A DNA stretch of 64,000 bases from Escallonia rubra (lineage: Eukaryota; Streptophyta; Magnoliopsida; Escalloniales; Escalloniaceae): the NCBI GenBank assembly GCA_033065855.1, contig JAVXUO010001342.1, forward strand, positions 22,418 through 86,417. The letters are read 5' to 3'. This document shows, piece by piece, positions 1 through 64,000 of the stretch. Below the pieces are notes generated by a model. The model saw only the letters and a list, made by a program, of their open reading frames with translations, was not told the DNA's origin and made no database searches. A program made the position numbers and the translations under genes. The number at the start of each line of letters is the position of its first letter. Within the stretch, counting starts at the first letter, position 1.

Positions 1-756
1 ACTTACCCACCTAACACACGACCCCAAGACACCGGAGATGGACGGAACTCGGATCTACTCTCCAAGCCTCCCACCAACCCAAGAACGAATTAGGAAACGA
101 TCTCCAATCCATTGCATGAGTAATACGGCCAAGGGAGAATTAAACAAACGAAAACTGGACATCTAAACACAGTATCGCGCCACCACCTGCCGGCGCAAAC
201 CAGCGGTGGCGGCAGAGACACAGCCTGCGGGAAAGAGAAGTTTTTGGGGAAGAAAGAGAAGTAAATTTGCGCCGGCTCCCGCAATCGCTTTTTTCTCTCT
301 TTTCGGGAGAGAGAACCCTTCCTGCTGCTCTGTGCTAGATTGGACCTTAGCAGCTCCTAAAAAACCAGTTATTACTATAATTAGATGGCTACCTCCAAAG
401 TTTCTAATCGTCTTTTATCTTGTAAGATGAAATCAAGAAGAAATAAGTTTGGCACATGTCGAAGGATTACCGTTTAGCCTGTGCGTACATGGCTGGCTTA
501 ATGGAAGAGCTCATCATGCACATGCACAGACAAAATTTTGTACCAAAGCACTGTCAAGTTCAGAGGCCTTTCAACCCTCGGGTAGTATTGACTTTTTTTA
601 TTTTCTGCTTCCTAAGTTCACTTGTGCAGCTTCTGCTTTGTTGTAATTGGGAACTGTTAAAAAAATTAGTATAATAAGCATCATTATTAGGCTGAAATAT
701 CAGAAGCAACTAACCGTAAGAACCTTAACCCAGGCCAAAATTTAGAATTATTAGAC
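1..756. other. no recognisable gene
   Basis: Only short open frames occur here. A weak candidate starts at an ATG at 456 and could be spliced from a donor near 577 to the acceptor and short frame at 2213-2299. The peptide matches no family I know, so I do not call it a gene. Confidence 0.4.
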
Positions 757-1090
757 TTTTTTTTTTTCAAGAGTCTCTTTATTTCATTTAAGCACAAAAC
801 ATGTACATAGCCTTCTTACATCTTTACAAAACAATCACTCTTCTTCCCCTATACAAAATAGTAAATTTAGCTCATTATCTTCACGAGTCACTGAAAATTC
901 CGGTGTGAATCCCCAGGCATTGCGCAAAGACTAGTTTTTCTCTATTGGTGGAATTTCATTCCAGTTGCATACTCTGTATTTAACCCACTGTTATATATAT
1001 ATAGCACTAACGCATCCATGAGGGATAGCTTGTCTTTGTTCAAAAATCGTAGCATTGCTTTCCATCCAATTTCTATAGACAGACAGTAAC
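757..1090 (-). other. retroposed transcript 3' end with poly(A) tail
   Basis: Read on the minus strand, an AATAAA-type signal (reverse complement of 778-783) is followed about 11 bases later by a run of 11 A (the T run at 757-767). A genomically encoded tail next to a polyadenylation signal is the mark of a retrocopied mRNA or a LINE 3' end. The sequence behind it (to about 1090) has no readable protein and looks like 3' untranslated sequence. The 5' end is not defined, and I found no convincing target-site duplication. Confidence 0.4.
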
Positions 1091-1356
1091 AGCAATGGAC
1101 AGCTTAAGGAGTAGAATTAGAATTAGAATTACTACAGACAAGGTTTGTGCGAGGGAAGTTGTCAAGCATTCATGATCATGCTGGCACGCAATAATCGAAT
1201 GATGTAGAATATAAGAAAACATTTCGACTGCCCCATAAGAATGCCATTGACCTCCAATCTTGAACTCTGAAGACTCCATTAAGAGGCATATTGTCAACAC
1301 ATGCTTATACCTTTAGAAAATGAATTAACAAAGAGAATTAAAGGCCAGTTCTTGTA

Positions 1357-2058
1357 GAGGTGAGCACGGTTCAGTTTATTTTCAGTTAGAGGGTTAAATA
1401 ACAAACTTAACCATTATGCATTGGTTTGAAAGTATTTAAACCAAACCAATCAAACGCTATCCGGTTTGGATGATTAATTTGGTTAAGTCGGTTTAAGCTG
1501 TTCGATTTTGATCAATGCGGATCACTTTGCACCCATTTGAAAGAGTTGTCTTTTTTTTTTCGAACTTATTATTCGATCCAAATATTACTCAAAACTAATG
1601 TTTTGTTTAATCTAAATTCCATATAATCTTATTATATTAAATATCTAAGTGTTCGTGTTAATATAAGATATAAGTATTATTCCATATGCCTTTGTCATTA
1701 AAGCTACAAAAAACAATGCGTGAATATACAAGTTATATTGATCACTAGACTTTTGTGTTAGAAGTGCTCTCATTATTTACGTTTCTTTTAAATTTTAAGG
1801 TTTTATTTATTTGGCTTTACTGAGTACCATTTATGTGAAAATAATCAATTAATATCACTGAAAGTAAATTAATATATAGGTCGGTTCGGTTCAATTTGTG
1901 ATCATCTTCAGGAAATTGATCTATAAATCGAACCAAAACGAGGTCGGTTTTAGAAATGTGAAACCTAACTGTTAGAATTTTTGAACTATTCAGATTGTAT
2001 CAATTCGGTTTGATTAGTTTAAGCAGTTCGAATGATTTGAAAAGTTTGGTGCTCACCG
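1357..2058. mobile_element. MULE-like MITE, 702 bp, perfect 9-bp TSD
   Basis: The ends are inverted (GGTGAGCAC at the left against GTGCTCACC at the right). The element is flanked by the perfect 9-bp direct repeat GTTCTTGTA at 1348-1356 and 2059-2067. A 9-bp duplication is typical of Mutator-like elements. The interior is AT-rich with several CGGTTCGGTT-type subterminal motifs in both orientations and has no coding capacity. Confidence 0.7.
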
Positions 2059-2067
2059 TTCTTGTAC

Positions 2068-2466
2068 TTAAGAGTTTAGCCACAAAATATAGTGGATTGT
2101 TTTTGGTTGTTTAATTTTGTTATTTGTACATGACTTTGGTTTAACACTATCCTCACAACCCCACTCTGTTTACTTACTTCAAACTCCTTGGCAATGTTGT
2201 GTCACATTTTGCAGGATGGCTGTGATGGCAAACAGCAAGATCGTAAGCATTGCGAACAGAGACGAGTTCCATATTGAGTTGTTCATGCTTTGCAAGTGAC
2301 TGGAGGATATATATGCTTGATAACAATTTAATTGGCAATGAGCTATGTTAGATTAGATCATGGTACTCGTTGTGATTGATTTGTGTAACTAGGTAGTGCG
2401 AGTGATGGTTTTTGTATGTAATTAGGTGATAAGGACTTTGATACTCTTTTGTTCGAATCGAGTGTG
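2068..2466. other. no recognisable gene; possible terminal exon
   Basis: A good acceptor (TTTTGCAG) at about 2212 precedes a short open frame ending with TGA at 2297-2299. It could be the last exon of a small plus-strand gene, but there is no family match and no convincing upstream exon. Confidence 0.2.
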
Positions 2467-2834
2467 AAGTAGTGCGCCATTTGACCAATATAGAAGTTAC
2501 TTAGAACTCCAGGTGCAGTGTATTAAGTGCGGTACTATGACTACCAAAAATCTAACCAGGAGAATTGAGAAAAAGGAAAAAGAGAGAAGATTGGTGTACT
2601 TACCCGATGTACCTACATTCCTTACCGTTAGGACATCTTTGGAAATAGTTGATTAAACATCTATCCCTTTGGTGCAATGCATATAAACGAAAATACTAAC
2701 CGGGAAGTATATACGTTCTCACGGCACCAACCGTCAAAATAGACTCAAAACAATTTGAAAAAGAAAAACAAAGAAATGAATGAATCCACGAAAAAAATAT
2801 TAAAAAGAAATTAGTTAATCCACGACAAAATCTC
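2467..2834 (+). repeat. third, orphan copy of the SPH upstream region
   Basis: This stretch aligns by eye with 7200-7575 and 16280-16680, the segments that lie just upstream of the two SPH genes. Shared landmarks are the block around GACTACCAAAAATCTA, the phrase GGACATCTTTGG, the phrase TTAAACATCTATCCC and the closing TTAGTTAATCCACG. Similarity stops at about 2834, where a different sequence begins. The SPH coding sequence that should follow is absent. I infer an older, partial copy of the locus whose gene was lost or replaced. Confidence 0.65.
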
Positions 2835-2856
2835 GACCCTCGTAGGTTCGAGGGTC
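2835..2856. other. perfect 8-bp stem hairpin at a homology breakpoint
   Basis: GACCCTCG (2835-2842) pairs with CGAGGGTC (2849-2856) around a 6-base loop. It sits exactly where the SPH-upstream homology ends. It contains GGTTCGAG, which resembles a tRNA B-box, but no cloverleaf is present. Confidence 0.5.
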
Positions 2857-3229
2857 ATTTGGCCACCTCAGATAGGACACCGCAATCCCCCGCGTCACGC
2901 TCTACCTCAACCTCCGGTCCAGTGTCCCAACTTGATACATATCCACGGGTGGAGCAGTCAGAATCTGGGGCGAGACCACCATGTGATGCTGAAATAGCAC
3001 CCTCTTGCCCAGGCAAAAACTCATCCTGGGAGTACCCTACCAGCAGAACCTGACACTGGGTGAGCTCTAGCTCCACCGAATAAAGCTCATCCCCCTCCTA
3101 CTTGGACAAAAAGAAAAGACGTGAGTTTCAATAGATAGAAAATGAATATCAATATGAAAGTCTAAGAGAGAAATTTAATGGGTGTTGAGTCAGTATGCCC
3201 CCATGGAAGCCCCAACCCTCTCAACACAG

Positions 3230-3850
3230 AAATTCCACTAGTACATCGTTGGTCTCGTCTCATCTGTATGCCATCTCCCAGTCACGGTGAACACGATTTC
3301 ATAACCTCAAAAGCCCAAACCTGTGATAAAGATAAACAATGAGGGATATGCTATCGAGTGCATGTGAAATATCGAAAAAGTTCGAGAGCAGAGATATACT
3401 TCCTAAATATCGCAGTAGCCCAAAAAACTCCCGAGATATTGAATCCATCAAGTGGTATAGATGGGCCATAGCCAAAGTAACCCAGTCGTACTCCCTGATC
3501 TCTCTTATATCATCCAAAGTCCTCAAGCACCAAAGCTGAATCGAGTCGTCCCAGCTGCTAAACAATGCCTCTCCCAACACATAGCAAAAAAACCCTGACA
3601 TACTGATTAATCGCCGCCTCATCGGCGTCCTCCAAGGTCATACACTCACAATATGATCGAAGGGTAGCAAGAAAAATGGAACCGCTCTTCTTGTAAGGTG
3701 GCTGAAATCCTAACAACCATACCACGAGGTCGCGGTCCTTGTCGATATCATTAGGCCCATAGGATAGGCCTCAGTCGCACGCTAATACTCGTAATATTCA
3801 TGATGTCGTACCGGGTGAGCGTAACCTCTCGAACGATAGATGGAACATGC
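3230..3850 (-). pseudogene. decayed plant mobile domain (PMD) gene
   Basis: The minus strand over 3299-3622 encodes a peptide with the layout of the plant mobile domain (aminotransferase-like, PF10536). It has the hydrophobic segment FFCYVLGEALF, then LRTLDDIREIREYDWVTLAMAHLYHLM-type residues, matching the family's YLLYLLG..LF / L.DL....YDWG..ALAHLY core. Just upstream (about 3640-3740, another frame) an LLGFQPPY-like stretch and a MTLEDADEAA-like stretch extend the match. Frameshifts and stops separate the pieces, so it is not functional. PMD proteins occur as host genes (the MAIL1 family) and inside plant MULE and retroelement TEs; a TE origin is likely here. The family assignment is by eye. 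Confidence 0.5.
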
Positions 3851-3910
3851 TGGTGGAATCCCACCAACGCTCCGCCAAACTCCATAAATTTTTTTTTAAT
3901 GAGAAGTAGA

Positions 3911-3911
3911 A

Positions 3912-3968
<57 letters not shown>
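3911..3968. repeat. (AT)n(GT)n compound microsatellite
   Basis: About 25 bp of alternating AT is followed directly by about 34 bp of alternating GT. The overlapping TH-repeat frames on the minus strand come only from this tract. Confidence 0.95.
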
Positions 3969-3972
<4 letters not shown>

Positions 3973-4159
3973 AAGATAGGGGAGAAGATACAAGAACGTA
4001 AAATACTGTGGATGACAACCCCATCCACGAGAGTAGATAAACTGAAAACAAGGTAAGCAGATGACAACTACAACCAGCAGAGGTTTTTACACAAAATACA
4101 GCAACCGAAAACAAAACACCATATGAGTATAAGGCCAACAATGGATCCAATCAAGAAGA

Positions 4160-4875
4160 TGGACTACACGCTATATAGTGGCAAGCCATTCCTTTCCAAA
4201 AACTCTTTTAACTCCAGGTAAAAGCATGTAACACATTCAGAAATAAATCGAAGCCAGTCTCAGCTATCTCTACCGAATCCGTTCCCCCCCCCCCCCCGAG
4301 TACCAGGGAGCCTGAACATTGGATGTTCGAAGGAAAAGGCTGCAAAAAATCAAAGCAAAAATAAGGAGGGAACACTCAAGAACCGCTCAGTTTGTGCAAG
4401 TAATGCATGAAAACAAAGATAAGAATATCATGTGGACCCCTATTTGAATGTGAAAACTTAGTGAGTGAATGTGTGTATGAAGTTTAGAGATTAGATGAAA
4501 TACATACCTCATCCATAAATAAAAAAATCCATGACTAAGGTGTGCATCTTGATCCAGTGTGAGGATCAAGTGATTGTCCGTGCAAATCGTTGGCCAAAAA
4601 CGGGAGACACGCCTAATTTGGGATCTTCCCTCCTGCCCTTTCCTTGTGCGTTGGAATTCCATCATTATGAACAAGTTTGATGAAGAAGAGGGAGAAATAT
4701 CAAGAATTTATAGTGAAGAAATCTAATTGGAGATGAATTAGAATGAATGAAATCTTCTTTGGTATAGAATTTGAGAGAGAAAAGGCTAGATTGTGATCTA
4801 CGCGAAACCTTAAAATCGTGCACCAATCTAAACGGATGAACCGGTTGGTTTTCTAGTTTAAATTTGCCAACTCAC
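4160..4875. other. no recognisable gene
   Basis: It contains a C-homopolymer of about 14 at about 4284-4297 and short frames without recognisable domains. It ends where segmental-duplication unit A begins. Confidence 0.4.
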
Positions 4876-5376
4876 TGACTAACCGTCCTGCTTTGACATT
4901 TTATATTTGGCACCAATCTGACTACTGACCGATCAGTTTTTGATATTTCATTTTTGACTCTCGAGCTCTCTGATTTACGGGCCGATTTTAGGTTCCTAAA
5001 AAAATCCCTCATATGTTGTTCCTTGAACAAAATGTTCAAAAACTTTATCCTTTGCATACTTGTGCATGTATGCTTGCACATCATGTTGTTGAATCAACGA
5101 CCCTGTGAATATGACACCCAATTCAATAATGTTGTGCATATCAATTTGAAATGAATTGCTATATTCGGCACTCAATGACTAGCTTTTTATGGACATTGTT
5201 GGCTCTGACTTTGAGTGATATCTCTGAAAATCTTAATCCTTGTATATAGGCGACCAACCGTTTTAAATGCGTCGTTCGCTTTAGCTATTAGATATAAGTC
5301 CTAATTTTATCAAACTATATGCCGCTTGAGCACGTCATGGCTCTAGCACTCAGTCAAATCATCACTTTCACCGTCA

Positions 5377-5775
5377 ACCACTGAAATCTATTTGGTGGCT
5401 CAGTAACGGGCAAATTGTTCTCCGTATTTCGAGACCGCTTAAATGGATTTAGTAGCTCCGACATCTAACAACATATGTCTCTTGTCTGTCGACCATCCAA
5501 ATTGAATTAATGGCTTTGATAACAAGCAAGATTCCCTTTTTGGTATATCTAGACGACCATCTAAATCGATTTGGTACCTTCAGTATCTAGATATAGGGCT
5601 CTATCTGTCTTCCACGCAAATCGATTTGGTGGCTTTGGCAACGGACATAATTATTCTTTTGCACATCTAGATGACCATTCAAATCGACTTGATGGCTCAA
5701 GCAACTGGATGCAGGTTTTTATAAGTTTTTGTATGTTGACCATCTAAATCGACTTGATTTGGTGGCTCGGCAACA
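5377..5775. repeat. degenerate 55-68 bp tandem array, unit A
   Basis: About seven copies of a unit with the core GACCATCTAAATCGATTTGG followed by TGGCTC start near 5377, 5433, 5490, 5557, 5612, 5671 and 5739. The homologous array in unit B has the same copy number. Confidence 0.75.
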
Positions 5776-7843
5776 GAGAAATATCCGAACATTCGATGTC
5801 GATGATAGATCATTGTCGTTATTCTTTCCAACTTCAAGTAGTACTTCTTATTCCAAACTACGTTGGTCTTATTCCTTTTCTAAGGATACGTAGGAAGTCC
5901 TATAAAGGTCCGACCTCATATTCGGTATAATTATCCACAAGTTGTCCACAGTCTTGTGGTCTTCTCCATATTTCCACTATAAGAATGAACCCGCGAGCTC
6001 CCTCACTGAGGGGATCTGTAAAGAACCCATTTTGTACCAATTTTGTATTCTTATATAACTATTGGGCTTTATTATTAATTAAGGTTTATTATTATGAGTT
6101 TAAGCCTAATACTATTTCAAGCTCAATTAATTTAGTCCAGTCCATTAATTAGTCCAGTCAATTACTTGGGCTCAGTCCAGTCCATTTAAGTGGGTCCATT
6201 CCACGTGTCAAGAGTGACTTACTTAGAAGATTTCAAATTATTTTGTGATTTGTCCTTAATTCAAGGGATTAATCCTTGATTTGTATCAAATATGAAGATA
6301 ATTCCAGAATCGGGTACATCCGATCCGATAAAATTAGAGATAATTATTGAATTAGAGGCAGATTATTAAACCGGTCAGATTTCGACCAACCAGGCGGTTA
6401 ATTGACTTCTCTCGGTTTGCGATTTCTATCAAATATTCTACTTTATCTTCAAAACACAGATTGAGATAGTCGTCTTTATCATTTCTGGCGCCCCAGACCT
6501 CAATAAATAGGGCCTTTAGGCTACATTTTTAAGGATCAACTTTTTTCTCCCTATAGCTTTTATATCGTTTTCTCTCTAAAGTGGTAGATCATCTCTTAAG
6601 AGAATTCAACATTTCATATTCCTTGCTATATATCTTTCAGTCATTTGTATCGTGGATCCTTCACAAAGTATTTCCAAGTCTTCTAAGCAAGCGCACTCGC
6701 TAATTTCATGTAATGGTCTAGAGTATTCCTTTTTCCCGGCGATCACATTTCCATTACACAAGAACTATAAAGAAAGAGTTTTTTCGTTTCATTTCTTAGT
6801 TCAAGTCTAGGACCGAAATATAGGTCACATCCCTTATGCTCTAAGTCGAACTAAGTGGTTTTGATTTCGATTTTTATCTGACCAGATACGTAGGTCATCT
6901 GACCACTGCTGTCGAATTCAAACCAATAATGTAGAATTAAAATTAGAATAAGCTTTATTGTATATTTACATGTTAAAAGGTCAAAAGTCAATAGAAATGA
7001 AGTAGAAACCGAAAGAGTAAAGCGAGTGCCTAATACCTTCCCGTCATATAACTTAGTCTCCGCACCATTTTTCTGTTTTTGATAGACTAATTGTTCTTTG
7101 GACATTTTAGAGTCCTTTTTCGCGCTTTCTTATTTTATTTTTGTTTAATGAAATAAGATAACGACTCCTAAAAATTTTATTTGAGACGGTTCGCTATAGT
7201 AGCAGTGCATCATTTGAGGAATATAGATGTTACAAAATATATTGTTATTACTTAGAATTCTGGGTGCAGTGAATTAGATGCGATAGCTAATGACTACCAA
7301 AAATCTACCCAGAAGAATTGAGAAAAAGAGAAAAGAGAAAAGATCGATGTGCCTAGGCAATTTACCTACACTACGTGCCGTTGGGACATCTTTGGCTATA
7401 GCTGATTAAACATCTATCCCCATGGTGCAATGCGTACAAACGAGAATACAAACCAAAAGTTTATCTGTTCCCACAACACCTTTGTCAAAATAGACTCAAA
7501 AAAATTGGGAAAAATAAAATGAAATCAATGAATCCATGACAAGAAATTAAGAAAAAAAATTAGTTAATCCACGAAAAAATGCTGACTATTTAACTGTAGG
7601 AATAGGTCTCAAATACCGTGTGGCATGACTTGGGGTTTTATCTACCCAGAAAAAGCTTCAAAACGCTAATGCGGGCTCTTTCATGCTTTTGGCAAAAAAC
7701 ATTATCCATTTCATGCATTTAACCAAGATTATCTTCAATGTCAAACGTGTCATCTCATCCTTATGATATTGCTAGGATCCTGACAGATTATGAAAATCTA
7801 CTGGTTCAAAATTTCTGATCATGAACATAGTTTTCATGTCAGC

Positions 7844-7853
7844 AGTTTAAATA
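7844..7853 (+). promoter_or_regulatory. TATA-like box of SPH gene A
   Basis: The sequence AGTTTAAATAG lies about 65 bp upstream of the ATG and is conserved before the second copy near 17015-17026. The rest of this upstream segment is also shared between the copies, so conservation alone is weak evidence. Confidence 0.35.
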
Positions 7854-7915
7854 GAGGAATGAGCATACAGGTGTGGGTACTTTATCTTTAGCCTGTCTTG
7901 CATTTGTTGTATGCC

Positions 7916-8341
7916 ATGAGGAGCCTCTTTCTTTTGCCCGTTCTCGCACTTTGCCTTATTTCAACCACCTCTGCTAACGTGCTGGTTCCATACTACGAGG
8001 TTCATGTCGTTAACGCGCTCCCTTACGAGTCCCAGTATCTGCAAGTTCATTGCGCGTCTAAGGATGATGATATTGGGTATCACACGCTCTATCTTGGTGA
8101 CGAAATCCATTGGCGCTTCAAAGTCGGTTTTTTCCCCTCGACTCTTTTCTTCTGCCACTTTTGGTGGAACTCGAAGGACAAAGCTTTCATCGTCTTCGAA
8201 AAGGAAAATTCATTAATGTGCAAACGTCATATGTTTGCATCCACTCTTTACTGCTATTGGTATGTAAAGGATGATGGTTTTTATTTTTCAAACTACTATA
8301 CCAATAATTCTGCAAATTGGAATAAAAAGCAAAACTGGTAA
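7916..8341 (+). CDS. S-protein homologue (plant self-incompatibility S1 family), copy A
   Basis: A single-exon gene of 141 residues. I chose the ATG at 7916; an upstream in-frame extension lacks an ATG and opens directly into the hydrophobic signal peptide only from this start. Residues 1-20 (RSLFLLPVLALCLIS, then TTSA) form a secretion signal, with cleavage probably after Ala20. The mature part has the S1 hallmarks: LQVHCASKDDDIGYH, a W-x-F (WRF), TLFFCHFWW, four cysteines that could form two disulphides, and YWYVKDDGFYFS near the C-terminus. Length and layout fit the family (about 110-130 mature residues). Papaver PrsS, a family member, is the stigma self-incompatibility ligand; most SPH proteins elsewhere are secreted, of unknown role and often floral. 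No operon-like context applies. The reading frame is intact, so the gene may be active. Confidence 0.93.
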   Translation: MRSLFLLPVLALCLISTTSANVLVPYYEVHVVNALPYESQYLQVHCASKDDDIGYHTLYLGDEIHWRFKVGFFPSTLFFCHFWWNSKDKAFIVFEKENSLMCKRHMFASTLYCYWYVKDDGFYFSNYYTNNSANWNKKQNW

Positions 8342-9078
8342 CGGCTGACCTTCATCAGCTTCTCTGAATGTATAGCCCAGTGTAAGGATCTACCTATAAT
8401 AAGATCCCAACTTGCTCTCTCTCTCTCTGTGAGTGTGTGTTTGCGGGCGCGTGTATTTGTATATACAGCATTGAAGCACCCGATGATAGAGGCATCTTTC
8501 TAGAAAAATAACTGCAAAACAATTGAGTAGGGCTAGGTCTACACACTGCTACCCACACTTTTAGAAATTATCTCCTAAGAGAATGCAATTATATTTCTAT
8601 ACTTTCCTTTGTTTAGCAGCAATCTGTGAAGGTGCGACTGTAGTCAAAATGGAAAAGGGACTATACATGGTTATGCCTCATGATACACATTACATCCCCA
8701 AATTACATAGTACTGCCAGTTTTGCTGCTCAAGGAAAGGCCTTCCCATACAAACATTGTAGCTTTCGTTAGTTTGGGTAAATGAGAGTCGATCTAAGGTT
8801 TCAAGTTATTGCACTAAATTACACGAGGTATTGAAATTTACATGTCATTCCATGTGTTTGATATTTTGTTGCATTTTATGACTATCGTCAACCTATATGC
8901 CTTTATGGATTTTTTTAGAGTTTTTTTTTTTTGTGTTTTGGAACGATCGTTGCTCTCTCTCTGAGCACAAACGTATATGGAGCACAGACCTACCCACCAC
9001 TGAATCTCCATCACCCCTGCCTCGTCAACGTCGATCTTCCTTTCTTTTGCACCTATTTTCTTTCTTTACAAACATCTA
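8342..9078. other. SPH gene A downstream region, no gene
   Basis: This is 3' flank shared with unit B (about 17508-18180). Both copies include a CT/GT-rich tract (8417-8440 in A) and the CACCCGATGATAGA block. The short frames here are not conserved between the two copies. Confidence 0.6.
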
Positions 9079-9086
9079 ACAAACAT

Positions 9087-10388
9087 AGTAGCGGAACCAG
9101 AAACTTAGTTCAAGGTAGGCACTTAATAGACAATTTTTTTTGCTTAAACCTAACAAACTGATGAACGTGGTTCAAAGTGGCAAGAAACAAGAATTCCAAT
9201 TCGGCATTTCGAACTTTCCAGTTCGTCAAGTGGGCAGTATATTCAACTTGTTCGTGAAAGCTCCAAATTCTCAAACCCTAATTGCCAAATTTAGTGCTAA
9301 ATTCTCCCAAATGCCAAATTCTCACTTTCTAATTGCAACCACAAGCAACAATTGTCAATCACTCAATCCAAAATAAAAAAATCCCAACAAATCTCAGTCT
9401 GAAACTTATACACTCACCACCCACGAGTAGCAATTGCAATCTGAAAATATAAATCCCAAATCTCAATCTGAAATTAAGAATCCTACTAGCGGCCCCAATT
9501 CCCAGTTGGGACTCGTAAGTTCCAAAACTCAATTATCAAATTCTAATTTGAAACAAAAAGGAAAGGTTCAAGTTCAAGTTCAAGTTCAAGGAATTAGAAA
9601 TTATAAGGATAGACACTAGAAGTCTAGATCTTACCTTTTTCAAAGTAGAAGATTAGGGTTTGCGACTTTGCATGGAGGCAGTGGAGCAATTCCATTAATA
9701 AGTGGAAGAGTGGTGGCTTTATTTGGGAAAAAAAAAAGGTTCTTCATGATCTTTAGGCTAAAGGGATTGTCGTGGAAACAGTTAGGCAAGCCACTGATAA
9801 TTTGGGAAAGAAAATGTGAGGAGAACGTAATTGCAAATACACCATGACGAATCGATAAATTAAGCTGGAGGAATAGATGAACCGATGACTCGAGTAATAC
9901 ACAACGACTTCAATCATCCTGTCGTGATTGAATCTACTGTCTATGAGACTATGCCGATCGCCAGAGGTAAACCTGCCGATAGAGGCAGTGGGTCGTGGCG
10001 TTGAGGGCGAAAGGCCGAAAAGGGGACTGAGGAGACGGTGTGCTCCGTGCCTCTCTCCATTATGTGGCTTTCAGGCTTTCGAAATAGAGAGACTTTGAAA
10101 ACCATAGAGAATAAGAGATTTTTTGTGTTGACTTTAAGCGTAGAACTTTTTTTATTTAGTAAGTTTAGCATTTTTAATGGCTAAAAAGACATTTTTTTTT
10201 TAACTATTTTTAGAATTTTCATATAGCTCAACATATAAAGTGACAAAAAATATCTCTTTTAAGTATTTTTAAAAATTTTAGGTGGACATTTTTCTCGTTA
10301 AGGATTAAATATACTATTTAATATAGGAAATTCACCGAGAAGCAGGTGGGCACCGGCCCACCTGTGCACCCTATTCCGTCCGCCCCTT
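9087..10388. mobile_element. hAT-like non-autonomous element in unit A only
   Basis: The imperfect inverted ends share a GCGGA core: AGTAGCGGAACCAGAA at the left against AAGGGGCGGACGGAA read inward from the right. The flanking 8-bp duplications are ACAAACAT (9079-9086) and ACAAACAC (10389-10396). Unit B carries the uninterrupted site (AACAAACACATAAG near 18183), a natural empty site that confirms the insertion. Length 1,302 bp. The interior has no transposase, and a GTTCAA hexamer tandem run lies at about 9567-9590. Confidence 0.75.
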
Positions 10389-10396
10389 ACAAACAC

Positions 10397-12080
10397 ATAA
10401 TTAGCAAAAAAATATAAAATCAGCAAATTTGATGAAATTTTCAAAAGCAACACTGGCCAATTATGGATAACTTTTTCATTAAATAAGACATTTTCTTCTG
10501 AACCTGGAAGTGCTAGCGTTAAAAATGTAGAATGCAGACATACCATCCTCTACAAGTCTATTTTTTAATGTATCCTTACCATGAAAACAAGAAAAGAAAT
10601 CGGATGATAGTCAAAAAAATTAGTACTCGAGTGCTCAAGCTTTGTCTATAATCTATATATAAGTGACATTTCTTTTATTTCCTTTTGGCTGCGATATTAG
10701 AACATTGTTGCTTCTAAAGAAAAGAGTAAGCTCTGATCCTATCATATAGTTCACATTTGATATTGCTCGACCAGCACCTCAATTTTGAAAGAAAGAGATG
10801 TAAGGAGCATTGCAAGAAGAGATTAGCCTTAAAGAGGAAGAAATTCTCACATCACCTCATACTCAAGGGTCAATAGCATCTAGCACTGGCGTGATTTCAT
10901 TTTTGACCCCCAGCACCAAGATTTTGAAAATTTTGATTTCTAGCAACAAATAATGGTCAAGATAGCCTTCGACCACACTTCTATTAGTTTCTCATTTCTC
11001 ATGAGCAAAATGGTCTATTTGTCCTAAATAAATGAGCATCCATGTCCTCGCTCAATCTCTCACCTAACTAATCACCTTCGCACCCACACCTCCAACCCAT
11101 GCCAAACCCCCCACCGTGTTACCACCTCAATCCCGCCCATAACCCCTCTCTCAGCCCTTACCAAACATGCACCAAGCTAACATCACCTCAATATAATGGC
11201 GAAACTTTCAAGAGCCACCACCACGTCACTCATCCCCCTACCCTAGCAACACCAGGTTGCTTGACGCTGCATTGACGCTTCGCCTTCTGTGATCGCTCAA
11301 ATCCCTAACTACCATAGCACTTTTAAGGATCTAAGATAGGCATTCATCAGAATACATAAAATGACCAATACCCATCTTTACTTGAAACCCAATTTGATAG
11401 GATCACTAGCCAACTTATTTGATAGGATCACTAGCCAACTTATAACCCAATTATAATGTGAGACCCAGTAATTAGGCTTCCAACCTCAGTATTAGCTTCC
11501 CTAACTTCACATCCCCGCACACAAACACACATACACACACAACCATGTCAACAGGGTCTTGACTATGGGTAAGGCGACCGGTCCAGGTTACAAGTTGGTG
11601 GCTCGGAGGTTGGTGCAGGCTTATGGGTGCGGTGGTAATTGTGGGGTTGACTGGTGGTGCGATGGCTAGTTCAGGTCGTGACTCAGTAAGTGGTGCATTG
11701 GTGCTGGTTATGGGTGCAGTGGTTGATAAACTGAAATTCCAAAGTGGTCTTAAGATTTGAGGTAGGTGATTGTTGGATTATGGTTGTAGGTGCGGTGATG
11801 ATGTCAAATTGGGGTGGTCGTGTGGTGATTGGTGCAGGTTTGTGGGTACAGTGATAGTAGGCACCTCATTTTTATAGTTTTATTTTAATTTTCTTTTATT
11901 TTGGGTGTTGTAGGACTTTATTGGTAATTAAATTATTATTGTGAGTCTAGGCCTAGTAGTATATGATGAGCTTGCCGCCTTCCATTAAACTAGCATTTGT
12001 TGGAATGCCAACTCCCACATCATTAAAGAACACAACCTCAAATACTCCTCAAGTGGGTTTGACGCAGGAAAGCTGTAAAC
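10397..12080. other. unit A segment without recognisable gene
   Basis: The first 75 bp match unit B (18192-18265). From about 10471 the sequence has no counterpart in unit B. Nothing here resembles a protein. A 25-bp tandem duplication lies at 11393-11442, and 11560-11870 is GT-rich (GGTGCGGTGG-like words). Confidence 0.5.
11393..11442. repeat. 25-bp perfect tandem duplication
   Basis: Two adjacent copies of a 25-bp unit beginning TTTGATAGGATCACTAGCC. Confidence 0.9.
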
Positions 12081-12083
12081 TTA

Positions 12084-13107
12084 GGCTCTGTTTGGTACGA
12101 CTTTCAGTTTTCAGTTTTTTTTTCTAAAAAAAAAGAGAAGAGCTTTGGTTTTTTTTTTTACCAGTTTAAAAAACTGGTGACTGTTTGACAGAGTTTATTT
12201 ATAAAAAAAACAGAAAAGTGCAAGCGTTTGATAGGAAAGCTCTTTTGCTTTTTTTTTTTTTATAATTTTTTTAATTTTAACATAATTAAGCATAATTGAA
12301 CAAATTCCATTTTTTTATAATATTTTTTTTTGGATAATAAACAAACAGAGAGAGACTTTCCCCGTCTTCCTTCTTGGGATCTCGGCGGCTTCCGCTCGGT
12401 CGGATGCTGCGCCTATCCTAGTAGCTGGTGGTTGCTTTCTTCGACAGTGATGCTCCAAAGTGACGAGTGGAGCAGCTGGCTGGTCATGCAAAGGACATGC
12501 GAAGGCTGTTTAACTGTTGTTGACATGGAGGTGCTTGCTCTTGGACAACGGATCCATTTTCATACCCGGTTCAGAGATGGAGGCGGTGGCTGTGGTGAGA
12601 GATGAGATCGAGCTCCGCAGATGTGGACTCCCCCAGATGCGATTCGGCCGAAGAGATGAGATCGAGCTCCGTGACCGGCGATGGAGACGGAGAAAGAAGT
12701 GACAGAGGCGGTGACGGGCGATGGAGGTGGTGACCGGCAAGGCTGTGGTCCCGTGAGAGAGATGCGAGCAGAGCAGAGTGGCGATGGAGGCCGGCTGTGG
12801 ACTCCTCTTGTGCGATTCGGCCAAATAGAAGACAACCCTGTTCCTTCTCTTGATTTGGCAGATGTTTTTCCATTTTGCTGCTAGGAAGATTCGAAGCCAA
12901 GATCACTTAAGTGAGCCTTCATTCCCCGTGAAAAGAGGCGTAAAAAAGAGCTTTTAGCTCTTTTGGAAAACCCACTTCCTCTTTTTAAAGAGGTGGGCTT
13001 CTTTAAAAAGAGGTGCAACTACCAAACACTCCAATTTTTTTGGATTTCTCTCCAAATTTTAAAATTGAGCAAAAAAAGAGGTGAAGAAATGGTTGTCAAA
13101 CGGCCCC
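12084..13107. mobile_element. PIF/Harbinger (Tourist-like) element, TTA TSD
   Basis: The 5' end reads GGCTCTGTTTGGTA and the 3' end, reverse-complemented, reads GGGGCCGTTTGACA. These are the GG..CTGTTTGG-type inverted ends of Tourist/Harbinger elements. Trinucleotide TTA flanks both ends (12081-12083 and 13108-13110), the expected duplication. Subterminal AGAGCTTTT/AAAAGCTCT words are also inverted. The 12360-12840 interior is markedly GC-rich, unlike the AT-rich ends, and contains reiterated GAGATCGAGCTCCG and GCGATGGAG words. It may be captured host sequence. No transposase is present. Confidence 0.7.
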
Positions 13108-13110
13108 TTA

Positions 13111-13425
13111 CTCTACTGATAGTGGGCGCCAAGTCCAAAGGTACACTGTTCTCTCAAATACCTTAAAGAGCACGATAGGTACGCACGATTGCCCTAGTTT
13201 TGGGCAATACAATCTGCTACAAGCTCACTTTGACGAATGTCATTCCATTAAAGGAATTGCAATTATAACCACCCCTTTCAACGACATATTATCTTGCCTC
13301 TACCCGATGGATCCCTAAAAAACCCTGCACAAAAATCTTGAATTCATACCAGGAAAAGCAGATGCGGAACAGTTAAGTTCCTTATCTGATGAAGCGGAGG
13401 TGGATAGTGGATACACTGCACAACA
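13111..13425. other. no recognisable gene
   Basis: Short AT-rich stretch between the Tourist-like element and the LINE-associated block. No domain or repeat structure recognised. Confidence 0.4.
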
Positions 13426-14040
13426 ATGAAAGGGGTTGCTCAAATCCGATCTCTGTCTAAAGACCGTGGAACCACCTACTTCATCGATATCCTTTCCTTA
13501 TGGCCATCCATCATCTGGGTATTAGCAATCTGCCTGCGCAGGAAAAAAATCATGGTCTCACCCCTGAACGCCTTTCCCCTGCCTTTATGTGTAAGGCACC
13601 TGATTTCGAAGATATTGACGAATAAAATGCAGATAAAGAAAAAAGTTACCTACTCCTATCACACACAAGCTATCACCCATGGACTCCTCAATGAAAAAAA
13701 TATTGAGAAGAACTCAATCCCAACTCTCGACATGGATGGGTCTCAACAGGATTAATGTAAGCACAAGTTTTCAATCCCCTATCCTCTCTACCACGAGCAG
13801 CAGTGAATCAACTATATTTATGGTAGTTGTTATCAATCAAAGAAGACTCAGCTCTTTCAATCCTGGTGACCTCACTGAGAACCACACGAGGCTGACTTCA
13901 GACACCTCAAGTTATACCTCTGCTCCACTAACTCATCCTTCCACAAAAAGGACTCTGGTTTCTCCTAACCCAAGCTTTGCACCTATATTATTACTCTATG
14001 CTACAACTCCCTTATTGTTAGGTTTTTTCTGCTCTTATTT
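13426..14040 (+). pseudogene. truncated 5' part of the LINE, at the end of unit A
   Basis: From about 13721 on, this block matches 18266-18620, the stretch preceding the LINE reverse transcriptase remnant downstream of unit B (shared ACTCTCGACATGGATGGG and TTTCAATCCTGGTGACCTCA). Here it stops abruptly at 14040, where unit B starts. No long frame is conserved between the copies. Its identity as LINE sequence is inferred from its position beside the reverse transcriptase remnant, not from a recognised domain. Confidence 0.5.
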
Positions 14041-14499
14041 TGACTAACCGGTCGGTTTTCGACATTTTATATTTGGCAACCCAGCTCTCTGGCTAACCGA
14101 CCTATTTTCAACATTTCATTTTTTACTTTCCAGCTCTCTAACATGTTGTTCCTTGAACAAATGTTCAAAAAATTTATTCTTTGCATGCTTGTGCGTGTAT
14201 GCTTGCACGTCATGTTGGTGAATCCAATGACCCTGTAAATATGATACCCGATTCAATAATGTTGTGCATATCAATATGAAATGAATTGCTATATTCGGCA
14301 ATGAATGGCTAGCTGTTTGTGGACATTGTTGGCTCCGGCTTTGAGTGATATCTTTGGAAATCCTTATCCATGTATTTAAGCGACCAGCCACTTGAGGGCG
14401 GCATCGTTGACTCTGGCTCTTAGATATAAGTTCTGATTTTATCAAACTATCTGCCGCTTCAGCATACCATGGCTCTAGCACTCAATTAAATCGTCACTT

Positions 14500-14885
14500 T
14501 GACCGTTAAGCACTCAAATCGATTTGGTGGCTCAGTAACGAGCAAAGTTGTTCCCTGTATTTCTAGATTACCACTTAAATCTATTTAGTGGCTCCGACAT
14601 CTAGTAGTTTCTTCCTCTTGTCTGTTTACCATCTAAATTGATTTTGTGGCTCCGGTTTTTTGGTATATCTAGACGACCATCTAAATCGATTTGGCGGCTT
14701 CAGTATCTAGATAGAGGGCTCTGTCTGCCTACCCGCAAATCAATTTGGTGGCTCTGGCAATGGATAGAGTTATTCTTTTTGCACATCTGACGACCATTCA
14801 AATTGATTTGATGGCTACATAATCATTTTCCAGGTTTTTATAAGTTTTTGTCTATTGACCGTGCAAATAGAATTGGTGGCTCCGG
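14500..14885. repeat. degenerate tandem array, unit B
   Basis: Counterpart of the array at 5377-5775, again about seven copies with a CTAAATCGATTTGG-like core followed by GGCTC. The equal copy number means the array predates the duplication. Confidence 0.7.
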
Positions 14886-15284
14886 TAACAGAGAAATATC
14901 CAAACACTCAACGATCGATCATCGTCGCTATCGTTTCCAGCTTCGAGTAGTATTTCTTGTTCCGAACTATCGTGGTCTAATTTCTTTTCTAAGCATACGT
15001 AGGAAGCCCCATAAAAGTCCGACCTCGTATTAGTATAATTATTCACAAATCTGTCCAGAGTTTTGTTGTCTTTTCCGTACTCTCACTACAAGAATGCGTT
15101 GTTTTCGGTGATGTTTGCCCACCGCGAGCTCTCTCACTGAGGGGCCTTGAAAACACTCTATTTTTGTAGCCATTGCTATTTATTACAGAATTATTGGACT
15201 TTATTATTAATAAAGGTTTATTATCATGGGTGTAGGCCTAATAATATTTCAAACTTAAGTAATTTAATACGGTCCATTAATCAG

Positions 15285-15359
15285 TCCAGTCCAACATTCT
15301 AGTCCAGTCAAGTCCAGTTGTCCAGTCCAACATTCTAGTCCAGTCAAGTCCAGTTGTCT
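15285..15359. repeat. 36-bp tandem duplication private to unit B
   Basis: Two copies of a unit starting TCCAGTCCAACATTCTAG lie within an AGTCCAGTCC-rich stretch. Unit A has the surrounding words (6130-6180) but not this doubled block. Confidence 0.8.
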
Positions 15360-17081
15360 AGTCTAGTCCAGTCAATTACTTGGGCTCAGTCCAGTCCATT
15401 TAAGTGGGTCCATTCCATGTGTCAAGAGTTACTACTTAGAAGATGATATCCAATTATGGTACACCCGTTCTGATAAAATCGAAGATAATTATTGAATTAA
15501 GGGTAGATAATGTCCCGAAATTTGGAAAAACAATTTAAAATTTACGGCATTAATCGGCCGATTTTCGACTAACCAGCCAATTAGTTGACTTCTCTCGGTT
15601 TGCGATTTCTATCAAATATTTTACTTTATCTCCAGATCACAGATTGAGATGGTCGTCTAAATATGGCATTTGGGTTACATTTTTAAGAGTTAACTTTTTC
15701 TCCCTATAGAGTTTTTATAAGGTTTCTCTCTCGAAAGTGGTAGATCATTTCTTAAAAGAATTTAGCATTTCATATTCCTTTCTATATATCTTTCAGCCAC
15801 TTGCATTGTGGATCCTTCACAAAGTGCTCCCGCCGTCTTCTAGGCAAGCGCACTCGCGAGTTATATTTATTGCTTTCTAGGTCTAGGCCACTTTCACATA
15901 ATGGTCTAGAGAATTTCCCTTCCCCGCGATCATATTTCCATTAAGCAAAAACTATAAAAAGAATCTTTTCGATTCATTTCTTAGTTCGAATCTAAGACCA
16001 AAATGTAGGTCGCCTTCCGTTCGGTCCAAATCGAACTACGATGGTTTTGATTATGTTTTGTCCGACTAGATGCGTAGGCCATATGACCACTATTGTCGAT
16101 TTCAAACCAATAAGGAGAGTTGAATTAGGATAAGGAGAGTTGAATTAGGATAAGTTTTATTGTATATTTACATGTTAAAAAGCCAAAAGTAACACATTCT
16201 TGTTTTGTAACTTAGTCCCCGTACCATTTTTCTATTTTTAGACCCTTTTCCAAGATCTGGCGATTTTTTTTTGAGGCGGTTTGCTACATTAGCAGTGCAC
16301 TATTTTAGGAATATAGATGTTACAAAACATGTTTTTAGTACTTAGAGGAATTCAGGTGTAGTGAATTAGATGCGATAACTAATTACTACCAAAAATCTAC
16401 CTAGGAGAATTGAGAAAAAGAAAAAAGAGAGAAGATCGATGTACCTATACAATTTACCTACACGACGTGCCGTTGGGACATCTTTGGCTATAGCTGATTA
16501 AATATCTATCCCCACGATGCAATGCGTGCCAACGAAAATACTAACCGAAAGTATATATGTTCCCACGGCATCAACCGTCAAAATACACTCAGAAACAATA
16601 TTGGAAAAAAAAAAGAAATTAGTTAATCCCCTGCAAAAAAAAAAAAATTTAAAAAGAAAGAGAAATTAGTTAATCCACGGCAATATGCTGACAGTATAAC
16701 CGTAGGATCAAGTCTGAAATACCGTCTGGCATAACTTAGGGTTTTAATTACCCAGAAAAAGCTTCAAAACGCTAATGCTTTTATGCTTTTGGCAGGGTCT
16801 TCCATGGTCTTCAAACGTCTGGCATCTCCCATTTCATGTATCTAACCAAGATTATCCTCCTCCCATATGGGAGGAGGATAAGAATTGTTGGCATATTAAG
16901 TCTATGAGGTCAATGTCAAACATAAGATCTTATACTTATGATATTGCTAGTATCCTGGCAGATTATGAAAACTACTGATTCTAAATTTCTGGTTTTGAAC
17001 ATAGTTTTCACGTCAGCAGTTTAAATAGACGAATGAACATACCAATGTGGGCTACAGCCTGTGTTGCATTTGTTGTATGCC

Positions 17082-17507
17082 ATGACAAGCCTCTATCTCT
17101 TGCCCGTCCTGGCCCTTTGCCTCATTTCAACCACCTCTGCTAACGTGCTGGCTCCATACTACGAGGTTCATGTTGTTAACGCGCTCCCTTACGAAGCTCA
17201 GTTTCTGCAAGTTCATTGCGCGTCTAAGGATGACGATATTGGGTATCACGAGATCTATCTAGGTGAGGAAATTCATTGGCGCTTCAGAGTCGGTATTTTT
17301 CATGCAACCCTTTTCTTCTGCCACTTTTGGTGGAACACAAAGGACAAATCTTTCGTCGTCTTCAAAAAGGAGAATTTCATGGTGTGCCAACATCGTATGT
17401 TTGCATCCACTTTTTACTGCTATTGGTATGTAAGGGATGATGGTTTTTATTTTTCAAACTACTATACCAATAATTCTGCAAATTGGGAAAAAAAGCAAAA
17501 CTGGTAA
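17082..17507 (+). CDS. S-protein homologue (plant self-incompatibility S1 family), copy B
   Basis: Intact single-exon paralogue of the gene at 7916, also 141 residues. By hand alignment without gaps, 116 of 141 residues match (25 differences). The signal peptide (TSLYLLPVLALCLIS), all four cysteines, HCASKDDDIGYH, WRF, FFCHFWW and DDGFYFSNYYTNN are kept. Differences cluster in the middle, in the stretch between FWWN and MFAST (EKENSLMCKRH against KKENFMVCQHR), while the ends are nearly invariant. The ATG at 17082 corresponds to the start chosen for copy A. The product should be secreted with the same fold. Retention of two open frames while surrounding DNA gains insertions and deletions suggests selection, but I have not measured substitution rates. 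Confidence 0.93.
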   Translation: MTSLYLLPVLALCLISTTSANVLAPYYEVHVVNALPYEAQFLQVHCASKDDDIGYHEIYLGEEIHWRFRVGIFHATLFFCHFWWNTKDKSFVVFKKENFMVCQHRMFASTFYCYWYVRDDGFYFSNYYTNNSANWEKKQNW

Positions 17508-17597
17508 CGGCTAACCTTCATTCGCTTGTCTCTAAATGTATAACCCAATGTAAGGATCTATGAATAATAAGATACCAACTTTCTCTCTCTCTCTCAA

Positions 17598-17619
17598 CCC
17601 CCCCCCCCCCCCCCCCCCC
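17598..17619. repeat. poly-C tract (22 C)
   Basis: A CT-rich run followed by 22 consecutive C, just 3' of SPH copy B. Copy A has a CT/GT microsatellite at the same place. Confidence 0.95.
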
Positions 17620-17999
17620 TCCCTCTTTTTGTGTGAGTGTGTCTGCAGACGCGTTTATATGTATATACAATGTTGAAACACCCGATGATAGACGCATCTT
17701 TCTAGAAAAATAGCTGCAAAACAATTTAGTAGGGCTAGGTCTACACTGCTACCCACACTTTTTAGAAATTATCTTTAAGAGAATGCAGTTTTATTTCTAT
17801 AACTTACCTTTGTTTAGAGGCAATCTGTGGAGATGCGACTGTAGCCAAAAGGGATTGTACAAAGTTAGGCTTCACAATACAGATTGATCACCAACCAAAT
17901 GGTTTGATATTTTGTTGCACTTTTATGATTTATTATGGACTACCCTATATGCCTTTGTGGATTCTTTGGAGCCTTTTTTTTTTTCCTTGAACAATTGTT

Positions 18000-18031
<32 letters not shown>
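18000..18031. repeat. (CT)n microsatellite
   Basis: About 16 CT dinucleotides. The equivalent site in unit A (about 8950-8962) is much shorter. Confidence 0.95.
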
Positions 18032-18035
<4 letters not shown>

Positions 18036-18265
18036 CACACACGTACATGCAGCACAGACCCACCCAACTCTGAATCTCCATCACTCCTACCTCGCCAACG
18101 TCGATCACATACATTATTTTGGACAAACATTTTAGGCCACTTTCCTTTCTTTTGCCACCTTTGGCTCTCTACCAACGTTTAACAAACACATAAGTAGCAA
18201 AAATACATACAATCAGCAAATTCGATGAAATTTTCAAAAGCAACGCTGGCTGGTTATGGATAACT

Positions 18266-21060
18266 TCCCAACTCTCGACATGGATGGGCCTCAATGGGTT
18301 CAATGTAATCATAAGTTTTCAATCCCTAAGCCTCTTTACCTCGAACAGCAGTGAATCAACTATATTAATGGTAGTTGTCATCAAGAAGAGAAAACTCATC
18401 TCTTTCAATCCTGGTGACCTCATTGAGAATCACACGCATCTGACTTCAAATACCTTAAGTTATACATCTGCTACCTCCAACGCTCCCAATAACCCATGCT
18501 CCCACTAAAAAGACTCAGGTTTCTTCAAACCCAAGCTTTGCACCTATATTATTACTCTGTGCTACAACTCCCTTATTGCTAGGGTTTTTTTTTTTTTTTT
18601 TTTTTGTGGCTCTTATTTTGGCAACTAGCTTATCTTTCCTATAATAACCCTCACAAATGAAAGCAACCCAAATAGCTTGCCACCTCTAGCCCTAACACCC
18701 CCTCTCAAAAAGAGATGCACCGTTTCTTTTACGAAAATAGATGATGCTCATCACCTTCTATGCAATGCTCAAGCTAGCCTACCCAACCATATGGCACGAA
18801 AAACCATCGTCGCCTTTCTCGACATTTATATTGGCTCCTTGACTATGAAAAACTTTTTTGGACACAAAATATGAAAGCGAAATGGATAAAAGGCGGCAAC
18901 AAAATACCAAACACTTTCATACCACAACTCAGATACACATAGCTCACAACCGAATAAATGGAATATACAGCAGTAACAGTTATTGGTGCACAAAGGAGGA
19001 TGAAATTATGGTTTCCTATGGAAACCACCCATGATGTATCAAAAATGCCGAGAGCTCATGAAACAAGACATCACTTCAGGGGTTCTTTCCTTCCTCAACT
19101 CTGGTCATCTGCTCTCTGAAGCTAACTTCTCTTATATTTCACTAATACTAAAAAACTGAACCTAGGATACCCCTCTGGCTTCAAGCCTACAAGCTTGTAT
19201 AACACTATCTACTGGATATCCTCCAAAGTTCTTGCCAATAGACTTCAAAGAATCGTCCCTTCCAACATTTCTCCTTTTCAAAATGCCTTTGTTAAAGACA
19301 GAACCGTAACTGATAACATCCGCATTGCCCAAGAACTGACCATCTTAATCCGAACCAAAAAGAATGACATGCAAGACCTAGCAGCACTCAATAGACATGA
19401 GCAAAGCTTTTGAGCATTTACGTTGGGATTTCACCCGAGCAGTGCTCATCAAACTTCAACTTCCTCTTCATCGGGTTCGATTCGTCATACAATGCGTTAC
19501 AACTGTATCCTTTGCAATTTTGATCAATAAGTCACCATTCAAGAGAATTCATCCTAAGTGTGATATAAGACAAGAAGACCTAATCTCACATTTTCAATTT
19601 GTTATTTGCTCTGAAGTCCTATCTGCAGCACTAGTCAAAGCAGAATATCTCAAAGGAATATGTGGCATCAAATCAAGCATCTCTGCCCCGCCAATAGATC
19701 ATCTTATGCTTGCAGACGACACACTCATCTTCTTCCAGATTAACTTTCGGAATTGCGAGACTGTCAAACTAATCTTGGATCAATATTGCAATATTTCAGA
19801 ACAAGTCATCAACCTCTGAAAAACGTCCTTATTTTACAGCCCTGACATGCTTGAACATGCCTCAAATTGTCTTAGCATCAAGATCGAAACAAAGTTTGGG
19901 CTATATCTTGGAAGCTCTCTTGATGTTGTGACCAACTGGAGAGATATTTTCCAAGATCTTATCCAAAAAGTTCAGTCTAGGTGTGCCGGTTGGAAGGGAC
20001 ACCTCCTCAATAGAGCTGGACGCGCAACTCTCATTTCTTCGAACACCTACTGGTCTACCATATGCAATCTTCATTTTCCCTGTCTACGTCTGTCAAAAAC
20101 TAAATTCAAATTTTAGTTCCCTTTTTTTTTTTGACCAGTGGCTGTAATAAGCAAAATCTTCATCATGTCCATTGGCACACACTTTGTGGCCAAAGACTAA
20201 TGGAGGTTTAGGTTTTAATGACAAGAGGCTGGAAAATCCTCACTCAGCCGGACCTTCTTCTAGCTAAAGTCTTTCTTGCTAAATACTACAGGCGCCACAA
20301 GTTCCTCCACACATCAAAAACCAACTACTCGTCTTGGGCTTGGAAAAGTATTCAGGCAAGCATCTATCTTCTAAATCTGAGTCTGTCACGGCAAATTGGT
20401 GATGGATCTACAGTGGTTATATGGAAAGACAATTGGATACCTGGCCACCCACCTCATCTCTTGATGCCTTTCAGAACTGTTGCTCCTGAAAACAGAACGG
20501 TCTCAGAGTTTATTTTATCTCGTCATTGGAAGGATCAGGCCCTTCTTGATCTATTTCTAACCCAAATTATTAAGAGAATCAAAGGGATTCAAATCTCCCC
20601 TTTAGGAGCCTCAGACTCACCCATCTAGATCATGAAATTTCAGGGAAAATAAATCGCCTAGATCATGAAATTTCTCAGTCTCAACTGCGTATAATCTTTT
20701 GCACATCGAGAAAATAAATCGCCTAGATCATGAAATTTCAGGGATTTTCTCAGTCTCAGCTAATCCTCCACCCGCCTCCTTGGATTCTCTAGAAGAATCA
20801 ACTCATCATCTTTTCCTTTCTTGCTCCAAGAATACCTCCATTTGGAACTCCTTAAATTTGATTGTACCCCAAAATGTGGGCCATTAATCTTTTAAGGAAT
20901 GGCTCATTGCTTGGATTTCTATCCTCAACTCCTCTCACTCATCTCGGCTTCGTAACATAATACTCGTCACTCTTTGGCGTACTTGGAATTTTCCGAACGA
21001 GGACTGGAATTCAAACGGCATCAGGGCCCTGCGAAGTTAGCTGTATAACACCTACTGGGC
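18266..21060 (+). pseudogene. LINE (non-LTR retrotransposon) reverse transcriptase relic
   Basis: Broken frames on the plus strand give a plant L1-type pol. 19195-19390 carries SSKVLANRLQ..VP and SPFQNAFVKDR..TDNI, the start of the reverse transcriptase domain. 19397-19819 carries MSKAFEHLRW (the first catalytic Asp precedes it) and LADDTLIFF, the [Y/F]xDD box with Leu for the aromatic residue. 19847-20116 and 20218-20628 carry the thumb and the downstream domain (GDGSTVVIWKDNWIPG). The zinc-finger RVT region follows to about 21060. At least five frame breaks and stops, plus a triplicated ATCATGAAATTTC block (20630-20740), make it inactive. The 5' portion (18266-18620) is also present in unit A. 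Confidence 0.85.
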
Positions 21061-21061
21061 T

Positions 21062-21891
21062 GCATACCGGCATTCTCATCAAATAACAGATAAGCAAAAA
21101 AGGATCCAACAAAAAGATCTAGATCTCAGTTACTGTCACTCGACAAATTGCTCCTCCTTTGGGACTGTAACAAATAGAGCTTTTATAGGTTGCCACTTCA
21201 GGACAGATACATATGAGTTTGGGCTCTATATCTGTACATAATCCAAATGGCCAACAAATCATTAAGTTGAAGAAATCCTTCTAGCAAACACACACATAAC
21301 AGTGTCCAAAGGGATTCTAACTTGCATTCTGGATTACTAGTCTTAAGCTTGCACACATTCATCTTCATAGTGATGATGTATTCATCCTTTCTCAGATGCA
21401 CCTACCTAGTACAGCGAGCGCGTAAAAACTGGATTGATAAATGATATTCGTTTTGCGTTAGAGGCATACTATTTCTTCCAGATAAGTCAGGACCGAGGAC
21501 GCTAGGAACAGAGCATAGAAGATCAATATGGCAACGTCGAGGAGAGTTCTTGGAACCCTTAGGGACATTATCACTCCATGGTTTTGGTTGACGGCCGTAT
21601 CATAAACTCTTATGTACATCACAGTTCCCTACTTTTCTTAAAACTTGTTTTAATCTGGTTATATATTCCGAAAACACTTTGTTTTTCTGTGGAAAGTCGT
21701 AACCATGGAAAACGAACTTTTTATTCCAATATGAAAATTCTCATGTTTAACTAAAAAAAAAAAAACGGAAAAGCTTGGATTAATGAAGGAAAACTTTGGA
21801 CCTTAAAGCCTAAACAAAGAACCCAACAATGGAACAGAGACCAAAGCATAGTAGAACTTGTAGACCGAAACACAATGCATAGGAATCTATA
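21062..21891. other. no confident gene
   Basis: A 25-codon ATG frame (21528-21605, starting MATSRRVLGTLRD) stands out because its codon composition looks gene-like beside AT-rich surroundings. It could be a first exon of a gene interrupted by the adjacent Helitron, but there is no partner exon or family match. Nothing else is recognised. Confidence 0.25.
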
Positions 21892-21979
21892 TCTATATTT
21901 ATATAATATATAATAAGCGAAGCGAGAAAGACATTGATGGCTTCTTTACGCGACACATCATCGCTTCTTTATATGACAC

Positions 21980-23160
21980 GTCATCATATCCTTATTTTAA
22001 GATTAATTAACTTATATATAAGTAAGTTTTATTTAATTTGAAAACTAATTCTAATCATTCTAAAATTCTACCTAATCAACATACTAATCTATTAAGACTT
22101 CTTTTTTATAATTATGTCCTTAAAATTCGAAGAATAATTTTAATCATTCTAAAACTCTACCTTATCATTATACTAACTTATTAGGACTTAATATTGACGA
22201 TTATATCTTTAAATCTACTATCTAATATGAATATAATAACTCATATCTGTTAAAAACGAAAATAATAATTTCGATTTAGAAGAAAAAATTAATTCAAAAA
22301 TTAAATCTAATCATTCGAAAACTCTATCTAATCAATATACTAACTTATTAGGACTTAATTTTGACAATTATGTCTATAAAAGTGTTTTCTAATATGAAAA
22401 TTAAAATTCATAGACATAAAAAATAACTTATGAGATTTAGAATAAAACACATGGTCAATCATTCCAAAATTCTACCTAATCAATATACTAATCTATTAAG
22501 GCTTATTTCTAACAACTATGTCCTTAAAATTCAAAACTAATTTTAATCATTCTAAAATTTAACCTTATCATTATATTAACTTATTAGGACTTAACATTGA
22601 CTATTTTTATTTTTAAAACTACTTTCTAACATGAATATAAAAACTCATATATATAAAAAACGAAAATAATAATTTTGATTTAGAAAAAAAAAATTAATGT
22701 TACAACTAAGATTAACTTACGAGACTTAGGAAAAAAATTGATCTAAACGTAATTTTGATAGGTGCCTTTCAATTTAAATTTGATTAATTTTGCAAGAATG
22801 ATAACGGTTGTACAATTTAAAATTTAATTCTATATATTTTAGAACTCAGCCTAATTCATACACTACCTTATTATGTCTTTATGTTAACTATTGTATTTTC
22901 AAAATTACTGATAAGTGCCTTTCAATTTAAATTTGATTAATTTTGCAAGAATAATAAGGGTTGTATAATTTAAAATTTCATTCTAAATATTTTAGAACTC
23001 CACCTAATTCATACGCTAACTTATTATGACTTAATTTTAACTATTGTATTTTTAAAATTACTCTTTAATGTGAATATAAAAATTCATATATCGAAAAAAG
23101 ATGAAAATAACATATTAGATCTAGAAGGGAAAAAAGTAACATTCTAATTAAGTCAAATGT
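21980..23160. repeat. degenerate AT-rich internal repeats of the Helitron
   Basis: Recurring phrases such as TCTACCTAATCAATATACTA, then ACTTATTAGGACTTAAT, then a TTTAAAACTACTTTCTAA-like word recur at about 110-240 bp intervals. The pair at 22741-22830 and 22905-22990 shares a long near-identical stretch (CCTTTCAATTTAAATTTGAT). Confidence 0.6.
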
Positions 23161-23281
23161 TCTATATATATATATTTATTTATTTATTTATTTATTTATT
23201 TCTTTAAAAATGTTGACTTATAATTCGTTTATTAAATCTATATATCACCTTCTTAAAGCTGACTTTCCTATGTCTGTTACG

Positions 23282-23335
<54 letters not shown>

Positions 23336-23377
23336 GGCCCGATCCACACCCACCGGTGGATAAAAAAATTTTCTCCA

Positions 23378-23626
23378 CCCAACCGCTTGTAAGACAAGCG
23401 GTTGGGTACGGTTTCTTTTTTCTCCTTGGCCCCACCACAAAAAGCACTTATTTTTTTATTTTGCCCAACCGCATGTAAGAGAAGCGGTTGGGTATGATTA
23501 TTTTTTGACGTGGGCCCACCACAAAAAACCACTCCACCCAACCGCTTCTCTTAGAAGCGGTTGGTAAGCACTTTTTTTTTTAACAATTTTTTAAAAAAAC
23601 CAACCGCATATAAGAGAAGCGGTTGG
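23378..23626. repeat. four subterminal imperfect palindromes, left arm
   Basis: Four hairpins of the form (C)CCAACCGC...GCGGTTGG(G) lie at 23378-23406, 23464-23492, 23537-23564 and 23600-23626. Spacing between them varies. Their stems are 8-12 bp and loops differ. Confidence 0.85.
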
Positions 23627-23711
23627 TGGTATTTTTTTGGGTGGCTCCCGCACAAAACTTTTAAGATTTTTTGGTTGGTCACAAAAAAAAAAAAAATTTT
23701 TGGAGACAAGC

Positions 23712-24120
23712 CTGCCACGTGGCCTCCTCCGCGCCTGCCACGTGGCCCAACCGGGTGAAGGGACGCCGGTTGGTGCGCTGCCCTGCCACGTGGCCTCCCC
23801 CGCGCCTGCCACGTGGCCCAACCGGGTGAAGGGTCGCCGGTTGCCGTGCCGCCTGGCCCCCACGCGCCTGCCGCGTGGCCTCCACGCGCCTGCCACGTGG
23901 CCCAACCGTGTGAAGGGACGCCGGTTGCCTGTCGCGTGGCCTCCACGCGCTGCCACGTGGCCTCCACGCGCCTGCCACGTGGCCAACGCGGGAAGGTGCG
24001 CTGGTTGGTGCGATGGCGGTGCCACATGGCCTCCCCCGCGCCTGCCACGTGGCCCAACCGCGTGAAGGTGCCCCGCGGGTTGCCCTCTCCTTCTGCCACG
24101 TGGCGCCCCCCACGCGCCTG
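23712..24120. promoter_or_regulatory. CACGTG / CACGCGC array, left arm
   Basis: Nine CACGTG (G-box) palindromes, mostly as GCCACGTGGC, and five CACGCGC heptamers (starting 23861, 23883, 23944, 23965 and 24111) lie in about 400 bp. They are mixed with CCCAACCG..TGAAGG..GCCGGTTG units. CACGCGC is the known binding site of FHY3/FAR1, which descend from MULE transposases of this type; CACGTG binds bZIP and bHLH factors. The array lies about 130-540 bp upstream of the arm's TATA box, so it could be both transposase-binding site and enhancer. That function is inferred. Confidence 0.8.
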
Positions 24121-24252
24121 ATGCTCCCCGTGACTGTCCTTCCCTCCCCGTGACTGTCCTTTTGCAGAGTCTTTTTTTTTCGCGCCAAGACCACTCACGG
24201 GTTTTTTTTCTGCAGAGACCCTCTTTTTTCTTCTCTCTTCCTTTTTCTTCTC

Positions 24253-24262
24253 TATTTATAAT
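24253..24262 (+). promoter_or_regulatory. inward TATA box, left arm
   Basis: TATTTATAA lies in a pyrimidine-rich promoter, with transcription expected about 30 bp downstream (about 24285-24295). The leader leads to a consensus splice donor, CAG|GTAAGT, at 24410/24411. The matching acceptor just before the transposase ATG is TTTTTTAG at 26409 (or CAG at 26416), which would give a 5'-UTR intron of about 2 kb. Confidence 0.65.
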
Positions 24263-24524
24263 CCCCTCCCCCCAACCATTCTTCTCCACATTTCTGCTCT
24301 GCTCCGCACTTTTTCTCCACAAACCAACAAATTTTAGCGCTAGAAGAAGATCGGTGGATAATCGCTAGAAGATCGATAGATTTTTCTTCAAATACATCAA
24401 GTCACAACAGGTAAGTATTTTGAATTTCCTTATAATTCAATGTTAGGTTTATACAAATCAGCGTATTACACTTAGCGTATTACATTTATAGCGATTCAAA
24501 ATAGCGTATTACATTACATTTATA

Positions 24525-25155
24525 GACAGCTTTTTCACGGATTTATAAAAAATAGCTAGAGCGAGATTTTGCCAAAGTACAAAAAAGAGACCCTAGTTAT
24601 TCTGAAAGGATCTGTATCAGGTAAAAATTTCAGATTTTTCCAAGCACTGTAGAGGGGCTAACTGCTACGGGGAACCGTGTACCTTCGCAGTCTAATTTAA
24701 AATACCAAGCTAGCGCGATTTCGCGCGAAACTTTTACGAGAACCCTAGGATGTTGGGAAGTTCCATTCCCCAGGATTTCGCGCCATTCCGGAGCCGTTAG
24801 CTATTTTTTTGCCCGAACGGCCCTTTCAGCGCTCGCCCTTTAATTAGACAGCTTTTTCACGGATTTATAAAAAATAGCTAGAGCGAGATTTTGCCAAAGT
24901 ACAAAAAAGAGACCCTAGTTATTCTGAAAGGATCTGTATCAGGTAAAAATTTCAGATTTTTCCAAGCACTGTAGAGGGGCTAACTGCTACGGGGAACCGT
25001 GTACCTTCGCAGTCTAATTTAAAATACCAAGCTAGCGCTACGAGAACCCTAGGATGTTGGGAAGTTCCATTCCCCAGGATTTCGCGCCATTCCGGAGCCG
25101 TTAGCTATTTTTTTCCCCGAACGGCCCTTTCCGCACTCGATCCGGACACCGGTTC
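24525..25155. repeat. 322-bp tandem repeat, two copies, left arm
   Basis: Copies start at GACAGCTTTTTCACGG at 24525 and 24847 (period 322). The second has a small internal deletion (about 18 bp around the GCGCGATTTCGCGCG palindrome). The array lies inside the predicted leader intron. Confidence 0.9.
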
Positions 25156-25376
25156 GCGATTTTTGCGCGAAAAATCCGTAAAGTACTTTTTAGGCCAATG
25201 ATGAACTCACGAAGCGTAAAGTAGCATTTCGAGGCACCTTTTAGATTTTTCCTGATGACAGGGGCATTTCGGTAATTTGCCACCCCGCGAGGGGTGTTTC
25301 GGTAATTTTCCCGCGCCGAGTTTTTAATTACACATTTTTATTCCAGAAATGTAATCACAGAACCTGAAATGTTGTT

Positions 25377-26302
25377 TTGAAGCTGGTTCGGGGCCGTTGG
25401 GGTGATAGTGAACCCCCGGGGGCATTTCGGTAATTTGCCGCTCATCGGGGGCTATTTTGCTAGGAAGGATCCAGCTTGAAGGGCCATACTTTAAAATAAC
25501 TTTTAGTTCAGCAAAGGGTGTCAGACACCCGAAAACTTTTATTGTTCCGGGTGAATTCAGGAACTTGTGACGCACCGGCGATGACTGCCAGGGGGTATTT
25601 TGCATAAGCTAGCGGGTGTTTTGGTAACTTTCCCCCTTTAAATTTTTTCCTGATATATTTGGTATATATTTGACGTAATACATTTAAAAACTCAACTTCA
25701 AAGCGGTTTTGAGGTCTTGGGGGTGTAGGGGCCATCGGGGGGTATATTGCTATATAACCACGTTGGCGTGAAATTCAGTGAGAACTAGCGTAATTAAGCG
25801 TTCACCGATTGGTGGGAAGTGAGGATTTGTTTTAATACATTGAAATAATGACTATTGCTAATGCGTTGGTAAGCTACGTTAAAGATCCAGAAATGTTGGT
25901 TACCCCCTGGGGCATTTCGGTAATTTGCCGCTCATCGGGAGCTATTTTGTTAGGAAGGATCCAGCTTAAAGGGCCATACCTTAAAATAACTTTTAGTTCA
26001 GCAAAGGGTGTCAGACACCCAAAAAGTTATTTTGTCCCGGATGAATTCAGGAAGCTTAAAATGCCGTTTCAAAGCACTCCGAACGATTTTTTGATGCCAG
26101 GGGGCATTTTTTGGTAATTCGCAGCCCCGAGGGGGGTATTTTCGTAATTTTGCAGCGTTAAGTTTTTTAAAGGAGTTCTTAGTCCAGAAATGTAAGCAAA
26201 GCACCTAAAAGGTTGTTTTCAAGCTGATTTGGGACGTTAGGGTGATAATGAACTCCCCGGGGGCATTTTGCTAATTTGCCCCCGTCGGGGGCTATTTTGA
26301 TA
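25377..26302. repeat. degenerate direct repeats between left arm and gene
   Basis: A block in the arm (25377-25529: CGGGGGCATTTCGGTAATTT, GGAAGGATCCAGCTT, AGCAAAGGGTGTCAGACACC) recurs at about 25889-26020, and its first part recurs again at about 26199-26302. The word GGGCATTTCGGTAATTTGCC recurs several times. Confidence 0.75.
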
Positions 26303-26423
26303 ATTTTACATTATACAAATTTTTCCAGCAATTACGTTTAAATAATTTTTATTCTTCTTTTATTTAATTCTATGACTTGTTGATAATCGTATTGGTTTTT
26401 ATTTTTTAGATTTCAGTATAAAT

Positions 26424-28717
26424 ATGGATGCAACTGGAGGAAATATTTTTTGTGAAGGTTCTGATCCACCTTACTTGGGTCAAATTTTCCAAACACTGGA
26501 CGAAGTCGAAGCATACTACAGAGCATATTCAAAAACGATGGGTTTCGGTATTAGAACTAAGACGACTAGAAAACGGGTGAATACCGATCAAATTGGTGCA
26601 AGGTTATTTGAGTGTCATAGAGGAGCACCGCATGTACCCCCGTCGTTCAGATCAGTGACGAAGGGACAACAAGACAAAGAAAACGAGACACATTTCCGAG
26701 TACCGGCTGCAAAGCCCATGTGTATGCAGTACACCGGAAAAATGAAAACCATTGGGTTGTGACGGGTGTGGAGTTGAGCCATAATCATCAGTTTTGCACC
26801 CCTAGTATGATTGGTCAAATTCATCAACACCGAGAAATAAGCGCGGCACACAGACAACTGATTTCAACAATGGCCGACGCTAAAATATCACCTTCTAAGA
26901 TGATGGGGGTTTTCTCAAGCCAGGCTGGGGGGATTGACAAGTTGACTTTCAACGACGTTGACCTTCGAAATGAACTCCGTGCTCAGAGGAGAGAGTCTTT
27001 CGGTCAGATCGATTCTCAAGCTACACTTGATATCTTCAGGTGCCTTCAGAGTGAGAATTCTGGATTTTTCTACAGTCTCCAAGTGGATGATGAGGGCCGC
27101 ATTAGTACTATATTTTGGGCGGACCCCCGTTCTAGAGCTGCTTACCAAAATTTTGGGGATGTTGTGACGTTTGACACCACATACCGCATCAATAAGTACT
27201 CTATGCCTTTTGCTCCGTTCACCGGGGTGAACCACCACTATCAGTCAATCTCATTTGGCTTTGCCCTGCTTAGGGATGAGACGGAGGAGTCATTTACGTG
27301 GTTATTTGAAACGTGGCTTCAAGCAATGTATCATATTCCTCCAAAGACCATCATCACTGACCAAGATCTGGCAATGAAAAATGCAATCGCTAAGGTCCTT
27401 CCAGATACTCACCATGGCCTGTGCACGTGGCACATAAGCAACAAATATCCCGAACGGCTTCACAATGTATATGCAAAGCATCCGGAATTCAAGACTGACT
27501 TTAATACATGTGTGAAGAAATCGTTGACGGTAGACGTGTTCGAGGAGAGGTGGGCCACGTTAATGGATGACTACGGTTTGCACAATCATGGATGGTTAAA
27601 ATCGTTGTATGAGATCAAGACACAGTGGGTCGGTGCCTACACCAAGAAGTTTTTTGCAGCCGGAATGACTACGACATCGAGAAGCGAAGCTATGAATTCA
27701 TTCTTCGATGGGTACGTAGGCCAGTCTTCAAGTATAGCGGAGTTTGTACTAGAGATGCAGAAAGCCCTTGAGAGGCAATTGTACCGTGACAGAAAAGACG
27801 ACGCCGCTACAGTTTACAAAGAAAAAGCCATACTACTTCGTTCACCATTGGAGGCTCATGCGGCTCAAGTCTATACGAAGGAAATGTTTCGACAGTTTCA
27901 AGAGGAACTATTAAAGTCGAATCAATATAGCATGACAAAGTTGCACGAGTTTTCCACCAGAGATCTCAAGGTTTATGCTTTTAAACACGTGACGAATTAT
28001 GCCAACCCGTGCTCTGCGACGACTCAGACGAACAGAAGACATTTTACCGTAGCTAAATGTATGGACACCGGGTTGGTAAATTGCAACTGTCAATTGTTTG
28101 AGCATAAAGTTATATTTTGTTGACATGAGTTGAAGTTTTTGAACGCCAAGAATGCAACTAAAATCCCACCACAGTATATCTTGGAACGGTGGACGAAGGA
28201 AGCCAATAGAGTCCACGGTCACATTCCTTACGTGCCCAGTGTTTCATCAGATTTCAGGCAATCTGAGGCGCTGCGATATAATCATCTTTGTAACATCATG
28301 CACGGTTTATCAATGGATGCAGCGTCAACATTTGATGGGTACACTTATCAAGTTGAAGCAGCCGCACGGGATCATGCTAAGCATGCACAGTTTAGGATGG
28401 CATTACCAGAAAGCCGGGACCATCGACCGACTCCAGCCGGTAGATTCAATCGAGCCAAACAGCCAGTCATTGACGGCACTAGCATGCAAGGTGAGGAGGA
28501 CGACAAGGTTTTTGATCCAATTATTTCTCAAACAAAAGGGCGAAAACGAGAAATGCGCATGAAGAATCCGATTGAAAAAGCAACGGGTCAAAAAAAATTG
28601 CGAAAGTGTGCGTTGTGTAATAAGATGACTGATCATGACAAGAGAAACCATTATAAAGTGTTAGGTCTCGCACCTGGCAGTATGGTCGAGGAGGACGATG
28701 AGGAGGAAGAGTGTTAG
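26424..28717 (+). pseudogene. FAR1/FHY3-type Mutator-like transposase with two lesions
   Basis: About 764 codons. The N-terminal FAR1 DNA-binding domain (26424-26815) has DEVEAYYRAYSKTMGFGIR and later TGCKA.V, WVVT and SHNH. It is split: the first part reads in one frame and TGCKA onward in another, so a small indel lies in about 26640-26700. The MULE catalytic domain follows with the presumed DDE residues at FDTTY (27173-27175), TDQD (27359-27361) and SRSEAMN (27686-27688), plus the conserved CTWHI. The SWIM zinc finger (CNCQLFE...FC-stop-HELKF) is interrupted by TGA at 28121-28123, where relatives have CRH; a single CGA-to-TGA transition explains it. The C-terminal part (28130-28717) continues in frame, has a small CxxC...H knuckle (CALCNKMTDHDKRNH) and an acidic tail. 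Apart from these lesions the frame is open, so inactivation is recent. Confidence 0.93.
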
Positions 28718-28762
28718 GGTTAATGTTTCAGTTGTATAACGAATAACTTTTATAATGTTTAA

Positions 28763-28840
28763 ATTTGTGATTTGATTTGTTGAATCTTTAATTTGTGATT
28801 TGATTTGTTGAATCTTTAATTTGTGATTTGGTTTGTGGAT
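28763..28840. repeat. 28-bp tandem repeat, about 2.8 copies
   Basis: ATTTGTGATTTGATTTGTTG starts at 28763 and 28791, with a partial copy at 28819, just 3' of the transposase stop. Confidence 0.9.
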
Positions 28841-28939
28841 TATTGAAAATTTTTGAATGGCATATTCGCGCACGCTTTAGCGCCCAGTTCATAGCTTCCT
28901 GAAAAATCTTGTAATTTGTTTTGTTCATTGCACTTTAGG

Positions 28940-29196
28940 CACGCTTTAGGGGCCAATTCATAACGTTCGAAAAATCTTGTAAATTTTTTAGTCACTTTTT
29001 TTTCGCTCATTGCACATGAGGCGCGCTAGTTAGTCCATTCTTATGTATTTCGGCGAAAAATGAGACACGTTATTTTTTCGGTTTTCCTATGAAGGGCCTA
29101 TTCGGGCACACTTTAGGGGCCAATTCATAACGTTCGAAAAATCTTGTAAATTTTTTAGTCACTTTTTTTTCGCTTATCGCACATGAGGCGCGCTAG
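28940..29196. repeat. about 95-bp direct duplication, 167 bp apart
   Basis: The block CTTTAGGGGCCAATTCATAA through CACATGAGGCGCGCTAGTTA occurs at 28944-29033 and again at 29111-29200, immediately before the right arm. Confidence 0.85.
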
Positions 29197-29712
29197 TTAT
29201 CAGGAAAAAATTTAAAGGGGGAAAGTTACCAAAACACCCGCTAGCTTATGCAAAATACCCCCTGGCAGTCATCGCCGGTGCGTCACAAGTTCCTGAATTC
29301 ACCCGGAACAATAAAATTTTTCGGGTGTCTGATACCCTTTGCTGAACTAAAAGTTATTTTAAGGTATGGCCCTTCAAGGCTGGATCCTTCCTAGCAAAAT
29401 AGCCCCCGATGAGCGGTAAATTACCGAAATGCCCCCGGGGGTTCACTATCACCCCAACGGCCCCGAACCAGCTTCAAAACAACATTTCAGGTTCTGTGAT
29501 TACATTCCTGGAATAAAAATGTGTAATTAAAAACTCGGCGCGGGAAAATTACCGAAACACCCCTCGCGGGGTGGCAAATTACCGAAATGCCCCTGGCATC
29601 AGGAAAAATCTAAAAGGTGCCTCGAAATGCTACTTTACGCTTCGTGAGTTCATCATCGGCCTAAAAAGTACTTTACGGATTTTTCGCGCAAAAATCGCGA
29701 ACCGGTGTCCGG

Positions 29713-30991
29713 ATCGAGCGCGGAAAGGGCCGTTCGGGCAAAAAAATAGCTAACGGCTCCGGAATGGCGCGAAATCCTGGGGAATGGAACTTCCCAACAT
29801 CCTAGGGTTCTCGTAAAAGTTTCGCGCGAAATCGCGCTAGCTTGGTATTTTAAATTAGACTGCGAAGGTACACGGTTCCCCGTAGCAGTTAGCCCCTCTA
29901 CAGTGCTTGGAAAAATCTGAAATTTTTACCTGATACAGATCCTTTCAGAATAACTAGGGTCCCTGTTTTGCACTTTGGCCAAATCACGCTCTAGCTATTG
30001 TTTATAAATCCGTGAAAAAGCTGTCTAATTAAAGGGCGAGCGCGGAAAGGGCCGTTCGGGGAAAAAAATAGCTAACGGCTCCGGAATGGCGCGAAATCCT
30101 GGGGAATGGAACTTCCCAACATCCTAGGGTTCTCGTAAAAGTTTCGCGCGAAATCGCGCTAGCTTGGTATTTTAAATTAGACTGCGAAGGTACACGGTTC
30201 CCCGTAGCAGTTAGCCCCTCTACAGTGCTTGGAAAAATCTGAAATTTTTACCTGATACAGATCCTTTCATAATAACTAGGGTCTCTTTTTTGTACTTTGG
30301 CAAAATCTCACTCTAGCTATTTTTTATAAATCCGTGAAAAAGCTGTCTAATTAAAGGGCGAGCGCTGAAAGGGCCGTTCGGGCAAAGAATTAGCTAACGG
30401 CTCCGGAATGGCGCGAAATCCTGGGGAATGGAACTTCCCAACATCCTAGGGTTCTCGTAAAAGTTTCGCGCGAAATCGCGCTAGCTTGGTATTTTAAATT
30501 AGACTGCGAAGGTACACGGTTCCCCGTAGCAGTTAGCCCCTCTACAGTCCTTGGAAAAATCTGAAATTTTTACCTGATACAGATCCTTTCAGAATAACTA
30601 GGGTCTCTTTTTTGTACTTTGGCAAAATCTCGCTCTAGCTATTTTTTATAAATCCGTGAAAAAGCTGTCTAATTAAAGGGCGAGCGCTGAAAGGGCCGTT
30701 CGGGCAAAAAAATAGCTAACGGCTCCGGAATGGCGCGAAATCCTGGGGAATGGAACTTCCCAACATCCTAGGGTTCTCGTAAAAGTTTCGCGCGAAATCG
30801 CGCTAGCTTGGTATTTTAAATTAGACTGCGAAGGTACACGGTTTCCCGTAGCAGTTAGCCCCTCTACAGTGCTTGGAAAAATCTGAAATTTTTACCTGAT
30901 ACAGATCCTTTCAGAATAACTAGGGTCTCTTTTTTGTACTTTGGCAAAATCTCGCTCTAGCTATTGTTTATAAATCCGTGAAAAAGCTGTC
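29713..30991. repeat. 322-bp tandem repeat, four copies, right arm
   Basis: The landmark AAGCTGTC recurs at exact 322-bp steps: GCTGTC starts at 30020, 30342, 30664 and 30986. The copies are nearly identical, more alike than an ancient array would be. Confidence 0.92.
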
Positions 30992-31254
30992 TATAAATGT
31001 AATGTAATACGCTATTTTGAATCGCTATAAATGTAATACGTTAAGTGTAATACGCTGATTTGTATAAACCTAACATTGAATTATAAGGAAATTCAAAATA
31101 CTTACCTGTTGTGACTTGATGTATTTGAAGAAAAATCTATCGATCTTCTAGCGATTATCCACCGATCTTCTTCTAGCGCTAAAATTTGTTGGTTTGTGGA
31201 GAAAAAGTGCGGAGCAGAGCAGAAATGTGGAGAAGAATGGTTGGGGGGAGGGGA

Positions 31255-31263
31255 TTATAAATA
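31255..31263 (-). promoter_or_regulatory. inward TATA box, right arm
   Basis: Mirror image of the left-arm promoter: TTATAAATA on the plus strand reads TATTTATAA on the minus. The splice donor is also preserved (ACTTACCTGTTG at about 31100-31111 reads CAACAG|GTAAGT on the minus strand). A transcript from here would run antisense through the transposase. Confidence 0.6.
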
Positions 31264-31375
31264 GAGAAGAAAAAGGAAGAGAGAAGAAAAAAGAGGGTCT
31301 CTGTAGAAAAAAAACCCGTGAGTGGTCTTGGCGCGAAAAAAAAAGACTCTGCAAAAGGACAGTCACGGGGAGCAT

Positions 31376-31764
31376 CAAGCGCGTGGGGGGCGCCACGTGG
31401 TAGAAGGAGAGGGCAACCCGCGGGGCACCTTCACGCGGTTGGGCCACGTGGCAGGCGCGGGGGAGGCCACGTGGCACCGCCATCGCACCAACCGGCGCAC
31501 CTTCCCGCGTTGGCCACGTGGCAGGCGCGTGGAGGCCACGTGGCAGCGCGTGGAGGCCACGCGACAGGCAACCGGCGTCCCTTCACACGGTTGGGCCACG
31601 TGGCAGGCGCGTGGAGGCCACGCGGCAGGGCAACCGGTGCCCCTTCACCCGGTTGGGCCACGTGGCAGGCGCGGGGGAGGCCACGTGGCAGGGCAGCGCA
31701 CCAACCGGCGTCCCTTCACCCGGTTGGGCCACGTGGCAGGCGCGGAGGAGGCCACGTGGCAGGC
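31376..31764. promoter_or_regulatory. CACGTG / CACGCGC array, right arm
   Basis: I count ten CACGTG and four GCGCGTG (CACGCGC on the minus strand; starts 31379, 31525, 31546 and 31607). Small length differences from the left array exist around 31615-31640. Confidence 0.8.
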
Positions 31765-31852
31765 TTGTCTCCAAATTTTTTTTTTTTTTTTTTTTTGTGA
31801 CCAACCAAAAAATCTTAAAAGTTTTGTGCGGGAGCCACCCAAAAAAATACCA

Positions 31853-32101
31853 CCAACCGCTTCTCTTATATGCGGTTAGTTTTTTAAAAAAATTGTTAAA
31901 AAAAAAAGTGCTTACCAACCGCTTCTAAGAGAAGCGGTTGGGTGGAGTGGTTTTTTGTGGTGGGCCCACGTCAAAAAATAATCATACCCAACCGCTTCTC
32001 TTACATGCGGTTGGGCAAAATAAAAAAATAAGTGCTCTTTGTGGTGGGGCCAAGGAGAAAAAAGAAACCGTACCCAACCGCTTGTCTTACAAGCGGTTGG
32101 G
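31853..32101. repeat. four subterminal imperfect palindromes, right arm
   Basis: Mirror of the left-arm set, at about 31853-31878 (one stem base changed), 31916-31942, 31987-32015 and 32073-32101. Confidence 0.85.
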
Positions 32102-32462
32102 TGGAGAAAATTTTTTTATCCACCGGTGGGTGTGGATCGGGCCCCTATATATATATATATAACACGTAACATACATAAGAAAGTCATCTTTAATAATGTG
32201 ATATATAGATTTAATAAAGAAATTATAAGTCAACATTTTTAAATAAGACCTCACGACCACCAAACTGATTATATCCCATATATAAGAATTTAGAAAACAA
32301 ATCAAACTCTTTACTACGATTTATTGTTGAAAAATTCATATTATAATTATCGCGATATTTTTAAACCTTATAAATATCAATTGTAAAACATTTAAACTCT
32401 ATGCTACAGACGTATTTACGTATTAGGCTCTGATTTTGACTATTAAAACCTTGATTAGATTG

Positions 32463-32713
32463 TTATGCAATTCTTCTGTAATATTTGCATACGCATATAT
32501 GTTTGCTTTGGTTCCTTTGAACTGTAAGTTGAAAAAAGAATGAGTAAATTGTGTTATAGAACCGCCTGATGATGTAAAAAAAAAAAGCTTAAAGAACTCA
32601 AAAATCTAACCACGACACTGTAACACAATCTACTCATTATTCTTTAAACTTACAGATTAGAGGAACTAAAGCAAACATATATACTTAGCAAATATTCTGC
32701 AACAATTGCATGA
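32463..32713. mobile_element. foldback MITE, about 250 bp
   Basis: The left half (GTTATGCAATTCTTCTGTAA..., ending near TGAGTAAATTGTGTTA) is the imperfect reverse complement of the right half (TAACACAATCTACTCATTAT..., ending AACAATTGCATGAC). The arms are about 95-105 bp around a 50-60 bp centre. It lies in the Helitron's right portion. I could not define a target-site duplication. Confidence 0.65.
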
Positions 32714-34080
32714 CTATTTAATTAATCAATACTATAATTTTATAAGTGTATGAGACGAAAAAATATTCTACTGGATATCATGTTTGCATCTTAATAAGTT
32801 GGTGATTTCTTGAAGCAATGATTTATGAAAAAGATAAGAACGGACTTTGACATTTACGATTCTAAAGATTAAGAACTATTAACCTAACTTTTGAAGTTAA
32901 GAGACTTGGTTTTGAGATGTTACATGTTGAACCACTAAAAGAGCTTAATAATAATATAGTCTTAACATATTACTTGAAACTTTTACAAATGAAGTATTAA
33001 AAATTTCTTACTAACGATTATAGTTTTAACAAAAGTATAAGATACTCTCTTTTTGTTTCTTGAATGTGGTATGCATTGATACACTTTTTGTAACTTTTTA
33101 AAATATTTTATTAATGTACTCGAGCTAGATTTAGGATCCCAAATTATAATATCTAATAATTGAGGCGAGAAATACAATTATAGCTCATAACACGTCTTTG
33201 CATTGTATTTCTAATATAATAAGAGTTATAAAAACTAAGCTTAAACATATTAATGTTGCTAAAGATCTCCAAACATTATTTTGAATGGGATTCTTAATTT
33301 TGCAATTAATTAATCGGCAAATATAGTAAACATTTAAATAATAAGCCATATGCAATTCGAAAAAACAATTCGAAACATTCAAAATATTCTAACCAATATA
33401 GTAAACTATTATGACTTTATTTAAATATTATATATCGAAAGCTCTCTAGCATGAAATATTAACCTGTAAAACAAAAAATTACTTAAAATATTTAATAAGA
33501 AAAAATAGGTACTATTTCAAATTCATATATAAGTTTCCTTTAAATTCAAATATGAATATAACTAAATATGTTGGTTTAAAGTTTTGGTCAATAATTTCCT
33601 TACTCTAAGGTTTTGCGCTATCCTATTTAGTCGCAATGGTTAAATGCATATTTACCATAATATGCAGATTCTATATGAGATAAATAAATAAATAGTGCAA
33701 ATTTAAAACATTAATTATGTGAGCATTTCTTAAATTCAACTAATTTTATGTTGGAAAAGTTTTGAACCAATTTTTTTCTATGGTACTTTTATTGTGAGTA
33801 ATTAAACTCTTAAGCATTCTAAATTCTATATTAGCATTATACCATTTATGATTTTATGTTAACTTTTATACTTTTGAATATAATTGCATATAAAATCTAA
33901 AAAGATATTAGTTATGTTGTGATGAATGTACATTAAAAATTAGATTAAAAACCTTATTATCTCTTAAGATAAATCTTACTTAGAAAGCATGCTTATTGTA
34001 TACTTTGAGAAATTTTGGTTAAATTTTATTCAACAATTTCCTTACTATGAGATTTTTGAGTTATCCTATGTAGTCATGTG
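32714..34080. other. Helitron body, AT-rich, no gene
   Basis: Only short, stop-rich frames. Some phrases resemble the repeats left of the MULE. Confidence 0.5.
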
Positions 34081-34837
34081 CAGGGGCGGACCACCCCCAT
34101 GACCGGGGGGGGCCATGGCACCCCTCATTTCTTTTGGAAGTCTTCTGTAGTTGCCCAGATAATGAATCAGTATATTTAAAATACTATCATGTCCTTTGGA
34201 TTGGAAATAGTAGCCAATAAAAGGCCTGCCCTTCCCTTTAAGCTAAGATTAGAACTGGACTTAACTAACCCTCCTTGGATCCTTTTAAAATGTTTACAAA
34301 AATACATTATATTGTAACACTAATTTATTAAGATTTAATTTGTTATATCTTTTACTCTTTGTGCCATATCATAGTCATTATCTTCTTCATTTTCTTGCTT
34401 TATCTTCATTCTTCTAAACCCCAAAATTTAAATTTCCACATTACAAAAAAAAAAAAAAACAAGATTAAAAGGTTCATTCTTTTTTTTTTTAAAGTTTAAA
34501 TTCTTATAGTAGGTTAACTTATACGTAACTAATTTACTCATTTAGTTAACAATCACATTAGTAAAATATTTATACAGTAAAAGTTAAGCTTTTTCAATGC
34601 AAAATTAGAAATTTTTTTTGACTAACATTAACAAGTCATAGTGAAAATATATTGTTAGTAGACAAATTGAGTAATCTATTTTGTATTTAACGAATTTAAT
34701 AGTGACGCTAATTATAATGTGTTTTTTATTATTCATATTTTATGTGAACTTGAACCTTTTGAATTCTATTATGTTAGTCATCAATTTTTTTTATGATTTT
34801 TTGGCACCCCCGATTAAACTTTCTGGATCCGCCCCTG
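34081..34837. mobile_element. hAT-family non-autonomous element, 757 bp
   Basis: Ends CAGGGGCGGACC and, read inward from the right, CAGGGGCGGATCC. Flanking 8-bp duplications are GTCATGTG (34073-34080) and GTCATGTT (34838-34845), one mismatch. There is no transposase. Part of its right half is related to 49666-49975. Confidence 0.85.
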
Positions 34838-35393
34838 GTCATGTTAGTTAAACTTTATATAATTACCCCATGCAATGATTACTATATTCTCTGTATACTT
34901 TGTTGGTGGATTACATTTGCTTTTGTAAGTGGCACATCATCCTTACTTAATTAGTCTATGCTATAAACAAATATATGGGCCAAAATTTTCTTTATCAAAA
35001 TTAAACTAATATGTAATTAACGTTATGGGTAACACATTCAAGGTACAAATTATATTTAAAAAGTTCTTAGAAAATAATAAAAATGTCTTGAGCAATAGCA
35101 AATTGATCTCAATATGTTCTCCGCATAATTTTATCGGTAGAGAATTTACTTTTTATTTTTTGTTTACTAAATGAACTTTTAATTTTTGTTCATCTACATA
35201 GTTACCAAATCAGAATTAACAAATATGCACAAGGACATTGCTTAATGATATTTCACCATAAAGATTAATTTATTTTATTACAAGCGAGTTCAAGATAAAA
35301 ATTAAAATAGCTATCTTTGATGAAATAACCATAATAAAATAATAAAATTGTGCATTTCAAAACTACTAAAATAAGTTAATGTTAATAAACAGT

Positions 35394-35410
35394 CCCGTGC
35401 TTGGCACAGG
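35394..35410 (+). terminator. Helitron 3' terminal hairpin
   Basis: CCCGTGC-TTG-GCACAGG, followed after 8 bases by CTAG. This structure marks the end of rolling-circle transposition in Helitrons; that role is known for the family and is not shown here. Confidence 0.75.
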
Positions 35411-35422
35411 ATTCTGAACTAG

Positions 35423-35990
35423 TTCACAAGTAATAAGGGAGCTGCACATACCAGAAGATTACTCAGCATATCCCTATCAAGGCATAAATATCAGTTAAGA
35501 TGGTGTTCAAAAAATTTAGGTATATACAATGTAACATATTACATCCTAGCAGCCAATGACAAAAACTAATGCAAGAACTAGCGCGGCAAGAGGATGAAGA
35601 AGAATAAAATCAGGAAAAGCAGCCAAATAACCAAGAACTGGAAAACAGGGAGGCCGAACAGCAAAACCAAGGGCAATAAGGCACAAGTTTGATCATCTCA
35701 GACAGTGACAAACATCGGTCAGCAACATCTTCATCATCCCCAACATCTTAAATATTCCAGATAAAATAATCTTTTTCTTGTGGAAAATAGTGTATAATAG
35801 CCTTGCAGAAATAGGTAGTCTAATAAAAAGAAACCTTTGCAGAAATAGGTAGTCTAATAAAAAGAAACCTAAATGTAAATACAATCCACACACTGTCAGA
35901 TCAAGAAGAGGAGGACACTTCTCATATGTTCTTCAATGTAAATTCTCAAATCACATTCCAGGTGCTCTCATCTTGTCTGGCCACGGGAGA
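35423..35990. other. no gene; 34-bp tandem duplication
   Basis: At about 35802-35870 a block with GCAGAAATAGGTAGTCTAAT is present twice in tandem. The 35885-35965 stretch resembles 37712-37797. No protein recognised. Confidence 0.5.
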
Positions 35991-37250
35991 GTCTCTTTGT
36001 CGTGGATCTTATGCAAGATTTATGATAAACAAGTATCCAGTGGCGTCAAATTCTTCATGCCGATGATTGGCTCATTGGGGAGTCTATCATCGCATCTTTG
36101 GAGCTTGGAACTGCCCCCATTTTTGGGGCTACACTCTTCATGTGGCTGCTTGCCTTGCTCCTGATTCTTGTCTTTAGTACGTGCCAAATGGGCTTCCAGA
36201 TAGTCTTCTACGTGAATATACTTGTTTGCTTTATCCAAGAGGGCCTTCGTGTTGCCATGAAAGCTTTTGTTTACCAAAAAGGCAAATCGCGTCGTCAGAC
36301 AGAGCCATGTAAGAAGGCTGTACACTTCACCGACTCATCTGAATTGTCTACTTCAAGCGTTGTAGCATTGAAGCAACCAATGTAACGAGAAAAAGACTTG
36401 GTTCTTTTCCTCCACGACATTGAGGAGATTGGTAGAATTCTTTCATCGAGATTGGCTGCTCATAAAGTGTTTCTGGAAAAAGATCCGACAGTTGATAAAA
36501 TGAGTGCATAGATCGATGAGGTAGAGACTTGAACTCGACAGATGCAGCTTTTCTGCACATTGTGGGAAGGTATGGCACATATTGTGTCCTATATTTTTAA
36601 CAGCATCGTGTTGGTCTTGAAGTGGTAGACGTACTCACCCGCATCCCCGCTTCCGTCTATTAGATCACATTCTGGCATCTTGAAGTTACGTGGCAATTTT
36701 GCCTCTTCAATCGCTCCAATTAATGGATACACTAAAGCAGTAGATGACCTTGGCGGGGATCATCCTTGGGGATGACATGCCTTAGACAGAGCTCGTCTTT
36801 GGGAACAGCGTGCCTAAGATGATGAGTGCTGCGAGCTATCTTCCTCTGAGAAATCTTTGTGATAATAAGAGCCAACCCAATCACATGCCCGCTCGCCTTC
36901 TTTCAGCACATAAGTTAGGTCGTACATTGTGTTATAGCTTGATCGCGAACGGTTAGTCGACGCCAAGGTTGAATGACATACTTCGTAAACATTCTTTGTA
37001 GATTGTTGACCACGTCTTTCAGGTAATGGATCTCCTTCGTCTGCTTTGTGTGGGGTGTTTGAACAACTTGTAGTTGATGCGGTGGCGCAAGTCATCGTTC
37101 CGAAGAGTGGGAGTCAACAAACGGCTAGGTCGAGGTCCAGACCCTGAATTGCAAGTCCTGGACGTCACCTTGACGTGATGATTTTTTTCGTATCGATAGT
37201 TTGATCTGTCTGACGAGTAAGCGTTGTGCACCAATTGCAAAATGACGGTT
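35990..37250 (-). pseudogene. Ty3/gypsy-type gag relic
   Basis: On the minus strand near 36600-36700, LPRNFKMPECDLIDGSGDAG and EYVYHFKT match the LP..FKMP.L..FDG..DP..HL..F start of retrotransposon gag. Downstream pieces (SFYQLSDLF, then TLEVDNSDESVK.TAF) match F.EL...F and LEV...DE.....F. Pieces lie in different frames with internal stops, so it is dead. I saw no protease, reverse transcriptase or integrase beside it. It is a solo gag fragment of an LTR retrotransposon. Confidence 0.65.
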
Positions 37251-39272
37251 CGACGAGGGTGACTTGATCAGTGATGGCAATCTCAAGTAATCCGCCTAAT
37301 TTGATGTTTGTTAGAAGCCCTGTTATCAACCATGATTCATGTTGTGCTCATACGGATGGCGTCAATCTGTTTTATTTTCTTGTAAAAAGTGCTCCATAAT
37401 GGCCTTGCACAAGCAACTACTCTCTTTGATCCAAAATAATTGATCATATTTCTTTTTGGGTTACCCATAAAAAAGTTGATCACTTTAAGAAAGATTCGGC
37501 AGGTATTTTTCCGTGTTGATACATTAAAAAACTTTTTAAATTCAAAATCTCTCCACATAATTATATACCAACTCATTTTCTTTTTTCTGACCCACTTTTG
37601 CCCGCTCCCATGGTAGAATGAAAAACTCATAAACATGACTCATGTCCTAAATAAGCGTACAAGTCAAACCTGATCAAATAATTTGGGATGGAAAAATAAA
37701 CCTACATGCAAATCCAATCTACGAACTTTGTGATCAAGAGAGGAACACTTCTCATTTGTTCTTTAAATATAATTTCTTAAATCGCACTTGGTTTGCCAAT
37801 GAATAGGCCATATGGCCCAAGGACTCAAACCTGGAATCAATGGGTAAATGCCTAAACTTTCTATGTAATCCAGAACAATTTTTGCTGAGAACAACAAAAG
37901 CATGTCTTACGACTCTCAACAGCCATCTGCTGCTACTTTTGAAAGCCAAAAATGAAGCCACATTTGAAGGGAAAAAGCCTGTTCCTTTAAGGATCATAGA
38001 AGAAAGTCAACAAGTAGTAACAGAGTGGACCGACAAAGCATCTGTTGCTGTCAGAAAATCCTCTCGAAAAATGACCTACAATCTAGAAAAAGAATGACCG
38101 CCGAGTGAACTTCCGTCGGGAGAACTCTCTCTCCTCAAATCAGAACACAACTAGATGATAGAACTCTAAAAATACAAGAAAGACCGTAGTGTTTGTTTGC
38201 AAATAGTTGTCTACGGACCTAAAGAATCCCCTTCCCCTCCTATATAAGCAGAGGTGTTAGAGTCTAACAAGAGTGACAGCTGGGCCTGGCCTTGATCCTC
38301 GGGATCAAGCTGGAGTCTCTTTAAAAACTTAAGTTTGACCAGGAATGACAGGTGTCACTCAGTGATTGGGAGTATATTATTATCTATATAAATATTAGCA
38401 TCCATCTTCATAAAATTCAAAGCCACAACTAGAACGAAGCAGAAAAATAAAATTCAGAATGATAAATAAAATTCCAGAGTGATCTCCTTTGCAGTCCAAC
38501 TAGGCACGTGATCACAACCAAGGCCAGACAAACCTTTTGAAGATATCAAGCAGACGCTGCACGGAAGGAGACAACAGCAAAAGCAGGGACTTGAATATTC
38601 CTAAACCTAGAGCAAGAGCAGATGGAAATAAAATTGCGTAAGTATGCACCCAACGCAGAACAAGCAAAAGCACTGGCCACAAGGAACGCATTAACGGGCA
38701 TTCACATATAGAACTCCATACGAATTGTCTTTGGTTGATGTATGTAGGAGAAGTTTGCACCCAGCAATACCAGACATAAGAACTTTGTGGTAGTAAGCTA
38801 CTTTTCTGTAACATTAAAAAGTAGTTACCATGGCAGCATGTGGGGCAAAGCGCATGAGCTAGCAAGGACTGCTTTGCAGATAAAATGAATGCATCCACTT
38901 ATCTTTCAAAAAATAAAAAAGAATGAACCCAAGACCTAAGCTTTTAAGCCAAGTTGAGCGTGATCTGAGCATTTTTCATCACTCTAACTCCTGTTATCTC
39001 CCTTTAAAACTAGCCCATCACCACAAAATTTCAAATTTCTCAAAACGAAAAACCGGAAAGTAATAAACATTTCGATTGTTTCCAAGAAGCTGATCGAACA
39101 GGGGATTAAGCAAAGATCCAAAACAAAGAAATAGGAACAAAATTCAAACCAATAAAAACCAGTTCAAGCACAAATTGCACACTTTTGCAATTTTATACAT
39201 AACGACACAAAACACTTCAATTCAAATCGTCCGGAAAAACTGCCAAGCAGGTGAACAAGCAGGAAAAGGAAA
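37250..39272. other. no recognisable gene; possible LTR remnant
   Basis: The stretch 37697-37797 is a diverged direct copy of 35868-35965, on the other side of the gag relic. A good TATA motif (CTATATAAGC, about 38242-38251) precedes a TGTTAGAGTCTAACA palindrome, suggesting an LTR promoter, but I cannot define LTR ends. The 3' flank of the F-box gene begins somewhere before 39272. Confidence 0.3.
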
Positions 39273-42200
39273 TTAGTAAGCTGGAAACATGGGACCTGTC
39301 CCGCCTTCCTTGTCCGCATCAGGAATGCTGGAGTAGCAGTAAAGATTATTGGACATCTCCCAACTCCAGTCCAGCTTCCTTGATACAGACATACGAGGCC
39401 ACCGGTTAATCCTCACATAGTGCGCCCTAATCTTTCCATCTGCCAAGAAGCTGGTAACAACGGAATAACAGGCCTCGTGACCACCCCACACCTTGTCACC
39501 AGGATCTGCAGTTTGGCTCCCATCCGGATGGAAGTAACGGCGCATCGGACGTCCCATGCCCCTCCAGTAGGGATCAAGATTACGCCAATACTCAGGAGCC
39601 CGCTGCAGTAAGAGAATATCTTGTCACAGTGCACGCAAACAATGAATATAAATAGACCGCAGACTTGGATTTCATCCAGCTGTGATTATCATTATCTCAA
39701 AATATAGTGGACAAAGTTCCAAAAAAAAAAAGTCGCTTTATGCATAATACACTAAAACGGCCTAATTTGCTCCTGCCATTTTTCTTTGAGGTTAATACCG
39801 AAACCGTCCCTCGATACCTCAAATACCATCAAGTGTGTCAAACTCAGTACACTGTTCAATACTTAGTTGCAGGAAACTCCTAATAAGGTGACGTTTCTCT
39901 CTCGGAAACTCGCTTTTGCGATCCCAAGTTAGGAGCTCCACGGGATCTCGTCCCAAGCTAATATGGGAACTCGATCCCGTTAGCTGGATAGAGATGCATG
40001 GAACAAGTGAGAGAATACCTGAAAATCAAGCCCTTTTCAACTCAATTCCTTGTTTCTCTCCTCCTTCAAGTCCTTAAAGCCTCCTTGTCTGTTGTTGCTG
40101 GCTATGTAAACTATACTAAACAAATGATAATACTCTTTACGCATTTATTTATTCAAGCCGCTCCCAACCTCAGATTCTTCTTGGTGCTTACGCTCCCCCG
40201 CCTCCGTTCCCGCTCCCGCCCCCGCACCCGCCCTCGCTTTGTGCAACTAAGGTTCAACATAGTCTGCTTAATTAAATGTGCTCTGATGCCCATCAGAAAC
40301 ATGAGGTATTACTATGAAACAGTCAAAAAATTTGATACTGAAGTCGCACCACGATAGCACTTGAGGTGAAGTCGTGAAATTTATCCCGTTCTCTCTCTCT
40401 TTGTGTTTTTGTTACATTTTTTGTGTCGTCATGATGCATAATAATGGATTAATTGTACCAAACAGGGGGTTAACAGCTCTCATGCTCGTAGGCGAGCAGA
40501 AAATCAAGATTGTGCATATTCCAAAAATTTAGGCACCTCTTTTTCTCCTCTGTTTTTTTTTTTTTTTTTTTTGGTGACAAGTATTCCAAAAGAGTTGGCA
40601 AAGCTGGGAAGAAGGCAGATACCTGGTTAAAATGAAAATCCCAACCATGGTCCCACAGATCTTCCTTCATGATGCGGGTCTAACATCAAGAAGTTAAGGT
40701 TAGGAGGAAGTTCACATGAGCATAAAATGATGAATATGAGGAGAAAGTGAAAAAGAGTCACTCACGCGCTTGCCGTCCATAACGGACAATGAGTAAGCGG
40801 CCAACTTTGACAGTCCCCGGACTTGTGACAGGCGAGGTATGTGTGCTTTCCCAAGCCATAATTCCTCGCACTACAAAAAAAGGAAACAATCTATAATCTC
40901 AATCTCGTTTGAAGAAAAGAGCGACAAATAGACACTGTCATCAATTAACAAAATACTGCCATGGGAACCCCACTTTTCAACAGGTAAACATAAAAGATGC
41001 ATCTCTTGGAGTAACATTATGTTAGCACAAGCAGTAACAAACTGTTTGATTTAAATAAATGCAACTTATAACATTTACTAGTCTTAAGGAAGTTATCCCT
41101 GTCAATAAGGGATAAATCTGTGGCTTTTCTACCCTGTTCATTGCCCAAGAAACCCAAGATGACTGTTTAACACAAATCTCTAAAACATTGGATCTTTGCT
41201 AGTGTGTTTTATTGAACTTGAATTGAGCTAAAATTGCAATAGACCCATGTATCTATAAACCAATGAAAGCATGCTGGTCAAGCTTTTAAAAGAAGTTTGA
41301 ATCACCAAACACTCTCCTCTCCCCTCGTACTCTGCTTCCAGAAAGTCAAGAAAATACAAGGATAATTTAGAATATTTCTTATCCTCGATACCTGATGTAT
41401 TAAAGACCTATCAATCGTCCCTCAGACTATACGGCCCTGACTGGACCCAAGTCTCAATAATAGTTTTCAAATGTTCCGGAAACCCAAATATCTGTTATTT
41501 GCCAAAGGAAGCAAAAACAAGAGCAGGATGCTCTTTAAAAAGGTTTTAACTTCTCTCCAACATTAGTAAATTCAAGCTAGCCCATTTGACTGCAGAACAC
41601 ACGAGAGGGTACTACTGATGAACGTGACAAAACCATCTTATTCATACAAAGGATGCCTTTCTACCTTCAAGCATTCTTTTATAAAGCTAAGGCCAAATGC
41701 CGCACCAAAATCTAACATGGAGCTAGTGAATCATATCTGAGAAATGAATACTCTGAAACATTCAGGAAGGAGGAAGCTGTTCTTGGCAGTTGGCACACTA
41801 TTAATCTCGCTTGTGTGATCCTCCTGCATGGGTTGAATGAGAAGACGTACCTGTAAAACCCTAGCACAGAAGCTGCACAAAAATGGGTATCATGAAAAAA
41901 CTACTAACTCGACATTTCCACCCCTTTCCCTCCCAACTATGGAGAGAGAGTCCTGAGACGTAAGTGGGCATAAACTTTTCCCTTTTTGCTTCCTTTCTTC
42001 CCATTTAGAAACTCTAAAACTCCGCTACTTTCCGTCTTCTAATCCTTCCTCGCCTTTCTAAAATCTCAGACGATTTGAAACTATTGAACATAGATCCCTT
42101 GATATGATCTCGAATGTTATCAGTTCGGATACCTAGACCAGATAATACTGTACATGGCTTAAGGACTACAATAACAGCAACAGAAACAAAAGACATCCTA

Positions 42201-45200
42201 TACTTCCCACAGTTATAACTTCCTCTTTTCCTCTTTTTACCCCCTATTTGCGCAGAACCCAGATGCAAGCCAATCAATGGATGTTCATTGCACTTTCGAA
42301 TATATTCAATCCACAAGATACCACCTGCAGCTCCTCCCCCCACAGAACCACAGGAGAAAAGACACTACTCAATTATTAATCCTGCTAAAAGAAGCTACAA
42401 CACAGGGAAAATTGTTAAGGAGAATGAACACGATGTATAATTACTCAAAGTGTGCGGGGATAAGGTATAGAATATGTCAAGCACAGAGTAACCCTTGCAG
42501 TAGCATAAATGAAGATTCTTGAAGGCTTCTCTAAAAAGCCAGTCAGCTTAAATTTTTTCAAACTCTTTTACCCACCATTATTGCTTCTGTTCTTCCAAAA
42601 TATCTGCATCATTCAATTTGTTTTCAACAGCGTCATCTTCTCGGAGACATCATATCCTTTAGCTTGCACCAATCTCTTTCTTTTAGGATATTCTTGTCTC
42701 TAGTTCACAAAGAAAAACCAGGAAGAAGAAGAGAATAAGGATAGCAAATAGCTGGAATTGAAGAAAGGCTGTTTAATGATGAATCTCATTGGCATGAGCA
42801 TTATAATAGTTGGGGATGACCTAAATAGTAGTGGTTACCATACAATTTAATTCTTCTTTTGGGAGGAACGATTGTCCTAACGATAATTTATGCTGGTAAA
42901 ATGCTGCACAAGCTACAAAATCATCACAAAAATCAAGAAATCACAACTTCATATTTTTGGGATAGCCATGCCAGTGGCACTTGTTTTCCAGTGTTCTTCT
43001 TTGAGGGTTGGCTTTTATTTTCCTCATTTCCTTTTTGGGAAAGGTGTGAGCTTTGTGGTTTTTGACGTGGCCTTGCCATCTACACATGTTTTCCAGTATT
43101 TCTGTTTGGGGTTAGTCTTTATTTTCCTTACTTCTCAGTGACTCACCATTGCGATACTGTAGGCCGGCTATATCTGCCTTTCGAAACCTGACACTCATGT
43201 CACCACAATGCCAAGGCTAGCCCTAACCTCAAGAAAAGAAAGTAAAACCAGTCAGAAAGTAAAATAACCCACCTTTCATTCTAAAATCTTAAATTAAAGC
43301 GCCCCACTTCCACACACGACGATTTTCTAAATAGTATGCCCTCCAGTGCCACACTATCTGATGCCTGAAAGGAACCCCCCCACCCCCCCCAAAAAAAAAA
43401 AAAAAAATAGAAAACGAAAAGGAACACCCCCTTTTCGATAGCTCTGCCAAGTATCAAAGTGATGGGTTTGAAGCCCTAAGGCAGCTCCAGAGTGACGAAG
43501 AGAAAGAAACGGGCAACATAACTTACATTAAGCATGAAGAAGCTTTATTGTAAGTGAAGCATGATTGCTAGGTGGCTTCAAATGACGGCCGACGATGATG
43601 GTAACTCCAGCCAAGGTGGATCACAAACAAAAACTCAGATTACTAAGCGACAACCAAAGAAGGATATGGCAATTGAGTTTCTTATGATCTCTGGGACTAC
43701 GAAGAGGCTTCTAGCGACACCGTAACTTTGGAGAAGTCAAAAACAAAGGCAATAGTCAAAAACGATGACACTGGTTTGTGCCCAAGTCAAACAATCATGT
43801 TTGTCATATCATCGGTGTGGCTCAGCGCATTAAAGTGTCGGCAGTCTCGGGATGGTGATGACGGTTTGAGTGGGAAAAAAAGGAAGAGGAAGGAAGATAC
43901 GGGCATCTTCTTGCGGTGGTGGTGGTGATTGGGAGTGAAGGGTGATGGTGAAGAGCGTCTCAAGAAGAGCTTTCATTTATAACAAGAAAAAAAATGATGA
44001 AGACGAAGTTGACATTAAAAAAAGCAGGAAAAAGAGCTGAATTAACACCTTAATACACACACACAAATGAAATGCCTGCCAAAAAAGATTCATACTGCCT
44101 ACAGAAAAAAGGGAATAAAACCCAAAGAAACTTAAGAAACCGATTAACCAACCCATCCAAACAGATCCTTCCTGCAAAACTAGAGCAAAAAAGTTACGGT
44201 TCTTAAGAAAGTACTCTAAATGGAGAGATAAGTTTGGTTAACATCTTCCAAACAGAGAGCTTATACTATTGATGACAAAAAAAAAAGAAACTGGTAAGCA
44301 TGAGCAGCGGCAATATCACAGTAGCAACTACAAGCCTCCACATCTGTCGCCCTAATGCATTGGAAAAAGCATTTAGTTTTGGAATAGGATCCACACACCT
44401 TAGATAACTCTTAAGATACATATCCACTGTCAGCCTTCCACTCTAGAAGCTATTTGTTCAATCACTTCATCATTGGTGAGCCAAAACATTACTTGTCAAT
44501 TCAGCTGCTTATACTCATTTCTCCATGATATTGTTTCTCAATACGTTCTTCTATAACCTTTTCCAAGCCCATATGCAGAATCCATTTCTCCCTGAAACTT
44601 TCAAGAACGATGATTTATGCAGCCGATATGCTCCTTGAAGTGTCCCGTAAGCCACATGACCTCTCAAGCAAAGAGCTTTTCTTCCCCTTCCTCACTCTTT
44701 CAATCTCCCATAGATCTTTTACCACCATAATCTAAACAGTAATGCAATATTATCAACAGAATTTTGTCCCCCTCACAACCAACTTATTGTCACACTTTCT
44801 AAACGACAATTTGAACCACAAATATAAGAACCTGATCCTGTTCAACTAAGAATTATCGTTCAAGTTAAATAACAGATTTCCAATCAGTGCCAATAACATT
44901 CTGCCGTGACAGACAAAATAAGCTCCAGTACCTCATAAGAATCTCAACTCTGTAGAAAGAGAAATGTAGGAAGAGTACCACACAGCCATCATTCAACACT
45001 CAAACGGGTCAGAAACCAAAAATTTCCCTCCCCCAAAAGGAAATAAGAAAGGACCATCTATCAATATTCCAGTTTTGGGTGTTAAGTATTGGTCGGAAGT
45101 ACAGATATGCAAGTACTGACAAGCAATTTGACTACTGAGTAAAACATACAGTAAATAATATATGAGCTTTTGACGATGAAATGAAATCATAGCGCATCTT

Positions 45201-46412
45201 GAACATTGACCAACGCCTCAAGTACATTGTCTAATCCATAAGACCGGTTGCAATAGATGCAAATGATGCAAATTCTGCAGGTGTCATCCCCAAAAGCTTA
45301 AAATAATTAAGATTGCAACTATGATTTATCATATAATATAGTGTTCCATAAGATATGTATGGCTACCGAAACTCTTCGTCATTTTCTAATACGCACAATA
45401 TTCTGTAACATTCTGTGTCTATGTCATTATGTGAGATACATGTTGCGTATCCTAAGACACCAAAAACTATGCTGAAAAGGTCAAGTCTTAAGGAAACAAC
45501 AAAAGCCCATTTCGGTGTCCACAAATCCTGCAGATATACAACCTTAGCCTCAAAATGCTTCAGCCGAAGCAAACCACCATGTAGACAACAGAACCTCGAT
45601 GTTAGCCAATTGCATTAAACCAGCAAAATTTGCTACAGACTCAACCAGGTGTAAACCACCAAAAATAGAGATACGCACGGAAAAGAAGAACTAGAAGCGC
45701 TTCTTTTTATTTATTTATGGAAGTAAATAAACCTCGTGATCATTCATAATCACACCTCAAGTTCCTCGCGGAATTGCTCACACTGAACTCAATGGAATAT
45801 GTGGCGAACTTGAACTAACTAACTAGCACACCAATCGAAAGCAACAATAACCCAATAAGTGTCACACCAATCACACCCAAACCATAAACCCAAATGCAAA
45901 ATTCTCCAACTACGATAATCACATTCAATCTTTGCTCAAGTTCCTTACCTTTTCCACTTACATGCAACCTAACTGTTGAATAAATTCATTACTGATAGAC
46001 GTTCTTTTTCACTAAACACAACAAACCCAAGAGCAAAATTCTCTCATATCTTCAACATGCAACAATAATCTAAAAGAAAGGAAGTGAAAACAAACCCAAT
46101 AGAGTAAAAGCAAACCTTACTGGCCCAGAGCCTGTCACTGGAAGCAACTCCATGCCACCCACGGGAGACAAGGAGCGATAGTGCCACGCTGCGTGCGTCG
46201 AGATAGCCCAGTATCAACATCATGATGTCCGAGCCGAACAGAACAAGTGGGTCTCTAACAGGACCCTCATCCACTTGTTCTTCACTTTCCTCCCTTTTCC
46301 TCCTCCTCTTCCTCTTCCTAACACAATCCTCCCCGTACCCACATCCCAGTCTTTCCATTTCCACCGCTTGGCTCTTCCTTTTGCTGAGTTCTTGGTACTT
46401 GAGTTCTCCCAT
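39273..46412 (-). CDS. F-box protein, four exons, 262 residues
   Basis: Reassembled by eye on the minus strand: exon 1 46412-46116, exon 2 40870-40766, exon 3 40679-40623, exon 4 39602-39273 (stop at 39275-39273). All junctions are GT-AG and keep the frame (297+105+57+330 nt). Start: MGELKYQELS; a longer upstream frame is probably untranslated leader. Residues about 33-41 are a basic stretch (RKRKRRRKR), a possible nuclear signal. The F-box is at about 54-99 (DPLVLFGSDIMMLILGYLD..SVALSLLVSRGWHGVASSDRLW) and runs into CEELWLGK across the junction. The rest (YWRNLDPYWRG.G, VWGGHEACYSVV, RINRWPRMSVSR, LYCYSS) has no repeat domain; I recognise it as a conserved plant F-box subfamily but cannot name it. 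The F-box should bind SKP1 in an SCF ubiquitin ligase, with the C-terminal part choosing the target. Intron 1 is about 5.2 kb. Confidence 0.9.
40871..46115 (-). other. intron 1 of the F-box gene (5.2 kb)
   Basis: Donor AG|GTTTGC at 46116/46115 and acceptor TTTTTTTGTAG before 40870. Contents are low-complexity runs (C/A tract at 43375-43407) and scattered short frames. No nested gene or TE end was recognised. Confidence 0.75.
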
Positions 46413-46633
46413 GGCCGTCCAAGGCAAGGCAAGAAAGAGGAGAGGAGAGAAGAGAGGGTATTTACATATGTACAAGGGGAAATAGGAGAATTGTTTGTTT
46501 GAGGGTGAAAAGGTAGGGGATGAGGACATAGAAATCTAGTCATGTAACCTCCTTGAATTTACTACTCTTTTTTTGGTTTTGGAGTTTTCTGGGACTGTGT
46601 GAACCGACCCCGTCTGTGTGCGACAAAAATAGC

Positions 46634-46750
46634 GTTACATAAGCAAAATGTCTGTGGGAGCCGAGGCTTCCCCAGTTGGAAGGGTTTTCGATTTCATGGC
46701 CACGGGGTTCAAATGTAACATAATCACGGGGTTCATTTTGCTTATGTAAC
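46634..46750. mobile_element. short MITE with perfect 17-bp inverted ends
   Basis: GTTACATAAGCAAAATG (46634-46650) is exactly inverted as CATTTTGCTTATGTAAC (46734-46750). The interior is about 80 bp. It lies in the F-box gene's upstream region. Confidence 0.6.
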
Positions 46751-46939
46751 ACTAAAAAAGATGGTAATCGGTAAATTACATAAGCTATACATGTACTAGA
46801 TTAAAACATTTTGCTTATTAGGGTTTAAACAGCTTTGTTTACTGAATCCACTTCTGGATTAACATAATTTGATTCAAATGTTTTAATCTAATACATGTAT
46901 AGCTTATGTAATTTACCGATTACCATCTTTTTTAGTGTT
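46748..46939. mobile_element. palindromic MITE, 192 bp, about 66-bp arms
   Basis: The left arm (AACACTAAAAAAGATGGTAA onward, ending ATTAAAACATTTTG) is mirrored almost base for base by the right arm ending ATTACCATCTTTTTTAGTGTT. It directly abuts the previous MITE (3-bp overlap). The TSD is not clear. Confidence 0.65.
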
Positions 46940-47159
46940 CATTTAGATGTTTATACATTAATCAAAGGGTAAATTACACTAAACACCCCTGAGATTTTAC
47001 GTAATTACACTCCACTACCACTATCTTTAAAAATTACACTCAGCTCAAAAAATAATTTTTTTCTCTTACGGTGTTAATGGTGCAATGCAAAAAGACATGA
47101 ATGTCCCTCAGACTGTTTTCTTGGAATTTTGGAGGGAAAACTTGTTTTTGGGAATTATT

Positions 47160-47820
47160 GGCATGAAGCACTCTCACACACCTTCCTGCACAATTTACAT
47201 GCAAGCACACAAGCACTCACACACATGCACACAGCTGAAAACACACACACAAACACAGCTACTGCCACCTTTCATTTGTTCAAAGCCACCCAAAATACAT
47301 TCAACCCACCTCACAGCACACTCACGTACACAGCTATATACACACCTTCAATCCACACCCACGCAACACACACTTGTGCACACATCACTCACACACATGC
47401 ACTCAGAAATTGTCACACACACACACACATGCACACAGGTGACAAAAATACACACACACACCCAACGCATGCACACAGGACACACTTCACGGCTGATCTT
47501 TTCAGCCCTTCAACACTCCACACTTCACGGCACTCATACAACCACACTCACACTTGCTCTCAGCAAACACACTTCCTCACCCATATACTTATTCATCCAC
47601 TCCACCAATGTATACACACACGAACAACTCCCTTGCACAGCATCCTGTGCTGCTCCTCTCGCAACCCACCTGCATTCATGGCAGCCACCACGGCTGCCTC
47701 ATCAACTCCCATCCTTCTTTCACCAAAAACCCATGAACCCACACCCGTATACACACCTTTCCCTGAACCCACTCTCACTAAACTCATCTCCATGCCATCA
47801 CCAAACACGCATATTATTTT
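47160..47820. repeat. CACACA-rich low-complexity tract
   Basis: Long irregular runs of CACACA/ACTCACAC on the plus strand produce open frames of up to 256 codons rich in Thr and His. Composition alone explains the frames; this is not a gene. Confidence 0.8.
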
Positions 47821-47949
47821 CTGTTCGTAGAAAACCCACCCGCGACTATTTTTGAACCACAACTTTTTGCGACGAATAAATTTGAGTGGTCATGAGACTT
47901 GGAAAAAGACAGAAAAGAAAGTAAGCAAAATGATGCACCATAAGAAGAT

Positions 47950-48420
47950 TTTGAGCCAACCTAATTCAAATTGAATGCCCTAATTGAACGCCTTAATTCA
48001 CTTAGACACATAATTGAACCATAAATTGAAGTAATTAAATCCTAAATTGAATGCCCTAATCGAATTGAACCCTAAATTAAACTAATTGACCCTCTAATTG
48101 AACCATAAATTGAATGCCCTAATTTAACCGAACCCTAAAATGAGTTAATTGAACCCTAAATTAAATACTCCAATTCAACCGAATCCTAAATTGAACTAAT
48201 AGAACCCCTAATTGAACCCTAAATTGAAGTAATTGAACCCTAATTAAACCTTAAATTAAATGCCCTAATCGAATTGAACCCTAAATTAAACTAATTGAAC
48301 CCCTAATTGAACCCTAAATTGAATGCCCTAATCTAACCGAACCCTAAATTAAACTAATTGAACCCTAAAATGAGCTAATTGAACCCTAAATTGGCTAAAT
48401 TAAACCCTCTAATTCACTTA
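47950..48420. repeat. degenerate AATTGAACCCTAA tandem array
   Basis: About 20 imperfect units of 18-30 bp built from TAATTGAACCCTAAATTGAA, with variants GAATGCCCTAAT. Many units contain CCCTAAA. Confidence 0.85.
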
Positions 48421-48701
48421 GAGTTTGTGGAGTTGACTAAAATTTTGAAAAACCCACTACTACAAGAAGACCACACAGGTGAGTAAAGGACAAATGTGGG
48501 GTATTTTGGGTATGAAAATTGCATAAAGTAATGTGTCAGGGAATCTTTTCACGGAGTTGGCCCTGCCGTTAAATGTGTGTAGTTGTGTGTAATGCGGGTA
48601 CAAACCTCGGGGGGTCGGAGTGTAATTTTTAAAGATAGCGGTAGTGGAGTGTAATTACATAAAACCTCAGGGGTGTTTAGTGTAATTTACCCTTTATCAA
48701 A

Positions 48702-49665
48702 TTTATCGTATAATTTCATACAAAGCCTAATAAAAAATCAAATAAACTGTAGGAATTATTTAAAACATGAGAAATGATTTTATTTTATATTAGATTCAGG
48801 TTAGGGTATGTTATCATTGGACTTGACCTTGGTTCGAAGAATTCTAAAAATAAATCTTTCTTTTTTTAGCTTTTTTCGTATATTCTCCATCATAATTTGG
48901 GTATTCAGTTTCAAGCCGAAATGGAAGCTTTCAACCCAAACCAGATCCAAGAACTGAAAGCTAGTTGGATGCTCATATTTGATCATGCTATTATAGCAAA
49001 AAAGTGCCATTTAAAAAAAAAGAAAAAACCACGGGAATTAATATTGTTTGTAGCATCTGCTTTTGTAAAGGGATGCTAAATGGACTCCATATCCTATAGG
49101 TAGTATCAACGCCATACTCAGAAATTGGACTTTGAGAGATTTAAATTAGGCACATAGTCTCGAGTTGGGCTATGATCTTCTGCCTATCGTTGGAGTGTGA
49201 GTGCATTAGAGCCTAGTTTTCCAACCTTATATGTTGGGCTATGAGATTTAAATTTTGGCTACGACTCTAGTTGTTGAAGCCTCCAACTCTGTGCAATGGT
49301 AATTGATGTACTAAAATAGTTAGTGTGCTCAATTAGTGACACTAAAGGAGTGTCGCTTGGATTGTCGGTGAAGGTATCTACAAAGATGTAGTAATCATAT
49401 TTCTTGACCATTAATTAGCATGACCGGGGGTTGTTGTTTGTTCCTACAACTGAGTTTGCAGTCAATTTTATTCTATATTTAATCCATGCAGGTTACTTAT
49501 CCTAAGTCTTATCCACTTTGTTTTACTAAATTATAATTTTTTTACAAATTTTAAGTTGATATTAGAATATATGTAGAATATGAGTTAAATTATATTCAAG
49601 GAATTCGCAAAAAACTGATCAATCTCGTTAAATGTAGAAAGATATCATTGCACTAATGCCCAGCA
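48702..49665. other. no recognisable gene
   Basis: AT-rich, stop-dense in all frames, no repeat structure noticed. Confidence 0.4.
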
Positions 49666-49975
49666 GGGCAGACCCAGGAAGTATAATCGGGGGACCAAAA
49701 AGTTATAAACAAATTAATGGCTAACATGAAAAATCCGCGTCAATATTGAATACGTTAAATGTAAAATAGATTGCTCAATTTGACTACTAATTATATAATT
49801 TCATATTCATGTTAATTTAAGTAACTTGATAAAGTTAATTAACAATAAATTATTAATCTTGTATGAAAAAAATTAACTCTTATTGTGTATATTATTAATT
49901 GTACGAAGATAATGGTCAAGTATGAGTTACCATACTATAAGAACATAAAATAACAAACATTGATCTATTCTTGTT
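49666..49975. mobile_element. hAT fragment related to the element at 34081-34837
   Basis: CAGGGCAGACCCAGGAAGTA, TAATCGGGGG and the AAAATAGATTGCTCAATTTG stretch match the reverse complement of the right part of the hAT at 34837. The other terminus was not found, so it is a truncated or old copy. Confidence 0.55.
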
Positions 49976-50089
49976 TTCTTTATAATCCGAAAACTTAAAA
50001 TTTGAAAGATTGAAGATGGACAATAGAATGAGACGTACAAAAAATAAAAAACGCAACAAAATAAAACTTTAATATACGGACACAGATCC

Positions 50090-50280
50090 TCTGTTGTAAC
50101 CCATGGTGGGTTACAGCAGGAGTGATGTGACTAATCATAATCTTCCAACGCAAATCCAACGCACCACATTTTGCCACGTTACTGCATTTTAACCCATGGG
50201 TTTCATCCCCTCTCTCTCTCTCTCTCTCTTCCCTCTCTCTTAACAGAGCACTCTTGTTGTAACCATGGGTTACAGCAGGA
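50090..50280. mobile_element. small MITE, GATCC direct repeats
   Basis: The ends TCTGTTGTAACCCATGG and, inverted, TCCTGCTGTAACCCATGG flank 191 bp, bracketed by GATCC at 50085-50089 and 50281-50285. The left end is itself palindromic (GTAACCCATGGTGGGTTAC). A (CT)n run lies near 50210-50229. Confidence 0.5.
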
Positions 50281-50285
50281 GATCC

Positions 50286-51400
50286 ATGTCCTTAATATAC
50301 TAATGATATAATATAGTAACATCTTCATAAATATCTTAAACATGATTATACCCGCCGCGTTCACACTAGTGCTACGCCCAATAGAATAGCTTTTAGTCTA
50401 GTTTGGGTAGATAATGTAAACCTTGTATCATAGCTTTGACTTTCTATTTGGTCTCTCTGGAAGACTTCCCCAAAGATTCTTCCAAAGATTCTTCCCCAAA
50501 AATTGTATAACAACATATTTTGTTTTTACATTCGTTTGGCTCCGAATAGTTTCATTGTCGAAGTAGTTTGGACTTTGTTAAAGCAGTGTATATTTTTAGG
50601 CTGATTGGACAAAGCTTTTTTGGAATTTCATTACTATTTTAACAAAAATAATATACAATTTTGCATTAAAACTAGTCTTGTTACTGATCAAATAACTAGT
50701 ATTTGAGTACAAATTGTTTCTTGCCCGAGTTATGGATAATGTTGAACATCTCTCGAATGTTCACTCTTAACTTTGCTAGATAATCTTGAAGTTCTCGAAT
50801 TTTCACTCGACACGTAACTTTGATGTGTCTCACTGCATGAGTCAAGCATTTTAAATTATCAATTCATTAAAGAAGACCGTATGAGGAAAAAGATAAGAAA
50901 AAGTCAAACTTACTGGAAAGGAAAAATTTTGGTTGTTACTCGAGTTGTAAGAAGATGCTACAACTCCCTATATAGCTATAACTAATAGTGATTGAATATT
51001 GTTTGTGTCTTTTGTTTAATGACCCGAAAAAGTGCTACTAAATTGTTACTGAAAGTATTAGAAAAATTATCACTAACTATATTTAGTGCGTATTAATTGT
51101 TATTTTACGAGAATTGTAACTATCTATCTACAACAATCCAGGATAAAACAAAAAAAAATCCTACTCAAAATTCACAAGGCACCAAGTAATAGAATATGCA
51201 ACAAACTTATTCTATAGAATGAGGACTTTGACTTCATTCAACATGTAGTTGTTGAACTAACACATCTACATTTGTCTATCTAGCAATTAGAAATGTTTGG
51301 AATCCGACCTTGGTGCCCAAGTCCAAGTAATAGTTATAGTTATTATCTAATACCTTTTGTGGGCCAAAGGGTCTTGTCTTCAATAGAGAAATCTGAAAAG
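50286..51400. other. no gene; 5' flank of the GST relic
   Basis: AT-rich with no recognisable domain. The part just before 51401 was presumably the GST promoter. Confidence 0.4.
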
Positions 51401-53626
51401 ATGGAAGAAGTGAAGCTGCATGAGGATGGTCAAGTCCATTTAACTTCAGATCCAGTCATATGAACTTTGAAGCTTAAGGGCATACCTTTTGAATACATAG
51501 AGGAAGATCTTTCAAACAGAAGTGATTTGATTCTCAAATGCAATCCAGTTCACAAGAAGGTCCCTGTGTGTGTTCATGCTGGAAAACCAATACGTGAGGC
51601 CATGGTCATCCTTGAATGCATAGAAGATGAGCCATGGCCGCAGAACCCTTTGCTCCCAAGTGATCCTTACGACGGGGCCGTGGCTCGGTTTTGGGCAAAA
51701 TTTGCAGAAGACAAGGTATTACAATTAGCAATTTGTATAGTAGTCCTATATATGGTTTTATTGCATTAACTAGTTTTGCCATTGCTTCTCACCATATTTC
51801 TTCCACTTTGAATTTATATTGGTGCGTGACCAATAAAGGAATACCCTTGTGATGCTATTGATTGTCGCCATTACTACATGACAATGACGAACGTTGTCGA
51901 AAAAACGTTATCGGAAAAGTTGTGCTTTATGGAAGTGCGGACCTTTTACCAAAGAAAAAGAAGTTAGTGGAAAAAATAATAACAAAATCAATTAAGGAAA
52001 AGCCTTAAAGATAGAAAATTATGTTACCCCTTTATACTACTCCGAGGTACTATGTTTTCAATTTTTCCGAGTTTGTTGTTACTCTCTCTTTTTAGCTTGC
52101 TTTTCTTTCTTTTACGCTAATCTTTTTGGCTAATTTTTTACATAAATATGCGAAAGAAATTAAAAGCATACCAGTTTTGACTTTTGAGCCTCAATTCGGC
52201 TCGTGTAGAGTAACATCAAAATAACTTCAGAATACTTAAAACTATAAATTGATAAAGGAAAGTTGATAATTGCATTTCACTTTTGCCACTATTAAATTTA
52301 GTGGCAATATGGGCCCTCTAAACGACATTTTATCAACGTAAATGAAAGGAACCAAACTCTTACTACTAAAAAAGAAACAAAGGAACAAAATGAAAACAAT
52401 AAGGGTTCGTACACTTACACAATTTTTTTTTGTGTTTTGTATTCTGCTTTTGTTTTCAAGATTTTAGTATTCAGATAGAAAATTCATTCTTGTACTTTTA
52501 TTATTTTCACAATTCATTTTAACTACTTTTTCTGTCGGATTTATGTACTTGTATAATTTTCATTTTCACTCTTGTACTAGTATCCTTATATTATTTATAA
52601 TATACACTACCCACACCCTCCCCTGCCCCCCCACTCTATGGAAATCTTCCCCATCTACTACCGCCCCAAGATGAGGATTGAGTGTCTAATAGGGGAGGAG
52701 CTTCACCGGAGTACCCGTACGAGATCGACGCCAGCTTCATGGTGAGTCCAAAGATTGCAATGGAAATTGATTGTCGTGGACGGTAAGTCCATCGACGCGT
52801 GATTCCAAAGCACAATCGAAAGATTATAACGAAGAAGAGAGAAGGAGGGAGCATAAATCTTTTGAGGTGGGCTATGGTGGTTCAATGGCGGCTCTGGTCT
52901 TTTGAGATGGTGCCATGGTGGTGTTAGGGGAGAGAAAGAGGGAGGGAGCAGAAATCTGACACAATATTTTTTTTTCTGACATTAGTTCACTTTCTCCCGA
53001 AAAAGGTGGGTGTTTTCACAATTTTGGCTACTGTTTGGAAAAAATACCCAAAACGAATCTGAAAAAAGATAAAAGTACGCAAAAAAAAGCATATTTTTCA
53101 TCATCATTACAAAAACGAATACAAAATTTTGTAAACGTACGGGGCCTAAAGAACCGTCTTTTGTATCGTAATAGAAGAATACTAATGGAGTTAATCAAGG
53201 CAAAGTTGGTCAAATTAAAAGCAATGAAGGGGAAAGAAGTCAGGTATTAACGTGCTAGTTTGCTCTTTCCTTTGTTCTACAGGGTATTGTTACTTGGTCA
53301 ATGTACAGAACCAGTGGGGAAGAACAGTTTGGAACTGATGAAAAACATAGAAGAACATGCCCTTGGACAGAAGGAATTCTTCGGCAGGAAAAGGATTGAA
53401 ATTATTGACATAGCCTTGGGTTGGGAGTTATAGAGGACGTATCAGGGTTGAAATTGCTCGAAGCTTACGCGTTCCCTTGCTTGCACGCATGGATCAGAAT
53501 ATTCAAGGAAGTTCCTGTTATCAAGGAAAACCTGCCCGAAATTGACAAGATGTTGCATTTTCTCAAGCGTCACAGGGAATGTTGCTGGCTACAACAACAC
53601 GACTTCAAAGCATATCCTATGCTTAG
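51401..53626 (+). pseudogene. tau-class glutathione S-transferase pseudogene
   Basis: The two-exon layout of plant GSTU genes is intact. Exon 1 starts at ATG 51401 (MEEVKLH) and contains [40 protein letters not shown] and [22 protein letters not shown], the glutathione-binding N-terminal domain. It ends at donor AAG|GTATT (51714/51715). Exon 2 starts after TCTACAG (53283) and carries GIVTWSMYRTSGEEQ, then IEEHALGQKEFFG, GVIEDVSGLKLLEAYAFPCLHAWI and VPVIKENLPE. Lesions include an in-frame TGA at about 51461-51463 where the family has Trp, a scrambled stretch before it that removes the usual catalytic Ser region, frameshifts in exon 2 near 53330 and 53580, and a short deletion before GVIEDV. 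Family members detoxify electrophiles with glutathione; this copy cannot. Confidence 0.88.
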
Positions 53627-54000
53627 ACTTTAAACTATGCTCCCTATCTGATCAAGAACTAGTTAATATGGCCAATAATAAGATCATCACGTGTCTCTTT
53701 GAACTACATTTTCAACGCATTAGTACCTCAAAGGACAATAGAAGTTCTTTGCATATGCATCGATCCAAGGGATTACTTCTTGTAGCATTCTACTTCGGTT
53801 TGAACGATATTTCGTTGTTGCATCATTTTTTCCCGATAATATCCAGAATGTCTTTCTTTCTTTCCCTTTTTTTTTATAGTTCATTTTAAATTAAAAAATA
53901 AGATACAAAATGACAGAAGGGTATTCCTACCCTCTTCTGGACATGCTTAGAAAGGTAAGTAACTAGAACAAATTAGAGTCTGAGAAATGGCAGTGCTGCG
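53627..54000. other. GST relic 3' flank, no gene
   Basis: AT-rich, no recognisable sequence. Confidence 0.4.
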
Positions 54001-55510
54001 ACAGTGAAGGCGCGGAGCGAGTATAGACAACAATCTAGAGTCTGAAGCTGAGTTTCATATGTCAATATCCAGAGTTATGGTCTAGAGTCAGGATCCAGAG
54101 TCAAGGTCCATGCTTAGGGTCCGGAGTCTCTGGCCTTTCTCTCTCTAGAATCATTTAGCTCTGAAGTTTTAGAGTGAGAAAGTGAATGTGAAATGAGTTA
54201 TGTTCTTCTATATATGAAATCTCAAAGTCCCATATTTAAAGGAGTTCAAAAGGCCATTTCATCGAGTGATACATCGCTCCCTATGAGTGGCACCTCGTCT
54301 AGAGGGCTACAATTACGGGTGCTACACGGACTATCGTACTGAATATTTACTCGACATACCCCGCACAGTTTCGCTCTGCCTTTCTAGGAAGACTGGCTCA
54401 CAGAACGCCGGTGTGGCCAAAGAATGACCTTGATCTATGCACTTTTTCAAAGCTCTTACTAAGTTCCACGGGGGCGTCGAACTTGGCCGTAGTGGGGAAG
54501 GTTCGATGCTCAACTGCCCGGGGTGACTAGGCGTTATGCCCTCCGAAGACCTACTCCCCACTCGGATTAACGCGGTGGTCATTATCCCTGGAATACAGAT
54601 GAAAACCCAGACACTAGAGCAAGTAGACTACTCATCACGCCTATGTAGTGTTCTGGAGGAGTCACCTACCCGACATACTGAGTGAATCTCTGCCAGGAGC
54701 TCCCAGTTTTCCGGCATGAGGAATCCTCTTCTGCCAGGTAGGTGACTCCTTTGTGACACAAGGGAGTCGCATATCCCGTGATGAATCATTGTGCCGGAAC
54801 ATATGGAGGGCAACAAGGTAGTATCTCGGAGGACTTGGCTAGCCGACATTCCTAGTCAGTATCCCGGAGGAGTTGCCTACCTGGCGAGAGAGGAGTCTTC
54901 TTGCTGGAGCACTCAGCTCCATGAGGTAGTGTCTTGGAGGAGGAGTCTACCGTCAGGGATGTTGCACTCTAGAGAGTAGATCGAAAAATATTCTCTGACT
55001 AAAGCGAGGTGCACATGGCATGGTGAAAAGATAGACCGACGTCGGGGGCGTGGTAGTGTAACCGATGGTAGGGGCACGATTTCATAAATTGCACGGTGCG
55101 TAGGCGTGACGAGATGTGTGCAGTGTCAGGGGCACACTCGATCCCAAATGGTGCGAGGGCGCGGTCATTGAGTGTTGCATGGGGGCACATGAGACGGTGA
55201 CAACGCATGGGTGTGGCTAAGGGAAGCAATGCCAACGACATTTGTAGTAGAAGGGGGGGCTCGAGAAGGACGTAGTGCTCGGGGCATTTAATGCAAAGAC
55301 CACTGAAAGGACGTAGTGCTCGTATGCTGTCAGGCACGAAAAGGAGGTCATAAAACAAGGCCCCCATTGAGAGGATAGACTAAAGGGTGAGAAAAGGGAG
55401 CACAATGGAGGGGCTCTCGCTACGCCTTCCCTTTGAAGAAGGGGCTCTCTGGCCGCACTACCCCCTCAAGGAATGGGCTCAGGCCGCACCTTTGTTTCCC
55501 CTATCTAAGG
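54001..55510. other. GC-enriched unclassified block, possibly retroelement-derived
   Basis: Clearly more GC-rich than its flanks. Variants of CGGAGGAGT.ACCTACC recur on both strands; GGAGTCACCTACC (54658-54670) is perfectly inverted at 54737-54749. Open frames are short and show no domain. An LTR or leader of an LTR retrotransposon is possible. Confidence 0.3.
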
Positions 55511-56628
55511 AAAAGGCATGCCAATGCCAACAGTTGTAACTTTTTGGTAACTGTTTTATACACCAGACTTGAAGCATGCATTGTGGGTTGACCGGATTGG
55601 TAGCGTTGAATTTTGACCGTTGATTAATTGTTGACATGTTGCAAAAGTGGATGCAAGAGCAGTCAAAGGTGTGTAATCAGGATAGGTTGGCAAAACCTTG
55701 TGTTTGCAATCATCCCCTTCTGCGAGAACTCTAAACATAAGATGTCATCAGCTTAATACCCTGTAATTGGTCGAGCATATAGTTTCATTAAATTTGAGGT
55801 ATATCAACATAAAATATGCAATATGCTTTTCAAATTTACCACGTATAATAAGATCAAATAGACTCAGAGCCTCTTGATAAATTGATAAGAATCTCCTTTG
55901 AAGTGATGTATTACAAGCTCCCTCATTTTTGTTCAGGAAACATAGTTAAAGTTATTAAGGAAGAAGGATGTATGTTATGATATCAAGGTATGGAGGCATT
56001 TTTGGACTTGCAGGCCTCATTAGGATTTCTCTTAGACCTGGTGCAAAATGGTCAAATTCATATTTATGTTCAACACCTTATCACGCACAAAGTTCGCAAT
56101 ACGAAATCTTCATGGCTTTGACTTGACTATTCGTTTGCCTTATGGCTCTCTTACCCATTCATGTGGCCATATAATCATCTATAACGCTGCTAATTCACTG
56201 GTGCTAAAGTTAACGGCAATATCAGGCATGGTGAATGACAACTTTCATAACGAAGATCATCCTTAAGCTAGAGCGTACTGCTAGATTTTTAAGTTAAAAC
56301 ATGGACTATAATACCCCGAACCTAGGGTTAGTTTTATGGTAATTTCTAGCATGCTACTTAGTAGAGACCGTGTAAGTGATATTATTTAAGGTCTGTAGCG
56401 ACCATTGTTGGGACCTTTAGCAACAATTGTTGGGAACAATATTAGTTGCGACCTTAAACAATAAATTATAATAACCATAAGATGTAAATAACGAGACTGG
56501 GCGCAATAGAAAACTAATGAAAGTTAGTAGGTAACTTGGGAAGTTATAATTAAATTAGGGTTTATTATGTAAATATCTTATCTCTTATTTTGGTTATTCT
56601 AAAGTGGCAGAGATAGAGTTGGGGAGAA
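55511..56628. other. no recognisable gene
   Basis: Short frames only, with no domain. Confidence 0.4.
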
Positions 56629-56790
56629 TGCAACACCCCAAATATTTATTTTTTTCGGCAATTCGTATTTTGACTTTGATCTTTGGGGTCTTTTCATAAT
56701 TTCAAAAAGTTTTGGGTGAACTTTGAAAGAGTACCAAAAGCCGGAGGGGCCTTTTGATAAATTACCACTTTGGGGTTTTGATTCAAATAA

Positions 56791-56832
<42 letters not shown>

Positions 56833-59250
56833 GGAGAGCTAGAGAGAGAAAGAGAGGGAGAGACCAAATTTTGGCGATTGTGTAGTAAGCTTGAACTGTC
56901 AATATCTCATTCGTTACTTATCCGATTGATGTGTTCTTGAATTTTTTTGAAAACTTTGTTATGTCTACCTCAACCTTTCGGTTTTAAGTTTTCTCAGAAT
57001 TTCAAGTTGGCATATCAATATTGACCTTAAAGTCAATACCCCGTAAAAGTCTAGAATTTTTCAATTTCTGGCAACCACTTCGAATTGCCATAGAATCTTC
57101 ATTTCTTACTAGATCTTAGGGATTATTATATTTCTGGAGATCTCAAAAAGTCTACATTAACTTTGTATTTTGAAGGTTTCTAAGATTCGTTCGACTTCAA
57201 AATAACCATTGAACAAAACTGGTCTGCGCAAAGATGTGCAGTTTCAGCTAGCCACTTTGATTTGCTATAGAAAATTCATTACTCATTTTATTTTGTGATT
57301 CTTATATTTCTAGAGACCCTGAAAAATCTAAATTAACTTTGTAGTTTTGAGTTTTCTGAGATTCGTTATATTTCTGCTTCAAAACAGCCATTGTATAAAA
57401 CTAGTCTTTGCAGAAGTATGTTGTTTCTAGCAGCCTTAGATTTGGTATAAAATCATCATTACTCATTGGTTTTTATAGTGATCCTTATATTTCTAGAAAC
57501 CTCATCAAGTCTACTTTAACTTTGTATTTTTTTCTAAGATACTTCATGTTTATGCTCCAAAATGGTCACTGTACAAAACTAATTTGTGCAGTGATATGCT
57601 GTTTCAAAAATTTTAGACTAGTCCAATTCGATTTGCTCTAGACTAATCATTTCTCCCTCATTTTAAATGAACTTGTACATTTTGAAAAAACTTGGGGAAT
57701 CCTCTATAACTTTCAAGTTTTGTGTTTTATCAGAATACTTTCATTTCTTGGTCAAAGTTGTCTTTAAACAATGTTGGTCAGGCTGAAATTTGTTGTTCTT
57801 GGACTGCATATTGCATCCCTTCACCTTCTTTAAGAATATCCATTGTCAATCAGCTTGCTGTCATCCTTAATAATATGAAAACCTTGATAATTTTTCTTTG
57901 ACTCTTGTGTTTTGAGTTTGATTCGGTACTATTTAGCATAAGGTTTGCTTGGGGGGTTAGTTAAATTGGGTGAGTTAAGAGAAGCTCGGCAACTGTCGAT
58001 GAAATGCCCGAGAAAGACATGTGAGTTGGACACAATCTTGGATGGACGTGCAATGGATTGTTAAATGCGGTGCCTGGTCCGTGGTTATAGTAAAGTTGGG
58101 GATATGGAAATGAAAGAATGGCCTTAACGATTCTGTTAATCAGATTTAACAATTGACCATCGCGTCAAATGTTAGATCAAGAAAATGTATCAGCGTCATG
58201 TAAGTACTCCTGTTTTGTTCCCGCTTATACTCTATTCTCGATGCTATACATATGTACTAATACATACCAACTGGAGTTTTTAAAGTCTTTTGCAATACCA
58301 CTACTTTAATTTTTAGCTGTTTGATGAGAAAAATAAATGAGTTGTCATGGAATGTATTGCGTTTGGTTATTGTGAACCTTGTTTTCAATCGTGATATTGA
58401 GATGTTGTTTTTGGTTGATGTGCCCCACATCTAACGGGAAAAAGTTAGATTTTGGGTCCTAGTCAACAGGATCATACGTTGACGTACAATACTGTTGTTC
58501 GTGGTTCTCCGTTTTCCCCTGTCTCCATAGTAATGACTATCCCGGAGGTGGGTATGGGATTTCGGGTCCAAGTCAGTGGGACTATACGCTGACCGCAGCA
58601 TACCGTGAAAAGACTTTGGGTAGTATTTGACGATTTACATATTGTTGCTATTTTTATCGTTTTGGAAGAGTTTTCTCGCAAACATGATTTCGCTCCCATA
58701 AAGTATATATATGTAATATCTCTTTGTGAAATTGTTTACCAGTTTTAATTCGAAAGACCCATGGCATATTATGAAAATCAAAAACTACGTTGGAACATAG
58801 TATGTGTGCTTACTAGGCCCCCACCTCATTCTCTTTCAAAATTTTCAGGTGATTACTTAGTGGGACCCGATATTCCTGAGAGCCACAAGGATGCGGTCGC
58901 GAGAGAGGATTGCTAGAGGAGTTGAAGTCCTCTTAGAACATTTAAAGATTTTCGAGTTGATATTTTAGTATTTCAAACTATTTTGAGAATTGCTCAGAGC
59001 TTAGATCTCTACAAGATTTTAGATGATCTGTGTTAGTTGATTTATGAAGGATGTCATTAAGGACATATTTGAGAAATTTATAAGTATGATTCTTAGCAAC
59101 CTTAGTAAGGAGTTAATTTTTAAACGCTCGGTTATAGATTATTGTGTACAGGTGGTAGTAGGCCTGGCAGACACGTGGTAGAGGTTTAACGGGCCTCCGG
59201 CCGGTCATAGACCTAGCTCATGGGCTCACCCATGGGTTCAGGTGGTGACA
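56629..59250. mobile_element. probable Ty3/gypsy LTR-type sequence
   Basis: It begins TGCAACACCCCAAAT, like the TGTAACACCCC start of many plant Ty3 LTRs. It contains a TA microsatellite (56800-56829), three diverged tandem units of about 180-190 bp (about 57040-57600; markers TGTGCAG, TTGCTATAG, CCTTATATTTCTAGA, TTTAACTTTGTA), and the CCCACCTCATTCTCTTTCAAA and TTCAGGTGATTAC words often seen near LTR ends. No coding domain and no clear right end or TSD were found, so this may be a degraded solo LTR. Confidence 0.4.
58440..58615. repeat. diverged direct repeat pair
   Basis: GGGTCCTAGTCAACAGGATC... and GGGTCCAAGTCAGTGGGACT..., about 115 bp apart, share spacing and the following TACG(T/C)TGAC word. 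Confidence 0.5.
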
Positions 59251-59835
59251 TGGACCTTCTGGAGTGGTATTGCATAAAATTTCTCAGCTACTCTTATGGT
59301 GTGTCCTAAGTTGGAAGAGGCTGGTTAGACTCAAGATAATTGGGAGCTCTGCAAGACATGAAACATTACTAAATATCTACTATAGTAGGCAAGACTCAAT
59401 TCACATTGACATTCCCTTCATTTTGGTAAAACAAAACAACATAAGACTCCAATAAAATAAGAATCCACTCATTCGTTTATGGGTCGAAAACCAAGACGAA
59501 TTCAGATAAAATGAAAATCTTATAACTATTAACGAACTAGTCATAAGAAAAACAAGAGAGCACACAATGACCACTAACTGGCAAACAACAGGGGCATGAA
59601 AAAACATTTTCAAACCGTCGCAAGAGAAAAGCAACTCTACCTTGAAACTCACAAGAAAACATCCTTGGAGCTTTAGTGTTTTGCCACCCGTGATAGGGAA
59701 CTATAACAGCTATTAAAGTATAAAAATTATGAGCTTTTGGGTGTGTTGAGATTTTTTTTGGTGATTGAAGAGTGCTATGATTTGCAAACGCATGGAGAGG
59801 ACAAGAAGAAGCCAATTTGTTGCGGCAGGCTAATT
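59251..59835. other. no recognisable gene
   Basis: Short frames only, with no domain. Confidence 0.35.
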
Positions 59836-61382
59836 GACACAGAGGGAAGAAAGTAATAGAGAAAACTCTGTATATCGAATGTGTAAATAATACAAAGACA
59901 CAAAAAGCCTTTATATAGACTCGGATACTTGGAGAAACAAAATACTTTGAGGATAGGCTAACCTAATCCTAGTCAAAATTAAATTCTGGACAACTATAAA
60001 ACCTTCTATAACTATAATAAATAATATATGCATTAACATCCTCCCTCGAAGTCAAGGTGGTGAAAAGGAAACAAACTTAAGTTTAGAAAGTAAGTCCTGA
60101 AAATATCCTAGTGGATAAACCTTGGAAAAGAGATCATCAAGTTAATCCATGGACGAAATCGGAGTAAGTTGAAAGTGCCACGTACGAGATACTGTCGCAA
60201 AAATCACAACAATTTTGATACGCTTGGTGCGCTCATGAAAAACACCATTCTGACCAATCTGAATAGCACTATTATGATCACAACGAATTGTTTTAGCCAC
60301 TAAATGATAAAATTTATCGTCTTTGAGAAGCCAAAGATGCTCTTCAGTAGTATCGACAAGTGCGCCATATTCTGTTTCAATGCGAGAACGGGCAATGAGA
60401 GACGGATTTTTGCTAAGCTAAGAAATGAGCGACAAAAAGAAACAACAGTATATTGGTCAATGGGATGACTAGCATAATCAGCATCTAAATATGCATATAA
60501 TCATGTGAATACAAGAAAAATGAAGAGGATGGAATTATGTGCCTTTGAGGTAGCATATAATATGAAGCACAACGGCATAATGAGTGGAGTGAGGAGCAGA
60601 AAAATTGACTGACAATATAAACAGTACGGGCCTGGTCAGGACGGGCAACGACAATAGTAAGATAGACTAGACTGTCATCTAATTGTCCATAGAGATGGCA
60701 TCACTAGGAGGTGTACCATCCAAATATGTGAGATGCACATTCTGCTTAGAAGGTGTAGCAGTAGTATTACCATTAATCCTGCTAGCACGAGCAAGTATAT
60801 GATTGTACACATACCTGACCTGTTGTAGGTAATAATCACTGGAACTAGATATAAGCTCTAAACCGAGGAATTACTGAGGAGTAAGCTCCTTCAATTTGAA
60901 TTGCAGAATGAATGATGCCTTAATTCTTGAATACCTGAAAAATCATCACAAGTGATAACCATGTATCCACATTGAGAAGCAAAAGAATGAGGCTACAAGA
61001 AGGATGTCGTCCAAAGAGTGCAAAATCATATGGATCGGGGAGAAAACCAAGCTAAGAAATAGTGGAGCTAAACTCGGTAAACCATGCTCGCAGTGACTAT
61101 CATTGAAAGAGTACAAAATTAATGTATGCGAAAAGCATTGAATCCAAGCCCTTGTGCAAAAAGAGTTCTGATACTATGCTAAACACAAAGGGAAGAAAGT
61201 AATAGAGAAAACTTGATACATTTAATTATAAATAATACCAAAACGTAAGGAGTCGTTATAGATGCTAACATACATGTAGAGTAAGACACTTGGAGACAAG
61301 ATAGTCTATTCTAATCACAAACAAATTCTAGACAAGTATACAACCTTCAATAAGTATAGTACATAATATAAAAACTAGCACA
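59836..61382 (-). mobile_element. collapsed Ty1-copia element with both LTRs
   Basis: A minus-strand element with a 5' LTR at 61382-61177 and a 3' LTR at 60038-59836, both about 205 bp, starting TG (TGTGCTAG.. and TGTTAATG..) and sharing AAGG-TT-ATA-TTGTC-AGAATTT and TACTTTCTTCCC. After the 5' LTR comes TAGTATCAGAACTC (61176-61163), a diverged copy of the initiator-Met tRNA binding site TGGTATCAGAGC. A purine-rich GAGGGAGGA precedes the 3' LTR. Only about 1.1 kb lies between, so gag, protease, integrase and most of reverse transcriptase are deleted. Confidence 0.75.
60040..61000 (-). pseudogene. Ty1-copia pol remnant (end of RT plus RNase H)
   Basis: On the minus strand the RNase H end of copia pol is recognisable: ALVDTTEEHLWLL, CDHNSAIQIGQN, then VFHERTKRIKI and FQLTPISSMD, followed by a LADIFTK-like FSKVYPLG stretch. 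Upstream, LDADYASHPID resembles the start of the RNase H domain. Several stops and frameshifts interrupt it. Confidence 0.8.
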
Positions 61383-64000
61383 TACTTCTTGCATGCTTGT
61401 TTATTGGGTTGTGGTTGTCTCTTTCTTCATACTCTTGTTTCCGAAAAGGCTTTTTGTGTATATTATGAATATACCAAAATACTTTTTGTAAAGAAAAAAT
61501 AGTCAAAACAAAAGGATTCCTATATTTTTGGATTGAAACTCAATTTGACTTTTAGCGACGATTTAGTGTGCAAAACTTTTATACTGGGTTATAAATAATG
61601 GAATTTTAGTTGTTTCTCAAAAGAAATTAATTCAAGGTTCTTTTAGCATCAAATATCAGTGTCGGTTTCAGCTACTTCAGCTCGTGAAGTGTCTTAGCGT
61701 CACTCCATGTGAGAAAGTAAAAGACTATCCTCTATCTTATAGACATCCTGATGCCACAAATGTATGTGAAATTAGTCCCTTTTTCCTCCGATACCATCCC
61801 TCTACTATGATTATTCTCTTTCGAATTAGTGTTCCCACTTCATGGCACGCGAGCAAGTATGCAAACGCTTTGATCCGAAAAAATTCATAAGTCCGAGTAC
61901 GTCTCCAAGGCGCTTCTTTCTAGATATAAAGATAGTTATTTGTAATTTTTAACGTCAAGTATACAAAACGTTAATGGTTATATCGCACTGTGTTGCTTTA
62001 GAAAGATTAGAAAATCAGTAAGGCGAGAATGAGTTCGCCAAGCAAGACGCAACTTTGATTATTTCAGGGCGTAAATTAGACTTAATTCTACTTTTAATTA
62101 GTGAGGATGTGAATCAAATTCATTCACTTAGGTCACGACATGATCATATGCTTACCGAATTTCATATTCTAACTACGCCTTGGCTGACTTCACAATGAAA
62201 GTTCAAGAGGGCAGAGGCAAATAGCTTTCTATTACCTTCCCAAAAAGTAAACCAATGAAACATGGAAAGGCATTTTTTTTCTTTAATCGCCCCCATTTTG
62301 CTATACCCCTCCCCCTTCCCTTTTGATAGATAAGAGAGTAACACTGATTAACTGAAAGGTAATATAGGTTTGTCACGTTAGCTTTTTTTACTATACATTT
62401 TCACTAAACAAAAAGATTCTTGACATTCCATAACTGATTTACACTAATATAAATTCAGAAGAAACAAAACAAACATCTAAACACACGTGAGGAGACAACT
62501 AGATACAAATATCGTGAGCGGCTAAACAAATCGAGAGTAAAATGACCCCTTATGAAAACATAGCATAAACTAAGGGATCACCATCACTTCAAGCTCCGCT
62601 ACCTTCTTTCGGAAGATCAAACGCATTGATGAAGCCCTACCGCTAAACAGGGAGACTTAAAACAACCACAACAGGAGGTTAAAACTAATAAAGGTGGTCA
62701 TAAGTACACCACTCCCACCCTGGAACATGTTTGCCAATGAAAGATCAACTGAACTACCTTAGAGCCCCCCCCCCTCTTCCCAAAAAGAAGAGAAAAAACC
62801 TCAGTCCCCCGAGGCCCTACCCTTGCCCTTCCCTAACAAAATCCATGACTATCACTCTATAATAACCTAGCTAATGCAACAAAAGTGGAGAAAACATTAA
62901 GGAACCTTATAACTCCTCCAAAAAGCCCCCAAGACCTGCTACCAGACCGGACAAACCACCCTTATGCCCCTCAAACCAATAAAATTAACTAAAAAAAGAT
63001 TAGAAGTGACATGAAGAAACTTCTCCGACATGAGCAGCGAAAGCAGTGGTAACCCAACATGATTAGACCTCAATTGTGACATCTTTGACTAGTCACCAAC
63101 AAAATTCTGGCCATCGCTGGCTTGAAACACCACGCCCCAAATTTTCTTTTGGAGCATCCCCTATCCAAACGAATCGAGCTGATAAATACCTTTATGGTCT
63201 GATTATTGTGAATCGTACAACTCGATCTCTTAGATAGACAAATTGCATAGATTTAGAAGATTCAAAACATGTCTGAAACCAATTCTAGAAAGAGGGGGGA
63301 TGTGAATAGGGTTTTTGAAAATTAATAGAGAATTTAAACTAAGCATTATCACGAATCTCAATCATACCAAGTAATAGTTCAATGAAGATGCTAACTACAC
63401 AATCTCAAGAAATTATAGGGAAATAAGTAAAGAGATTGAGTTAGAGATACTTGACGATGAGATTAAATGGTTTGCCTTGAACTACCCCAAGCCTACATCC
63501 ACCTCTTCAAGGAAGTCCCTTGTAAGAGCACTAGAATCAACTAATAACAATCTTCTTCTAGGTCAAGATCAAAACCCTTACAACACTTGGTGATATCCCC
63601 ACACCAAGCACAAGCCTTAAATCCACAAAGCTCACCCAAGACTTGACAAACCCAAGCCTTTGAGAAAGATCAATTGTGTACAAAGAAAACATTTTAAAAG
63701 GAAATGAGTAAAAATGAAGCTCTAGTACAATAGAAATGTGACATAATTGATAACTTGAAGAATGTTTACTCTCAATCAAAAAATTGTTCATAAAGATGCT
63801 CTCTTTAATGATGTAAAATCATGAACGTGAAGAGAGAAAAGTTTAATATATGAACCTTGATGTTTCTCTAAGGAATGAAGGCTTAGAATATGGTTTCCAT
63901 GGTGTATGATGAAGCCCCAAATCATTTTTATAGGGTGGACATCAAATATAGCCGTAATGAAAAGATTTGGCATGATTTTGGGCAAAACTAGCCGTTATTT
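61383..64000. other. no recognisable gene
   Basis: AT-rich DNA with short frames. 62740-62950 is C-rich with poly-C runs. From about 63285 (AGAGGGGGGATGTGAATAGG) the sequence resembles the untranslated part of many plant LTR retrotransposons, but I cannot place its ends or find a domain. Confidence 0.35.

Follow-up and report, generated by a model that had tools for sequence, protein, structure and literature searches.

A TA-targeting family of FAR1-type Mutator-like elements in Escallonia rubra with G-box arrays in its long inverted arms

The FARE foldback elements of Arabidopsis, which Windsor and Waddell are said to have described in 2000, reportedly have long modular inverted arms of about 550 bp that are rich in palindromes, and their large copies reportedly carry several genes. 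We know of no G-box array in FARE elements. Among the Mutator-like elements (MULEs), AutoMuTAnT of Medicago truncatula is given as 4.9 kb long and most of its relatives as 200-300 bp (PMC4486113), and the terminal inverted repeats (TIRs) of Mu, at about 200 bp (PMC4178011), are short compared with those of the elements described here. The latter, named family A, have copies of 5-15 kb with arms longer than 2 kb, and one of them is located in the window, i.e. the whole 64,000-nucleotide stretch of Escallonia rubra DNA that was analysed.

Limits, target and genes of the element

The family-A copy, a FAR1-type MULE, encompasses nucleotides 23334 to 32145 and has the ends GGGGCCCGATCC and GGATCGGGCCCC, which are identical or nearly so in all 37 family-A arms read. 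At these points begin the left inverted arm (23334-25655, forward strand) and the right inverted arm (29198-32145, reverse strand, including four copies of a 322-base repeat), which form long TIRs whose matching blocks of 895, 437, 363, and 275 bases are about 99% complementary. The limits 23203 to 32243 proposed in the first-pass annotation were too wide, as the outer arms are 91% alike versus 99% inside, and 38 further places, scored from 343 candidates, have the outer sequence as part of another repeat. Nucleotides 23203-23333 and 32146-32243 consist of TA microsatellite and host-repeat pieces lying outside the element: the outer 100-bp inverted repeats belong to a different repeat of the host, associated with a TA microsatellite, whose left piece (23203-23300) is inverted relative to 32146-32243; the latter interval is made up of TA repeat and a further piece of that host repeat. 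The TA microsatellite at 23287-23333 is the insertion target. TA repeats adjoin 36 of the 37 family-A arms and all 17 arms read from a sister family, named family B, as compared with 119 of 20,000 random stretches of the window. The window copy, being surrounded by TA repeats, has no readable target duplication; an exact 9-bp duplication, AAGTTTATA, within the 9-11 bp expected of a MULE, flanks copy C2600, which is inserted outside TA. The element has the features of a MULE, of a FAR1-type MULE and of an element that targets TA microsatellites.

The transposase gene, with FAR1, MULE, and SWIM domains, is located at nucleotides 26424-28717 on the forward strand and is disrupted twice, by a frameshift within the part that encodes FAR1 and by a stop codon at 28121-28123 that falls in the SWIM finger. 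The FAR1-domain transposase recognized in the first-pass annotation was found again, its FAR1 domain being divided between two reading frames, with one half scoring slightly over the Pfam cut-off and the other slightly under it. The MULE domain (PF10551) was detected with an E value of 5e-32 in the window copy, which also has an RNaseH-like domain, and of 1e-32 in the intact copy L036. Two intact copies elsewhere in the genome carry FAR1, MULE, and SWIM, PF03101 (FAR1) and PF04434 (SWIM) being above the cut-off in the intact copies L036 and L033. The 86 transposase matches that were scored, of 3870 candidates, are all 91-100% identical, and 66 of them have open frames of 768-780 amino acids without a stop, although near-identical matches on separate contigs may include one locus assembled twice. 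A sequence search for a relative of known structure gave none (best E value 0.26).

The FAR1 domain of the element is 25% identical to that of FHY3. In a tree made by a quick method from a 500-amino-acid piece, using 131 of 120 + 120 listed proteins and with the element on a long branch, 15 FHY3 rows formed their own side at an SH-aLRT of 100, and the element was placed outside that clade with 31 other rows, also at 100. It clusters with FRS5-like proteins, many of them from Daucus and Apium. As for the second gene, homologues of C48 proteases, which define the ULP1-carrying MULEs, were found in all seven family-A copies over 11 kb that were searched and in none of three shorter ones, the window copy among them; the family-B copy L060 includes PF02902 (C48 protease). 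Two ORFs of the window near 47 kb matched no family in a Pfam search.

G-box arrays and core promoter of the arms

Each arm of the window copy includes an array of G-boxes (CACGTG) interspersed with the heptamer CACGCGC, the left one at nucleotides 23711-24117 on the forward strand and the right one at 31379-31763 on the reverse strand. A recount in both arms gave exactly the numbers reported in the first pass, nine and ten G-boxes and five and four heptamers on the left and right, respectively. None of 1000 dinucleotide shuffles of the 470- and 440-base stretches reached any of these counts, but this control is weak: the arrays are tandem repeats with periods of 71, 84, and 22, so that shuffles overstate the heptamer, and unit amplification explains much of the motif excess. 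Unit-level profiles and the sister family were therefore used instead.

For the profiles, 37 arms were read of 40 scored places among 463 candidates (C2492, C186, and C2013 were left out). All 37 have an array, with 7 to 27 copies of CACGTG, which starts 355-452 bases in from the element end, and the number of G-boxes differs between the two arms of a single element. Arrays were also found in two further arms upstream of two open transposase frames; a fetch at L078, beside 91% identical transposases, landed in the leader intron and was excluded from the counts. The usual spacing of consecutive G-boxes is 22-23 or 47-51 bases. Conservation centres on the block TGCCACGTGGC, 9 of whose 11 bases vary by 0.2-1.4%, with 5.2% at A6 of the 13-mer and 3.8% at the last C, while the bases immediately flanking it vary by 10-12% and several spacer positions in the same tandem units by 8-35%.

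Inward from the arrays lie putative core promoters, with the TATA box TATTTATAA at nucleotides 24253-24261 (forward strand) in the left arm and its counterpart at 31255-31263 (reverse strand), pointing inward, in the right. A presumed 5′ leader is followed by a splice-donor-like GTAAGT (24411-24416, forward strand), which would open a leader intron ending at a predicted acceptor near 26409-26416. Core promoter, leader, and GTAAGT are common to families A and B. In the 28 arms with the exact box, a distance of 136-229 bases (median 181) separates the final G-box from TATTTATAA downstream of it; the exact spelling is missing in 9 of the 37 arms. Given this steady distance, the G-boxes resemble upstream activating sites in the arm promoters. 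The output of a bacterial-type promoter scan was disregarded as having no bearing on plant DNA.

The reading that we favour, and consider reasonably probable, is that of a large Mutator-like family that inserts into TA microsatellites and whose long arms would each be a working unit of three layers. The outermost, the terminal sequence with palindromes of the form CCAACCG..CGGTTGG, would most likely be gripped by the transposase; the middle one is the array of 7-27 palindromic G-boxes TGCCACGTGGC; and the innermost would be a core promoter composed of TATA box, leader, and splice donor. The arms would drive two convergent genes, the FAR1-MULE-SWIM transposase and, in long copies, the Ulp1-type protease, and the array could serve bZIP or bHLH factors of the host as an upstream activating region, tying transposase expression to host signals, for instance light or ABA. 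Factors of these classes that bind G-boxes include the GBF, HY5, ABI5, and PIF proteins, and G-boxes are associated with light responses. Structure, conservation, target preference, gene content, and the sister family are the established part of this reading; we infer the binding partners, the working of the promoters and the activating role of the array. Since the arms have their G-boxes densely packed immediately in front of conserved core promoters, they might serve as promoters or enhancers driven by these motifs. To this extent, as architecture, the first-pass proposal that such elements can carry light-response enhancers is supported.

The sister family and the candidate transposase sites

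The family-B transposase is 89.8% identical to that of family A over 500 amino acids (91% over a 113-residue N-terminal piece), and the genome includes 343 matches to family-B ends. Seventeen family-B arms, chosen among the exact matches that were listed and comprising 15 ends on the forward strand and the two ends of copy C3112, were read over their first 1294-1300 bases: 15 have no G-box, two have one, and none includes CACGCGC. The leader word is missing in 11 of the 17, which are probably gene-less derivatives. The family-B transposase was seen in C3112, where the FAR1 region is also frame-broken.

Both families have palindromes near their ends. In the left terminal zone of the window copy (23379-23670) there are four CCAACCG..CGGTTGG palindromes, starting at 23379, 23465, 23538, and 23600, and every one of the 37 family-A arms has three to five that start within its outermost 350 bases. 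The family-B counterpart is CCAATCG/CGATTGG, both halves differing in step between the families. These palindromes are better candidates for the transposase site than the heptamer.

The G-box palindromes themselves could be the transposase sites, a long array helping the FAR1 transposase to find and pair the arms and its promoter position being secondary. An array is present in every family-A arm read as well as beside two open transposase frames, a perfect palindrome fits a dimer, CACG is common to the G-box and CACGCGC, and among the matches listed (of 542) there was no short array-free derivative, facing exact ends being at least about 5 kb apart. We nevertheless consider this unlikely, since the array begins hundreds of bases inside the end whereas the CCAAYCG palindromes are nearer to it and change in step, and since family B has 343 ends and a 90% identical transposase without an array in 17 arms, even though it could have lost or replaced such sites.

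A functionless GC-rich minisatellite, grown by slippage in one ancestor and copied with the family, would explain the tandem structure and copy numbers that range from 7 to 27 between arms and are unequal within one element. Tandem units that evolve in concert may preserve a motif even when no selection acts on it; several spacer positions nonetheless vary by 8-35% in the same units in which the G-box block hardly varies, and the position of the array upstream of the TATA box is steady, which makes this explanation improbable.

The first-pass annotation had taken CACGCGC as the ancestral transposase-binding site whose specificity was inherited by FHY3/FAR1, and had named beforehand mobile relatives without the heptamer as contrary evidence; family B, in the 17 arms read, is such a relative. 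The heptamer is present in 35 of the 37 family-A arms, the other two each having it in the element's other arm, is found 10 and 3 times in the two arms beside open transposase frames, and varies by just 1-5% per base within the class of 22-base spacers in which it occurs; moreover, of 100 heptamers placed, 35 are in the 43 inter-G-box gaps of at least 60 bases, so that some function of it would be compatible with the data. Another 17 are past the last G-box, 47 in the approximately 215-216 gaps of at most 26 bases and one in the 160 gaps of 27-53 bases, and the nearest approach to an element end is 498 bases in the 35 arms that have the heptamer. With this distance from the ends, the scarcity in the shorter gaps, 0 of 17 family-B arms, a FAR1 domain 25% identical to that of FHY3 in a transposase of a separate clade, and another FAR1-family member, FRS12, described as binding other motifs (PMC6000157), the ancestral-site reading is highly improbable. 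Under the three-layer reading, CACGCGC would be a spacer variant between G-boxes rather than a conserved transposase site.

More tentatively, and with somewhat less than even confidence, we propose that the sister families keep the core promoter and a nearly identical transposase and swap the control block, up to 27 G-boxes per arm in family A and practically none in B. Family A would thereby have brought its transposase and protease under the control of G-box signalling by the host (light or ABA) and have distributed hundreds of G-box promoters among TA repeats; the transposase and the CCAAYCG palindromes would co-evolve separately as a recognition pair. What began as a suggestive motif count can now be tested as a swap of promoter modules between two sister transposon families, both of them abundant. 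Should the array respond to light or ABA, the genome would contain mobile G-box promoters in the hundreds, and the signal to which they respond would also induce their transposase. A transcription-factor motif that is present in the arms of a transposon related to that factor need not be the site of the transposase, a point for which the sister family serves as control, and the paired CCAACCG/CCAATCG palindromes are a concrete target for learning what a FAR1-domain transposase binds.

Relation to known elements

Compared by features and behaviour rather than sequence homology, family A resembles FARE in its long, modular, palindrome-rich inverted arms. It can be likened to MuTAnT/AutoMuTAnT, by description and not by homology, in that it inserts into TA microsatellites and has GGGG ends, a duplication of 9 bp wherever one can be read, foldback arms of modular build and a Jittery-like transposase, as far as the available text of that account goes (PMC4486113); it differs in its 5-15 kb copies, arms of more than 2 kb and G-box arrays, and neither such arrays nor a protease is described in the same text. 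Two convergent genes transcribed from TIR promoters with enhancer motifs in the TIR, predicted here, are also described for maize MuDR, in which the motifs are cell-cycle enhancers and the second gene is mudrB and not a C48 protease (PMC3310237, in part). The combination of a mudrA-like transposase with an Ulp1 domain is found in the ULP1-carrying MULEs (KI-MULE and melon MULEs), in reverse orientation in KI-MULEs; unlike these, which the available part of PMC2528002 describes as non-TIR, family A has very long TIRs. Finally, the order FAR1-MULE-SWIM is that of the FHY3/FAR1/FRS transcription factors, to judge from the accessible portions of PMC6000157 and PMC13306707, and the element transposase differs from FHY3 in lying outside the FHY3 clade.

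Limits, insertion site and transposase of the element

The FAR1-type MULE occupies positions 23334 to 32145 of the window, starting at GGGGCCCGATCC, with inner inverted arms that are about 99% complementary and TA repeats flanking both ends. The first-pass annotation had set its limits at 23203 and 32243, which is too wide: they enclose a further inverted repeat, roughly 100 bases long and lying outside the arms, whose two copies are no more than 91% alike. The outer repeat sequence was found at 38 other places (40 of 343 candidates were scored, the window's own two among the 40) and, in the loci inspected (L049, L050 and L051), it belongs to a repeat whose TA stretch occupies the corresponding position and contains no element of this family (family A). 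As the host repeat has the TA stretch without the element elsewhere, the sequence comparison indicates that the element was most likely inserted into a TA microsatellite with an older, diverged piece of host repeat on either side, the two inverted relative to each other. At locus L052 a different, related element (family B) occupies the same TA stretch. The flanking segments, 23203-23300 and 32146-32243, both derive, in opposite orientations, from a high-copy repeat that contains a TA microsatellite of its own, and the same spot has been used, in different copies, by at least two different TA-targeting families. A family-A copy located outside TA repeats carries AAGTTTATA on both flanks, an exact 9-bp duplication that, together with the MULE domain and the long arms, identifies the element as a MULE. 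A 322-base unit (29715-30993) is present in four copies in the right arm and fewer in the left; because apart from this the two arms agree at about 99%, one of them probably changed length recently.

Upstream of the element, frames at 19382-20628 resemble by eye a decayed non-LTR reverse transcriptase. At 7892-8341 and 17037-17507 lie two small proteins that are similar to each other, look secreted and, judged by eye, resemble S1 self-incompatibility homologues of plants.

A 500-amino acid piece of the transposase was compared with a database of 5.8 billion proteins. Most of the best matches showed 45-50% identity across the greater part of the piece, and many carry names of Daucus or Apium FRS5-like proteins. 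A rapidly built tree with 132 rows joined the element, on a long branch, to 31 rows of this kind (support 100) and placed 15 FHY3 rows in a separate group (support 100). The FAR1 domain ascribed earlier to the transposase holds for two intact family-A copies, whose FAR1, MULE and SWIM domains scored above cut-offs and whose FAR1 domain shares 25% identity with FHY3 and 27% with FRS5; in the window copy this domain is frameshifted, and a stop interrupts the SWIM finger. Within the 566-Mb genome, which the transposase's relatives mark as that of a plant, identity is 91-100% for all 86 transposase matches scored out of 3870 candidates, and 66 of the 86, as counted from the list of matches, have open frames of 768-780 amino acids without a stop. 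These near-identical, mostly open matches suggest that family A is abundant and recently active, although part of the contigs may represent one locus assembled twice. With up to two mismatches, the terminal 21-mer matched 271 times per strand (542 in total), the reversed pattern not once.

Motif arrays and terminal palindromes in families A and B

The motif counts reported for the two arms of the window copy are exact, with 9 and 10 G-boxes (CACGTG) and 5 and 4 copies of the FHY3/FAR1 heptamer CACGCGC, and none of 1000 shuffled sequences reached them. The arrays are tandem repeats, so that comparison across copies is a better test than shuffling. The terminal 367 bases had 463 candidate matches in the genome; scores were computed for 40 of them, and the arms at 37 of the 40 were read (C2492, C186 and C2013 being the ones left out). 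Every one of the 37 has a G-box array, with 7-27 CACGTG each and the first G-box 355-452 bases inward of the element end. The heptamer is present in 1-8 copies in 35 arms; each of the two heptamer-free arms belongs to an element with one heptamer in its other arm. Two more arms, each lying upstream of an open transposase frame, have 17 CACGTG with 10 CACGCGC and 11 with 3. The array zones total 456 CACGTG and 100 CACGCGC.

Variation was measured base by base, restricted to sites at which the other positions of the 13-mer CTGCCACGTGGCC matched to within two. It was 0.2-1.4% for the bases of TGCCACGTGGC, apart from A6 at 5.2% (almost always a change to G) and the final C at 3.8%, and 10-12% for those directly outside. 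The commonest short spacer between G-boxes is GCCTCCCCCGCGCCTGC, and 47 of 214 short spacers contain a heptamer. By position, there are 47 heptamers in 216 gaps of up to 26 bases, one in 160 gaps of 27-53 bases and 35 in 43 gaps of at least 60 bases, while 17 lie beyond the last G-box; in the wide gaps one G-box seems to have decayed. In the 22-base spacer class with a heptamer, variation at the heptamer bases is 1-5%, below that of the 23-base class at several positions, which counts in favour of the heptamer.

The sister family B (L052 and L060-L076) provides the decisive control. Its transposase is 89.8% identical to that of family A over 500 amino acids (91% for a 113-residue N-terminal piece). 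The element in L052 and L060 ends in GGGGATCGATCCCCATCGACCGGTGGGA, a pattern with 177 and 166 matches at up to three mismatches (343 in total) and none for the reversed control. Among 17 arms of these 343 ends, sampled over about 1300 bases each from 16 elements, none contains CACGCGC; CACGTG is absent from 15 and occurs once in two, with no G-box array, and TA repeats adjoin all 17. The single family-B transposase examined is frame-broken near the same spot as the window copy. Heptamer-free arms have multiplied, whether family B moved by its own transposase or by that of family A, and the proposal that the heptamer was an ancestral transposase-binding site from which the host motif arose is therefore not supported, mobile relatives without it being the very outcome that the first-pass annotation had named as refuting.

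Better candidates for the transposase site may be the palindromes near the ends. In all 37 family-A arms, three to five CCAACCG..CGGTTGG palindromes begin no more than 350 bases from the end, and the counterpart CCAATCG..CGATTGG is found in 13 of the 17 family-B arms and is lacking in four. The spelling is nearly pure (238 of 241 in family A, 29 of 29 in family B; about zero in shuffles) and both halves differ in step between the families, a pattern that would fit either recognition by a dimer or a hairpin.

Promoter architecture, second gene and comparison with known systems

The last G-box lies 136-229 bases (median 181) upstream of an exact TATTTATAA in the 28 arms that have it, and downstream of it are a conserved leader, whose word is found in 29 of the 37 family-A arms, and a splice-donor-like GTAAGT. 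From the sequence we infer a putative leader intron, its acceptor and a start site. The TATA region, leader and GTAAGT are common to both families, the leader word being present in six of the 17 family-B arms; the other 11 are probably derivatives. The reading of the arms as G-box promoters is well supported as architecture; with respect to function they are putative promoters, and the light-response enhancers of the earlier suggestion are hypothetical.

Long copies also hold a gene convergent with that of the transposase. In a family-B copy (L060, bases 1187-2380) this second gene encodes an Ulp1-type C48 protease (PF02902, E 4.7e-6). Homologues, some in pieces, were found in all seven searched family-A copies longer than 11 kb (L032, L034, L036, L039, L041, L043 and L045) and in none of the three shorter ones searched, the window copy among them.

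G-boxes are bound by PIF-type bHLH proteins, and GCCACGTGGC is a strong bZIP site. A limited literature search, judged largely on titles and abstract openings, found no paper describing arrays of either G-boxes or CACGCGC in the arms of MULEs. According to the portions of the papers available, CACGCGC is the FHY3/FAR1 site (PMC6000157, PMC8599713, PMC13306707), and HY5 and PIFs interact with FHY3/FAR1 (PMC13306707). As far as the consulted sections describe them, MuTAnT of Medicago (PMC4486113) has in common with family A the TA repeats, GGGG ends, 9-bp duplications and modular foldback arms, a likeness of behaviour, and a rice gene with a FAR1-type MULE upstream, which shows more light-dependent expression (PMC4178011), is a loose parallel only. 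The arrangement of promoters in the arms and of two convergent genes resembles that of MuDR, for which the part of the account seen describes promoters and enhancer motifs within the TIRs (PMC3310237).
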